From Pseudomonadota bacterium (lineage in GTDB: Bacteria; Desulfobacterota; Desulfobulbia; Desulfobulbales; CALZHT01): a stretch of 43,841 bases of DNA. The notes under the pieces were generated by a model that was not told the DNA's origin, made no database searches, and saw nothing but the letters and a program-made list of their open reading frames with translations. Positions 1 to 43,841 of this stretch are shown piece after piece. The position numbers and the translations under genes were made by a program. Within the stretch, counting starts at the first letter, position 1. Each line of letters starts with the position of its first letter. The stretch is from assembly GCA_018823135.1 (NCBI GenBank), contig JAHJJF010000081.1, positions 1-43,841 on the forward strand, given 5' to 3'.

Positions 1-73
1 AGGGATCAGGGTCAGGCTTGCATTATTGCATTGTTTGTTGTTTTTAAGACCCTGATAAAGCAAGCCCCAATTC

Positions 74-1651
74 TCATTCTTTTTTGCTGGGTACGGGTTT
101 TTCCTTTGGCGTTTCCTGTGGTGCTTTCGGGGGCACTTTTCCCGGAGAAATCTCTCCAAGATATTTGGGAAGTTCAATGCCAGCCATGCCTGCCACCTCA
201 TGCAGGGGGGGCAGGCTTTTAATCAATCCGGAAAGAAAGTTAGAGGTAGCGGTGCCGTCTTTGCCGCCTCCGGCGGAGTCCCAGACCGTGACTTTGTCGA
301 TCTTGATATTGCGGATCGCCTCGACCTGCAGCTGGACGATCTGTTCGATTTTTTCGGTCATAAGCAGGGTAGCCGCAGCTTTTGCATCGCCATTACAGCC
401 CTTCACCAGGCTAAGATAACCGGCCGCCTTACTTTCCAGCACCTGGCGCACACCCTCGGCCTCGGCCTGATATTTAAGAAGTATGGCATCGGCCTGACCT
501 TTTGCCTCTCGGCGGGTTTTTTCGGCTTCTGCATCAGCGGCAATCTCAATTTTGGTCTTATTAATTTCCTGGCGCACAACTTCTTCAGCGGTGAGCCTTT
601 CCTGCTCGGCCTTATATTGTGCTTTCTGAATCTCAACCTCAGCCTCGCGCCGCGCAACTTCGCCTCGTTGCAGGGCGGAAGCCTGTTTCACCGCCAGCTC
701 AGCATTGGCATCGGCGATATCAGCCTTGGCGCGGTTTTCGCCGTCCACCGCTTGAGCTTCCTGTTGTTGGACAATGATCCGGCGATCAGCCTCGGCTTTT
801 TTCTGACCCTTTGCCGACTCAGCCACATTTTCAGCAACTTTAATCTCTTTATCGCGGTTGGCTGCCGCTTCACCGATTGTGGCTTCCGCTTCCTGCTGCT
901 GGACAAAGACCCGCTGGTCGGCCTCAGCCTTTTTCTTGCCTTTTTCTGCCTGGGCCACGTTCTCCGCCACCCGAACTTCTTTCACCTTGGTCGCTTCGGA
1001 CTCACCAATGGCACCAAGTTTTTCCTGTTCAGCAACATCGACCTTGGCCTGGTTGATCGCCTCGGAGGCGGCTTTCTTCCCAATAGAATCGATATAGCCC
1101 GATTCATCCGTGATATCTGTAATGTTGACGTTGATCAAGTACAGGCCGATTTTGTTCAACTCAGGAGAAACATTCTTGCGGATCGATTCCAGAAAACTTT
1201 CACGATCCTGATTGATCTGCTCGATGGTGAGCGATGCTACGGTGAGGCGCAATTGGCCAAAGATAATTTCTTTAGCCATCTCCTCAATTTCCTTCTGTGA
1301 GAGGTGCAGCAAACGCTCGGCAGCAGAGGTCATGACCTCTGGTTCAGTGCTGATGCCGACAGTGAAGGTAGAAGGAACGTTGATGCGGATATTCTGTAAT
1401 GAAAGTGCTTTCTGCAGGGGAATGCTGATGGTCATCGGCGTCAGGCTGATGTAGGCATAATCCTGAATCAACGGCCAGATGAGGGCGCCGCCTCCATGGA
1501 TACAATTTGCCGATTGTCCCACCCCGACTTTGCCGTAGACCACCAGTATCTTGTCTGATGGACAACGTTTATATCGAGAAGCGAGAAAGATGATAGTTGA
1601 AACAACCAGAATAAGGAAAGCGGCAATGGGAAGAATCCAGAAATCGAACAT
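74..1651 (-). CDS. Flotillin-like SPFH/Band 7 membrane scaffold protein
   Basis: A 525-residue flotillin/YqiK-type protein. Residues 4-24 form an N-terminal membrane anchor, an SPFH/Band 7 region spans about 30-200, and a long Ala/Glu/Lys/Gln-rich coiled coil spans about 200-400. The tail, from about 505, is rich in Pro and Lys. Flotillins oligomerise into membrane microdomains that organise membrane protein complexes. Residues 215-258 and 259-302 form a tandem repeat with a 44-residue period, sharing VAENVA, KKAEAD and VQQQEA. The ATG is preceded by AAGGAG at a good distance. It lies 37 bp downstream of an NfeD-like gene on the same strand, the classic NfeD-flotillin operon pairing. The family assignment is secure; the cargo in this organism is unknown. 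Confidence 0.92.
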   Translation of the reverse strand: MFDFWILPIAAFLILVVSTIIFLASRYKRCPSDKILVVYGKVGVGQSANCIHGGGALIWPLIQDYAYISLTPMTISIPLQKALSLQNIRINVPSTFTVGISTEPEVMTSAAERLLHLSQKEIEEMAKEIIFGQLRLTVASLTIEQINQDRESFLESIRKNVSPELNKIGLYLINVNITDITDESGYIDSIGKKAASEAINQAKVDVAEQEKLGAIGESEATKVKEVRVAENVAQAEKGKKKAEADQRVFVQQQEAEATIGEAAANRDKEIKVAENVAESAKGQKKAEADRRIIVQQQEAQAVDGENRAKADIADANAELAVKQASALQRGEVARREAEVEIQKAQYKAEQERLTAEEVVRQEINKTKIEIAADAEAEKTRREAKGQADAILLKYQAEAEGVRQVLESKAAGYLSLVKGCNGDAKAAATLLMTEKIEQIVQLQVEAIRNIKIDKVTVWDSAGGGKDGTATSNFLSGLIKSLPPLHEVAGMAGIELPKYLGEISPGKVPPKAPQETPKEKPVPSKKE

Positions 1652-1688
1652 GATTACTCCTTTTGTTTAAGGCTTATACGATTGGGGA

Positions 1689-2270
1689 TCAGGGTATAAT
1701 TTCAACTACAAGAATATTAACGTTTACCTGGACTACACGCACCGGTGTGCCGGTGGGCACTTCATTCCCGTTTTTTTCGGTAGCATCGAATTCACGAAGA
1801 CGGTTTCGGAAATTAAGGCTGACCCGCCCTGTGCCGCCTTTTGGAATGGTGAGATACACGGTCCCGGTGCTTCCCACTGCATCAGCGGTCTTTAGCGTGC
1901 CGCTGGATTGCAGGTTAGCGGCCCCCTGAAACAGTTTGCCGATGACCCATACTGCAATCATTCCAGCTGCCACGGCACCGAGAATAGAGATGATCGCCCC
2001 CATCTGGCTCTGTCGGTAAAAGGCAAGCCCGACTAAACCGAACATCATGAAAAATGCCGAAAGTCCATGCATGGAAAGTATGCGAAAGCCCACGTCAGAA
2101 TCCACGTGCTCGGTATCAATACCCAAATCGCTGTCCACACCGACATCTGCATGGGTATCGCCGCCAATGAATTGCAACACGAGTTTTAAAAGAACAAAGA
2201 AGCCGCCAATGACGGCACACGCCAGAAAAAACATCTCCAACCCGTTAAAATCTGAAAAAGCCTTTACCAC
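1689..2270 (-). CDS. NfeD/YuaF-like membrane protein with C-terminal OB fold
   Basis: A 193-residue protein with membrane segments near residues 11-34, 68-85 and 90-113, and a soluble C-terminal domain (about 120-193) of the NfeD OB-fold type, with the usual glycine-rich strand pattern (TGTVYLTIPKGGTGRVSL). NfeD-like proteins are encoded beside flotillins and act with them in membrane microdomains. The start is a GTG at 2270, because AGGAGGT ends 5 bases before it; an ATG inside that spacer is out of frame and is followed at once by a stop. The flotillin gene follows after 37 bp, so the two are probably co-transcribed. Confidence 0.85.
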   Translation of the reverse strand: MVKAFSDFNGLEMFFLACAVIGGFFVLLKLVLQFIGGDTHADVGVDSDLGIDTEHVDSDVGFRILSMHGLSAFFMMFGLVGLAFYRQSQMGAIISILGAVAAGMIAVWVIGKLFQGAANLQSSGTLKTADAVGSTGTVYLTIPKGGTGRVSLNFRNRLREFDATEKNGNEVPTGTPVRVVQVNVNILVVEIIP

Positions 2271-2407
2271 GCCATACCTCCTTGTTTATCAGTCCTGGAT
2301 GTTATCGCTGCTAATTATGTTTTGCTCCAGACCCGAGCCGGTCCTTCCTGCCTTTTTGCAGTTTTCGGCTTGACCACTGAAACCGTTCAATTAATTCGAC
2401 CACAAAA

Positions 2408-2435
2408 AGCCTAACTCTTGAGAATTGTTTGTCAA
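2408..2435 (-). promoter_or_regulatory. Candidate sigma70 promoter for the nfeD-flotillin pair
   Basis: On the minus strand a perfect TTGACA (2430-2435) is followed after 16 bases by TAGGCT (2408-2413), about 140 bp before the NfeD-like start. The -10 matches only half the consensus, so this is a weak prediction. Confidence 0.25.
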
Positions 2436-2474
2436 CGGAATAATCAACAACACTGGTTTGTGATGGTTCTTTCC

Positions 2475-2503
2475 GGATAACTCATGAGTATTTGGGAAAC
2501 AGG
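2475..2503 (+). repeat. Copy 1 of a 29-bp dispersed repeat
   Basis: The sequence starting GGATAACTCATGAGTATTT and ending GGAAACAGG recurs at 16701-16729 with only three mismatches and in the same orientation. It lies between trmB and the NfeD-like gene. It may be the end of a decayed mobile element or an intergenic repeat family. Confidence 0.6.
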
Positions 2504-2529
2504 CCAATAGGGCATGAAGTTGTGCCTAG

Positions 2530-3192
2530 TCAGATCCGTTGATAAATCAAATCCCTGACTTCATGACCCTGCTGCAGGCCTCGTCGTTCAAATTGAGTCA
2601 AGGGGCGCGCCTCGGGGCGTGGGTGGAAATTGCCGGGACCGGCCCGATTGACAAAACCATCGGTTGACTCAATGACGCTCAGCATGTGCCGGGCATAATC
2701 ATCCCAATCGGTGGTGGCGTGGAAAAGGCCGCCGGGTTTGAGCACCTGCCGGAGCTGTTCAATAAAAGCGGCCTGCACCAGGCGGCGTTTCTGGTGGCGT
2801 TTTTTCGACCAGGGATCTGGGAAAAACAGGTACACTCCGGCCAGGCTTTGCGTTGGTAAATATTTCAAGACTTCGATGGCGTCCCGGCGATCTATCCGGA
2901 CATTGGTGATTTCCCTTTGCTGCAGGCGCTGCAACAGGCGGCCGACGCCGGGCAGATGCACCTCAATGCCCAGATAATCATTTTCCGGATGGCTGCCTGC
3001 CATTTCCAGCAGAGCATCGCCCATGCCAAAACCAATCTCCAGATGGAGGGGAGCATGGCGGCCGAACAATGCATCCGGGGTTAGCTCGCCTTCCACGGTG
3101 ATGCCGTAATCCTGCCATAATTCCGCCAGGGCGCGTTTCTGGGCCGGGAACATGTGCCCCTGGCGGCGCATGTAACTTCGAATCTGATACAT
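2530..3192 (-). CDS. trmB: tRNA (guanine-N7-)-methyltransferase TrmB
   Basis: A 220-residue class I SAM-dependent methyltransferase that forms m7G46 in the tRNA variable loop. The SAM-binding loop is LEIGFGMGD at residues 51-59, and the family signature FPDPWSKKRH lies at 124-133. ATTDWDDYA follows further on, as expected for TrmB. Length matches the family (about 220-240). The start codon overlaps the stop of the upstream membrane-protein gene (TAATG), so translation is probably coupled. It is the last gene of a four-gene minus-strand operon. Confidence 0.95.
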   Translation of the reverse strand: MYQIRSYMRRQGHMFPAQKRALAELWQDYGITVEGELTPDALFGRHAPLHLEIGFGMGDALLEMAGSHPENDYLGIEVHLPGVGRLLQRLQQREITNVRIDRRDAIEVLKYLPTQSLAGVYLFFPDPWSKKRHQKRRLVQAAFIEQLRQVLKPGGLFHATTDWDDYARHMLSVIESTDGFVNRAGPGNFHPRPEARPLTQFERRGLQQGHEVRDLIYQRI

Positions 3193-3563
3193 TAGTTTTT
3201 TGGTTTGCCAGCCTTACTCAAGGTAATTTTTTTGACGGCTTTCCGGGTGAGGATGCCAATAACCAGGCCAACACCAGGGATAATGCAGAGTGCCACAATG
3301 GTGAACATCCCTAAAACTATCCAGGTAGATCCGACTGCGAAGTAGGAATAAACCACCTGTCCGATATAGATGCCGAAAATTGCGGGCAGAGCTTTACGAA
3401 AAGATTGGGTGCTGTAGCCAACATAAACCAGCCCACCCAGCATAATCATTTGCCCCAGTAAAAAACCAATATCGGTATCAAAAGGCTCAATACGATCCGA
3501 TACAACAGGACAAACCGCCCAACTTATCGCACCCAGAATTATCCCGAATAGAATATATTTCAT
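3192..3563 (-). CDS. Small hypothetical membrane protein
   Basis: A 123-residue protein with about four hydrophobic segments (roughly residues 1-16, 28-48, 58-78 and 80-106) and a basic C-terminus ending in several lysines. I do not recognise a family. It overlaps the upstream peptidase gene by 4 bp (ATGA) and the downstream trmB by 1 bp, so it is clearly a translated operon member. Its partners do not suggest a specific role. Confidence 0.8.
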   Translation of the reverse strand: MKYILFGIILGAISWAVCPVVSDRIEPFDTDIGFLLGQMIMLGGLVYVGYSTQSFRKALPAIFGIYIGQVVYSYFAVGSTWIVLGMFTIVALCIIPGVGLVIGILTRKAVKKITLSKAGKPKN

Positions 3564-4687
3564 ATCAAGGAAAGATCAGTGTCGGCGAGTGCCACGTCAT
3601 ACATGAGGTCAAGATAGATTTCAGCAGCCAGACAGATCTGTTGAAACGAAGCTGATTCATCATGGGAGTGGGCCTGTGCCAGTTGCCCTGGACCCAGAAT
3701 AATCGGCTTAACCCCTGAAGCCCAGATCTGATTGGCATCCGAGTGACTTCTGAAGGCATCTGAAGACCACGGGAGATTGTGGGATTTAAAAACATTTTTT
3801 ATCGTATCCACAACCGCGGCTTTCTCCGGGATCTGATAGCCGGCCGCGATGGTTACACTGCGAAACCCCATTTCAATATTGTGGAGGCTGTCTTTCTTGG
3901 ACAGGGCGATTTCCTCCATGTCTATAAGTATCGCTCCGATATCCATGCCTGGAGGAACATGCAGATCCAGCCATGCTTCGCAACGCTCCGGCACCGCAAA
4001 GCCCGAATGCGAACTGAACAGGTCCCGGATATTATAGTTTACCTGCGGATGTCTGGATTCAAGCTGGTGAGTCAGGCGCAGAAGCGTCTGGAGCATTACT
4101 TCAATGGCATTATGGCGGCGTTTGGCCAGGGATGCATGCTGCCTTGTGCCCCGGGCTGAGAGCTGGATTTCCACATAACCATATGATTGAAGGCAGGGAA
4201 CCATATCCGTTGGTTCACCGATAATCGCCCACGGGAAATGATAGGATTTCATCAGCTTTTCAGCGCCGTCGCCGCTCTCCTCCTCACCGACCACAAGACA
4301 GAGAGCTATGGGGGCTTCTGAATTCCCAGCCTCCTGGAAGGTCAGGAATGCTTCCAGCATCGCAGCGCAACCGCCCTTCATGTCGGCAACTCCCAGGCCC
4401 TGGACCCGGTCGCCCTGGACGCTGTAGCTGTAATTATCCAGGTCAGGAGCGGCAACCGTGTCAATATGTCCGATAAAAGCCAGCTGGATATCTTTTTCCG
4501 CTGGTGCCAGAATGATATTATAGCGGTCCTCGTCCACTGCCTGGATAATCACCGGGATATTGCGTCGTTTCAGATATCCCTTGAGAAAATCAAGGACATC
4601 GCCTTCTTTGCCGGAAGGACTGTAAATGTCCACCAGGCGCTGCAGCAGTTTTCCAAGGCGTTGGGGTTGGATGCGATTAGTTGTCAT
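3560..4687 (-). CDS. M20 family metallopeptidase (ArgE/DapE/LysK type)
   Basis: A dinuclear zinc amidohydrolase of the M20 clan. With the ATG at 4687 it has 375 residues. Metal-site motifs are in order: GHIDTV at 73-78, the bridging aspartate in VADMKGG near 102, GEEES near 134-138, GEPTDM near 157-162, and the C-terminal histidine in AQAHSHDE near 340. These enzymes remove N-acyl groups from amino acids such as acetylornithine or succinyl-diaminopimelate, or cleave dipeptides; the substrate cannot be told here, and no arginine or lysine genes adjoin. An in-frame TTG six codons upstream exists, but the ATG, which overlaps the end of the acetyltransferase gene by 11 bases, is preferred. Pairing with a GNAT gene may mean they act on the same acylated substrate (inference). 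Confidence 0.85.
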   Translation of the reverse strand: MTTNRIQPQRLGKLLQRLVDIYSPSGKEGDVLDFLKGYLKRRNIPVIIQAVDEDRYNIILAPAEKDIQLAFIGHIDTVAAPDLDNYSYSVQGDRVQGLGVADMKGGCAAMLEAFLTFQEAGNSEAPIALCLVVGEEESGDGAEKLMKSYHFPWAIIGEPTDMVPCLQSYGYVEIQLSARGTRQHASLAKRRHNAIEVMLQTLLRLTHQLESRHPQVNYNIRDLFSSHSGFAVPERCEAWLDLHVPPGMDIGAILIDMEEIALSKKDSLHNIEMGFRSVTIAAGYQIPEKAAVVDTIKNVFKSHNLPWSSDAFRSHSDANQIWASGVKPIILGPGQLAQAHSHDESASFQQICLAAEIYLDLMYDVALADTDLSLI

Positions 4688-5243
4688 TTTTTTTATCAGA
4701 GGCAACTGCGGGTGAAGGAGTTACCCGTGTTTTTTTCTCAAGGGCCTGTTTCTCGGCCGCCACATTCATGGTCAGATAGATATGCTCTTCGGGATGGCCG
4801 AATCCGAGCTTGCGAAACAAACGAAGGGCAGGAAGATTTTCACTTTGCGTATCGACAAGCAACATCCGGACGTTACATTTGAGCATGATATCCTTGAACC
4901 GGCGAAACAGCTTTTCCGCAAGGCCTTTCCTCTGAAATTCAGGTTTTATTCCCAGCCAGACCAGATAGCCGTATTTCCAGGCAGAATGACTTTTCTCGAT
5001 GGTAGTTCCCAAAGCAAAACCGATGATATCGTCATCGAGCTCCGCCACAATACAGAATTCGGTGTCACTATGAAAAAGTCCGACAACTTCATACGGATCC
5101 CAGGTGCGATACATGTTGGGAACCGTTTCGACCTTGAAGAGGTCTTCGCCCAGGTGAAATACTTCCGGCAGATCATCAATCTCCATTTCACGGATCTTTA
5201 TGTTTAAACGTTTCATGTCCTTGCTCGATGATTCTTTATCCAT
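4677..5243 (-). CDS. GNAT family N-acetyltransferase (RimI-like)
   Basis: A 188-residue acetyl-CoA-dependent acyltransferase. The pyrophosphate-binding loop is FQRKGLAEK at 103-111, preceded by the central strand VWLGIKP, and the typical late motif ENLPALRLFRKLGF follows. The C-terminal 30 residues are a charged, probably disordered tail ending DKKNDN. It is the first gene of a tight operon with an M20 peptidase, a membrane protein and trmB. The acceptor (a protein N-terminus or small molecule) is not evident. Confidence 0.8.
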   Translation of the reverse strand: MDKESSSKDMKRLNIKIREMEIDDLPEVFHLGEDLFKVETVPNMYRTWDPYEVVGLFHSDTEFCIVAELDDDIIGFALGTTIEKSHSAWKYGYLVWLGIKPEFQRKGLAEKLFRRFKDIMLKCNVRMLLVDTQSENLPALRLFRKLGFGHPEEHIYLTMNVAAEKQALEKKTRVTPSPAVASDKKNDN

Positions 5244-5321
5244 GATTTTTCCCCAACTTTAAATCGTAATATGTTCGGTGCCCACTGAAGCATGCAGAGA
5301 CAGAGCATCCTGTGTCTCATT

Positions 5322-6002
5322 TTAAAGTGTAGCCTTTTGGGCCGCCTTTTTCACCCATTTAGCCATCTCGCCGTTCAGAAACATGTTTTCCTGCATTTCA
5401 ACGGCAAGGGTTGACTGCAAGGTATCGTCATAATCATGTCCCGGCCACACCACGGTTTCGGGCGGCAGTACGGCAATTTTAATTGCCAGGGATTCAAGCA
5501 GGCGGTCGATGCTTCCACCCGGGACATCCGTTCTGCCTGATCCTCCCACAAAAAGCGTGTCCCCTGCAAAGAGATTACCTTCAGCCAACAGGCAGATCGA
5601 ACCGGGTGAATGGCCCGGGGTGTGGAGCACCTGCACCCTGATTGTGCCGATTGCAAGGATATCCCCGTCTTTCACTGTCCTGTCTGCCGGCAGGGTCATG
5701 GACATTCCCTGCGGGGCAAAAAAGTCAATGGCCTGCTGATTTGTGAGCATGGCATTGTCGGCCTCGTGGATCACTACCCGGGCGCCGAAAGCCTTTTTCA
5801 GCATCTGGTTGCCGTGGGTATGGTCAGGGTGATAATGGGAGTTGACAATGTATTTTATCTGCAGGCCAAGTTCATTGACCGCGGCAAGTATCTTGTCCTC
5901 ATCGCCGCCGGGATCAAAAACCAGCCCTTGCCGGGTTTCCTCGCAACCCAGGATATAGCAGCAAACATCAATGTCCCCGGTAAGCATCTGCCTGATGATC
6001 AT
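5322..6002 (-). CDS. MBL-fold metallohydrolase (glyoxalase II-like, YcbL type)
   Basis: A 226-residue metallo-beta-lactamase fold hydrolase. The zinc motif HxHxDH is HYHPDH at 56-61, followed by TPGHSPGS and AGDTLFVGGSGRTDVPGG, then PGHD. This set is typical of the small YcbL-like glyoxalase-II relatives. Likely activity is thioester hydrolysis such as S-lactoylglutathione or a related thiol conjugate. The nearby exported rhodanese raises the alternative of a persulfide-related role, but the sequence lacks anything that singles that out. It is transcribed alone. Confidence 0.85.
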   Translation of the reverse strand: MIIRQMLTGDIDVCCYILGCEETRQGLVFDPGGDEDKILAAVNELGLQIKYIVNSHYHPDHTHGNQMLKKAFGARVVIHEADNAMLTNQQAIDFFAPQGMSMTLPADRTVKDGDILAIGTIRVQVLHTPGHSPGSICLLAEGNLFAGDTLFVGGSGRTDVPGGSIDRLLESLAIKIAVLPPETVVWPGHDYDDTLQSTLAVEMQENMFLNGEMAKWVKKAAQKATL

Positions 6003-6060
6003 GGTTCTCCCCTTTATCTTCGAGAATAAGTCTTTTCATGATATCATAATAGATACATTT

Positions 6061-6089
6061 TTTATGAAATTTCTGTCACTATCCGTCAA
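6061..6089 (-). promoter_or_regulatory. Candidate sigma70 promoter of the MBL hydrolase gene
   Basis: Minus strand TTGACG (6084-6089), a 17-base spacer and CATAAA (6061-6066), about 60 bp upstream of the MBL start. The spacing is ideal and both boxes are moderate matches. Confidence 0.4.
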
Positions 6090-6118
6090 CCTTTAAAAGA
6101 TAACGGATCGATTTTTTT

Positions 6119-6316
6119 CTAGGAGCCTGTCGGAGAATTCTGAATCTACTGCAGGTAGCGAAGACTCCGAAATTGATAAAATCGGCACATATTCCCATAA
6201 TTTTTCATTAAATAACAGCGTAGCGGTGTCGGCTGCTATTCGCTGCAAATTTCCGAAAATCTGGTCTCGATCTCTCACTTTTTCGTTACGATTTTAATTC
6301 TCCGACAGGCTCCTAG
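6119..6316. mobile_element. MITE-like element with perfect 21-bp terminal inverted repeats
   Basis: The sequence CTAGGAGCCTGTCGGAGAAT(T) at 6119-6139 is repeated as a perfect reverse complement at 6296-6316, giving a 198-bp element with no credible coding sequence. The outermost CTAG is itself palindromic, so it could be part of the repeat or a 4-bp target duplication. Size, perfect ends and lack of a transposase fit a miniature inverted-repeat transposable element, probably mobilised in trans by a full-length insertion sequence elsewhere in the genome. Confidence 0.75.
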
Positions 6317-6334
6317 CCGCAGAAAAAAGAGGGG

Positions 6335-6397
6335 AGGGGAGGCATTGGAAGGAGAGTGGATAGGGGAGGCATTGGAAGGAGAGTGGATAGGGGAGGC
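6335..6397 (+). repeat. 27-bp tandem repeat, about 2.3 copies
   Basis: The unit TAGGGGAGGCATTGGAAGGA + GAGTGGA occurs in full at 6361-6387, nearly in full just before it (6335-6360), and as a 10-base partial copy after it (6388-6397). It is purine-rich on the plus strand, begins 18 bp after the MITE-like element, and lies in the non-coding space downstream of the rhodanese gene. Confidence 0.85.
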
Positions 6398-6538
6398 AAA
6401 TCCATAGTCGGAGCAGGGTCACGGGGTAGTGAAAAAAAGCATTGTCCGTTGTCCAAGCACACAATAATGCATGCAGACTATGCTCCCGCGTGGCCCTGCT
6501 CCCGCGCAAATCTGGACGGTTTTTTTTGGGGTAATAGC

Positions 6539-7498
6539 TTATTTTTCCGTAGGCAAGTCCTCTCTGTTCCCCCAGATTACCCAGGAATCGTCGTAATTTG
6601 CCGGGTCCGTGAATCCCATAAGTCTGAATATGAGATAGGTCAACGTGGAGCGTGTTCCTGTCTGGCAATGAGGTATTGCCCTTTTATTTTTGTCCATGCT
6701 GCCGTATATCTTTTCAAGCTCATTCATCGGTTTAATTTTACCTGTTGTTGTATCGTACATTTCAGTATGTGAAACATTTAGCCTGCAGTTGGGAATATGT
6801 CCGCCCTTTTTTGCCCGGACATCAAGGCCTTTGTATTCGGCCGGAGTCCTGGAATCGACAAGCTGAGAGCCCTTACTCTTCCCTTGAGCTATCGTCAGCA
6901 CCTCTTCTGAAGTTGAGATCCTCTTTTGCATTGTATCAGGATTTGCCTTGAACTTTGCCTTGAGAAGCTTTGTTGCAGTAGTTTCGAGTTTCTTCCCCTC
7001 TGTCTCCCATGCCTCGATCCCTCCATTCAAGAAGCGGACATCCTTATGGCCAAGCCACTCCATAACCCAGAAACCAACGGTTGCATGCGTAATTCTCTTT
7101 TTGTCACCGTAAATCACCAGGGTTGTATCATTGTTTATTCCGGCATTCCCGATAATTGCTTCATATTTTTCGGTGTCATATTTCCTGGGATCTTTCGGGT
7201 CGGCAAAAACAGTTGATGTCTCCTTTGTTCTGAGGATTTTTGAACAATCACCTCCAATAGTTATGGCGCCTGGAATATGTCCGTCATCATAACCTTTTAA
7301 GGCTTCACCTGTTTTGTCGGTGACAGTCTTTGTGTCTCTGCAGTCAAGCACAATCCACGTCCCCATGTTTTTCACTATATCTGCCGGTGTGACTAAAAGT
7401 TGTGGGTTTGCATACTCTGCACTATCTGCCTTTGAGGCAATAAACAACAGTGCGATAATCAAAATCAAAAATAATCTTAAACCTTTCTTGTTTTCCAT
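6539..7498 (-). CDS. Exported two-domain rhodanese (thiosulfate sulfurtransferase-like)
   Basis: A 319-residue protein with a signal peptide (about residues 1-27, KADSA-E cleavage region), so probably periplasmic. It has two rhodanese domains: an N-terminal one (about 35-170) with the structural motifs LDCRD and GHIPGA but no cysteine in the active loop, and a C-terminal catalytic one with GGHIPN and the loop HCQTGTRS, where Cys278 would carry the persulfide. It would transfer sulfane sulfur from thiosulfate or mercaptopyruvate to a thiophilic acceptor. AGGAGG precedes the ATG. It is monocistronic, with the MITE-like element and repeats downstream. Confidence 0.88.
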   Translation of the reverse strand: MENKKGLRLFLILIIALLFIASKADSAEYANPQLLVTPADIVKNMGTWIVLDCRDTKTVTDKTGEALKGYDDGHIPGAITIGGDCSKILRTKETSTVFADPKDPRKYDTEKYEAIIGNAGINNDTTLVIYGDKKRITHATVGFWVMEWLGHKDVRFLNGGIEAWETEGKKLETTATKLLKAKFKANPDTMQKRISTSEEVLTIAQGKSKGSQLVDSRTPAEYKGLDVRAKKGGHIPNCRLNVSHTEMYDTTTGKIKPMNELEKIYGSMDKNKRAIPHCQTGTRSTLTYLIFRLMGFTDPANYDDSWVIWGNREDLPTEK

Positions 7499-8679
7499 TT
7501 TTTACCTCCTCTTTAGGGATTAATTCTGCGTTCTGCTGCATCGAAAACTGGGAATAGATTGTTTTTTTACGGCAAATAATGTTTTACGTGTGCCGTCAGG
7601 GTGAGCAGGAAGACTGCCGGCACCATTACCCGTTGATGTTTTTTCTTTCATCCATTGCGTGGAGAGATCAGATTCTGCTTTTTCTGATGCTGGATTTAAT
7701 ACCAGAAGTTGAAGCGATACTTCATTCGGGTTTTGCTACAATATCGGGGAGATATACAGATAGAAACTGGGACCAAATTACGCAATTCTGAATGGGATGA
7801 CTTTGTCTGCTGCCGGGCTTTTCCTGCTAAAAAAGCGCGGCAGCAGACAAGGCATATCTGCCGGCCACCACCATCTATGACATGAAAAGAGGCTCTGAAA
7901 AACGGCTAGATAAAAAATAATGTTCTGATGTCTTGGCCGGTATATTTTCCCCGGCTTGACATTCTCTTTGATATGCTTCGGGATAGGCTTGAGTTTTTTA
8001 CCCAGCAAATTTGGGGCACCTCTTATCAGATATTATCTGATTGATGAGGGTGTCTGTTTTTCGTGGGGAACCTGAGCCCATACCGTTTGAAATCACCGGC
8101 CAGCCGTAAACCTGCAACAACGGAATTGCGCCTCTTCAGATCAAGTGTATTGATTTGTTAGTGGTTTTTCAATCGATTATTTCGGATTCCAGGTTTTAGC
8201 CCGCATTTCTCACAAATCGAAACAGTTGCTAGTCAGCAGGGCAGGGAGTTTGGCAATATGTGAATATGCCAAATCATTGATTTGTGCAACCATCCCTGAA
8301 AATTGTGGCGGGATAAGTGAGGGTTTTCCATCATATCAAACAGGAAGAATCCACAGAAGTTGTTTTCTGGCCCATCGTCAATGCAAGTGGACGTTAGACT
8401 CTATTGGATTCGAATGTCAAACTTGACAATTAGTTGCATTCCAGGCTAACACTCTCATCTGCCATTGACCTGCATCCTTGACGGGAAGGAATTCTTTGTT
8501 GAGTTATTACAAATTGTTTTCGAGGATTATGCAATGTTATGCATCAATCACCAAAAACAATATGGCCGACCTGCGGCGTCCGCATGAACGCTCACGGATT
8601 GAGGATTGAGGAAGGGGTGCGCCTCCCAGCCTGATTTAAGCGCGGCAAAAGCACGACCTTACGGACGGAAACAAATAGC
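7499..8679. other. 1.2-kb stretch with no convincing gene
   Basis: Several short open frames occur on both strands, but none has a good ribosome-binding site, recognisable motifs or protein-like composition. The only clear feature is the 17-bp sequence at 8197-8213 that recurs inverted at 13060-13076. Together with the repeats nearby, the stretch looks like decayed or recombined DNA. Confidence 0.6.
8197..8213 (+). repeat. Left copy of a 17-bp inverted repeat bounding the katG segment
   Basis: TAGCCCGCATTTCTCAC here is found as its exact reverse complement at 13060-13076. Both copies point inward, the arrangement of terminal inverted repeats. No transposase lies between them. Confidence 0.65.
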
Positions 8680-9894
8680 ATGGACGGAAGACGATTCATA
8701 GTGGCGGGAAGCCTGATCGACGGCAGCGGCGCCGAGGCGCGCCGGAATGTCTTTCTGGCGGTGCAGAGCGGCATTATCACCGCCATTGGCTCCGCAGCAG
8801 ACCTGCCTTGCCCCAACGGCACGGCAGTGGATGATTTTTCGCACTGTACCATTGTGCCGGCGCTGGTGGACTGCAGCGTTTCCCTGGCGCGCTCTCCCTC
8901 GGTGGACGCGCAGGTGCGCCTGGCCGCCGAAGAGGCCGGCATTGCGCAAAAGGCCGCCCTGCTGGAGCGGCATATCAGTTACTGCCATATGCACGGGGTG
9001 TTGGGGGTGGCTGAATGCGAAGATATATCCGACGTGCTGGAACATTACCAGAGGGAGAGGGCGTCGGGGGGCATGATTGACATCCGCACCCCCGCTGCTT
9101 TCAGTGGGACCGGGGATGATTGTGCCGCTGGCATTCCGGCAGGAGGCGATTATCTGAAGATCCATTATTCCCCTGATATTGATAATGAGGACGCCGCCCC
9201 GGTTCGCCTCACCCTTGAAAACCTGCGCGGCATTCTGCAGCACAGGGGCCAGAGAAAGGCGGTGGTGGTGGCCAATGGCCGGCAACCGGTGGAAGAGGCC
9301 CTTGTGGCGGGCTGCGATGCCATTGAACAGGGATACGGCATGGGCGAAGCCAATCTCCGGGAAATGGCCTCCCGTGGTGTGTTGTGGATACCCGGCGTCC
9401 TGCGGGCCAGGAATGCATTGTTAAGTGCAGGCTCCGGCGGCAGCGTCTGCTGCCGTTTTTCCCTGCGTTATGTGGCGCCGGGAAAGGCGGACCCCGGGGC
9501 CGAGGCGTTCTGGAAAAAGGCCCTTGCCGGGCAACTGGCGCAACTGCGTCTGGCCAGGAAATTGGGAGTGAAAACGCTTATCGGGTCCGGGGCCGGAAGT
9601 GTCGGCATCCTCCATGGCGAATCCATGGTGGAGGAGATGAAATTGTTTATCAAGGCCGGTTATCCACTGGCGGAGGCAATGTGCTGCGCATCGGAGAATG
9701 GCGTCAGGTTTTTCGGGATGGAGAAACTGGGAGTCCTCAAGAAGGGGCGGGCGGCGACATTCCTGATCACCAGGGGATCGGTGCAGCAGCTGCCAAGGAA
9801 ACTCGCCTATCTGGAGGGTATCTATGTGGACGGCGCACCCAACATGGCATACAGCAAAAATCCTGTCAAGGCGCCGCAATCGGTGCGGCATTGA
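8680..9894 (+). CDS. Amidohydrolase-fold protein lacking the usual metal ligands
   Basis: A 404-residue protein with the overall layout of imidazolonepropionase-like amidohydrolases: an N-terminal beta sandwich with IVAGSLIDGSG, the strand leading into PALVD (60-64), and the C-terminal LGVLKKGRAATFLI. The metal ligands are replaced: HxH after PxLxD is S66/S68; the histidine normally in VxxHA is N199 in VVVANG; the histidine of IEHG is Q217 in IEQG; and the aspartate of GxDAG is G304 in GSGAG. K160 is kept. It is therefore probably a non-catalytic or repurposed member. By eye its GC is higher than the flanking genes. It is convergent with katG across a strong terminator. The ATG at 8680 has only a weak ribosome-binding site. 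Confidence 0.8.
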   Translation: MDGRRFIVAGSLIDGSGAEARRNVFLAVQSGIITAIGSAADLPCPNGTAVDDFSHCTIVPALVDCSVSLARSPSVDAQVRLAAEEAGIAQKAALLERHISYCHMHGVLGVAECEDISDVLEHYQRERASGGMIDIRTPAAFSGTGDDCAAGIPAGGDYLKIHYSPDIDNEDAAPVRLTLENLRGILQHRGQRKAVVVANGRQPVEEALVAGCDAIEQGYGMGEANLREMASRGVLWIPGVLRARNALLSAGSGGSVCCRFSLRYVAPGKADPGAEAFWKKALAGQLAQLRLARKLGVKTLIGSGAGSVGILHGESMVEEMKLFIKAGYPLAEAMCCASENGVRFFGMEKLGVLKKGRAATFLITRGSVQQLPRKLAYLEGIYVDGAPNMAYSKNPVKAPQSVRH

Positions 9895-9904
9895 GTAAAA
9901 TCAA

Positions 9905-9955
9905 GGGGTGGGATTGTTATCCTTACCTGACTGCCAAGGATAAGAATCCCGCCCC
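9905..9955. terminator. Strong bidirectional terminator between the amidohydrolase-like gene and katG
   Basis: Arms at 9905-9924 and 9936-9955 form a 20-bp stem around an 11-base loop: GGGGTGGGATTGTTATCCTT pairs with AAGGATAAGAATCCCGCCCC, with only minor mismatch. It sits 10 bp after the plus-strand stop and about 70 bp after the katG stop on the other strand, so it can serve both convergent genes. Confidence 0.8.
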
Positions 9956-10025
9956 ATCGATGTTTTATTCTCTCATGGGGTAGTTCATTTTATGCCAGAA
10001 ATCCCCGAAGACTTTTATCCTGCCA

Positions 10026-12697
<2,672 letters not shown>

Positions 12698-12806
12698 TCA
12701 TGAGTCGGTCAAGTAATTTTGTTAATGTTATGAGGGGGGCTTGAGGATCAAAGGGCCTGGGGGGAGGGGCAGGGTGGCTGTATCGGCTTGCCTTTGGCGA
12801 ACTTTT

Positions 12807-12830
12807 GATGAAATCATCAGTGATTTCATC
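12807..12830. repeat. Perfect 10-bp hairpin upstream of the perR remnant
   Basis: GATGAAATCA and TGATTTCATC around the loop TCAG. It starts with the same GATGAA as the hairpin at 12270-12297. The two sit on either side of the regulator fragment. Confidence 0.5.
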
Positions 12831-13059
12831 GCGTGATTGAATGCAACCTTTTAATTTTGGGAGGAGTACATTTTCCTGTCGCGACTTTCGGAGTTTCGCA
12901 GAGCTCGTTTACCTCGAAGTCTCGCTTATCTGCGAGTCCTGCACTAATTCAGCAGTTTATTTATTTGAGAGATCTCTTCCACTCTATTCTTGACAATTAA
13001 CTGCTGACAATCTTGCAAACCATATTATCCTGCCATTCCCCAATAATGCTGAAATGTTC

Positions 13060-13076
13060 GTGAGAAATGCGGGCTA
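13060..13076 (-). repeat. Right copy of the 17-bp inverted repeat
   Basis: Exact reverse complement of 8197-8213. Its outer edge contains the TAG stop codon of the adjacent lipid kinase gene, so the boundary lies at the very end of that gene. Confidence 0.65.
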
Positions 13077-14015
13077 CTCCACCAGGCTCTGAAAACAAAT
13101 AATTTGCACGGCGCCTGGACAGATTGAAAGCGAAGCCGGGGTTTTTCCGAACAGGTCGCCGTCCACCTCCACGATGACTGGCGGGTTGCTGTGCACCTCG
13201 ACAGTTTTTTCTGTGAAATACGAAACCCCAGGCTCCCTGATGTGCGCCCCTGAAGCAATGCGCGGAAATAACCTGGTGATGATTTTCAGCCTCGACAGAG
13301 ACGGCACCACCGTGATATTCAGCTGGCCGTCATCGGTGATGGCCCCCGGCGACATCCGCATGCTGCCGCCGGACACCCATTCGGCATTGCCGGCAATAAC
13401 CATATAGATGCGTTCATCAAATTTCCGGTTTCCGGTGCGGATGGTCATGTGTGGCGCCCGGTAGACGAAAATCTGCAGGAATGTGGTCAGGAAGTAGGCT
13501 CCTTTCGGGCCGAGTAACCGCTTCATCCAGGGCCTCATCATGGAATTCGCAGAAAAACCGACGCAACCGAAGAGGAACCCGTAGCCGTGTCTCTGCACTC
13601 CGTCATGGCTGGAATCGATTCTCACCAGATCGAAAGACCTGGCATGTCCGACCTGCAGGGCAGCCACTGCATCCTTAACAGAGAAGATGCCGATTTCGCG
13701 GCCGATATCGTTTCCTGTGCCGCAAGGAATTAAAGCCACCCTGGGCTTCATGCCCTGCCGGTCCATGATCCCGGATATCACTTCTCTCGCCGTTCCGTCT
13801 CCACCCACGGCGGCAATTATGTCGCAGCCGTTGCGGGCTGCGGCAATCTCCCGGGCATGTCCTGGTTTTTCTGTAATAATTATCTGATCAGGATTGATGG
13901 GCGCGGGCCATATTGCCCTGAAGCTTTCCCAGGTTTTGGCTCCGGACCCACCTTGCGCAGCAGGATTAACGATGTAGAGGACATTATCCATTTTTCTTTT
14001 CACATTTGTATTCAT
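13074..14015 (-). CDS. Diacylglycerol kinase family lipid kinase (YegS/DgkB-like)
   Basis: About 313 residues from the ATG at 14015. The DAGK catalytic domain opens with LYIVNPAAQGGSG, has the nucleotide-binding signature VGGDGTAREV (GGDGT at about 71-75) and PCGTGNDIGREIG, and the beta-sandwich C-terminal half ends VEVDGDLFG, where the VDGE-like motif lies. It would phosphorylate diacylglycerol or a related lipid with ATP at the membrane. The start is uncertain: the open frame extends 26 codons upstream, and another ATG lies 8 codons inside; none has a strong ribosome-binding site. The stop lies in the 17-bp repeat that bounds the katG segment. Confidence 0.85.
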   Translation of the reverse strand: MNTNVKRKMDNVLYIVNPAAQGGSGAKTWESFRAIWPAPINPDQIIITEKPGHAREIAAARNGCDIIAAVGGDGTAREVISGIMDRQGMKPRVALIPCGTGNDIGREIGIFSVKDAVAALQVGHARSFDLVRIDSSHDGVQRHGYGFLFGCVGFSANSMMRPWMKRLLGPKGAYFLTTFLQIFVYRAPHMTIRTGNRKFDERIYMVIAGNAEWVSGGSMRMSPGAITDDGQLNITVVPSLSRLKIITRLFPRIASGAHIREPGVSYFTEKTVEVHSNPPVIVEVDGDLFGKTPASLSICPGAVQIICFQSLVE

Positions 14016-14443
14016 ACTTAAGAAGCCAGGAGGAAGGTGTCTGAATCCGGAATGGGAACAAACTTCAAAAAGAGATTGAATGCATTTCCGCATACTGCAT
14101 TCTGACTGCTGACTACTGATACCCCGTGGCTCGGAGTCCTTGTTTTCCTGCCGCGGGGCAGTTCATTTTTTCACTTTGTATCTTTGCAGCTCTGTGCCTC
14201 AAGCTCTGGGCTTTTCAGTTGACCCTGCTCCTCTAAGACACTCCGGTGTTCATCGACTAGATAAAAGGATGGATGAAGATCGGAAATCAGCAATAAAAAC
14301 GAATAAAATTATTTGGTTGTCAGGATATTGCCCATTTGTCCGGCCTGACCCTGATCCCCTTTTCATGATTTATTTTTATGCCCCTTGGGCCACCCCAACG
14401 TCCCCTTGGGCCCGTCCCCTTGGGCCACGTCCCTTGGGCCGCA
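14016..14443. other. Intergenic region with no gene, containing a short repeat array
   Basis: No open frame here has a ribosome-binding site or recognisable product. The distal part carries the CCCTTGGGCC array (14382-14440) and a 16-base match to the start of the window at 14343-14358. Confidence 0.6.
14382..14440 (+). repeat. Four copies of CCCTTGGGCC
   Basis: Exact 10-base copies at 14382-14391, 14403-14412, 14417-14426 and 14431-14440, with steps of 21, 14 and 14 bases. They end four bases before the 3' end of the histidine kinase gene (14444), so they lie just downstream of it. Confidence 0.8.
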
Positions 14444-15886
14444 TTAAACATTAACAGGTCTGGTGTCTGCTGAAACAGGGAGAAGTTTAATTGTTTTGAG
14501 AGGCAGTTCGAGCGTTACCGTGGTCCCGATACCTGAACGACTCTCAACAATGATTGAACCACCATGACTGTCAATGATTCTTTTAACAGAGTACAGGCCA
14601 AGCCCCGTTCCCCTTGCCATGTGTTTTGTATGGCTAAGCCGAGTAAATGGTTTAAAGAGCAGGGGGATCTGATCATGCTCAAAACCAATTCCTTCGTCCT
14701 TGACTGAAAGTTGAGCCAGGTTGCCTCTTCGATGGAGGCTTACAGAAACAAGAGATTCTTGATTGCTGTATTTAACCGCGTTAGAAATCAAATTGGCAAG
14801 GACACGCTCCAGGCGTTGTGCATCACCCATGATCGGACAATTGCAGTCGCAATCACAAGCATACACCAGACGATGTGTGGTGATCAACGCCGTTTGTTTT
14901 TCCATTATAGTCCTGACAAGATCTTCTAGCTGCAGCTCTATTATTTCAAATGAAAAACTGCCGTCTTCAATATGCACTGCATCCATCATCTCATGGATAA
15001 GTTCTTCAACGAAATCGATTTGATCAATGATCCGCTCCAGCAGTGGCATTTGTTCTTCAAACGAAAATTGCTTCTTTTTCATTCTTCTTGCCGTTGCACC
15101 GATCAGCACCAGTGGATTTTTCAAATCGTGAGCAAGTGTGGCAATAACATGCCGTTTTTCCTGCTGAAGGGAAGCAATGCTTTCAGCCATTTCATTAAAC
15201 GCCCGGCTTAATATGCCCAATTCATCTTCGCGACAGATCGCGATTTTAACATCCAGTTCTCCCTGTCCAAAGCGGACTACAGTGCTGCGAATCGATGAAA
15301 CGGGGATGATAATGCGTTTCACCAGCTGAACTGCGCCCAGAGCCATGGTTAAGAAAACAAAAATGATCAGTCCCAAGGAACAGCGGTCCACCAACCTGTT
15401 AAGCCGGTCGCTCCTGCTCATTGTTGCAGTCATCTGTGCCCGATTCAATTCCCTGTATGCCTCCACTGCTGCTAGCAATTCATTGGTGCTTCGGGACAAC
15501 ACCGTCAAATCGGCAGGCATATCGGCTGATGCCTGGAGGCGGAACTGGGTGTAAGATTTGTTTATTCTGTCTATATGATCGTCTTCAACGGTCGAGGTGC
15601 TTGTCTTCGGTAGTTGTAATAACAGCGTGTCTAAGGCGTCAAAGATCGGTTTTCTCATAAGAAGAAAATGGTCATCGCCAGTTTTACGCCAAAGAAGCTC
15701 TTCCCTCCGTTCTTTGAGTATGGACGCTTCCATGATGTGAGCCGCCTCGATAGCCTTCGAATCGACGAGAATACGAACCGTCATTGACTGTAACTGGTTT
15801 GTACTCAGAATAAGGGAGATAACAAGAACAAGAAAACAGGCCAACAGTCCACACATCAATATCCAAATGAATTTTTTGATACTCAT
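14444..15886 (-). CDS. HAMP-domain sensor histidine kinase with Cys cluster
   Basis: A 480-residue membrane kinase. TM1 is about 6-28 and TM2 about 171-190, enclosing a helical periplasmic sensor of some 140 residues. HAMP follows (about 190-243), then the phosphorylation box LAHDLKNPL with H253, N box NLISNAVKYSN, G1 DEGIGF and G2 GTGLGLYSVKRI. Between the dimerisation helices and the N box is CDCDCNC (C344, C346, C348, C350), which is not a usual part of this ATPase fold. No receiver or regulator gene is next to it; a membrane Cys4 protein lies 112 bp upstream on the same strand and may be co-transcribed. The target is unknown. Confidence 0.9.
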   Translation of the reverse strand: MSIKKFIWILMCGLLACFLVLVISLILSTNQLQSMTVRILVDSKAIEAAHIMEASILKERREELLWRKTGDDHFLLMRKPIFDALDTLLLQLPKTSTSTVEDDHIDRINKSYTQFRLQASADMPADLTVLSRSTNELLAAVEAYRELNRAQMTATMSRSDRLNRLVDRCSLGLIIFVFLTMALGAVQLVKRIIIPVSSIRSTVVRFGQGELDVKIAICREDELGILSRAFNEMAESIASLQQEKRHVIATLAHDLKNPLVLIGATARRMKKKQFSFEEQMPLLERIIDQIDFVEELIHEMMDAVHIEDGSFSFEIIELQLEDLVRTIMEKQTALITTHRLVYACDCDCNCPIMGDAQRLERVLANLISNAVKYSNQESLVSVSLHRRGNLAQLSVKDEGIGFEHDQIPLLFKPFTRLSHTKHMARGTGLGLYSVKRIIDSHGGSIIVESRSGIGTTVTLELPLKTIKLLPVSADTRPVNV

Positions 15887-15998
15887 GACAGTTACACTCG
15901 GAAAAGTTCACATGAAATACGTTGCAATAGACCGCAGCCCCGAAGGGACGTAGAAGATTAAGGGAATGTCCACAAAACATAATCAGCATGTTCGGTTA

Positions 15999-16550
15999 TC
16001 ACTTGATTAATCCCGCCTCTGTCATTGCTTTCATGGCGCATTCCGGACAGTAGCCGTGCGAAAATAAGGTAGCAGAATGGCTTGAAATATAAGATTCAAT
16101 GTGCTGCCAACCGCCCTCTTTATCGCGAATTTTCTTACAGACACAGCAAATGGACAGAAAGCTTTCAAGTATTTTAATTTCAGATACCGCTTTTTGTAAA
16201 TCCGCTGTTTTTCTTTTTTCAGATTGATATAACATATTAATTTTATTCACCAGCCAACTGATCAACACAAAAGAACTAAGCCGAATCAATGTATTCCATA
16301 CAATAAAAATATTTGATGAATAAATATGACCCGACAACTTGTCGGCAAAGAACCAAACAAGTGCACAGATTATTGAAAAAGCAATTCCCAGTTCAATTCC
16401 GAAAAATAAAGCTGCAAGGCACAACGGTATGAAATAAAATACAAAGAAATTAAGTTCGAATCCTGTTCGCAAGTCAATCAATCCGAGTATGAATATGGAC
16501 AATATAATTATGAGTAATAAAAATGTTTTTTTATACACTTGCATTTCCAT
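15999..16550 (-). CDS. 4-TM sensor-like protein with C-terminal Cys4 module
   Basis: A 183-residue protein. Residues about 9-102 form four to five membrane segments resembling the MASE-like membrane sensors found at the N-terminus of GGDEF and kinase proteins. A short coiled coil (about 104-128) leads to a C-terminal module, about 130-175: C135-x2-C138, IRD, G-x-W148, IESYI, HS, FSH165, then C168-P-E-C171. The same module ends the DUF3365/PAS protein at 40868-42628 (26 of 44 positions identical by hand alignment). No kinase, cyclase or DNA-binding domain is present, so the Cys4 module stands in the output position; it probably binds zinc or senses redox (inference). Confidence 0.75.
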   Translation of the reverse strand: MEMQVYKKTFLLLIIILSIFILGLIDLRTGFELNFFVFYFIPLCLAALFFGIELGIAFSIICALVWFFADKLSGHIYSSNIFIVWNTLIRLSSFVLISWLVNKINMLYQSEKRKTADLQKAVSEIKILESFLSICCVCKKIRDKEGGWQHIESYISSHSATLFSHGYCPECAMKAMTEAGLIK

Positions 16551-16700
16551 GGTTGTCTTATCCTGCTGTTGTTACTCATTAGGAATCAAGCATTTGTGTC
16601 TCACGCTATCGACTTCAGTCGAGAGTCGTTGGCTTGATGTTTTTTCAACTCAGAAAGTTCAGATCCTAATCTGCTGCGAATAAGTTATTATACCGTTTTT

Positions 16701-16729
16701 GGATAATTCTTGAGTATTTCGGAAACAGG
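16701..16729 (+). repeat. Copy 2 of the 29-bp dispersed repeat
   Basis: Matches 2475-2503 at 26 of 29 positions, same orientation. It lies between the Cys4 membrane protein and tlpA, in a 279-bp gap with no other clear feature. Confidence 0.6.
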
Positions 16730-16829
16730 GTGACACGACTAAAAAATCGTGCTTCCGGAAAGTCGGATTCAGGAAAGCAAACTTCATATTGCTGATTATC
16801 TGTAAGACGTTGGGGATGGTGCAATATCC

Positions 16830-17342
16830 TTACTGGTTTATTAAATTCGTCAGCATCTGATGGATCTGAGGAGAGGCCCATTGTGCCGGGCCGATGAATT
16901 TTTCCCGAAGCACCCCCTGCTTATCAATGATGAATGTTTCCGGGACTCCGGTGAGGCCATAGGCCTTGCCCGCCTCATTTTTTGGATCTGTAAGAATTGG
17001 AAATGTCGTGCCGACCCTCTTGGTGAAAACATCGGCAAGGCCCGGATCATCATTGTAAAGGATTGCCAGCATCTTGAATCTGTCGGCAGGCATGGAGGTG
17101 TAAAGGGTCTGCATGGAAGGCATTTCCTCCCGGCAGGGCGGGCACCAGGTGGCCCAGAAATTAACAAATACCACCTGACCCTTGAGATCGGATAACTTCC
17201 AGGTCTTGCCGTCCAGATCAAAAAGGGTAAAGTCCGGGGCCGGTTTGCCGATTTCGGCAACACCGGGCTGTTTTGCATTCTGACCGCAGGAAACAAGCAG
17301 GAGCAATAATACTATCAACAGGATTGGGAATATTTTTTTCAT
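16830..17342 (-). CDS. TlpA/ResA-like thioredoxin-fold lipoprotein
   Basis: 170 residues from the ATG at 17342 (an in-frame GTG ten codons upstream is less likely, since this ATG starts a canonical MKK signal). The lipobox LLVSC places the lipidated cysteine at residue 19. The AhpC/TSA-Redoxin fold has the active site WCPPC at 66-70 and the cis-proline region GVPETF. Such proteins reduce the CXXCH cysteines of apocytochromes c or other envelope thiols. It is the last gene of a dsbB-dsbA-tlpA operon, next to the multiheme NrfHA genes, which fits a role in cytochrome c maturation. Confidence 0.9.
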   Translation of the reverse strand: MKKIFPILLIVLLLLLVSCGQNAKQPGVAEIGKPAPDFTLFDLDGKTWKLSDLKGQVVFVNFWATWCPPCREEMPSMQTLYTSMPADRFKMLAILYNDDPGLADVFTKRVGTTFPILTDPKNEAGKAYGLTGVPETFIIDKQGVLREKFIGPAQWASPQIHQMLTNLINQ

Positions 17343-17384
17343 AATCTGTCCGTGAATATTTTGGTAAACCACAAGAGCAGTTTT

Positions 17385-18041
17385 TTATTTTCCGTAGGTT
17401 GCGAGCACTTCGCCTTCAACCAGATCACGTAGTTGCTGGTAGCCGAAATTTACCAGCGGTTTGCCGTTTACAAAAAATCCGGGAGTTTTTCTGACGTTAA
17501 GGGTCTGGGCGTCGGCAAGATCCTGCTCAATAATTTTTACGATCTGCGGATCATTCATATCTTTTCGGATCTGCTCAAGATCGAGTCCTGCCCGGGGCAG
17601 GTATTTCCAGACCAGAGCCGGCTGAGGATTATGGTGGCTTGCCCAGTATTGCTGGCTCTGGAACATGACATTGAGTGTCTCCCAGTATTTGTCCTGATTT
17701 CTTGCGGCTTCAAGTATTTTCACAAAATAATCCGCCCCCTGATGGAACGGCGCATAGCGGATAACCAGCTTGATTTTTCCGGGATGTTCGGCCATGAGTT
17801 TTTTGACGAAAGGACTGAAGGCGCTGCAGGTTTCACAGGCAGGATCCATGAATTCGACAAGGTAGACCTGCGCATCATCATCGCCCAGAGTCTGCGAATG
17901 TTCGCGGACAAAGGTCGAGGCATTCTCCTGGGCCAGAAAGCCGATTTTTTTACTCTGCCGGTTTTGAAAATATTTCCCCCCGACCGCAAACGCCACAATC
18001 AGGACAATTGCGGTAATTATAAACAGCAGATGATTTTTCAT
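17385..18041 (-). CDS. DsbA-family thiol oxidase, membrane-anchored
   Basis: 218 residues with one N-terminal membrane anchor or uncleaved signal (about 4-22), then a DsbA-like thioredoxin fold with the active site CETC at 69-72 (preceded by FMDPA) and the cis-Pro loop KTPGFFVNG. It would introduce disulfides into exported proteins. It overlaps the DsbB-like gene by 4 bp (ATGA), so the pair is translationally coupled and very likely forms an oxidase couple. tlpA follows after 42 bp. Confidence 0.9.
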   Translation of the reverse strand: MKNHLLFIITAIVLIVAFAVGGKYFQNRQSKKIGFLAQENASTFVREHSQTLGDDDAQVYLVEFMDPACETCSAFSPFVKKLMAEHPGKIKLVIRYAPFHQGADYFVKILEAARNQDKYWETLNVMFQSQQYWASHHNPQPALVWKYLPRAGLDLEQIRKDMNDPQIVKIIEQDLADAQTLNVRKTPGFFVNGKPLVNFGYQQLRDLVEGEVLATYGK

Positions 18042-18475
18042 GAAGTAGTTCTCCTTTTAAGCATGATGAGTAATCCCAGGATTACTGAAAACGACAGGAA
18101 TGAAAGCAGGGGAATGGTTACAAAACCGAACAGGTTCAAAAGGTCGTCTGTACAGGAAACACCCTGCTGGCAGGGCTGGATGCTTTCCGGAATCACCCCG
18201 TAAAACAGCAGATTATGATACAAAGCAATACACCATCCTGCCCCGGCCAGCGGCAGGGTATATTTAACAACATTCTTCTCAAAAGGAAAGAGCCCGAAAG
18301 GCAGAATCAGAACAAGCGGAAATAAACATATTCGTTGATACCAGCACAGAACACACGGGGGAAGCTCCATGAAATGACTGAAGAATATGCTGCCCAGGGC
18401 GGAAACGGCAGCAAGCAGCCAGCAGAGAAAAAGAATGGTCCAATTGGAATTTGATGGCTGATCGGTATGAGTCAT
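18038..18475 (-). CDS. DsbB/BdbC-like quinone-dependent disulfide reductase
   Basis: 145 residues with four membrane helices (about 13-33, 47-66, 70-90 and 115-139). The first redox pair is C41-V-L-C44 in the loop after TM1, and the second pair is C102 and C108 in PCQQGVSC in the second loop, as in DsbB. It would reoxidise the adjacent DsbA and pass electrons to quinone. It is the first gene of the dsbB-dsbA-tlpA operon. The family is firm; short BdbC forms have the same length. Confidence 0.9.
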   Translation of the reverse strand: MTHTDQPSNSNWTILFLCWLLAAVSALGSIFFSHFMELPPCVLCWYQRICLFPLVLILPFGLFPFEKNVVKYTLPLAGAGWCIALYHNLLFYGVIPESIQPCQQGVSCTDDLLNLFGFVTIPLLSFLSFSVILGLLIMLKRRTTS

Positions 18476-18666
18476 GAGTGAATCTTTTTCAGGAAGGGGG
18501 TTTTTGGATTAAGGAGCGGAATTGTGGTTGTGGTTCAAGAAACTTTTTTTATCTGAATTTCGCAGACACCTTAACACATGATGACCGCTCCGGCACTGAG
18601 AATTTTCCGGACAGCCGCGGGATTTTTTTGGGTGACTGATTTTATTGTTTCCATCGGCCGTGAGAT

Positions 18667-18705
18667 ACAAAAGACTCCCCATGCAATACATAAGGAGTCT
18701 TTTGT
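18667..18705 (-). terminator. Terminator downstream of nrfA
   Basis: A perfect 12-bp stem, ACAAAAGACTCC with GGAGTCTTTTGT (18667-18678 and 18694-18705), 15-base loop. It lies 18 bp past the nrfA stop and separates nrfHA from dsbB. Confidence 0.75.
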
Positions 18706-18723
18706 AAACAGAATTGTTCCGGA

Positions 18724-20226
18724 TTAATTGTACGAGGTTTTAAAAGCCATGCCCTCGCGTGTTTTTGGATCATAAAGGCCTTTTTTCGTTGCCTCTTCAA
18801 TCCATTCTTTTCGCAAGGTGTTCAGGAAAGTTTCTTTTTCTGTAACCAGTTGCGTGAAAGGCAATCCGGTTATAACCTGGGCTTTTTCCTTGGTTGAAAA
18901 ATCCGGGGCCTGATAATCACCTGCTTTGTATTTTGCTAAAACGGTGCGTAATTTGACCCGCGCATCCTGGCCCTTATTGATTGCTGAACCCAGGATTCTC
19001 AGGGTTTCCTCAGGTGCATGGAAAAAGGAACCATGACTGGCGATTGAATAATCCCATCGCCATTGGGCATGCCTGATATCCTGGAGGATTTCCTTCATTT
19101 CCGCGTCAGATGCACCAAGATCCCAGGCCCTGCCGGCTTCAAGATGTGCTTTGGCGATTACCTCCGTTGCGGTTTTGTTGAGTTCATCTTTTCTTTCCAG
19201 CTTTTTGGCAATCGTCTCCCGAAGTGTTTTCTCATCAGAACCATGGCAGTTCAGACAGGTGTTGGCTACATGATCAAGGGGGCTGTCGACATTGTGGGAG
19301 GAATATTTAACCCCGCCTTCCCGGACATATGGCATGTGGCAATCAGCGCAGGCCACGCCATTAAGCCCGTGGGCGCCGGTTTTGAACATTTCATAACCCG
19401 GATGCTGGGCTTTAAGCATCGGTGTTTTGCTGATTTTATGGGTCCAGTCAGAAAAATTCCTGTCGTCATAATATTTTTCCATGGCCTCAACGCTTAAACC
19501 GTTTTCCCATGGAAAAGTTACAACGCCTGCCTCTTGCTTATTGCCATCCGCATCAGTCCATTCGGTTTTTTTAAAATAGTATTCGGAGTGACACTGCGCG
19601 CACACAAGGGTTCTGTAATCCTGGTGTGTTGCGTCGGCAACCTTGAGGCTGCCTTCCAGATCCAGCGCCCGTTTAAGGAAATCCCGGGTGATCGTCAGCT
19701 TCATGGTCTTGTTGTCATGGCAGTCAGCACACCCCACCGGATTTACAATCTCGCTGCCGTGCCGCGCCCATTTGCCGGTGAAAAAATCGTTCTCGCCGAT
19801 TTTATCAATAAGCCTCGGAACATCAGGAGACTTGCAGGTCCAGCATGCGGTTGGCATGGGGCCGGTCTTGGCGTCCACCGGAGCGCCGGTTCTCAAGGTG
19901 TTAATGTTGTCCTCAAGCATGTAATGATGGCCGCGGGGTGCATTGTAATCCTTGGAAAAACCATAGCCGGCCCACATGACCACCAGGGCCGGATTTTTTT
20001 TGAGCATGTCGGTTATTTCATCGCTTTTTCTGGTCTGCAGGTATGAATCGTACTGACGCGGATAATGCTTTCCCCACTCGGCACTCTTTGATTCCAGTCG
20101 TTTGATTTCCGGCACTGCATTGATCGCCTTTTGTTCGGCCTTGTTTTCATTGATTGAAACTGCAAGTAAAAACAACGGAACAATGACCGCCACTGAAACA
20201 ATTGTAAGCATTGTTGTTTTTTTCAT
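18724..20226 (-). CDS. nrfA: Cytochrome c nitrite reductase catalytic subunit NrfA
   Basis: A 500-residue periplasmic pentaheme enzyme that reduces nitrite to ammonia with six electrons. The catalytic heme site is C128-W-T-C131-K132 (the diagnostic CxxCK), with four CxxCH sites at 166-170, 209-213, 293-297 and 324-328. Active-site residues appear as R98 (in APRGHH), Y216 (in CHSEYY) and H275 (in KAQHPGYE); E215, K272 and Q274 fit the calcium site. The signal peptide is about residues 1-25. GAGGG precedes the ATG. nrfH lies 18 bp upstream in the usual nrfH-nrfA order. Confidence 0.98.
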   Translation of the reverse strand: MKKTTMLTIVSVAVIVPLFLLAVSINENKAEQKAINAVPEIKRLESKSAEWGKHYPRQYDSYLQTRKSDEITDMLKKNPALVVMWAGYGFSKDYNAPRGHHYMLEDNINTLRTGAPVDAKTGPMPTACWTCKSPDVPRLIDKIGENDFFTGKWARHGSEIVNPVGCADCHDNKTMKLTITRDFLKRALDLEGSLKVADATHQDYRTLVCAQCHSEYYFKKTEWTDADGNKQEAGVVTFPWENGLSVEAMEKYYDDRNFSDWTHKISKTPMLKAQHPGYEMFKTGAHGLNGVACADCHMPYVREGGVKYSSHNVDSPLDHVANTCLNCHGSDEKTLRETIAKKLERKDELNKTATEVIAKAHLEAGRAWDLGASDAEMKEILQDIRHAQWRWDYSIASHGSFFHAPEETLRILGSAINKGQDARVKLRTVLAKYKAGDYQAPDFSTKEKAQVITGLPFTQLVTEKETFLNTLRKEWIEEATKKGLYDPKTREGMAFKTSYN

Positions 20227-20244
20227 TACTCACCCTCTCTTTTG

Positions 20245-20781
20245 TTAAAGTGTTAATGCTTCCTTGACTCCCAGGTTGTCCGGAGTAGCGGTGAGTCCCT
20301 TTGTGTTGCCGTGCGGCACTGTCCGGTGACAATCCCAGCATTTTCGGTCGACCTGCATGGTGTCTTTGTCCATGGAATAAAGCCTGCTGTTTTCGATGAT
20401 CTGGGAAACTGCTTCCATGTGGCATCGGATACAATTGGCCTGAATCCTTTCTGCGGCGTTTTCACTTATTCTGATATTGTGATCATAGGAGCGGAAGGTC
20501 ATGGCCTTTGAGTGGATGAAGCCGTCCCTGGATTTTGCGAAAATCTTGTCAATCAGCGACTCTTTGGGGAGATGACAGTCCACGCAGGTGGCCTGACTCC
20601 GATGCGAACTGTGCTGCCAGGTTGCATATTCGGTATTCATCGTATGGCAGTTGATGCATACCTTCGGGTCGCTTGAAATATACGATGTCATGTTGGAGGC
20701 ATTCACCACATAGCCAAACATCCCGACTGCAACAACAGCACAACAGATGGAAACATATTTCATGACTGAACTTGTTTTCAT
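20245..20781 (-). CDS. nrfH: Membrane quinol dehydrogenase NrfH (tetraheme)
   Basis: 178 residues of the NapC/NirT family: one N-terminal helix (about 8-27) anchors a periplasmic tetraheme domain with CINCH (42-46), CVDCH (66-70), CIRCH (117-121) and CWDCH (148-152). The first motif is followed by T-M49, the methionine that ligates heme 1 in NrfH. It takes electrons from menaquinol and hands them to NrfA. A strong AGGAGGG ribosome-binding site precedes the ATG. Confidence 0.97.
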   Translation of the reverse strand: MKTSSVMKYVSICCAVVAVGMFGYVVNASNMTSYISSDPKVCINCHTMNTEYATWQHSSHRSQATCVDCHLPKESLIDKIFAKSRDGFIHSKAMTFRSYDHNIRISENAAERIQANCIRCHMEAVSQIIENSRLYSMDKDTMQVDRKCWDCHRTVPHGNTKGLTATPDNLGVKEALTL

Positions 20782-21133
20782 GTTCTACCCTCCTGGTGTC
20801 AGGTAATCCCCGGATTGGGGAGTTACCCGAATTAATAGGGGGCAAACCCGTTATGGATAAGCTTTGGGATGAGAATGAGATCCTCCTGCAGGGGCGATCA
20901 AATCCGGCAGGAGGTTACAGAAGTATTTTGCATACAACCTCATTGGTCATAAGAGAGGCCTCCCATTAATAAAGAATGGTTGTAATTTGATAAAAGTATA
21001 TAGAAGTGTCTGACGGGAAACAAGTGCCACAAAGTAGTAGTTGGGCGTTTTTTGTGGTGTTTTACAGATCCTGGAGAAGTTTTTTTGTATGTTGTGAGGA
21101 GTGGATTTGGAAATTATTCATTATATCGTCGAA
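20782..21133. other. Upstream region of nrfHA, no gene seen
   Basis: 352 bp between nrfH and the lysine-rich protein gene, both on the minus strand. It should hold the nrfHA promoter. I could not find a convincing sigma70, sigma54, FNR or HcpR-like site by eye. A short CCACAAA/TTTGTGG inverted pair at about 21030-21057 may end transcription of the upstream gene. Confidence 0.5.
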
Positions 21134-21469
21134 TTAGTCGTCAAATCCGAGTTTGTTTTTAAATTTTTTCCAGAGGCTCTTTGATTCCTTCTTGGTTTCC
21201 TTGAAATTTTTCTTGGATCCGTCGGCGATTTCTTTTGATTCTTCTTTGACGTCTTTTTTGATCTCTTTCCCGGCTTTTTTCATGTCCTTGCCGGTGGTTT
21301 TGAAACCCTCTTTAAGCTCGCCGGGGACTTCTTTGAGTTCCTTTCCCGCCTGTTTCATGCCGTCAAGAAATGATTGGTCTTCCTTGTCCTTGCTGAAGCC
21401 TTGGGACCCGAGAAAAAGGGAGGCGGCAAAGCAAGCAAGTACGATAAAAAACATCTTTTTCTGTCTCAT
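21134..21469 (-). CDS. Exported lysine/glutamate-rich amphipathic helix protein
   Basis: 111 residues: a signal peptide (about 1-26), then an almost wholly charged domain built from irregular repeats of the type KxGKELKE / KEGFKTTGKDMKK / KAGKEIKKDVKEE, ending in a basic LWKKFKNKLGFDD. The spacing suggests long amphipathic helices, similar in style to apolipoprotein or LEA-like proteins. No enzyme motif is present. It follows cooC by 56 bp on the same strand, so it may share its transcript. Function unknown; envelope lipid binding or a structural role are possibilities only. Confidence 0.7.
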   Translation of the reverse strand: MRQKKMFFIVLACFAASLFLGSQGFSKDKEDQSFLDGMKQAGKELKEVPGELKEGFKTTGKDMKKAGKEIKKDVKEESKEIADGSKKNFKETKKESKSLWKKFKNKLGFDD

Positions 21470-21525
21470 GTCAAAATCCTATTATAAAGAGTTTAATTAG
21501 TGCATGCCCAATTGCTTGACCGACA

Positions 21526-22284
21526 CTAGTTCAGGATCGTATCAAATATAGCAAAAGCCTGTTTGACGATATCGCTATCATCGGCAAGGGTAAGATACGA
21601 GGCTCCGGCCAGTTCCTGTTCCACCAGTGTGTCACTTGCTGGTAACATTCCTGCAAGGGGCAGATCGCTTTCGCTGGCTGCTTTATTGATTTTGGCAATG
21701 AGCGCTTCCGGGGCAGGGACGGGCGCTCGGTTGACGATCAGGTGTTTATGGTGGATTTCCAGGGCCAGCGGGCCGGTGAGTTCGGCAATCCGCCGGGCGG
21801 TGAGAATTCCACGGGAAGACGGGTCGGAGATCACCAGGAGATGATCGATGCTGCGCAGATTCATCCGGCTTAAGTGTTCCATGCCAGCCTCGTTATCCAC
21901 CAGGATATATTTGTAATTAGAGGCAAGATGGTCCATGGTCATCGCCAGGTATTGATTCGCAGCGCAATAACATCCCGGGCCGTCGGGCTGGCCCATGACC
22001 AGAAGATCGTAGCCGGATTCCTCGATCAATGCCTGATGCACCTGCATTTCCATATACTGGTCCCGGGTAATATTTGGCGGCAGTTCGTCCTTGATTCCCT
22101 TTCTGATCTGGCCGATTGTCCTGCCGATTTTGATTGCCAGAAGCTCGTTGAGATTGGCGTTGGAATCCGCGTCAACGGCAAGGACGGGGGTGAGTTTTCT
22201 TTGGAGGAGATATTTTATGAGCAGGGCGGAAAGGGTGGTTTTTCCGGTGCCGCCCTTGCCGGCCATGGCAATTACTTTGGGCAT
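21526..22284 (-). CDS. cooC: CooC-type nickel-insertion ATPase
   Basis: A 252-residue MinD/ParA-like P-loop ATPase. The deviant Walker A is GKGGTGKTT at 9-17, followed by DADSNANL, and the CooC hallmark GPGCYCAAN carries the dimer-bridging C105-x-C107 nickel site. CooC drives nickel loading of carbon monoxide dehydrogenase / acetyl-CoA synthase. No CODH gene is in the window, so it is an orphan copy or the cluster lies elsewhere. A good sigma70-like promoter lies about 55 bp upstream. Confidence 0.88.
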   Translation of the reverse strand: MPKVIAMAGKGGTGKTTLSALLIKYLLQRKLTPVLAVDADSNANLNELLAIKIGRTIGQIRKGIKDELPPNITRDQYMEMQVHQALIEESGYDLLVMGQPDGPGCYCAANQYLAMTMDHLASNYKYILVDNEAGMEHLSRMNLRSIDHLLVISDPSSRGILTARRIAELTGPLALEIHHKHLIVNRAPVPAPEALIAKINKAASESDLPLAGMLPASDTLVEQELAGASYLTLADDSDIVKQAFAIFDTILN

Positions 22285-22336
22285 GGGTACGTCCTTTATT
22301 GTTTGGTTTCAAGGATAAGTCGTTCTGAGTTGATAG

Positions 22337-22365
22337 AATATAGGCTGGCTTGCTGATCTTGTCAA
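22337..22365 (-). promoter_or_regulatory. Sigma70-type promoter of cooC
   Basis: Minus strand: TTGACA (22360-22365), exactly 17 bases, TATATT (22337-22342). Both boxes are near-consensus and the start codon is about 53 bases downstream of the -10 box. Confidence 0.7.
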
Positions 22366-22429
22366 ATAACCATGAAAAAAGAGTAAAGGAAAGCGGTTTG
22401 GAAATCCATGGAGAGAGTTTGATTATTCG

Positions 22430-24745
22430 TTATTTTTTCTTTAAAGACAGAACCTGTTTTAACGTTCTGCTGAAGATTGTCAGATCGTATGGCTTCGGGA
22501 TTACGCCGCAGAAACCATATTCTTCATGATTTGACATTACAGGATCATTTGCATATCCACTGGAAACAATGGCCTTAACCTCCGGATCAATCTCGATGAG
22601 CTTCCTGATGGCATCCACTCCACCCATGCCGCCGGGAATAGTCAGATCCATGATAACAACATCAAAGGGATTTCCCTGTGCCATTGCTTCCTGGTAAAGG
22701 TCAAGGGCCTCCTGTCCTTCACTGGCGGTATCCACCTGGTATCCAAGATGTTCAAGCATCCGGACACTAAAATCTCTGACTAATTCTTCATCGTCCATAA
22801 CCAGGATCCTGCCGCATCCCTTTAGACTTATTTCACTTTCCTGATGAATCTTCTGGTGTGCTGTTTTCTCTGACGCAGGAAGATAGATATGGAAAACTGA
22901 GCCAACCCCCAGTTCAGATTCAACCAGTAAACATCCGCCATGCTTTTTAATGATGGAATAGGAAATGGAAAGTCCGAGACCGCTTCCCTGTTCCCTGGTG
23001 GTAAAATAGGGGTCGAATATTTTTTCGATGTTGTCGGGGGCGATGCCTTTTCCTTCATCTGCAAGAGAGATTTTAACAAAAGCGCCATTTTTTACCGGGA
23101 GGTTGTCTTTTTCTGTAACAACTTCGTTTTTTGCTTGAATGGTAATGGTTCCACCCGATGGCATGGCCTGGCAGGCATTAATTATCAGGTTCTGGATTAC
23201 CTGATAGAGTTGGCTTTTATCGGCTTCCACCGGATTGAGGTTCTCCGGCAGATGATAGTCACATTTGACATTGGTGCCGCGAATAATGAAATTGCTGGAA
23301 TCTTTTATAAGATCAAGGATTGATGTTGTCTCCTTGATCGGCGTTCCACCCTTGGAAAAGGTCAGCAGCTGTCTGGTCAGATCCCTGGCCCGGAAAGAGG
23401 CTTTTTCGCTCTGCATGAGTCGTTGATATTCTTTATCCTCAGGCTTGTAGGCCATTTTTACCAGAGAGATATTTCCCACGATAGCAGTAAGCAGATTATT
23501 GAAGTCATGGGCAATTCCTCCTGCCAGGATGCCGATTGCTTCGAGCTTCTGGGTTTTGAAAAGTCCCTGTTCCATTCTTTTTCGCTGGGTTACATCGCGG
23601 ACAATTGCTTGGACAATGGTATCTGTGGACAGCACTATCCTGTTTAAGGACACTTCCGCTTCAAATTCCCTGCCGTCGGCGCGGGTATGGACCCAGTCAA
23701 AAATCTGTGCGATTCCCGACAAGGCGCGGTTGATGAGTTCTGTCGCTTTCTGTTGTGAGTTCTGGCCGTCCGGCTGGGTATCGGGGGAAAAGTTGTATGG
23801 TATGCAGCCGATGAATTCATCCCTGGAGCAGCCGAACATTTCCAGTGTTTTGGAATTACAGTCAAGGCAGCGGTGATCCTTCATGGTGAAAATGGAATCA
23901 TTTGCCGCTTTGAAAACAGATCGGTATCGTTCTTCACTTTCGCGCAGCGCATTTTCCTGGAGCTGCCGTTCGCTGATCTCGTTTTGGAGTTGTTTGTTGG
24001 TTAACGCAAGCTCGGTTGTGCGCTGCTCAACAAGCTGTTCCAGTTGGGCGCGATATTGACTTAATTCTGCTTCGGCCCCTTGTTTCTTCTGTATATGCTT
24101 CAGACTCTGCCTGATGATATAAAAGGAAATAAACAGGGTTACCAGGAGGATCGACAGAGAAAATTTTATGACATTGCGGGTTATGGAAGAGATCTCCTGC
24201 TCGGCGTCTTCAAGATAAACCCCGGTGCCGATGATCCAGTCCCATGGGGTATAGCCTTTCACAAAGGAAAGTTTCGGGACGATTGCGTTTTCATTGTCTT
24301 TCCATTGCCACATGTATGGCACGAAACCTGAACCATATTTCTGGACTGTTTCAACAAACGACACGAAGAGATGCTTGCCCTTCTGATCATGAAAATCAGA
24401 GAGGTCGGTACCGTTAAGCTCCGGACGGTATGGATGCATGATCATTGCCGGCTTCTGGTCATTGATCCAGAAATAATCCTTATTGTCCGCTCCATAGCGT
24501 AATTTACCAATTACCTGTGCAGCCAGCCCCTGAGCCTGTTCGCGGCTGAGTTTTCCTGATTTTTCCTGCTCATAGTAATAATCCATTATATGCCAGGCAG
24601 TCTGGGTCAGATCCTGGATTTTCTCCTTTTTCTTGTCCATGAGCGAGGTATTGAATGTCGGAAGGATAATGCCGAAGAGCACCGCGGCAAACAATACCAG
24701 CGTCAAGAATGAAGGGAATATCACTTTAAAAGATTCTTTTCGCAT
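22430..24745 (-). CDS. Cache-PAS hybrid sensor histidine kinase
   Basis: 771 residues from the ATG at 24745, chosen because AGGAAA precedes it; two upstream ATGs lack this. Order: TM1 (about 10-28), a single Cache domain of the sCache type (about 40-180, with YFWINDQ and the IIGTGVYLEDAE end), TM2 (about 195-213), coiled coil, PAS (about 270-390), HisKA with H413 in [11 protein letters not shown], HATPase (DEGKGI, GSGLGLSIS), and a C-terminal receiver (about 660-771) whose phosphoacceptor is in VVIMDLTIPGG. It senses a small periplasmic ligand, such as an organic acid (inference from the Cache type). A sigma54-like promoter lies upstream and a sigma54 activator gene is next door. Confidence 0.93.
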   Translation of the reverse strand: MRKESFKVIFPSFLTLVLFAAVLFGIILPTFNTSLMDKKKEKIQDLTQTAWHIMDYYYEQEKSGKLSREQAQGLAAQVIGKLRYGADNKDYFWINDQKPAMIMHPYRPELNGTDLSDFHDQKGKHLFVSFVETVQKYGSGFVPYMWQWKDNENAIVPKLSFVKGYTPWDWIIGTGVYLEDAEQEISSITRNVIKFSLSILLVTLFISFYIIRQSLKHIQKKQGAEAELSQYRAQLEQLVEQRTTELALTNKQLQNEISERQLQENALRESEERYRSVFKAANDSIFTMKDHRCLDCNSKTLEMFGCSRDEFIGCIPYNFSPDTQPDGQNSQQKATELINRALSGIAQIFDWVHTRADGREFEAEVSLNRIVLSTDTIVQAIVRDVTQRKRMEQGLFKTQKLEAIGILAGGIAHDFNNLLTAIVGNISLVKMAYKPEDKEYQRLMQSEKASFRARDLTRQLLTFSKGGTPIKETTSILDLIKDSSNFIIRGTNVKCDYHLPENLNPVEADKSQLYQVIQNLIINACQAMPSGGTITIQAKNEVVTEKDNLPVKNGAFVKISLADEGKGIAPDNIEKIFDPYFTTREQGSGLGLSISYSIIKKHGGCLLVESELGVGSVFHIYLPASEKTAHQKIHQESEISLKGCGRILVMDDEELVRDFSVRMLEHLGYQVDTASEGQEALDLYQEAMAQGNPFDVVIMDLTIPGGMGGVDAIRKLIEIDPEVKAIVSSGYANDPVMSNHEEYGFCGVIPKPYDLTIFSRTLKQVLSLKKK

Positions 24746-25174
24746 AAGATTTCCTGGTCTCATATGTATTGCTAAACTCTTCAAACCGTCGGACCTTAAT
24801 CTAGTTTATCGATTGAAGGGCTGATGCGATGCAGCCAATCAGAGAGTATTTGTTGTATTCTGCCTGTGTAATATCTTTCAATAGCAAAAGGCATGCCGGA
24901 GTAGTAACTATTCTTAATCATGTGTAATTCTGATGTATTCTGTATGATGATGAGTCTTTCTGGCAGGAATCGATGCAGATGAAGAGGGTCGTTGTTGACC
25001 CGTTTTCAGGAGTATTTGGTGGTTATATCGGGTTGCAGTGGAAGTCCATGGAATGGGGCGAATGTGTCCCTTTATGGGGCTTTTTGTTACTTGATCGGCT
25101 TGATGAAATCCTGTCAACCCGGAAATTTCAGAAGTCGAGGCTGAATTGCAAAATTATTTTCAGGCGGTGGATTT
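24746..25174. other. Intergenic region holding the hybrid kinase promoter
   Basis: No gene is seen in this 429-bp stretch between the sigma54 activator gene and the hybrid kinase. It contains the sigma54-like site at 24884-24898; the rest shows no repeat or open frame of note. Confidence 0.55.
24884..24898 (-). promoter_or_regulatory. Sigma54 (-24/-12) promoter candidate for the hybrid kinase
   Basis: Minus strand CGGCATGCCTTTTGC fits the TGGCACG-N4-TTGC consensus at all but two of the fixed positions, with the essential GG and GC exactly 10 bases apart. It reads toward the hybrid kinase, whose start is about 140 bases downstream. Confidence 0.55.
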
Positions 25175-26593
25175 CTAAAGGAGGCCCAGTTTTTTCATTT
25201 TTCGAAAAAGGGTTTTTCTCGATATGCCCATTTCGGCTGCTGTCTTAGTTTTATGCCATTGAAATTGTTGAAGTTTTTCAGTAATAAATTGTTTTTCAAA
25301 CTGGGCCCGACCTGATCCCAGATCGTGGGATGACTGTGTTGTGCCGGCAGGACTGTCAATCTGTTGTTTTATGAGACTCGTTTTTTTTATCTTCTCAGGT
25401 AACTCAATTGTATTAAGGGTGTGCAGGCGATGCAGCACATTCTGCAGTTCTCTGATATTGCCGGGCCAGTCGTGTTTCTGGAGAAGCTCGCGGGCGCTTT
25501 CCGGAATAAGAGGTCTTTTTGTGGAAGAGCCGAATTCTTCCCAGTAAAAATCCACCAGCAGACGAATATCCTCTTTTCGTTCCCGCAAAGGAGGAATATG
25601 GATGGGAATAATGTGAATTCGATAAAAGAAATCCTCACGCATCCGGCCCTTGGCAACCATTTCATTGAGATTCGTATTGGTTGCGGCAATAAAGCGAATA
25701 TCGGGTTTCCGGACCCGGTTGCTGCCCACCGGAGTATAGCCGCCGTCCTCAAGCACCCGCAGCAATTTAACCTGCATGCTTAAACTTATTTGCCCGACTT
25801 CATCTAGGAAAAGAGTTCCCTGGTCGGCAAGATCCAGAAGTCCATCCTTGTCGCTGTCCGCACCGCTGAAGGCGCCTTTCTTGTATCCGAAGAATTCACT
25901 TTCGATGAGATTCTCCGGGATTGCGCCGCAATTTACCGTAACGAATTCATGGTCTTTGCGTGGACTCAGATCGTGGATGGCCCGTGCCACAAGTTCTTTG
26001 CCGGTTCCTGATTCACCGGAGATGATTACATTGGTGTCGGTTGCCGCAGCTTTGAGAATGAGCTTGTAGACTTCCTGCATTGCTTTGCTTTTGCCGATGA
26101 TATCCCCGAATCGGTAAGGGTGTTTCATGGCGGACCGCAGTGTGAGATTTTCTTTTCGCAGTTGTTCTGATTCGTTGTGCAGGCTCAGCTCGAGGAGTTT
26201 CTGGGTTGTTATGTCCTGAAGTGTTTCAATGGCGCCGATAATTTTACCGCCCGGGTCGGTGATCGGTGCTGCAAGAAAATAGATGTAGCGCAGCCGGTTG
26301 CCGATGTTTTCGAATTTATCAGTTGCCTCCCAGGCGTTGGTAATGATATTTGAGACCGCCGGGAATTTATCCTTGTACAGTTCGAGGAAGTTTTCAAAGT
26401 CGTTTGTGAGAATAAGATCGGCAACTGTGGGTCTTTTTTCAGGATAAAAGGGAACCCATTGTCTGTCTGTGCCAATCATTTCCGCGGCCTTGAGGCCTGT
26501 AAGAAGTTCGCAGGCCTTGTTCCAGAAAGTAATTTTATGGTGGAGGTCGATGGCAAATTGCGGGATGGGGGTATATTCGAGAATGTTCAGCAT
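25175..26593 (-). CDS. PAS-type sigma54-dependent transcriptional activator
   Basis: 472 residues: an N-terminal PAS sensor (about 1-130), the AAA+ activator domain with Walker A GESGTGKE (193-200), the sigma54-contact loop GAFSGA (240-245), Walker B LFLDEV (261-266), and a Fis-type helix-turn-helix at the C-terminus (about 435-472, with KTAAEMGISRKTLFRKM). It remodels sigma54 RNA polymerase in response to a cytoplasmic signal read by PAS rather than by phosphorylation, since no receiver is present. The contact loop has Ser in place of the common Thr, a conservative change. Its probable target in view is the sigma54-like promoter at 24884-24898. Confidence 0.93.
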   Translation of the reverse strand: MLNILEYTPIPQFAIDLHHKITFWNKACELLTGLKAAEMIGTDRQWVPFYPEKRPTVADLILTNDFENFLELYKDKFPAVSNIITNAWEATDKFENIGNRLRYIYFLAAPITDPGGKIIGAIETLQDITTQKLLELSLHNESEQLRKENLTLRSAMKHPYRFGDIIGKSKAMQEVYKLILKAAATDTNVIISGESGTGKELVARAIHDLSPRKDHEFVTVNCGAIPENLIESEFFGYKKGAFSGADSDKDGLLDLADQGTLFLDEVGQISLSMQVKLLRVLEDGGYTPVGSNRVRKPDIRFIAATNTNLNEMVAKGRMREDFFYRIHIIPIHIPPLRERKEDIRLLVDFYWEEFGSSTKRPLIPESARELLQKHDWPGNIRELQNVLHRLHTLNTIELPEKIKKTSLIKQQIDSPAGTTQSSHDLGSGRAQFEKQFITEKLQQFQWHKTKTAAEMGISRKTLFRKMKKLGLL

Positions 26594-26773
26594 TAATTAA
26601 ATCCGTAAGTCATCAATCGTTGAATTTTTCTTTGATTGTATAGAAATTCATCGAAAAAGAGAATATCTCATTTCTCGTTAATGAAATATAACTTGAGATG
26701 GGGTGCGGGAAAAGGGGGGGCCGAAAAAAGTTCTGGTATGAATTGCGATGTTTACAGGACCATTCGCAATGGC

Positions 26774-27871
26774 TTATTCCTGGTAATTTGCCCAGATTCT
26801 GATGGCCAGCATGTGTCCAAGGCCGGTATTGGAAGTGAAGTAATAGATTTCTTCGTTGACATCGAAGCCCCAGTTAATGGTCACAGTGGTTTCATCGGTT
26901 GCGTTAATGTCGCAGTAAATTCTTCCGGCAGTATCCAGATCAAGAGAAGCATCATCCCTGACCTCGTAATTTTTTAAAATGGTGTGTTCGATAACGTATT
27001 CGCAGTTCCAGTTCCAGAGCCCGGCATTGCCGGATTGTTGAATCTTGGGGAAGATCGTCGCGGCGTCAAAGGTGCAGGAAAAGAAATCCGCATTGATTGT
27101 GCAGGGTAAGCCGTTCTTGGTTCTGGTAAGATGGGAATCAAGGTTGGAGGTCATCTCATCTTCCCACCTGAGGACGGATAAATAATAATAGGGTGGTTCC
27201 TGGCGGATCATGGTCTGACTGCCGTCTTTGCTATAGGTGAATACCGGATTGGCGGTAAAGTGCTCACCGGGTAGAAAAGTGGTGGCGGTTGGGTCTGTTC
27301 CTCCGGTATCCGGCGGCGTGGTTTCACCCACATAGGTCAGATAGGTGCTGAAATGATTTGTCTGGATAGTCACCCGGTTTGTTTCAGTGTCACGCGAAAT
27401 AACGGTGAATACTTCCCAGGTTTCCTTTGTCGGGTCGGCATACATGGCTCCGACAGTCAATTCGGAATAACCGGTGCCGTCCACATAGCCGTCGCTGTCG
27501 ATATCGGCGTATGGCAGAACCAGGGTCACCGGTTTTTCAAATACCAGGTCAGCCGGGCCGAATTTGGCTGAAGACCCCGTGTAAATTAAAGCGTTTGGGA
27601 GGCTCCCGACATTGCTGGCACTGGAAATGGTAATTTCCTGCGTAGTCGTGAGGGCGCCCTGGGGCACGATGATTTTTGCGCCGTACAGATCACTTGCAGG
27701 ATCAGTGACCTCAAGCGAGCCGCCTGCAGGGCCAATGCTGGCGCTGTATTCAGCTGAGCCGGAGGTCGTGTTTTCAGATGTTTGAGCAGGAGGGTCCTGG
27801 TCGCCGCCGCCGCAGGAGATCATTGTAAAGCACAAAGAAAGAACAAACACCCGGGTGAGCAGGGATTTCAT
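26774..27871 (-). CDS. Lipoprotein with ZU5-like beta domain
   Basis: 365 residues from the ATG at 27871, which gives a canonical lipoprotein signal with lipobox MISC (Cys20) followed by GGGD. After a Thr/Ser-rich linker, residues about 45-175 contain a ZU5-like pattern (GPAGGSLEV, IIVPQGAL, VTLVLPY, NHFSTYL). A Thr/Pro linker leads to a second domain (about 195-365) that I do not recognise. It is probably outer-membrane or periplasm-anchored and beta-rich, with a binding or surface role. It is monocistronic and divergent from the yitT-like gene. Confidence 0.75.
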   Translation of the reverse strand: MKSLLTRVFVLSLCFTMISCGGGDQDPPAQTSENTTSGSAEYSASIGPAGGSLEVTDPASDLYGAKIIVPQGALTTTQEITISSASNVGSLPNALIYTGSSAKFGPADLVFEKPVTLVLPYADIDSDGYVDGTGYSELTVGAMYADPTKETWEVFTVISRDTETNRVTIQTNHFSTYLTYVGETTPPDTGGTDPTATTFLPGEHFTANPVFTYSKDGSQTMIRQEPPYYYLSVLRWEDEMTSNLDSHLTRTKNGLPCTINADFFSCTFDAATIFPKIQQSGNAGLWNWNCEYVIEHTILKNYEVRDDASLDLDTAGRIYCDINATDETTVTINWGFDVNEEIYYFTSNTGLGHMLAIRIWANYQE

Positions 27872-27953
27872 CTTGGCAAGTCTATAGTTGTTGCATGTAG
27901 ATTTCATGAATTATCCGGTTGATAAATCGATTCTGAATAATGAGGAGGTTTAA

Positions 27954-27989
27954 ATGCCTGATCGGCATAAAACTGAATTTATTAAATGA
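27954..27989 (+). CDS. Possible 11-codon leader peptide
   Basis: An ATG follows an excellent GAGGAGG ribosome-binding site at 6-7 bases and encodes 11 residues (MPDRHKTEFIK). Its stop overlaps the next small frame's ATG (ATGA). It could be a coupling leader for the 49-residue frame, or the two together could be the remains of one frameshifted small gene. Confidence 0.3.
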   Translation: MPDRHKTEFIK

Positions 27990-28135
27990 ATACTATCAAA
28001 TTAAATGATTCTGTCAGAGAGGAGAAGAAATTAATGATCCGGGAAAATTATTTAATCAAACAGGTCGATTCCGGACTGAAGGGAAAAACTCCTTACGAAG
28101 TCAGGGGAGATACGTTAAGCTATGTGTCATCCTGA
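27986..28135 (+). CDS. Possible 49-residue small protein upstream of yitT
   Basis: An open frame of 49 codons beginning at the ATGA overlap, with a second in-frame ATG at 28034 preceded by GAGGAGAAG. The product is charged and soluble (it contains LKGKTPYEVRGD near the end). I do not recognise it. Two well-placed Shine-Dalgarno sites in a row argue for translation; the short length argues for caution. Confidence 0.35.
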   Translation: MNTIKLNDSVREEKKLMIRENYLIKQVDSGLKGKTPYEVRGDTLSYVSS

Positions 28136-28223
28136 GTCAGGATGCACACCGTACTTTTCCGACCGCAAAACTCAAGAAATTTTTTTTGAACTACTGCCTA
28201 TAAGCCGTTATCAGGATACTATT

Positions 28224-29102
28224 ATGCATATGAAGAATAAACCCCAGGCGCTTTTTCTTTCACCCCAACAGTTGTTGCGGGATATCATTTTATTTCCTGT
28301 TGGCAGCGCCCTTTGCGCTATCGCCATCAACGGCATTCTGATTCCGCAGGATTTCGTCACCGGCGGCATTACCGGCGTCTCACTGATAATCCATAAATTC
28401 ATGCCGGGGGTCAACGTCGGCTGGATTTATCTGATTCTCAACGTGCCGCTGTTTACCCTGGCCTGGATGGCGGTGGGGCGGCGCTTCTTTGTTTACAGCA
28501 TTTTCGGCACCCTTTCTCTGACCCTTGCCATCGCATTTGTTCAGGTCAACATTAATCTGGAAGACAGGATGCTGAATGCCTTGCTTGCTGGTCTGATTCT
28601 TGGGGCAGGAGCCGGGATTTGTCTGAGAACATCCGGATCGCAGGGCGGCACGGATATTCTCTCGGTCATGCTCCTGAAGCGGTTTTCCATAAGTATGGGG
28701 ACTACGATTCTGGCGATTAATGCCATGGTTTTACTGCTGATATCAGTCTATTATTCCATAGAAAGCGTGCTCTATACGCTGATTATTCTCTATGTCAGTT
28801 CCCGGGTGATTAATATAGTGGTTACCGGCCTCAGCCAGCGGAAGGCGGTGTTTATCATTTCAGCGCAATGGGAAGAAATATCGCAGGAGATTCTCAAGGA
28901 CATCAGGCGCGGGGTGACGATTATCAAAGGGGAGGGCGGCTATACCAGGAAGGAGGAACATATCCTTTACGCGGTAATTACTTTTACAGAAATCGGTCAA
29001 CTCAAACGACTGGTTCACAATATCGACCCAACGGCGTTTATCGTGATCAGCGATACCCTGGAGGTGTCAAACTACCGGATCGGAAACCAGCCGCACTGGT
29101 AG
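28224..29102 (+). CDS. YitT family membrane protein (DUF161/DUF2179)
   Basis: 292 residues from the ATG at 28224, preceded by AGGA. Five to six membrane helices carry the YitT signatures GILIPQDFVTGGITGVSLI near the start and RTSGSQGGTDILS in the middle. The C-terminal soluble DUF2179 domain (about 210-290) ends with the expected IDPTAFIVISD. YitT proteins are widespread but their substrate is not established. The gene stands alone on the plus strand, convergent with the receiver-kinase gene. Confidence 0.9.
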   Translation: MHMKNKPQALFLSPQQLLRDIILFPVGSALCAIAINGILIPQDFVTGGITGVSLIIHKFMPGVNVGWIYLILNVPLFTLAWMAVGRRFFVYSIFGTLSLTLAIAFVQVNINLEDRMLNALLAGLILGAGAGICLRTSGSQGGTDILSVMLLKRFSISMGTTILAINAMVLLLISVYYSIESVLYTLIILYVSSRVINIVVTGLSQRKAVFIISAQWEEISQEILKDIRRGVTIIKGEGGYTRKEEHILYAVITFTEIGQLKRLVHNIDPTAFIVISDTLEVSNYRIGNQPHW

Positions 29103-29128
29103 CTAAACAGGCTGGACCGTCATGAAAT

Positions 29129-30391
29129 TTACTGCTGACAGGGAATTCTCAAGGTAAAAGTTGAACCTTTCCCTTCTTCACTCTCCAAGAATATCTCGCC
29201 ATTATGTTTGGCAACAATTTCCTTGATGATGCTCAGTCCCAGGCCGGTGCCGACCCCGTCTTCCTTGGTGGTGAAGAATGGTTCGAAGATTTTTTCCTGG
29301 ATCGATTTCGGCATGCCGCAGCCGGTATCGGTGATCGACACAAGCACTGCATCGCCGTCCTTACGGGTGGTGATGGTTATCGTCCCCTGATCTTTAATGG
29401 CATGGGCGGCGTTGACCAGGAGATTCATGAACACCTGGCCGAGTTGGTTCGGGAAACATTCAACCTGCGGCAGGTCGCCGTAGTTCTTTTCAACGGTTGC
29501 TTTGTACTTCAACTCGTTCCAGGCGACGGTGAGGGCGTTTTCCATGCAGTCGTTGATGTTGACGGGGCGCGAAGTATCCTGTTCTTTGCGGCAGAATGAT
29601 TTGAGCCCCTCGACAATCTTCTTGATTCGCTCAACTCCCTCCAGGCACTCGGAGATTATGTCCCGGGCATCCTCCATGGCGAAATCGATTTTGAGTTTTT
29701 TCCTGGCCTGGCGCAGTTCGGTTATCTTTTCAGCGGGCAGGTCCTGAACCGTCTGGTCCTGCATCTCGATAAATTCGGAAAACTTGTCGAGATACTTGTT
29801 CATGGTGCCGAGATTGCTGCCGATATAACCGGTGGGGTTTTTTATTTCGTGGGCCACGCCTGCGGCAAGATGGCCGATGGTGGCAAGCTTTTCCTGCTGG
29901 ATCAGCTGCTCCTGGGAGGATTGCAGCTCCTTGTATGCCTTCCGGAGTTCAAAGGTCCGTTCATCCACCAGGCGTTCGAGTTCAATCTGGTATTCTCTGT
30001 TCTCAATTTCAAGCTTACGCAGTCGGAGGGCGTTTTTCACATTGATGATGACCTCCATCTGCTCAATGGGCTTGATTATATAACCATACGCACCATTTTT
30101 AAGGGCCTGGAAAATAATCTCCCTGTCATCCACTCCTGAAACCATAATTATTGCAATATCAGGGTATTTATCCCGTATTATTTCTTGAAGTTGCAAACCA
30201 TTCATTTCCGGCATTTCGACATCCAGCAAAATGAGGGCAAAATCATCCTCTGCAAGAAGAGCCTGTGCGTCATTTCCACTGTTCACCGTCCGGCAGGAAT
30301 AGCTTTCCTTTTCAAGCAAACGCGACAACAAGTCACAGAGCTGCTGCTCATCGTCGACAATTAAAATACTTTCGCTTGCTGTAATAGACAT
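29129..30391 (-). CDS. Receiver-histidine kinase (REC-HisKA-HATPase)
   Basis: 420 residues from the ATG at 30391, which has a GGAG site; the upstream ATG does not. A receiver (about 8-125, phosphoacceptor in LLDVEMPEMNG) is followed by a coiled coil and a soluble histidine kinase with H box GVAHEIKNPTGY, N box NLLVNAAHAI, G1 DTGCGM and G2 GTGLGLSII. Having a receiver at the N-terminus, it can be phosphorylated by an upstream kinase and pass the signal on. It is the last gene of the five-gene signalling operon. No DNA-binding or cyclase output is attached. Confidence 0.93.
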   Translation of the reverse strand: MSITASESILIVDDEQQLCDLLSRLLEKESYSCRTVNSGNDAQALLAEDDFALILLDVEMPEMNGLQLQEIIRDKYPDIAIIMVSGVDDREIIFQALKNGAYGYIIKPIEQMEVIINVKNALRLRKLEIENREYQIELERLVDERTFELRKAYKELQSSQEQLIQQEKLATIGHLAAGVAHEIKNPTGYIGSNLGTMNKYLDKFSEFIEMQDQTVQDLPAEKITELRQARKKLKIDFAMEDARDIISECLEGVERIKKIVEGLKSFCRKEQDTSRPVNINDCMENALTVAWNELKYKATVEKNYGDLPQVECFPNQLGQVFMNLLVNAAHAIKDQGTITITTRKDGDAVLVSITDTGCGMPKSIQEKIFEPFFTTKEDGVGTGLGLSIIKEIVAKHNGEIFLESEEGKGSTFTLRIPCQQ

Positions 30392-30424
30392 ATGATGTTT
30401 CTCCTGCATCGGTGGTTGTTCAAA

Positions 30425-33118
30425 TCAGGATTCAACCGTACCATCAAGGACCATTCTGACCTTGTTTGCAAGAATCTTCTGGCTGAATGGTTTCTGTACA
30501 AAATGTATTCCTTGGGCCAGCACACCGCGGTGAACAATTATATCTGCCGTATATCCAGACATGAAAATGGTTTTGATTTCAGGCTTAATAGCTTCAACTT
30601 TTTCCATCAACTCCCTGCCGTTCATGGTGGGCATCACCACATCAGTCAGAAGCAGGTGTATTGGCTTATCGTATTTTTCAACAAGCAGGCAGGCCTCATC
30701 TGGAGTGGCCGCCATGAGGGTGGTATAGCCGAGCGTGCTCAGTATTCTGCCTGCTAATTGAAGAATCTGAATCTCATCCTCGACGATCAGTACTGTCTCA
30801 GTGCCGTTTAAATGTTCTATGCCGGTGGACACTGTAGTTTCATCCACAGCACCTGAAAATTTTGGCAGGTATATTTTGAAGGTTGTGCCCTTTCCTGGTT
30901 CACTGTACACATTCATGAATCCATTGCTTTGCTTGACGATCCCGAATACGGTGGAAAGGCCGAGTCCGGTTCCCTTTCCTTCCGCTTTGGTGGTATAGAA
31001 AGGTTCAAAGATATGTTCCTTGATATCGTCATCCATGCCGACACCGCTATCACTGAAGGATAGCATCACAAAGTCACCGGGGATGAAGCCTTGATGCATC
31101 TGACAATATGATTTATCCAGCGACATATTGGCGGTTTCCACGATTATTTTTCCAACTCCATGAATGGCGTCACGGGCGTTGACCGCCAGATTGGTGATAA
31201 TCTGATCAAACTGAGAAGGATCGATTGAAACATTCCAGAGATCGGCAGCGGAAATAATCTGGAGATCAAGATCCTCACCCACAAGCCGTCCCAGCATCTT
31301 CTGGGAGAATTCCAGCAGGTCGTTTAGATTCAGCACCTTGGGGTTGATGGTCTGTTTTCTGGCAAAAGCCAGTAACTGCCGTGTCAGTTCCGCCGAACGT
31401 TTTCCGGCCTTTAAAATTTCCTGGATGTCCTTGTAAAGCGGATCAACGGGATTGAGGCTGCACAAAGATATCTCGGCATAGCCGTTTATGACGCTCAGCA
31501 TATTATTGAAATCATGGGCTATGCCGCCGGCAAGCGTGCCAACGGCCTCCATCTTCTGCGCCTGGAGTAACTGCTTTTCGCTTTCCAGTAAATTTTCTTC
31601 GGCCCACCTGCGGGCAAGGCTCACGGCAATGTTTGCAGTCAGACCTTCGAGGAATTCAATCATTTCAACAGTGAAAATATCCCTGCGGTGGTCGCTCAAC
31701 TGGAGAAGACCCACGGTTTCTGTTTGGATCTGAAAAGGGATTAGTGCCATGGATTCGTAACCCATACTATCGAAGCAGTTTTGCATGCGATCCAGCTGAG
31801 ATATTTCTGTGTTCGAGGCAAGGAGATGGCTGATACTGTTCGTCCAGAAGCTGCCGCCCCTGGTGAAAAACGGCTGTGTTGGGTCGGTTCTGCCGCTGAT
31901 GACATAGCCGCACATGCATTCAAGGATTGCCTTACCCTGGTTATCACGAAGAATGCCTCCGTCCTGATCTTGGGCGCAAAGCTCGTTTTCCATATCGACA
32001 AATTCCTGCGAAAAACCTGTTGTCTGGTAATAGGGGAAATTCTCGCCATCTTTCAGGCGAATTCCAACAGCTTCGGCGCCGGTGAATTTTCTGATCAGCT
32101 TTATGACCTCATGGATAGCCTCCAGTTGCCTGGTGGGCTGGTTCAGGATGGCCAGGACCTGAATCGCGTCCGCCTGCTGATTCTTTTCAATCAGAAGCTC
32201 ATTTATACTTTTTGCCTGTTCCAGCCTGGCCTTGAGTACCGGAGAAACAATGCTACCGATAATTTCCAGCATTGCCACATCGTTCTCGGTGTAGGCGGTT
32301 TTTTTGTTGGCAACCTGAAAGAGTCCGATCACTTCGCCGTTCAGTTGGATGGGCATGGAAATATGGCGCTTTATTTTAATGTGCCCTTTTGGAGTGTGGC
32401 TGGATTTCTCGTTGGAATAGTTGGATTTCTTTTCCCGGATTGCCCGGGGAAAGCTGCTATCTCCCCAGGTTTCTATTGGAAAGACAATTTGCTTGTTCGA
32501 GATTCGGCATTGATCCCAGACGTGCCTGGTCATTGACGGAGCAACCAGGTCGCCCGCCGCATTGATGTATCCGAACACTCCGTACGGACTTTTCATTGTT
32601 TCAAGTACGGCATCCAATACATCGGCATACATTTCATCATTCGGTTTGGTGAGGAAAATCTCATTGATTTTATTGCGGATTTCCAGCTGCTGTTCGCTCC
32701 TGGTGAGTTTTTGTTCTGTTGTCAGTTCCCTGATAGCCCTTTTCAGAATTCTGGGCAGCAAATTGATGAACTTGGCGTCCTTGATCAGGTAATCTCTGGC
32801 GCCGAATTTCATCATTTCCACAGCTATCTTTTCGTCGCCATGGCCGGTCATGATGATAAAGGGAACTTTTTTTTGCTCGGCGATGAGCCTTGTCACGACA
32901 TCTTTGCCCGTCATATCCGGCAGCAGATAATCCAACAGCATGAAGCCCTGAAACCCATCAAGCATCCTGGTTATCGCCTCCTTGCCGGTATGGACGCCCT
33001 CGGCCTGTAGATCGGCTTTGCGCAGGATTTTGACGATTAAATGATTCAGGCCTTCGTCATCTTCAACCACTAAGATCGGTAGACTGTTATCCTCGTAAAT
33101 TTTTATGGTGTTTTCCAT
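30425..33118 (-). CDS. REC-GAF-GAF-kinase-REC hybrid histidine kinase
   Basis: 897 residues from the ATG at 33118. Order: receiver (about 12-125, phosphoacceptor in [11 protein letters not shown]), GAF 1 (about 150-300), GAF 2 (about 325-500), HisKA with the H in [11 protein letters not shown], HATPase ([16 protein letters not shown]), and a C-terminal receiver whose phosphoacceptor lies in [12 protein letters not shown]. There is no membrane segment, so it is a cytoplasmic phosphorelay node that may integrate a GAF ligand. It starts 16 bp after the single-domain receiver gene; the terminal receiver-kinase follows after 33 bp. Confidence 0.93.
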
Positions 33119-33134
33119 TGCAACTCTTCCAAGC

Positions 33135-33584
33135 CTATTTGTTTTTGCCGTTAATGTGGGGGATCTCAACAACCAACAGAAAAAGCCCCAGTTGCTTGAT
33201 TGCCTCGACAAACTTATTGGAATCAACGGGTTTGGTTATATAATTGCTGCAACCCAGACTGTGGCAGAGATTCACCTCCTGCGGATCATCCGTGGTGGTC
33301 ACCATGATCACCGGTATTTTGCGCAATTCCTTGTCTGCCTTAATTTGTTTTAAAACCTCAATGCCGTCGATTTTCGGCATTCGGATATCCAGGAGCAGCA
33401 AGTAGGGAGTATCTGGTTCTCTCTGAGGTCCATTCCCCTTTCTGAATAGAAAATCCAGCACCTCCTGGCCATCCTTGAAATGCAGGATGGTATTATTGAT
33501 TCCCGCCCGTTTCAGGTTTTTCTGGATAAGGGCGGCGTGGCCCTCATCGTCATCTGTTATAATGACTGTCATTTCTTTTTTCAT
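33135..33584 (-). CDS. Single-domain response regulator (Rcp1/CheY-like)
   Basis: 149 residues from the ATG at 33584, preceded by CAGGAG. A stand-alone receiver: acidic pocket TDDDEG (about 10-15), phosphoacceptor in LLLLDIRMPKIDG, the switch Thr in MVTTTDDP and the Lys in YITKPVD. It resembles Rcp1-type receivers that serve bacteriophytochrome-like kinases, which matches the kinase encoded 32 bp upstream. It probably shuttles phosphate between the membrane kinase and the hybrid kinases. Confidence 0.92.
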   Translation of the reverse strand: MKKEMTVIITDDDEGHAALIQKNLKRAGINNTILHFKDGQEVLDFLFRKGNGPQREPDTPYLLLLDIRMPKIDGIEVLKQIKADKELRKIPVIMVTTTDDPQEVNLCHSLGCSNYITKPVDSNKFVEAIKQLGLFLLVVEIPHINGKNK

Positions 33585-33616
33585 GTTTTGTGCTCCTGAT
33601 TTGTATCGAAGGACTT

Positions 33617-35638
33617 CTAGCCTATCTCTTGTCCCGGTAATTCCACATAAAAGCTGCTGCCTTTTCCAGGTTCCGACTCCAGCCATACCTTGCCATCCTG
33701 TCTTTCGAGAATACGGCTGATGATATTCAGGCCTAAACCCTCGCCTGAACTTGCGGCGGGATTGAGTCGGTGGAACAGTTCAAATATCTTATTCTGATGT
33801 TCGGCAGCAATGCCGATGCCGTTATCTGTCACGCAGTAAACGGCACGCCCATTCTTAATCTGCCCGGAAAGACTGATTCGACCAGGGCGATCCGGATCAA
33901 AATATTTTAAGGCGTTATCAATAATGTTTGAGAAAACCTGGTTGAGCTGGTCTGCATCTCCTCTGCACGGCGGGAGCGGGCTTAGGTCAACAATTACCCC
34001 GGAGGCATTGATCTGGTATTCAACTGATGCGAGGACATCCTTCATCAATCTGTCCATGTCGCAATCCTCTATGTCGAGAATAGCGCGGCCAAGGCGCGAC
34101 AGGCCCAAGAGACCGGCAAGCAGCGCATCCATTTTGTCGATGCTTTTCTGGATGTATTTAAGGGATTCAGGGATATCTTCCAGCAGTAACGGGGCAACCT
34201 TCTTTTTTGCTTCTTCCCCGGAAATTTCTCCGTCCTCGTAAACATCCACAAGCTCCTTAATGGCGTTCTCGAGTTCCTTGCTGAACCCCTGCACATTAAC
34301 CAGAGGCGAACGCAGGTCATGGGAGGTGACGTAGACGATCTGTTCCAGTTCCATGTTTTTTCTGGTGATTTCGGCGGTGAGCTTTGTCCGTTCTTTTTCC
34401 ACCTGTTTACGTTGGGCTATTTCTGTCTCTAACTCGTCCCGGGAAGCAGTAATATTTTTAAGGTTCCGGGTCATTTCATTGAAGGAGTGGGCCAGTTGGC
34501 CAACTTCATCAGTGGTATCTAGTTCTATTTTATGAGCCAGGTCTCCTTTGCCGATCCGTTCAACCCCCTCACGTAACTTGGACAGGGAACGGATAATGGT
34601 TTGCGAAATAAAAAATGCAAGCAGAAGTCCCAGCAGAATCAATATCAGGGTAGTAATAACAATTTTGTTTCGCAGGGAACGGGCTGGTGCCATAACCTCA
34701 TCCAGGTCATTTTCCACCATCAGTATCCAACCTGACCCGGGATAATGCTTATACCCCTTGGACCTGGAGAAGGAATACAGTTTTTCCTTGTTCCCCTGGG
34801 AAATGCCTGCGAATGAATTATCTTTCCCCTGCAGCCGGTTAAAATATTTCCAGGAGGAAAAATCCTCCATGAACCGGTACGGTCTGGTTCTGTAAATGAC
34901 TCTGCCGTCCGAGGTAAGTAGCGTAATCTGGGAGGTTTTGTAATGTTTGGTGGCAAGCTCTACTGAGCGGATTTTCGCCTTAATATCTATTTCCGTCTTA
35001 AGCATTCCAAAAAAATTGTTTGTGTCATCAACGATACGGAAAGATACCGGAATCCCTTGGGTATGCGAAATTTTATTCATACCCCCCAGTTCTTCGATGT
35101 ACATCTCCTGCTGTTTCGATTCCTGCCACCATGTCTCTGTATCGTGCCGGAAGTGGTCGATCTGGTCGGTTTGGGCGATACTTGCGCCATATCGGTTGGT
35201 TATCAGAATATTGGCCAGACTCCGATTGCCATCCTTGGTTTCGTGAAAGGTTATAAACTCATCCCGGAGTTCATTGGCCAGGTCGTTGGACATCAGTTCC
35301 TGCTGCACAGTATTTGCCATATCGCTGGAAGCTCCAGTCCATTGACTTTCCATTTCAGCAAGATAATCTTCAATGTTCTCCAGCTGTTCAAACCGGGTGT
35401 TTGATGCTGCGACAATCGAGATTACCCAGTTGCGCCTGGTGGCAGCCCCAACTTCCATAATCTTGTCGTGAATGCTCTGATCAATCCTTTTCATGATCCC
35501 TTCAGCTTCAAAAACAGCCTCCCTGCCCACATTTTCTAACAGGGATTTGCTGTTCATGGAGGATATATGAAAACCAAGGGCTGCGGTCAAGGCCAGCACA
35601 AGCAGAAACCCGGCATATAATTTTGTGCTTATCTTCAT
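33617..35638 (-). CDS. Double-Cache HAMP sensor histidine kinase
   Basis: 673 residues. TM1 about 7-25, a large periplasmic sensor of the double-Cache type (about 30-325, with YGASIAQTDQIDHFRHDTE and GWILMVENDLDEVM near its end), TM2 about 335-356, HAMP, coiled coil, then a phytochrome-like kinase with H box YVTSHDLRSPL, the long acidic insert of this subfamily, N box NIIDNALKYF, G1 DNGIGI and G2 SGEGLGLNII. Its ATG overlaps the stop of the upstream binding-protein gene (ATGA), so the two are made together and the binding protein is its likely periplasmic partner (inference). Confidence 0.93.
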   Translation of the reverse strand: MKISTKLYAGFLLVLALTAALGFHISSMNSKSLLENVGREAVFEAEGIMKRIDQSIHDKIMEVGAATRRNWVISIVAASNTRFEQLENIEDYLAEMESQWTGASSDMANTVQQELMSNDLANELRDEFITFHETKDGNRSLANILITNRYGASIAQTDQIDHFRHDTETWWQESKQQEMYIEELGGMNKISHTQGIPVSFRIVDDTNNFFGMLKTEIDIKAKIRSVELATKHYKTSQITLLTSDGRVIYRTRPYRFMEDFSSWKYFNRLQGKDNSFAGISQGNKEKLYSFSRSKGYKHYPGSGWILMVENDLDEVMAPARSLRNKIVITTLILILLGLLLAFFISQTIIRSLSKLREGVERIGKGDLAHKIELDTTDEVGQLAHSFNEMTRNLKNITASRDELETEIAQRKQVEKERTKLTAEITRKNMELEQIVYVTSHDLRSPLVNVQGFSKELENAIKELVDVYEDGEISGEEAKKKVAPLLLEDIPESLKYIQKSIDKMDALLAGLLGLSRLGRAILDIEDCDMDRLMKDVLASVEYQINASGVIVDLSPLPPCRGDADQLNQVFSNIIDNALKYFDPDRPGRISLSGQIKNGRAVYCVTDNGIGIAAEHQNKIFELFHRLNPAASSGEGLGLNIISRILERQDGKVWLESEPGKGSSFYVELPGQEIG

Positions 35639-36774
35639 CTATAATTTTTTCTGAGAAAAGTTAAGTTGCCGTCCTGAATTCGGGTGGGATGGAGAGGCAA
35701 CAGAATCTCCTGGCCACCGGGCTCAAGTTCCTGATAGCCCAGAACTCCTGAATACATAAAGCCCTGGTCAAGTATGTGCTTGATGTTCCTGCGCGAAACC
35801 TCCTGCTCATCAATCAACCCGGCAAAAATTTTAACAAAATCGTACCCATTGGCGGCATTGTGGCTGAATGGTTTGTTGTATGTGGATTCGAATTTTTCCT
35901 GGAAATCTCTGGCAAATTGATAATTCGGATTGTAAACAATGGGAGCCAAAACGTAGACTCCTTCAGCTTCAGGGAGAGTTGTGACCTTTGGATTGGCGCC
36001 GCCGCTGGGTGTTATAATAATCCCCTGATAATTCGCTTGCCGGAGTTGTCTGATCCCCATGGCAACGTGCTTAACGAAGCCGGCCAGATAAACGGCCTGC
36101 ATCCCTTGCACGGCTTCAATCTGGGGGGTCATGTCCTGAACATCATTCTGAAAGACGGTTTTTATTATCTTTACGCCCGTATCGGCCAGATTTTTTTCAA
36201 GTGCTTCCACCACGGAGTTACCGTAGGGGTCATCCAGGTTGAATATTCCAAGGGACTGCACTTTTAATTCACTGAGCAGACGCTGCGCCACTCTGCCCTC
36301 TTCCCCGGCAGTAATGAAATGTCGGTATACCCACTCATTTTTGATGAATTCAGGTGCCGAGGTGTTCAGGCCAACCAGCACTACCTGATGCTTGGCTGCC
36401 AAGGGTGCCAGTGCTATACTGACATTGCTGTGGGTGGAAACATAGAGCACCGGTTTTTTACTGCCGTTCTCAAGACGTTCAAAGGCCGCTTTAGCCTCTT
36501 CAGGATCTGTTTTGGAATCTTCGATAAGCAATTCGATTTTACGGCCGTTTACACCACCCTGGGAGTTAATCTCGTCAACTGCCAGGAGCATGGCATCCCG
36601 CAGGTCCACCAGGTGGCTGCCATAGCCCGAGAGCGAGATGATGGCGCCGATTTTGATCGTCTCTTTTTCCCTTGACTGGAAAAGCAAGAAAATCACGACA
36701 AGTAGGGCCGCGAAGAACAGGCCGAGAAAAAGTATGTTTTTTTTTGGGGGCCTGTTTCGATCAGCCAGGTTCAT
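35635..36774 (-). CDS. Membrane-anchored ABC-type ligand-binding protein (Peripla_BP_6)
   Basis: 379 residues. It keeps a membrane anchor (about 13-33) rather than a lipobox, followed by a Leu/Ile/Val-binding-protein fold: IKIGAIISLSG at the start of the domain, LAVDEINSQGGVNGRKIEL, EDSKTDP, and the C-terminal ANGYDFVKI. Such proteins bind amino acids, amides or other small ligands. No ABC permease or ATPase gene accompanies it; the next four genes are signalling proteins, the first of them overlapping by 4 bp. Its job is therefore probably ligand sensing rather than uptake. Confidence 0.9.
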   Translation of the reverse strand: MNLADRNRPPKKNILFLGLFFAALLVVIFLLFQSREKETIKIGAIISLSGYGSHLVDLRDAMLLAVDEINSQGGVNGRKIELLIEDSKTDPEEAKAAFERLENGSKKPVLYVSTHSNVSIALAPLAAKHQVVLVGLNTSAPEFIKNEWVYRHFITAGEEGRVAQRLLSELKVQSLGIFNLDDPYGNSVVEALEKNLADTGVKIIKTVFQNDVQDMTPQIEAVQGMQAVYLAGFVKHVAMGIRQLRQANYQGIIITPSGGANPKVTTLPEAEGVYVLAPIVYNPNYQFARDFQEKFESTYNKPFSHNAANGYDFVKIFAGLIDEQEVSRRNIKHILDQGFMYSGVLGYQELEPGGQEILLPLHPTRIQDGNLTFLRKNYR

Positions 36775-36856
36775 AATCTTTCCTCTATCCGGATTTCCGC
36801 CGAACGCTTACCGCTCCGTTATTACATGTCCGGGTGCCGATAGAGGATTCCGCCTC
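36775..36856 (-). promoter_or_regulatory. Structured leader that can hide the ribosome-binding site
   Basis: In the transcript upstream of the binding-protein gene, CCTCTATC (36839-36846) is the exact complement of GATAGAGG (36782-36789), and the GAGG of the latter is the ribosome-binding site, 7 bases from the ATG. The same CCTC can instead pair with GAGG at 36853-36856, in the short hairpin GAGGCGGAATCCTC. The two pairings exclude each other, as in a translational on/off switch. I recognise no known riboswitch class in it. Confidence 0.5.
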
Positions 36857-37108
36857 GCATCATGCATCCCGGTGTAAGCAACCTGCGGATTCAGTTTTAA
36901 AGTGTCTGATATAGGCGTGACATTATCCGAGGGAATACTGAATAAAGTTATTGCTCACATAAAGTAGTTTTCAACCTTACTGGTAATGTTAGGATTACAG
37001 GAGAAACAAAGTCAAGAAATTATAAACAACAATGATAGGGAAGATGACAAGGTAGAAGGCAGGCCCGGGATCATGATGGGTTGGTAGAGGCAATGTATTT
37101 CGTGAATT
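36857..37108. other. Intergenic region upstream of the signalling operon
   Basis: No gene here. It should contain the promoter of the five-gene operon. A possible TTGAAA (minus strand) lies near 36968, but no clear -10 partner is at the right spacing. Confidence 0.4.
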
Positions 37109-40100
37109 TCAGACCGGAATGATTTGCGCCCAATGCAGAACGCCGTCGGTGAGTTGCGTGGGGATCTGTACATACACCGTGGTTCCCAGCCCTGGCTGTG
37201 AGTCGATGGCAACGTTGCCGCCGATGAGGGTAGCCCGCTCCTTCATGCCGGTTACCCCGAGTCCCTCGGATTCTTCAAGCTTCTGCATGTCAAAGCCCTG
37301 GCCGTTATCCTGAATCGCCAGGGTTAAAGCCCCTTCCTGGTATCTCAGCGCCACATCCACCTGGGTTGCCCCGGAATGCCTGGTGACGTTGGTCAGCGCC
37401 TCCTGGGTAATCCGGTAGGCCGCGGTTGCAATGGCGTCGCTTACCTGGGGCACCTCATTATGGGAAAAGGTGCAGGAGAATTCGCTGCGCTTTTCCAGAT
37501 CATTGGTGAGCCATTCAAGGGCATCGATAAGGCCAAGATCATCAAGAACGCCGGGGCGGAGGCGCGTGGCCATGCCGCGCACCTCGTCGATGGTCTTATC
37601 AATGAGTTCGGTCATCGACTGTGCCCGTTCCGAGCCTGGGTTGTCGGCGTTTTGCAGGCGGTTCTGAATCCATTTTGAGTCCAGGCGCAGGGCGGTGAGG
37701 ATCTGGCCCAGTTCATCATGGAGTTCCCTGGCAATGGCGCTGCGCTCTTTTTCCTGGCTGTCCATGATGCTTCCGGAAAGGCGCCGGAGCTGGCTTTCGG
37801 CTTTTTTGAGAGCCGTGATGTCCGTTGAAATGCCGCAGATGCCGTTGATCATGGTTGCATGGTCATACAGGGGAAATTTTACTGAAAGATAATAGTGGAG
37901 GCCGTCATCCTGGGGTATTGTTTCTTCCATCTGGCACAGCCGGTTTTCCGCAAGGGCCAGCCGGTCGTTTGTCCAGAACTGGGTGGCAATTTCCGCTGCA
38001 AAAATTTCATGGTCTGTTTTGCCGATTGTTTCTTCGGCCTTAACATTGAATATTTTTGTAAACTGCTGGTTTATGAGGATATATTTACCCTCGGTGTCTT
38101 TGAGGTAGATGATTGCCGAGGTATTGTCCAGTATCGCCTGCAAGCGTTCCTCGCTGTCCCGTAATGCTTCTTCGGAGAGCTTCCTCTGCCGGATCTGATC
38201 TTTGAGTTGAATAAGCTTTTCCTGGAGTTCTTCGGCATGGGTTGTAATCAGATTTTCCCGGTCCTTGTAATAATCAACTTTTTTCTTCAGATCCTCAGGA
38301 GTAAGGCTTAACGATGCAAGAATCTCGCCGTATGCGTCCTGCAGGGCCTTGGTTTCCGCAGGAGTGAAGATTATTTTCCGTTTCAGGGCGTTATAAGCGG
38401 CGGCGCTGCCGATTGTGCCGGCAAGGGATTTTTCAACCGCATTACAGAGATCCGCAAGATTGAGAACCGAGATCGTTTCGCTGTTTTTTATTTTTACCTG
38501 TGCCATGCATTTCTTAAGCATTGATCCTGCTTCACGGACCGGGAAATACTGACAGAGCAGGGCGTTGATGATCACCTTTTTTTCTTCAAGATCAACATAG
38601 GAAGTCTGCTCGTAAGTCGGGCTCACCGAGGTTCCCAGGGACAGGACATCGACAAAATTGTCGGCCTGGCGTTTTTCTTCATCCTTGACGCCACAGCATA
38701 ATGAGCCAAGAACATAGAGGCCAATATTAAAGAACATCGACCAGAGAACCGCGTGACTCATGGTATCCAGTCCGGAAAGTCCGAAGAGCTGTTCAGGATT
38801 CAGGATGCCGATTCCCCACGGGCCGCTTTCCAGCCACTGGGTGTTGGCCCAGCCGCTTTTAACAAAGGAAGGAACTATCAGTGTATGAATCCAGAGGATT
38901 AATCCGGCACCTAAGCCGAGCATGGCGCCATATTTATTGCCGCGACGCCAGAAGATGCCGCCAAGGATCACCGGCGCGAATTGCAGAGCGGCGGTAAAGG
39001 AAATTATTCCCATGCGGACCAGGGAAAAAGACGGGCCGACGATGCGTTCGAACCAGTAGCTGCTCAATATGATCATTCCAACTGCCACCCAGCGGGAACC
39101 AAGAAGATGCCTGCGAAGAAAAGAGAGTTCGTGGGCGAGGTCGATAACCGGTAATAAGAGATGATTGGTACACATGGTGGAAAGGGTCATGGCGCTGATC
39201 ATGATCATGCTGGTCGCCGCGGAAAAACCGCCGATGAAAACCGCCAGAGCCAGCCAGGGCTTGTCGTAATGGAGCGGTATGGCAAGAACATAGGTGTCTG
39301 CGTCCTGAATCGGCAGTCCGGTGAGAATCCCTGCCTTGGCAATGGGCAGAACAAAAATGTTTATCAGGAACATGTAAAGCGGGAAAAGCCACATGGCGGT
39401 GCGGATATGGTTTTCGTCGGAATTTTCAACCACGGAAATATGGAATTGCCGGGGCAGGAACATGATCGCCGACATGCTGAGAATCATATAGGTTGCCCAG
39501 GTGATAACCGAAGGGTTGTTGTCCTGGCCACTGGTAAGATCAACCTGTTCGATGCGATGAAAATGCTCGAAAATGTCTTCGAATCCATTAAAGACGAAAT
39601 AGGTTATGAAAATTCCCACAGCAAGAAAGGTGACAAGTTTTACCAGGGATTCCACGGCAACCACGACGACGATGCCCTGGTGCCTTTCCGTGGGATCCAG
39701 GCGTCTGACCCCGAAGATGATAGTGAAAACGGTCATCAGGGCGACGACGATTGGCCCGACATTGTCGCCAATCCATGAAAAGGCCGGTCCGGTTGACGTG
39801 GTGATGATTGCAAAGGTGTTGATCACCGCCTTGAGCTGCAGGGCGATATAGGGCACGGTGCCCACCAGGGCGATGATTGTTGCCAGGGCGGCAAGCAGTT
39901 GTGATTTGCCGTAGCGTGCGGCAATAAAGTCGGCGATGCTGGTTATGTGCTGGCTGTTTTTGAGCCGCACCAGTTTCCTTAAGATTGTCCACCAGAGGAT
40001 GATCATCAGGGTGGGACCCAGGTAAATCGTCAGGAAGAACATCCCTGAGGTGGCGGCGTTGCCCACACTTCCGTAATAGGTCCAGGTGGTGCAGTAGATT

Positions 40101-40240
40101 GCCAGTGAAAGGGAGTAGACAAGGGGGTGGTTTCCCCTTGCGCCTCCTGAAACGGATCTTCGCTCAACCCATAGGCCGATCAGGAAAAGGAAGCCGATAT
40201 ACAGAAACATCACGCTTATGATGGTTGCGGAATGAAACAA
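37109..40240 (-). CDS. Sodium/solute symporter-histidine kinase fusion (CbrA-like)
   Basis: 1043 residues. About 13 membrane helices of the SSS (SLC5-type) family cover residues 5-535 (YSLSLAIYCTTWTYYGSVG, FIGGFSAATSMIMI). A linker resembling the STAC domain (about 555-690), which couples transporters to kinases, precedes PAS (about 715-835) and a NarX-type kinase: HisKA_3 with ARELHDELGQ and HATPase (ITQEALTNVTRHS, DNGQGF, GLGVTGMKERA). It may transport and sense a solute in one protein. The start is a TTG at 40240, or an ATG ten codons later. No response regulator adjoins. A small membrane protein gene lies 69 bp upstream. Confidence 0.92.
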   Translation of the reverse strand: MFHSATIISVMFLYIGFLFLIGLWVERRSVSGGARGNHPLVYSLSLAIYCTTWTYYGSVGNAATSGMFFLTIYLGPTLMIILWWTILRKLVRLKNSQHITSIADFIAARYGKSQLLAALATIIALVGTVPYIALQLKAVINTFAIITTSTGPAFSWIGDNVGPIVVALMTVFTIIFGVRRLDPTERHQGIVVVVAVESLVKLVTFLAVGIFITYFVFNGFEDIFEHFHRIEQVDLTSGQDNNPSVITWATYMILSMSAIMFLPRQFHISVVENSDENHIRTAMWLFPLYMFLINIFVLPIAKAGILTGLPIQDADTYVLAIPLHYDKPWLALAVFIGGFSAATSMIMISAMTLSTMCTNHLLLPVIDLAHELSFLRRHLLGSRWVAVGMIILSSYWFERIVGPSFSLVRMGIISFTAALQFAPVILGGIFWRRGNKYGAMLGLGAGLILWIHTLIVPSFVKSGWANTQWLESGPWGIGILNPEQLFGLSGLDTMSHAVLWSMFFNIGLYVLGSLCCGVKDEEKRQADNFVDVLSLGTSVSPTYEQTSYVDLEEKKVIINALLCQYFPVREAGSMLKKCMAQVKIKNSETISVLNLADLCNAVEKSLAGTIGSAAAYNALKRKIIFTPAETKALQDAYGEILASLSLTPEDLKKKVDYYKDRENLITTHAEELQEKLIQLKDQIRQRKLSEEALRDSEERLQAILDNTSAIIYLKDTEGKYILINQQFTKIFNVKAEETIGKTDHEIFAAEIATQFWTNDRLALAENRLCQMEETIPQDDGLHYYLSVKFPLYDHATMINGICGISTDITALKKAESQLRRLSGSIMDSQEKERSAIARELHDELGQILTALRLDSKWIQNRLQNADNPGSERAQSMTELIDKTIDEVRGMATRLRPGVLDDLGLIDALEWLTNDLEKRSEFSCTFSHNEVPQVSDAIATAAYRITQEALTNVTRHSGATQVDVALRYQEGALTLAIQDNGQGFDMQKLEESEGLGVTGMKERATLIGGNVAIDSQPGLGTTVYVQIPTQLTDGVLHWAQIIPV

Positions 40241-40309
40241 TGTTTGCCGTCAGGGGATGATTTTTCTCTCAGACTGAGCGGGACTATTAGAATCCATGGG
40301 CAAGCCCGG

Positions 40310-40546
40310 TCACTTTTCAGTTTGATGAGTTTTTTTGTTGTTAACGTTTGAGGTTGTCAGAACCCGGCTGATGAAAAATTGGATCAGGATGGCGATGCCC
40401 CAGACCAGAAAGAGAAAGAAAAACATCCGGTCCGGATGGATCTGATTATCGCCACGCAGAATAGGCAGAAAAAAGAGGAACAGGCAGCAGAAGAACAGCA
40501 GGACGTGAAATTCTTTTTGTCCAAGCAGGGTTGACAGGCGTTTCAT
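40310..40546 (-). CDS. Small two-helix membrane protein upstream of the symporter kinase
   Basis: 78 residues from the ATG at 40546, preceded by GGAAGGG; an in-frame TTG six codons upstream is less likely. Two hydrophobic helices (about 13-29 and 40-60) and a polar, charged C-terminus. I do not recognise a family. Small two-helix proteins often accompany sodium/solute symporters, and the spacing suggests co-transcription with the symporter-kinase gene, so an accessory role is likely but unproven. Confidence 0.7.
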   Translation of the reverse strand: MKRLSTLLGQKEFHVLLFFCCLFLFFLPILRGDNQIHPDRMFFFLFLVWGIAILIQFFISRVLTTSNVNNKKTHQTEK

Positions 40547-40750
40547 CAGGATATTCCCTTCCAATTATTTGATAATTTTTTATGAGTATAAAGAAAAAGA
40601 ACTTTTTTGGAAAGGTATATTCTAACTTCCTGTAATCAAAGATTATTTGTGATTGAGAGGATGGGGGCAACCGCTCTGCTTATTAAGGGGAGTAAGGTTT
40701 TTTAAGTTTTGTTCCGAAGGATGGAATCGCCAGGGAAATGGTCAGGATCA

Positions 40751-40779
40751 TTGACAGGGATGTTTGGGTATTCTATTAT
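40751..40779 (+). promoter_or_regulatory. Consensus sigma70 promoter of the DUF3365/PAS gene
   Basis: TTGACA (40751-40756), a 17-base spacer and TATTAT (40774-40779). It is the best promoter match in the window and reads toward the gene at 40868. Transcription would start near 40786, inside the adjacent palindrome. Confidence 0.75.
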
Positions 40780-40780
40780 C

Positions 40781-40800
40781 CTGACAATTTCAATTGTCAG
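40781..40800. promoter_or_regulatory. 20-bp palindrome at the transcription start (operator candidate)
   Basis: CTGACAATTTCAATTGTCAG has two perfect 9-bp arms around TC. It begins two bases after the -10 box, where a bound repressor would block initiation. It could also fold as a 5' hairpin in the transcript. Confidence 0.6.
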
Positions 40801-40867
40801 TGTTTTTGGTGGAGGCGTCCCACAATGAAACTTCAAGGATAGCATTCAGTCATAGCGGGGAGATACC

Positions 40868-42628
40868 ATGGCAGCAATCAAAAGAATTCACGGGTACACC
40901 CTGACTCTGATGTTCTTATGGACTGCCCTTGCGGCAGCGTCCCTGTGGTGGGGTGTTTCCCAGCATCATCATGAGGCAAGCACCGTGGCCCGGACGGAAG
41001 CCGCAGCCTATTTCAACAAGGACAATGCTATCCGTTTGTGGGCGGCATCGCACGGCGGCGTTTATGTGCCCGCTGACGAGCATACCCTTCCAAGCCCATA
41101 TCTGGCGCATATGGCTGATCGGGACATCAGCAAACCCTCGGGAGAGCAATTAACCCTCATGAGTCCTGCCTATATGATCAGACAGATGAATGAAGATTTC
41201 TCGGCGCTCTATGGGGTCAGCAGTCATATCACCAGTTTGAATCCACTTCGACCTGAAAATGTTCCGGACCACTGGGAAAAAAAGGCTCTTCTGGCATTTG
41301 CGCAGGGAGAGACCGAGGTTGTCGAAATGATCGAAAAAGATGGGAAATCCTATCTAAGATTGATGCGCCCCCTTGAAAACAGGGATGAATGTCTGAAATG
41401 TCATGCTGAATACAACGAGGGTGAGATCAACGGTGGTATTTCAGTCTCATTGCCCATGGAACATATTGAGAAATATTTTACAGCCCATGATTATGTGATG
41501 ACCACGGGTTATGTACTGTTGTGGATCATGGGAATGGGCGGGCTTCTGTATGCGCAACAGAAAATAGCCCAGAAAGTCAGGGAACGGGATATCGCTGAAA
41601 TACTCTCGGCGGAGAGTGAAAACAAGTATAAAATGATCGTTGAGAATCAAAGCGATCTGGTGGTTAAATTCGACAATCAAAACCGTTTGCTCTATGTGAG
41701 CCCATCATATCTCAAGACATTCGGCAGGAATGCAGAAGAATTGCTCGGCAATGAATTCATGCCGCTTGTCCATGAGGATGATCGTGAAAAGATCAAAGAA
41801 TCACTTAAAGGTGTATTTTTCCCGCCATACACAACCCAGCATGACGAGAGAGCGATGACCCTGGACGGCTGGAGATGGTTCAGCTGGTCGGTGCGCGGTA
41901 TTCCGGATAATAAAGGTGGAGTAAAGGAAATAATCGGCGTCGGACGTGACATTACCCATCGCAAGGAAATTGAGAATTCCCTGAAGCAGAGCGAGGAAAA
42001 ATTCCGCACGGTTTCGGACTTTACCTATGCCTGGGAATACTGGATGGACACCGAGGGTAATCTCATGTATGTGTCGCCGTCCTGTAAACGGATATCCGGG
42101 TATGAGCCTGAGGATTTCCTCAAGAATAAGAAGCTTTTTGAGTCAATAATACTTCCGGACGATCGGCAGAAATTTAAAGAGCATATTGAAAAAGAACTTG
42201 ATTCTGTGGATGTCTGCACCAGGACGTTCCGGATAATCACCATGAGCGGCGAGACGCGCTGGATCAGCCATATCTGCCAGCCGGTTTATAATGCTGCGGG
42301 TGAATGCGTCGGACGGCGGGCCAGCAACCATGACATTACCGAACGCAAACAGGTGGAGGAAGAGCGCGAACAGCTTATCCAGAAACTTAAAGAAGCCCTG
42401 GACAAGGTCAAGGTTTTGAGCGGTTTTCTGCCGATCTGCTCCTCCTGTAAGATGATCCGTGATGATAAGGGGTACTGGAACCAGATCGAATCCTATATCC
42501 GCGACCATTCCGAGGCCCAGTTCAGCCACAGCATCTGCCCGGACTGCGCCAGGAAATTATATCCTGATATTGATCTTTATGATGCGGATGGCAAGGTGAA
42601 AAAATCAGGTCCGGATGATGATAAATAA
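40868..42628 (+). CDS. Heme-DUF3365, PAS-PAS sensor with C-terminal Cys4 module
   Basis: 586 residues. TM1 about 11-30; a periplasmic DUF3365 (Tll0287-like) domain with one c-type heme site C175-L-K-C178-H179; TM2 about 211-229; PAS 1 (about 250-365), PAS 2 (about 375-493); a coiled coil; and a final module C524-x2-C527, IRDDKG, W, IESYI, HS, FSH, C557-P-D-C560. No kinase, GGDEF, EAL or DNA-binding domain is present, so the Cys4 module is the only candidate output. DUF3365 hemes are linked to redox or gas sensing. It has its own strong promoter with an overlapping palindrome. The same module ends the protein at 15999-16550. Confidence 0.88.
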   Translation: MAAIKRIHGYTLTLMFLWTALAAASLWWGVSQHHHEASTVARTEAAAYFNKDNAIRLWAASHGGVYVPADEHTLPSPYLAHMADRDISKPSGEQLTLMSPAYMIRQMNEDFSALYGVSSHITSLNPLRPENVPDHWEKKALLAFAQGETEVVEMIEKDGKSYLRLMRPLENRDECLKCHAEYNEGEINGGISVSLPMEHIEKYFTAHDYVMTTGYVLLWIMGMGGLLYAQQKIAQKVRERDIAEILSAESENKYKMIVENQSDLVVKFDNQNRLLYVSPSYLKTFGRNAEELLGNEFMPLVHEDDREKIKESLKGVFFPPYTTQHDERAMTLDGWRWFSWSVRGIPDNKGGVKEIIGVGRDITHRKEIENSLKQSEEKFRTVSDFTYAWEYWMDTEGNLMYVSPSCKRISGYEPEDFLKNKKLFESIILPDDRQKFKEHIEKELDSVDVCTRTFRIITMSGETRWISHICQPVYNAAGECVGRRASNHDITERKQVEEEREQLIQKLKEALDKVKVLSGFLPICSSCKMIRDDKGYWNQIESYIRDHSEAQFSHSICPDCARKLYPDIDLYDADGKVKKSGPDDDK

Positions 42629-42675
42629 CAGGCACACAAATAATTTATCGGTTCAATCGTTTGTGGAAAAAGATT

Positions 42676-43428
42676 TTACCTGGGCCCCTGGATGCTGGGG
42701 GCTTGTCGGTGGGAAAATATATTCTTGAACTCTATGCCATGAAGTGAATAGGCCGCCCGGATAATTTTTGTAAGGGCAGGCTTAATTTCAGCAAAGGGCT
42801 TTAAGGAAGGAATCAGCGGCAGAAACTGTTCCACAGGAAGGGGCAGGTCAATGCGCATTTTCTGTTCCAGTGCCGCCGCCATTCCGACCTCCATGCCGCC
42901 TTCAATAACGCTGGATGCCGCGGGAGTCCCAAGCTGGCGCAGGAATCCCAAGATCGCGCACAAGTCGTTTTGTTTATAAAAGAGGCGGATTTCTTCCGCT
43001 ATGGTTTCCTGGTAGGTCTGTAGTTCCTCAATATGTTGTCTGTACAATTCGACGTGGGCGTCAAGCCGTTCATAGCAGTCATAGATAAAGTTCTCAAATC
43101 GTCCCGCCTGGGTAAAACCCCGGAAACGGACCCCTTCAAAAACTCTCTTTTCAAAAGCGGAAGATTCGGTGAGTGATGGATCGTAGAACAGTTTTTGTTC
43201 AAGGCCGATAATTGAAAAAAAGGCATGGATGAGTTTTTCATCGAGGAGCAGAATATAGAGGCGGATCAGATCGAAACTGATGCGTTTTTCCAGGATGAAT
43301 GAATGCTGTCTGATCTGTTGTTCAAGATCGATTTTGTCTTGTTCGATGATTTTTCTGAATCCGAAATAGCGGTCGGCAATTTCCTTTTTTATCTGGATTG
43401 TCATTATATCGGAGATGTTGGAACCCAT
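42676..43428 (-). CDS. Hypothetical helical protein
   Basis: 250 residues, start ATG at 43428 preceded by GAGG at 8 bases. It is predicted to be mostly alpha-helical, without signal peptide or membrane segments. There is an amphipathic N-terminal half (about 10-130) and a Pro-containing C-terminal third. I do not recognise a family; the composition is normal and the frame has clear codon structure, so it is a real gene. It is convergent with the DUF3365/PAS gene and divergent from ileS. No function can be proposed from context. Confidence 0.75.
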   Translation of the reverse strand: MGSNISDIMTIQIKKEIADRYFGFRKIIEQDKIDLEQQIRQHSFILEKRISFDLIRLYILLLDEKLIHAFFSIIGLEQKLFYDPSLTESSAFEKRVFEGVRFRGFTQAGRFENFIYDCYERLDAHVELYRQHIEELQTYQETIAEEIRLFYKQNDLCAILGFLRQLGTPAASSVIEGGMEVGMAAALEQKMRIDLPLPVEQFLPLIPSLKPFAEIKPALTKIIRAAYSLHGIEFKNIFSHRQAPSIQGPR

Positions 43429-43594
43429 GATGTCGCCTCATGAATATAGGAGAAAGCATTTACATTATATGCTATATAGATAAATCCGGCTATCAGCAAA
43501 ATAAACCTAGAGATGCACCGTTGTCTGCCCGGAAAATATCATTTTTAAAGTATAATCTGCGGATTACGTCTTTGGCTGCATGGTAATTTTACCC

Positions 43595-43622
43595 TTGCAA
43601 CTTGGAGGTTTATTGGTATTTT
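43595..43622 (+). promoter_or_regulatory. Candidate ileS promoter
   Basis: TTGCAA (43595-43600), 16 bases, TATTTT (43617-43622), about 70 bp before the ileS start. Moderate match only. Confidence 0.3.
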
Positions 43623-43691
43623 AGCGTTGCACTGCTGAAAAGGAGTTGACCAGAAAAATATTTTTTCGGTTTTATCAATATAAGGAGTTAC

Positions 43692-43841
43692 ATGATGGAT
43701 TACAGGGCGACACTGAATCTGCCCCAGACAAATTTTAAAATGAAGGCCAACCTTGCGCAGAAGGAGCCTGAGTTTCTCAAAAAATGGGATCAGGAAAATC
43801 TCTATGGCCGGGTAATGGCGGCAACTGCTTCAAGGCCTGTC
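43692..43841 (+). CDS. ileS: Isoleucyl-tRNA synthetase, N-terminal fragment
   Basis: The first 50 codons of ileS, cut by the window end. The opening [19 protein letters not shown], then EPEFLKKW, is the characteristic N-terminus of bacterial IleRS. AAGGAG precedes two adjacent ATG codons (43692 and 43695); either can be the start. The enzyme charges tRNA-Ile. Confidence 0.9.

Follow-up and report, generated by a model that had tools for sequence, protein, structure and literature searches.

A Desulfobulbales clade of amidohydrolase-fold proteins with replaced metal ligands, and its apparent spread as a single gene

The window analysed here is the whole 43,841-nucleotide stretch of contig JAHJJF010000081.1 (assembly GCA_018823135.1), within which the gene of interest lies between a diverged upstream leader and a downstream hairpin (Table 1). 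As the sequence-only reading of this DNA had stated, the frame is intact (8680-9894 on the forward strand, 404 aa) and the fold is that of an amidohydrolase, since the protein scored 33.3 bits against Pfam Amidohydro_1 (PF01979), above the gathering cut-off of 25, and its AlphaFold2 model (mean pLDDT 82.4, pTM 0.85) was matched best in the PDB by 2qs8 (Z 37.7, 366 residues aligned, rmsd 3.3). The top PDB chains for the model were the metal-dependent peptidases 2qs8, 3mtw and 3be7 (Z 37-38). This Xaa-Pro dipeptidase and arginine carboxypeptidase group supplied the closest solved fold as well as the top NCBIfam model (NF051886, Xaa-Pro dipeptidase), the latter at 47.7 bits against an equivalog cut-off of 500, but identity was 15-19% and the clade described below lacks the metal ligands. 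Imidazolonepropionase HutI, the comparison suggested by the sequence-only reading, shares superfamily and fold with the clade (2bb0, Z 31.8) but is not the nearest group to the window protein, which reached 12.9 bits against TIGR01224, where the equivalog cut-off is 298. The window genes tested around it (rhodanese, peroxidase and diacylglycerol-kinase-like) belong to ordinary chromosomal families and say nothing of its function. In the portions of the literature available to our search, we found no description of the gene or its clade.

Table 1. Positions of the gene, its flanking features and its diagnostic codons in the window
Feature	Position	Strand	Basis
Outer leader part, probably displaced, GTCAAACTTGACAA...GGCTAACACTC...CCATTGA	8416..8469	+	By-eye likeness to other leaders
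Conserved 5' leader, present as a diverged remnant, AGCACGACC box ahead of the ribosome-binding site	8598..8679	+	Element HMM match 8598-9887; leader alignment
Pseudoenzyme gene, amidohydrolase fold	8680..9894	+	ORF; PF01979; AlphaFold2 model; 2qs8 match
Codons 66-68, SxS replacing HxH	8875..8883	+	S66 in 79/79 of clade; H in 6/6 sisters; HxH in 11/11 relatives outside the order
Codon 160, Lys retained (presumed bridging-lysine column)	9157..9159	+	K 65/79 and R 14/79 in clade; K in 6/6 sisters
Codons 197-199 (VAN), His lost at 197, N199 common to intact sisters	9268..9276	+	Alignments
Codon 217, Gln replacing His	9328..9330	+	Q 79/79; H in 6/6 sisters
Codons 257-277, clade-specific insertion CRFSxRYxxPGK	9448..9510	+	Invariant residues in 79/79; gap in 6/6 sisters; mostly disordered in model
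Codon 304, Gly replacing Asp	9589..9591	+	G 79/79; D in 6/6 sisters
Strong hairpin behind the gene, in place of the conserved 3' tail	9905..9955	+	-33.5 kcal/mol, z -5.9

Homologues were gathered as 79 loci from genome contigs together with 58 relative genomes (match in 39 of the 58), and 85 distinct full-length sequences were aligned once exact duplicates, and matches that covered no more than about 330 residues of the query, had been removed. The alignment held 79 members of a clade with lost ligands, the window included, and six sisters with ligands intact at ~35-39% identity to the window protein. By the organism names of the retrieved records, clade members are Desulfobulbales, and many sulfur-cycle bacteria carry the gene intact at unrelated genomic sites. 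Where a catalytic metallo-amidohydrolase has HxH, two further histidines and an aspartate, the window protein has SxS, V197, Q217 and G304. Its S66, S68, Q217 and G304 align with H, H, H and D of intact relatives, residues carried by all six sisters, which bears out the earlier assignments of the HxH pair, of Q217 and of the aspartate. With the window counted, all 79 distinct clade members share S66, Q217 and G304, which excludes chance substitution, whilst position 68 is S in 67 of the 79 and A, F, T, C or, in one case, H in the rest. The sequence-only reading had named N199 as the remaining lost histidine; this part fails, as N199 is conserved in both groups (78 of 78 readable clade members, six of six sisters) and the sister histidine falls instead on V197 of the window protein. 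Its broader claim, that all ligand positions are lost, stands in that every His/Asp column is changed, with one residue misassigned. Loss of all His/Asp ligands as a conserved trait of the clade is therefore supported by the alignment. Position 160, which we take to be the bridging-lysine column of this amidohydrolase subgroup, is mostly retained (Table 1).

Pairwise Nei-Gojobori dN/dS across 27 genomes had a median of 0.257 within groups (48 pairs; the family f12 genera g14 and g48 were each treated as a separate group) and 0.265 between groups (303 pairs), and a median of 0.31 against the codon consensus. The gene is thus under purifying selection, weaker than that on recA (dN/dS 0.03 and 0.08). 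Shared substitutions among orthologues and a dN/dS well below 1 had been proposed as the checks for a conserved pseudoenzyme family; both were run, and the lost sites shared by 79 of 79 members together with dN/dS of ~0.26 support such a family. Taken alone, the intact frame had been a weak argument, as selection cannot be read from a single copy, but the earlier conclusion that the gene is no product of random decay holds for the clade. Broken copies are present in some genomes and, at dS 0.53 from the consensus, the window copy ranks with the more divergent ones, features that a lone decaying copy, a pseudogene still open by chance, would display; set against these, 79 distinct full-length members with the same substitutions and dN/dS of about 0.26-0.31 refute this reading for the clade and leave it with next to no credence.

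Clade members also carry a 21-residue insertion (CRFSxRYxxPGK) that is absent from the intact relatives examined, with C258, R259, F260, S261, R263 and Y264 invariant in all 79 and a gap in all six sisters. Most of its length is predicted to be disordered (pLDDT <50 at 250-257 and 259-272). The intact sisters (L104-L109, L237-L250, L258-L268), from the same phylum, resemble the clade in architecture and in the HGES..EE and QLPRKLSYLE regions, but differ in lacking the insertion, in having HxH, VHANG, EHG and GTDAG intact (CxH in L249) and, for three of the first six (L104, L107, L108), in sharing neighbour clusters. Ligands were kept in 12 of 13 newly added sister-type rows, the exception being L249, as well as in all 11 relatives that a search of the phylum found beyond the order, HxH included. 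L249 itself (G173:C147:123000-124781) is a sister-type amidohydrolase in which CxH stands for HxH and the remaining ligands are intact. The predicted model of an intact sister, built from four sequences, was poor (pLDDT 61) and was left out of the analysis.

One further sequence, L236 (G167:C248:20614-22338), is 44% identical and has SxS, VANG, EQG, GTAAG and Arg at 160, without the CRFSxRY insertion. In a tree built without the ligand and insertion columns, it joined the lost-ligand clade with support of 100/99, the clade alone receiving 99/98. With L236 combining ligand loss and absence of the insertion, a single loss of the ligands probably preceded gain of the insertion, and L236 may represent an evolutionary intermediate.

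Nearly or fully invariant positions in the clade include C65, H98, C212, C258, H312, E314, E318 and E319, and the barrel is under strong constraint along its whole length. Together with K160, these residues leave room for other chemistry or an alternative metal site, and count against a purely non-catalytic protein. The protein could accordingly still be an enzyme, of metal-independent or re-sited chemistry (involving, for example, C65, H98, K160 or the CRFSxRY loop), as the near-invariance of C65, H98, C258, R259, H312 and E314, the mostly kept K160 and the constrained barrel would allow; however, every His/Asp ligand column changed at once, H312 and E314 also occur in intact relatives and so are not new, and the loop is predicted to be disordered, making continued catalysis unlikely. 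The explanation we favour, with moderate confidence, is a ligand- or partner-binding pseudoenzyme without metal ligands that is kept by its hosts and whose gene spread, on its own, in the distant past. Such a protein, lacking the His/Asp ligands, would not hydrolyse; its barrel, along with the HGE...EE and LPRKL regions common to intact relatives, would have been kept in a new role as a binder of either a small ligand or a protein partner, for which the loop, disordered in the model, is a candidate contact site, and a conditional benefit to hosts would make copies persist.

Amidohydrolase pseudoenzymes are a small known kind, of which the collapsin response mediator proteins (CRMPs) are an example. 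CRMPs are human and animal neuronal proteins related to dihydropyrimidinase that have the amidohydrolase fold, have lost most metal ligands and lack dihydropyrimidinase activity (PMC4051505). They are a precedent for this fold without enzyme activity (PMC4051505). CRMP-4 retains two of six metal residues and its bridging Lys has become Leu, whereas the clade has mostly kept the lysine (PMC4051505). Unlike the CRMPs, the clade gene has also spread horizontally. The clade offers a well-sampled bacterial amidohydrolase pseudoenzyme with a probable order of events, ligand loss before insertion, and a possible living intermediate alongside intact sisters of the same phylum makes the route from enzyme to non-enzyme testable.

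Horizontal spread, unexpected and not noted in the sequence-only reading, emerged from comparison with recA as a control in these 27 genomes, which belong to the order and are largely metagenome bins. The recA tree recovered every family (seven label changes, the minimum), whilst the pseudoenzyme gene tree needed ten and left families unrecovered. The gene tree was star-like, with inner branches making up 11% of tree length compared to 29% for recA in the same genomes, and 9% across 41 gene copies (40 named-contig loci and the window). Between groups, pS averaged 0.72 in recA and 0.41 in the gene, whose value was the lower one in 303 of 303 pairs, and in the G063/G256 pair nucleotide identity was 67% for recA and 89% for the gene. 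With flanks totalling ~2.6 kb, a neighbour was shared by 0 of 264 cross-family pairs for the gene and 247 of 264 for recA, and by 11 of 87 and 87 of 87 same-family pairs, respectively, a contrast that is exaggerated because recA, the sole control, is codon-biased and has a conserved neighbourhood. The YegS-like kinase (window 13074-14090) was unusable as a control, with matches in 4 of the 27 genomes. Vertical inheritance under unusual constraint at synonymous sites would account for a locus that can be common within a genus and for the 11 same-family pairs that share a neighbour, but is very unlikely given the unrecovered families, a gene tree nearly devoid of inner branch length and codon-position differences that resemble ordinary coding constraint.

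The highest cross-family nucleotide identity of the gene among the 27 genomes was 88.7%, so the spread looks old, as in a past burst followed by mostly vertical descent. Copies inside one genome (82.9, 77.6 and 70.7% nucleotide identity) are as different as copies from different families, which speaks for separate acquisitions. Approximately 130 bp upstream and ~80 bp downstream are common to copies at unrelated loci. These comparisons show horizontal spread through the order as a one-gene unit, leader and ~80-bp tail attached. In the favoured pseudoenzyme explanation, the His/Asp ligands were lost across the whole clade, probably once and first, the CRFSxRY loop was fixed, and the gene spread singly with its leader and tail, the copies examined having stayed under purifying selection thereafter. 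The star-like spread of a neighbourless gene over an order raises the questions of what moved it and how it benefits its hosts. At least one contig is present in two bins: L221 (G231:C204) and L234 (G220:C55) agree at 99.87% over 2.3 kb although their bins belong to different genera, which is probably metagenome-bin contamination. Carriage by plasmids, phages or viruses was rejected, as the plasmid and phage collections gave no match to the gene and the viral contigs no relative.

Leader similarity starts at points that differ from copy to copy, and between-genus similarity stops shortly past a common 3' point, just after the tail motif. Across 257 genomes of the order, this motif had ten matches, distributed over 9 genomes, and the reversed control had no match. 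Nine of the ten lie immediately behind a copy, either full or 5'-truncated, and the other (G232:C71) is a tail only. A manual count away from contig ends gave 11 events with orphan 3' ends and two with orphan 5' ends (two-sided binomial p ~0.02, calculated by hand), the 3' query being somewhat more sensitive than the 5' query (108 and 88 of 257 genomes). This count excludes copies at contig ends (G045, G235, G217, G170, G089, G256:C50), copies in which both ends are present (G017:C81, for example), the G231:C204/G220:C55 pair, which is a single contig placed in two bins, and G032:C100:28491, which falls short of the 3' end. G044, G229 and G230, being 94-95% identical over 2.5 kb, enter as one event. 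The excess of orphan 3' ends would fit copying that starts at the 3' end, as could simple decay, local duplication (G147) or binning errors. In the G147 case (L229, G147:C141), the 3' half of the gene and ~200 bp of flank are duplicated over 800 bp at 92.5% identity, ~4.5 kb apart; a gene for a repetitive protein lies between the duplicated stretches.

These ends raise a further reading, in which the gene is the sole gene of a mobile element (leader, ORF and ~80-bp tail) whose protein may aid movement. The common 3' point, the tail motifs behind full or truncated copies, the 11 to 2 asymmetry and the star-like tree would all be expected of such an element, but the divergence of copies within a genome gives no sign of recent transposition, and truncated copies may reflect ordinary decay or duplication with flank, as in G147. 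Terminal inverted repeats were not found, the top match lying away from the ends and being equalled in 26 of 1000 shuffles. Among the 25 commonest of the 108 Pfam families matched by the 117 nearest neighbours, there was no transposase or shared mobility gene, and each family was matched by two clade members or fewer, with no neighbour conserved. We consider this reading improbable. A bolder version, slightly less probable again, would see a new kind of mobile unit with fixed leader and tail that once swept the whole order, its 5'-truncated copies with a common 3' end fitting retro-like or rolling-circle copying from that end, and its ligand-less barrel and CRFSxRY loop serving movement or host benefit. 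An empty-site comparison in genus g31 gave a tRNA-Val gene as the shared flank, unrelated far sides and exact ends that could not be read.

Other explanations of the flanks were tried. REP/RAYT flanks were rejected, the tail motif being no genome-wide repeat, and a structured RNA leader was rejected after RNAalifold gave no pair on 19 leaders; nothing of note was found in Rfam near the window gene (best E 0.52). A defence system was likewise rejected, PADLOC giving no match for the two members searched. In the REP/RAYT comparison, GTCCCC/GGGGAC words occurred six times within 150 bp behind 56 copies (2.4 expected) and twice within 300 bp before copies (4.8 expected).

The window copy is itself diverged at both ends: visual comparison suggests that part of its leader is displaced, and a strong hairpin takes the place of its tail. 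A consensus scan of 8416..8469 gave no sigma-70 match, and the copy lacks the conserved 3' tail, the element HMM match ending at 9887. The hairpin at 9905-9955 stands between the pseudoenzyme gene and the peroxidase-family gene. Two observations were made at other loci: L042:3990-4180 belongs to a family of short dispersed repeats that has many matches in each of several g31 genomes, and L044:311-505 is a cobalamin riboswitch (RF00174, 102.7 bits).
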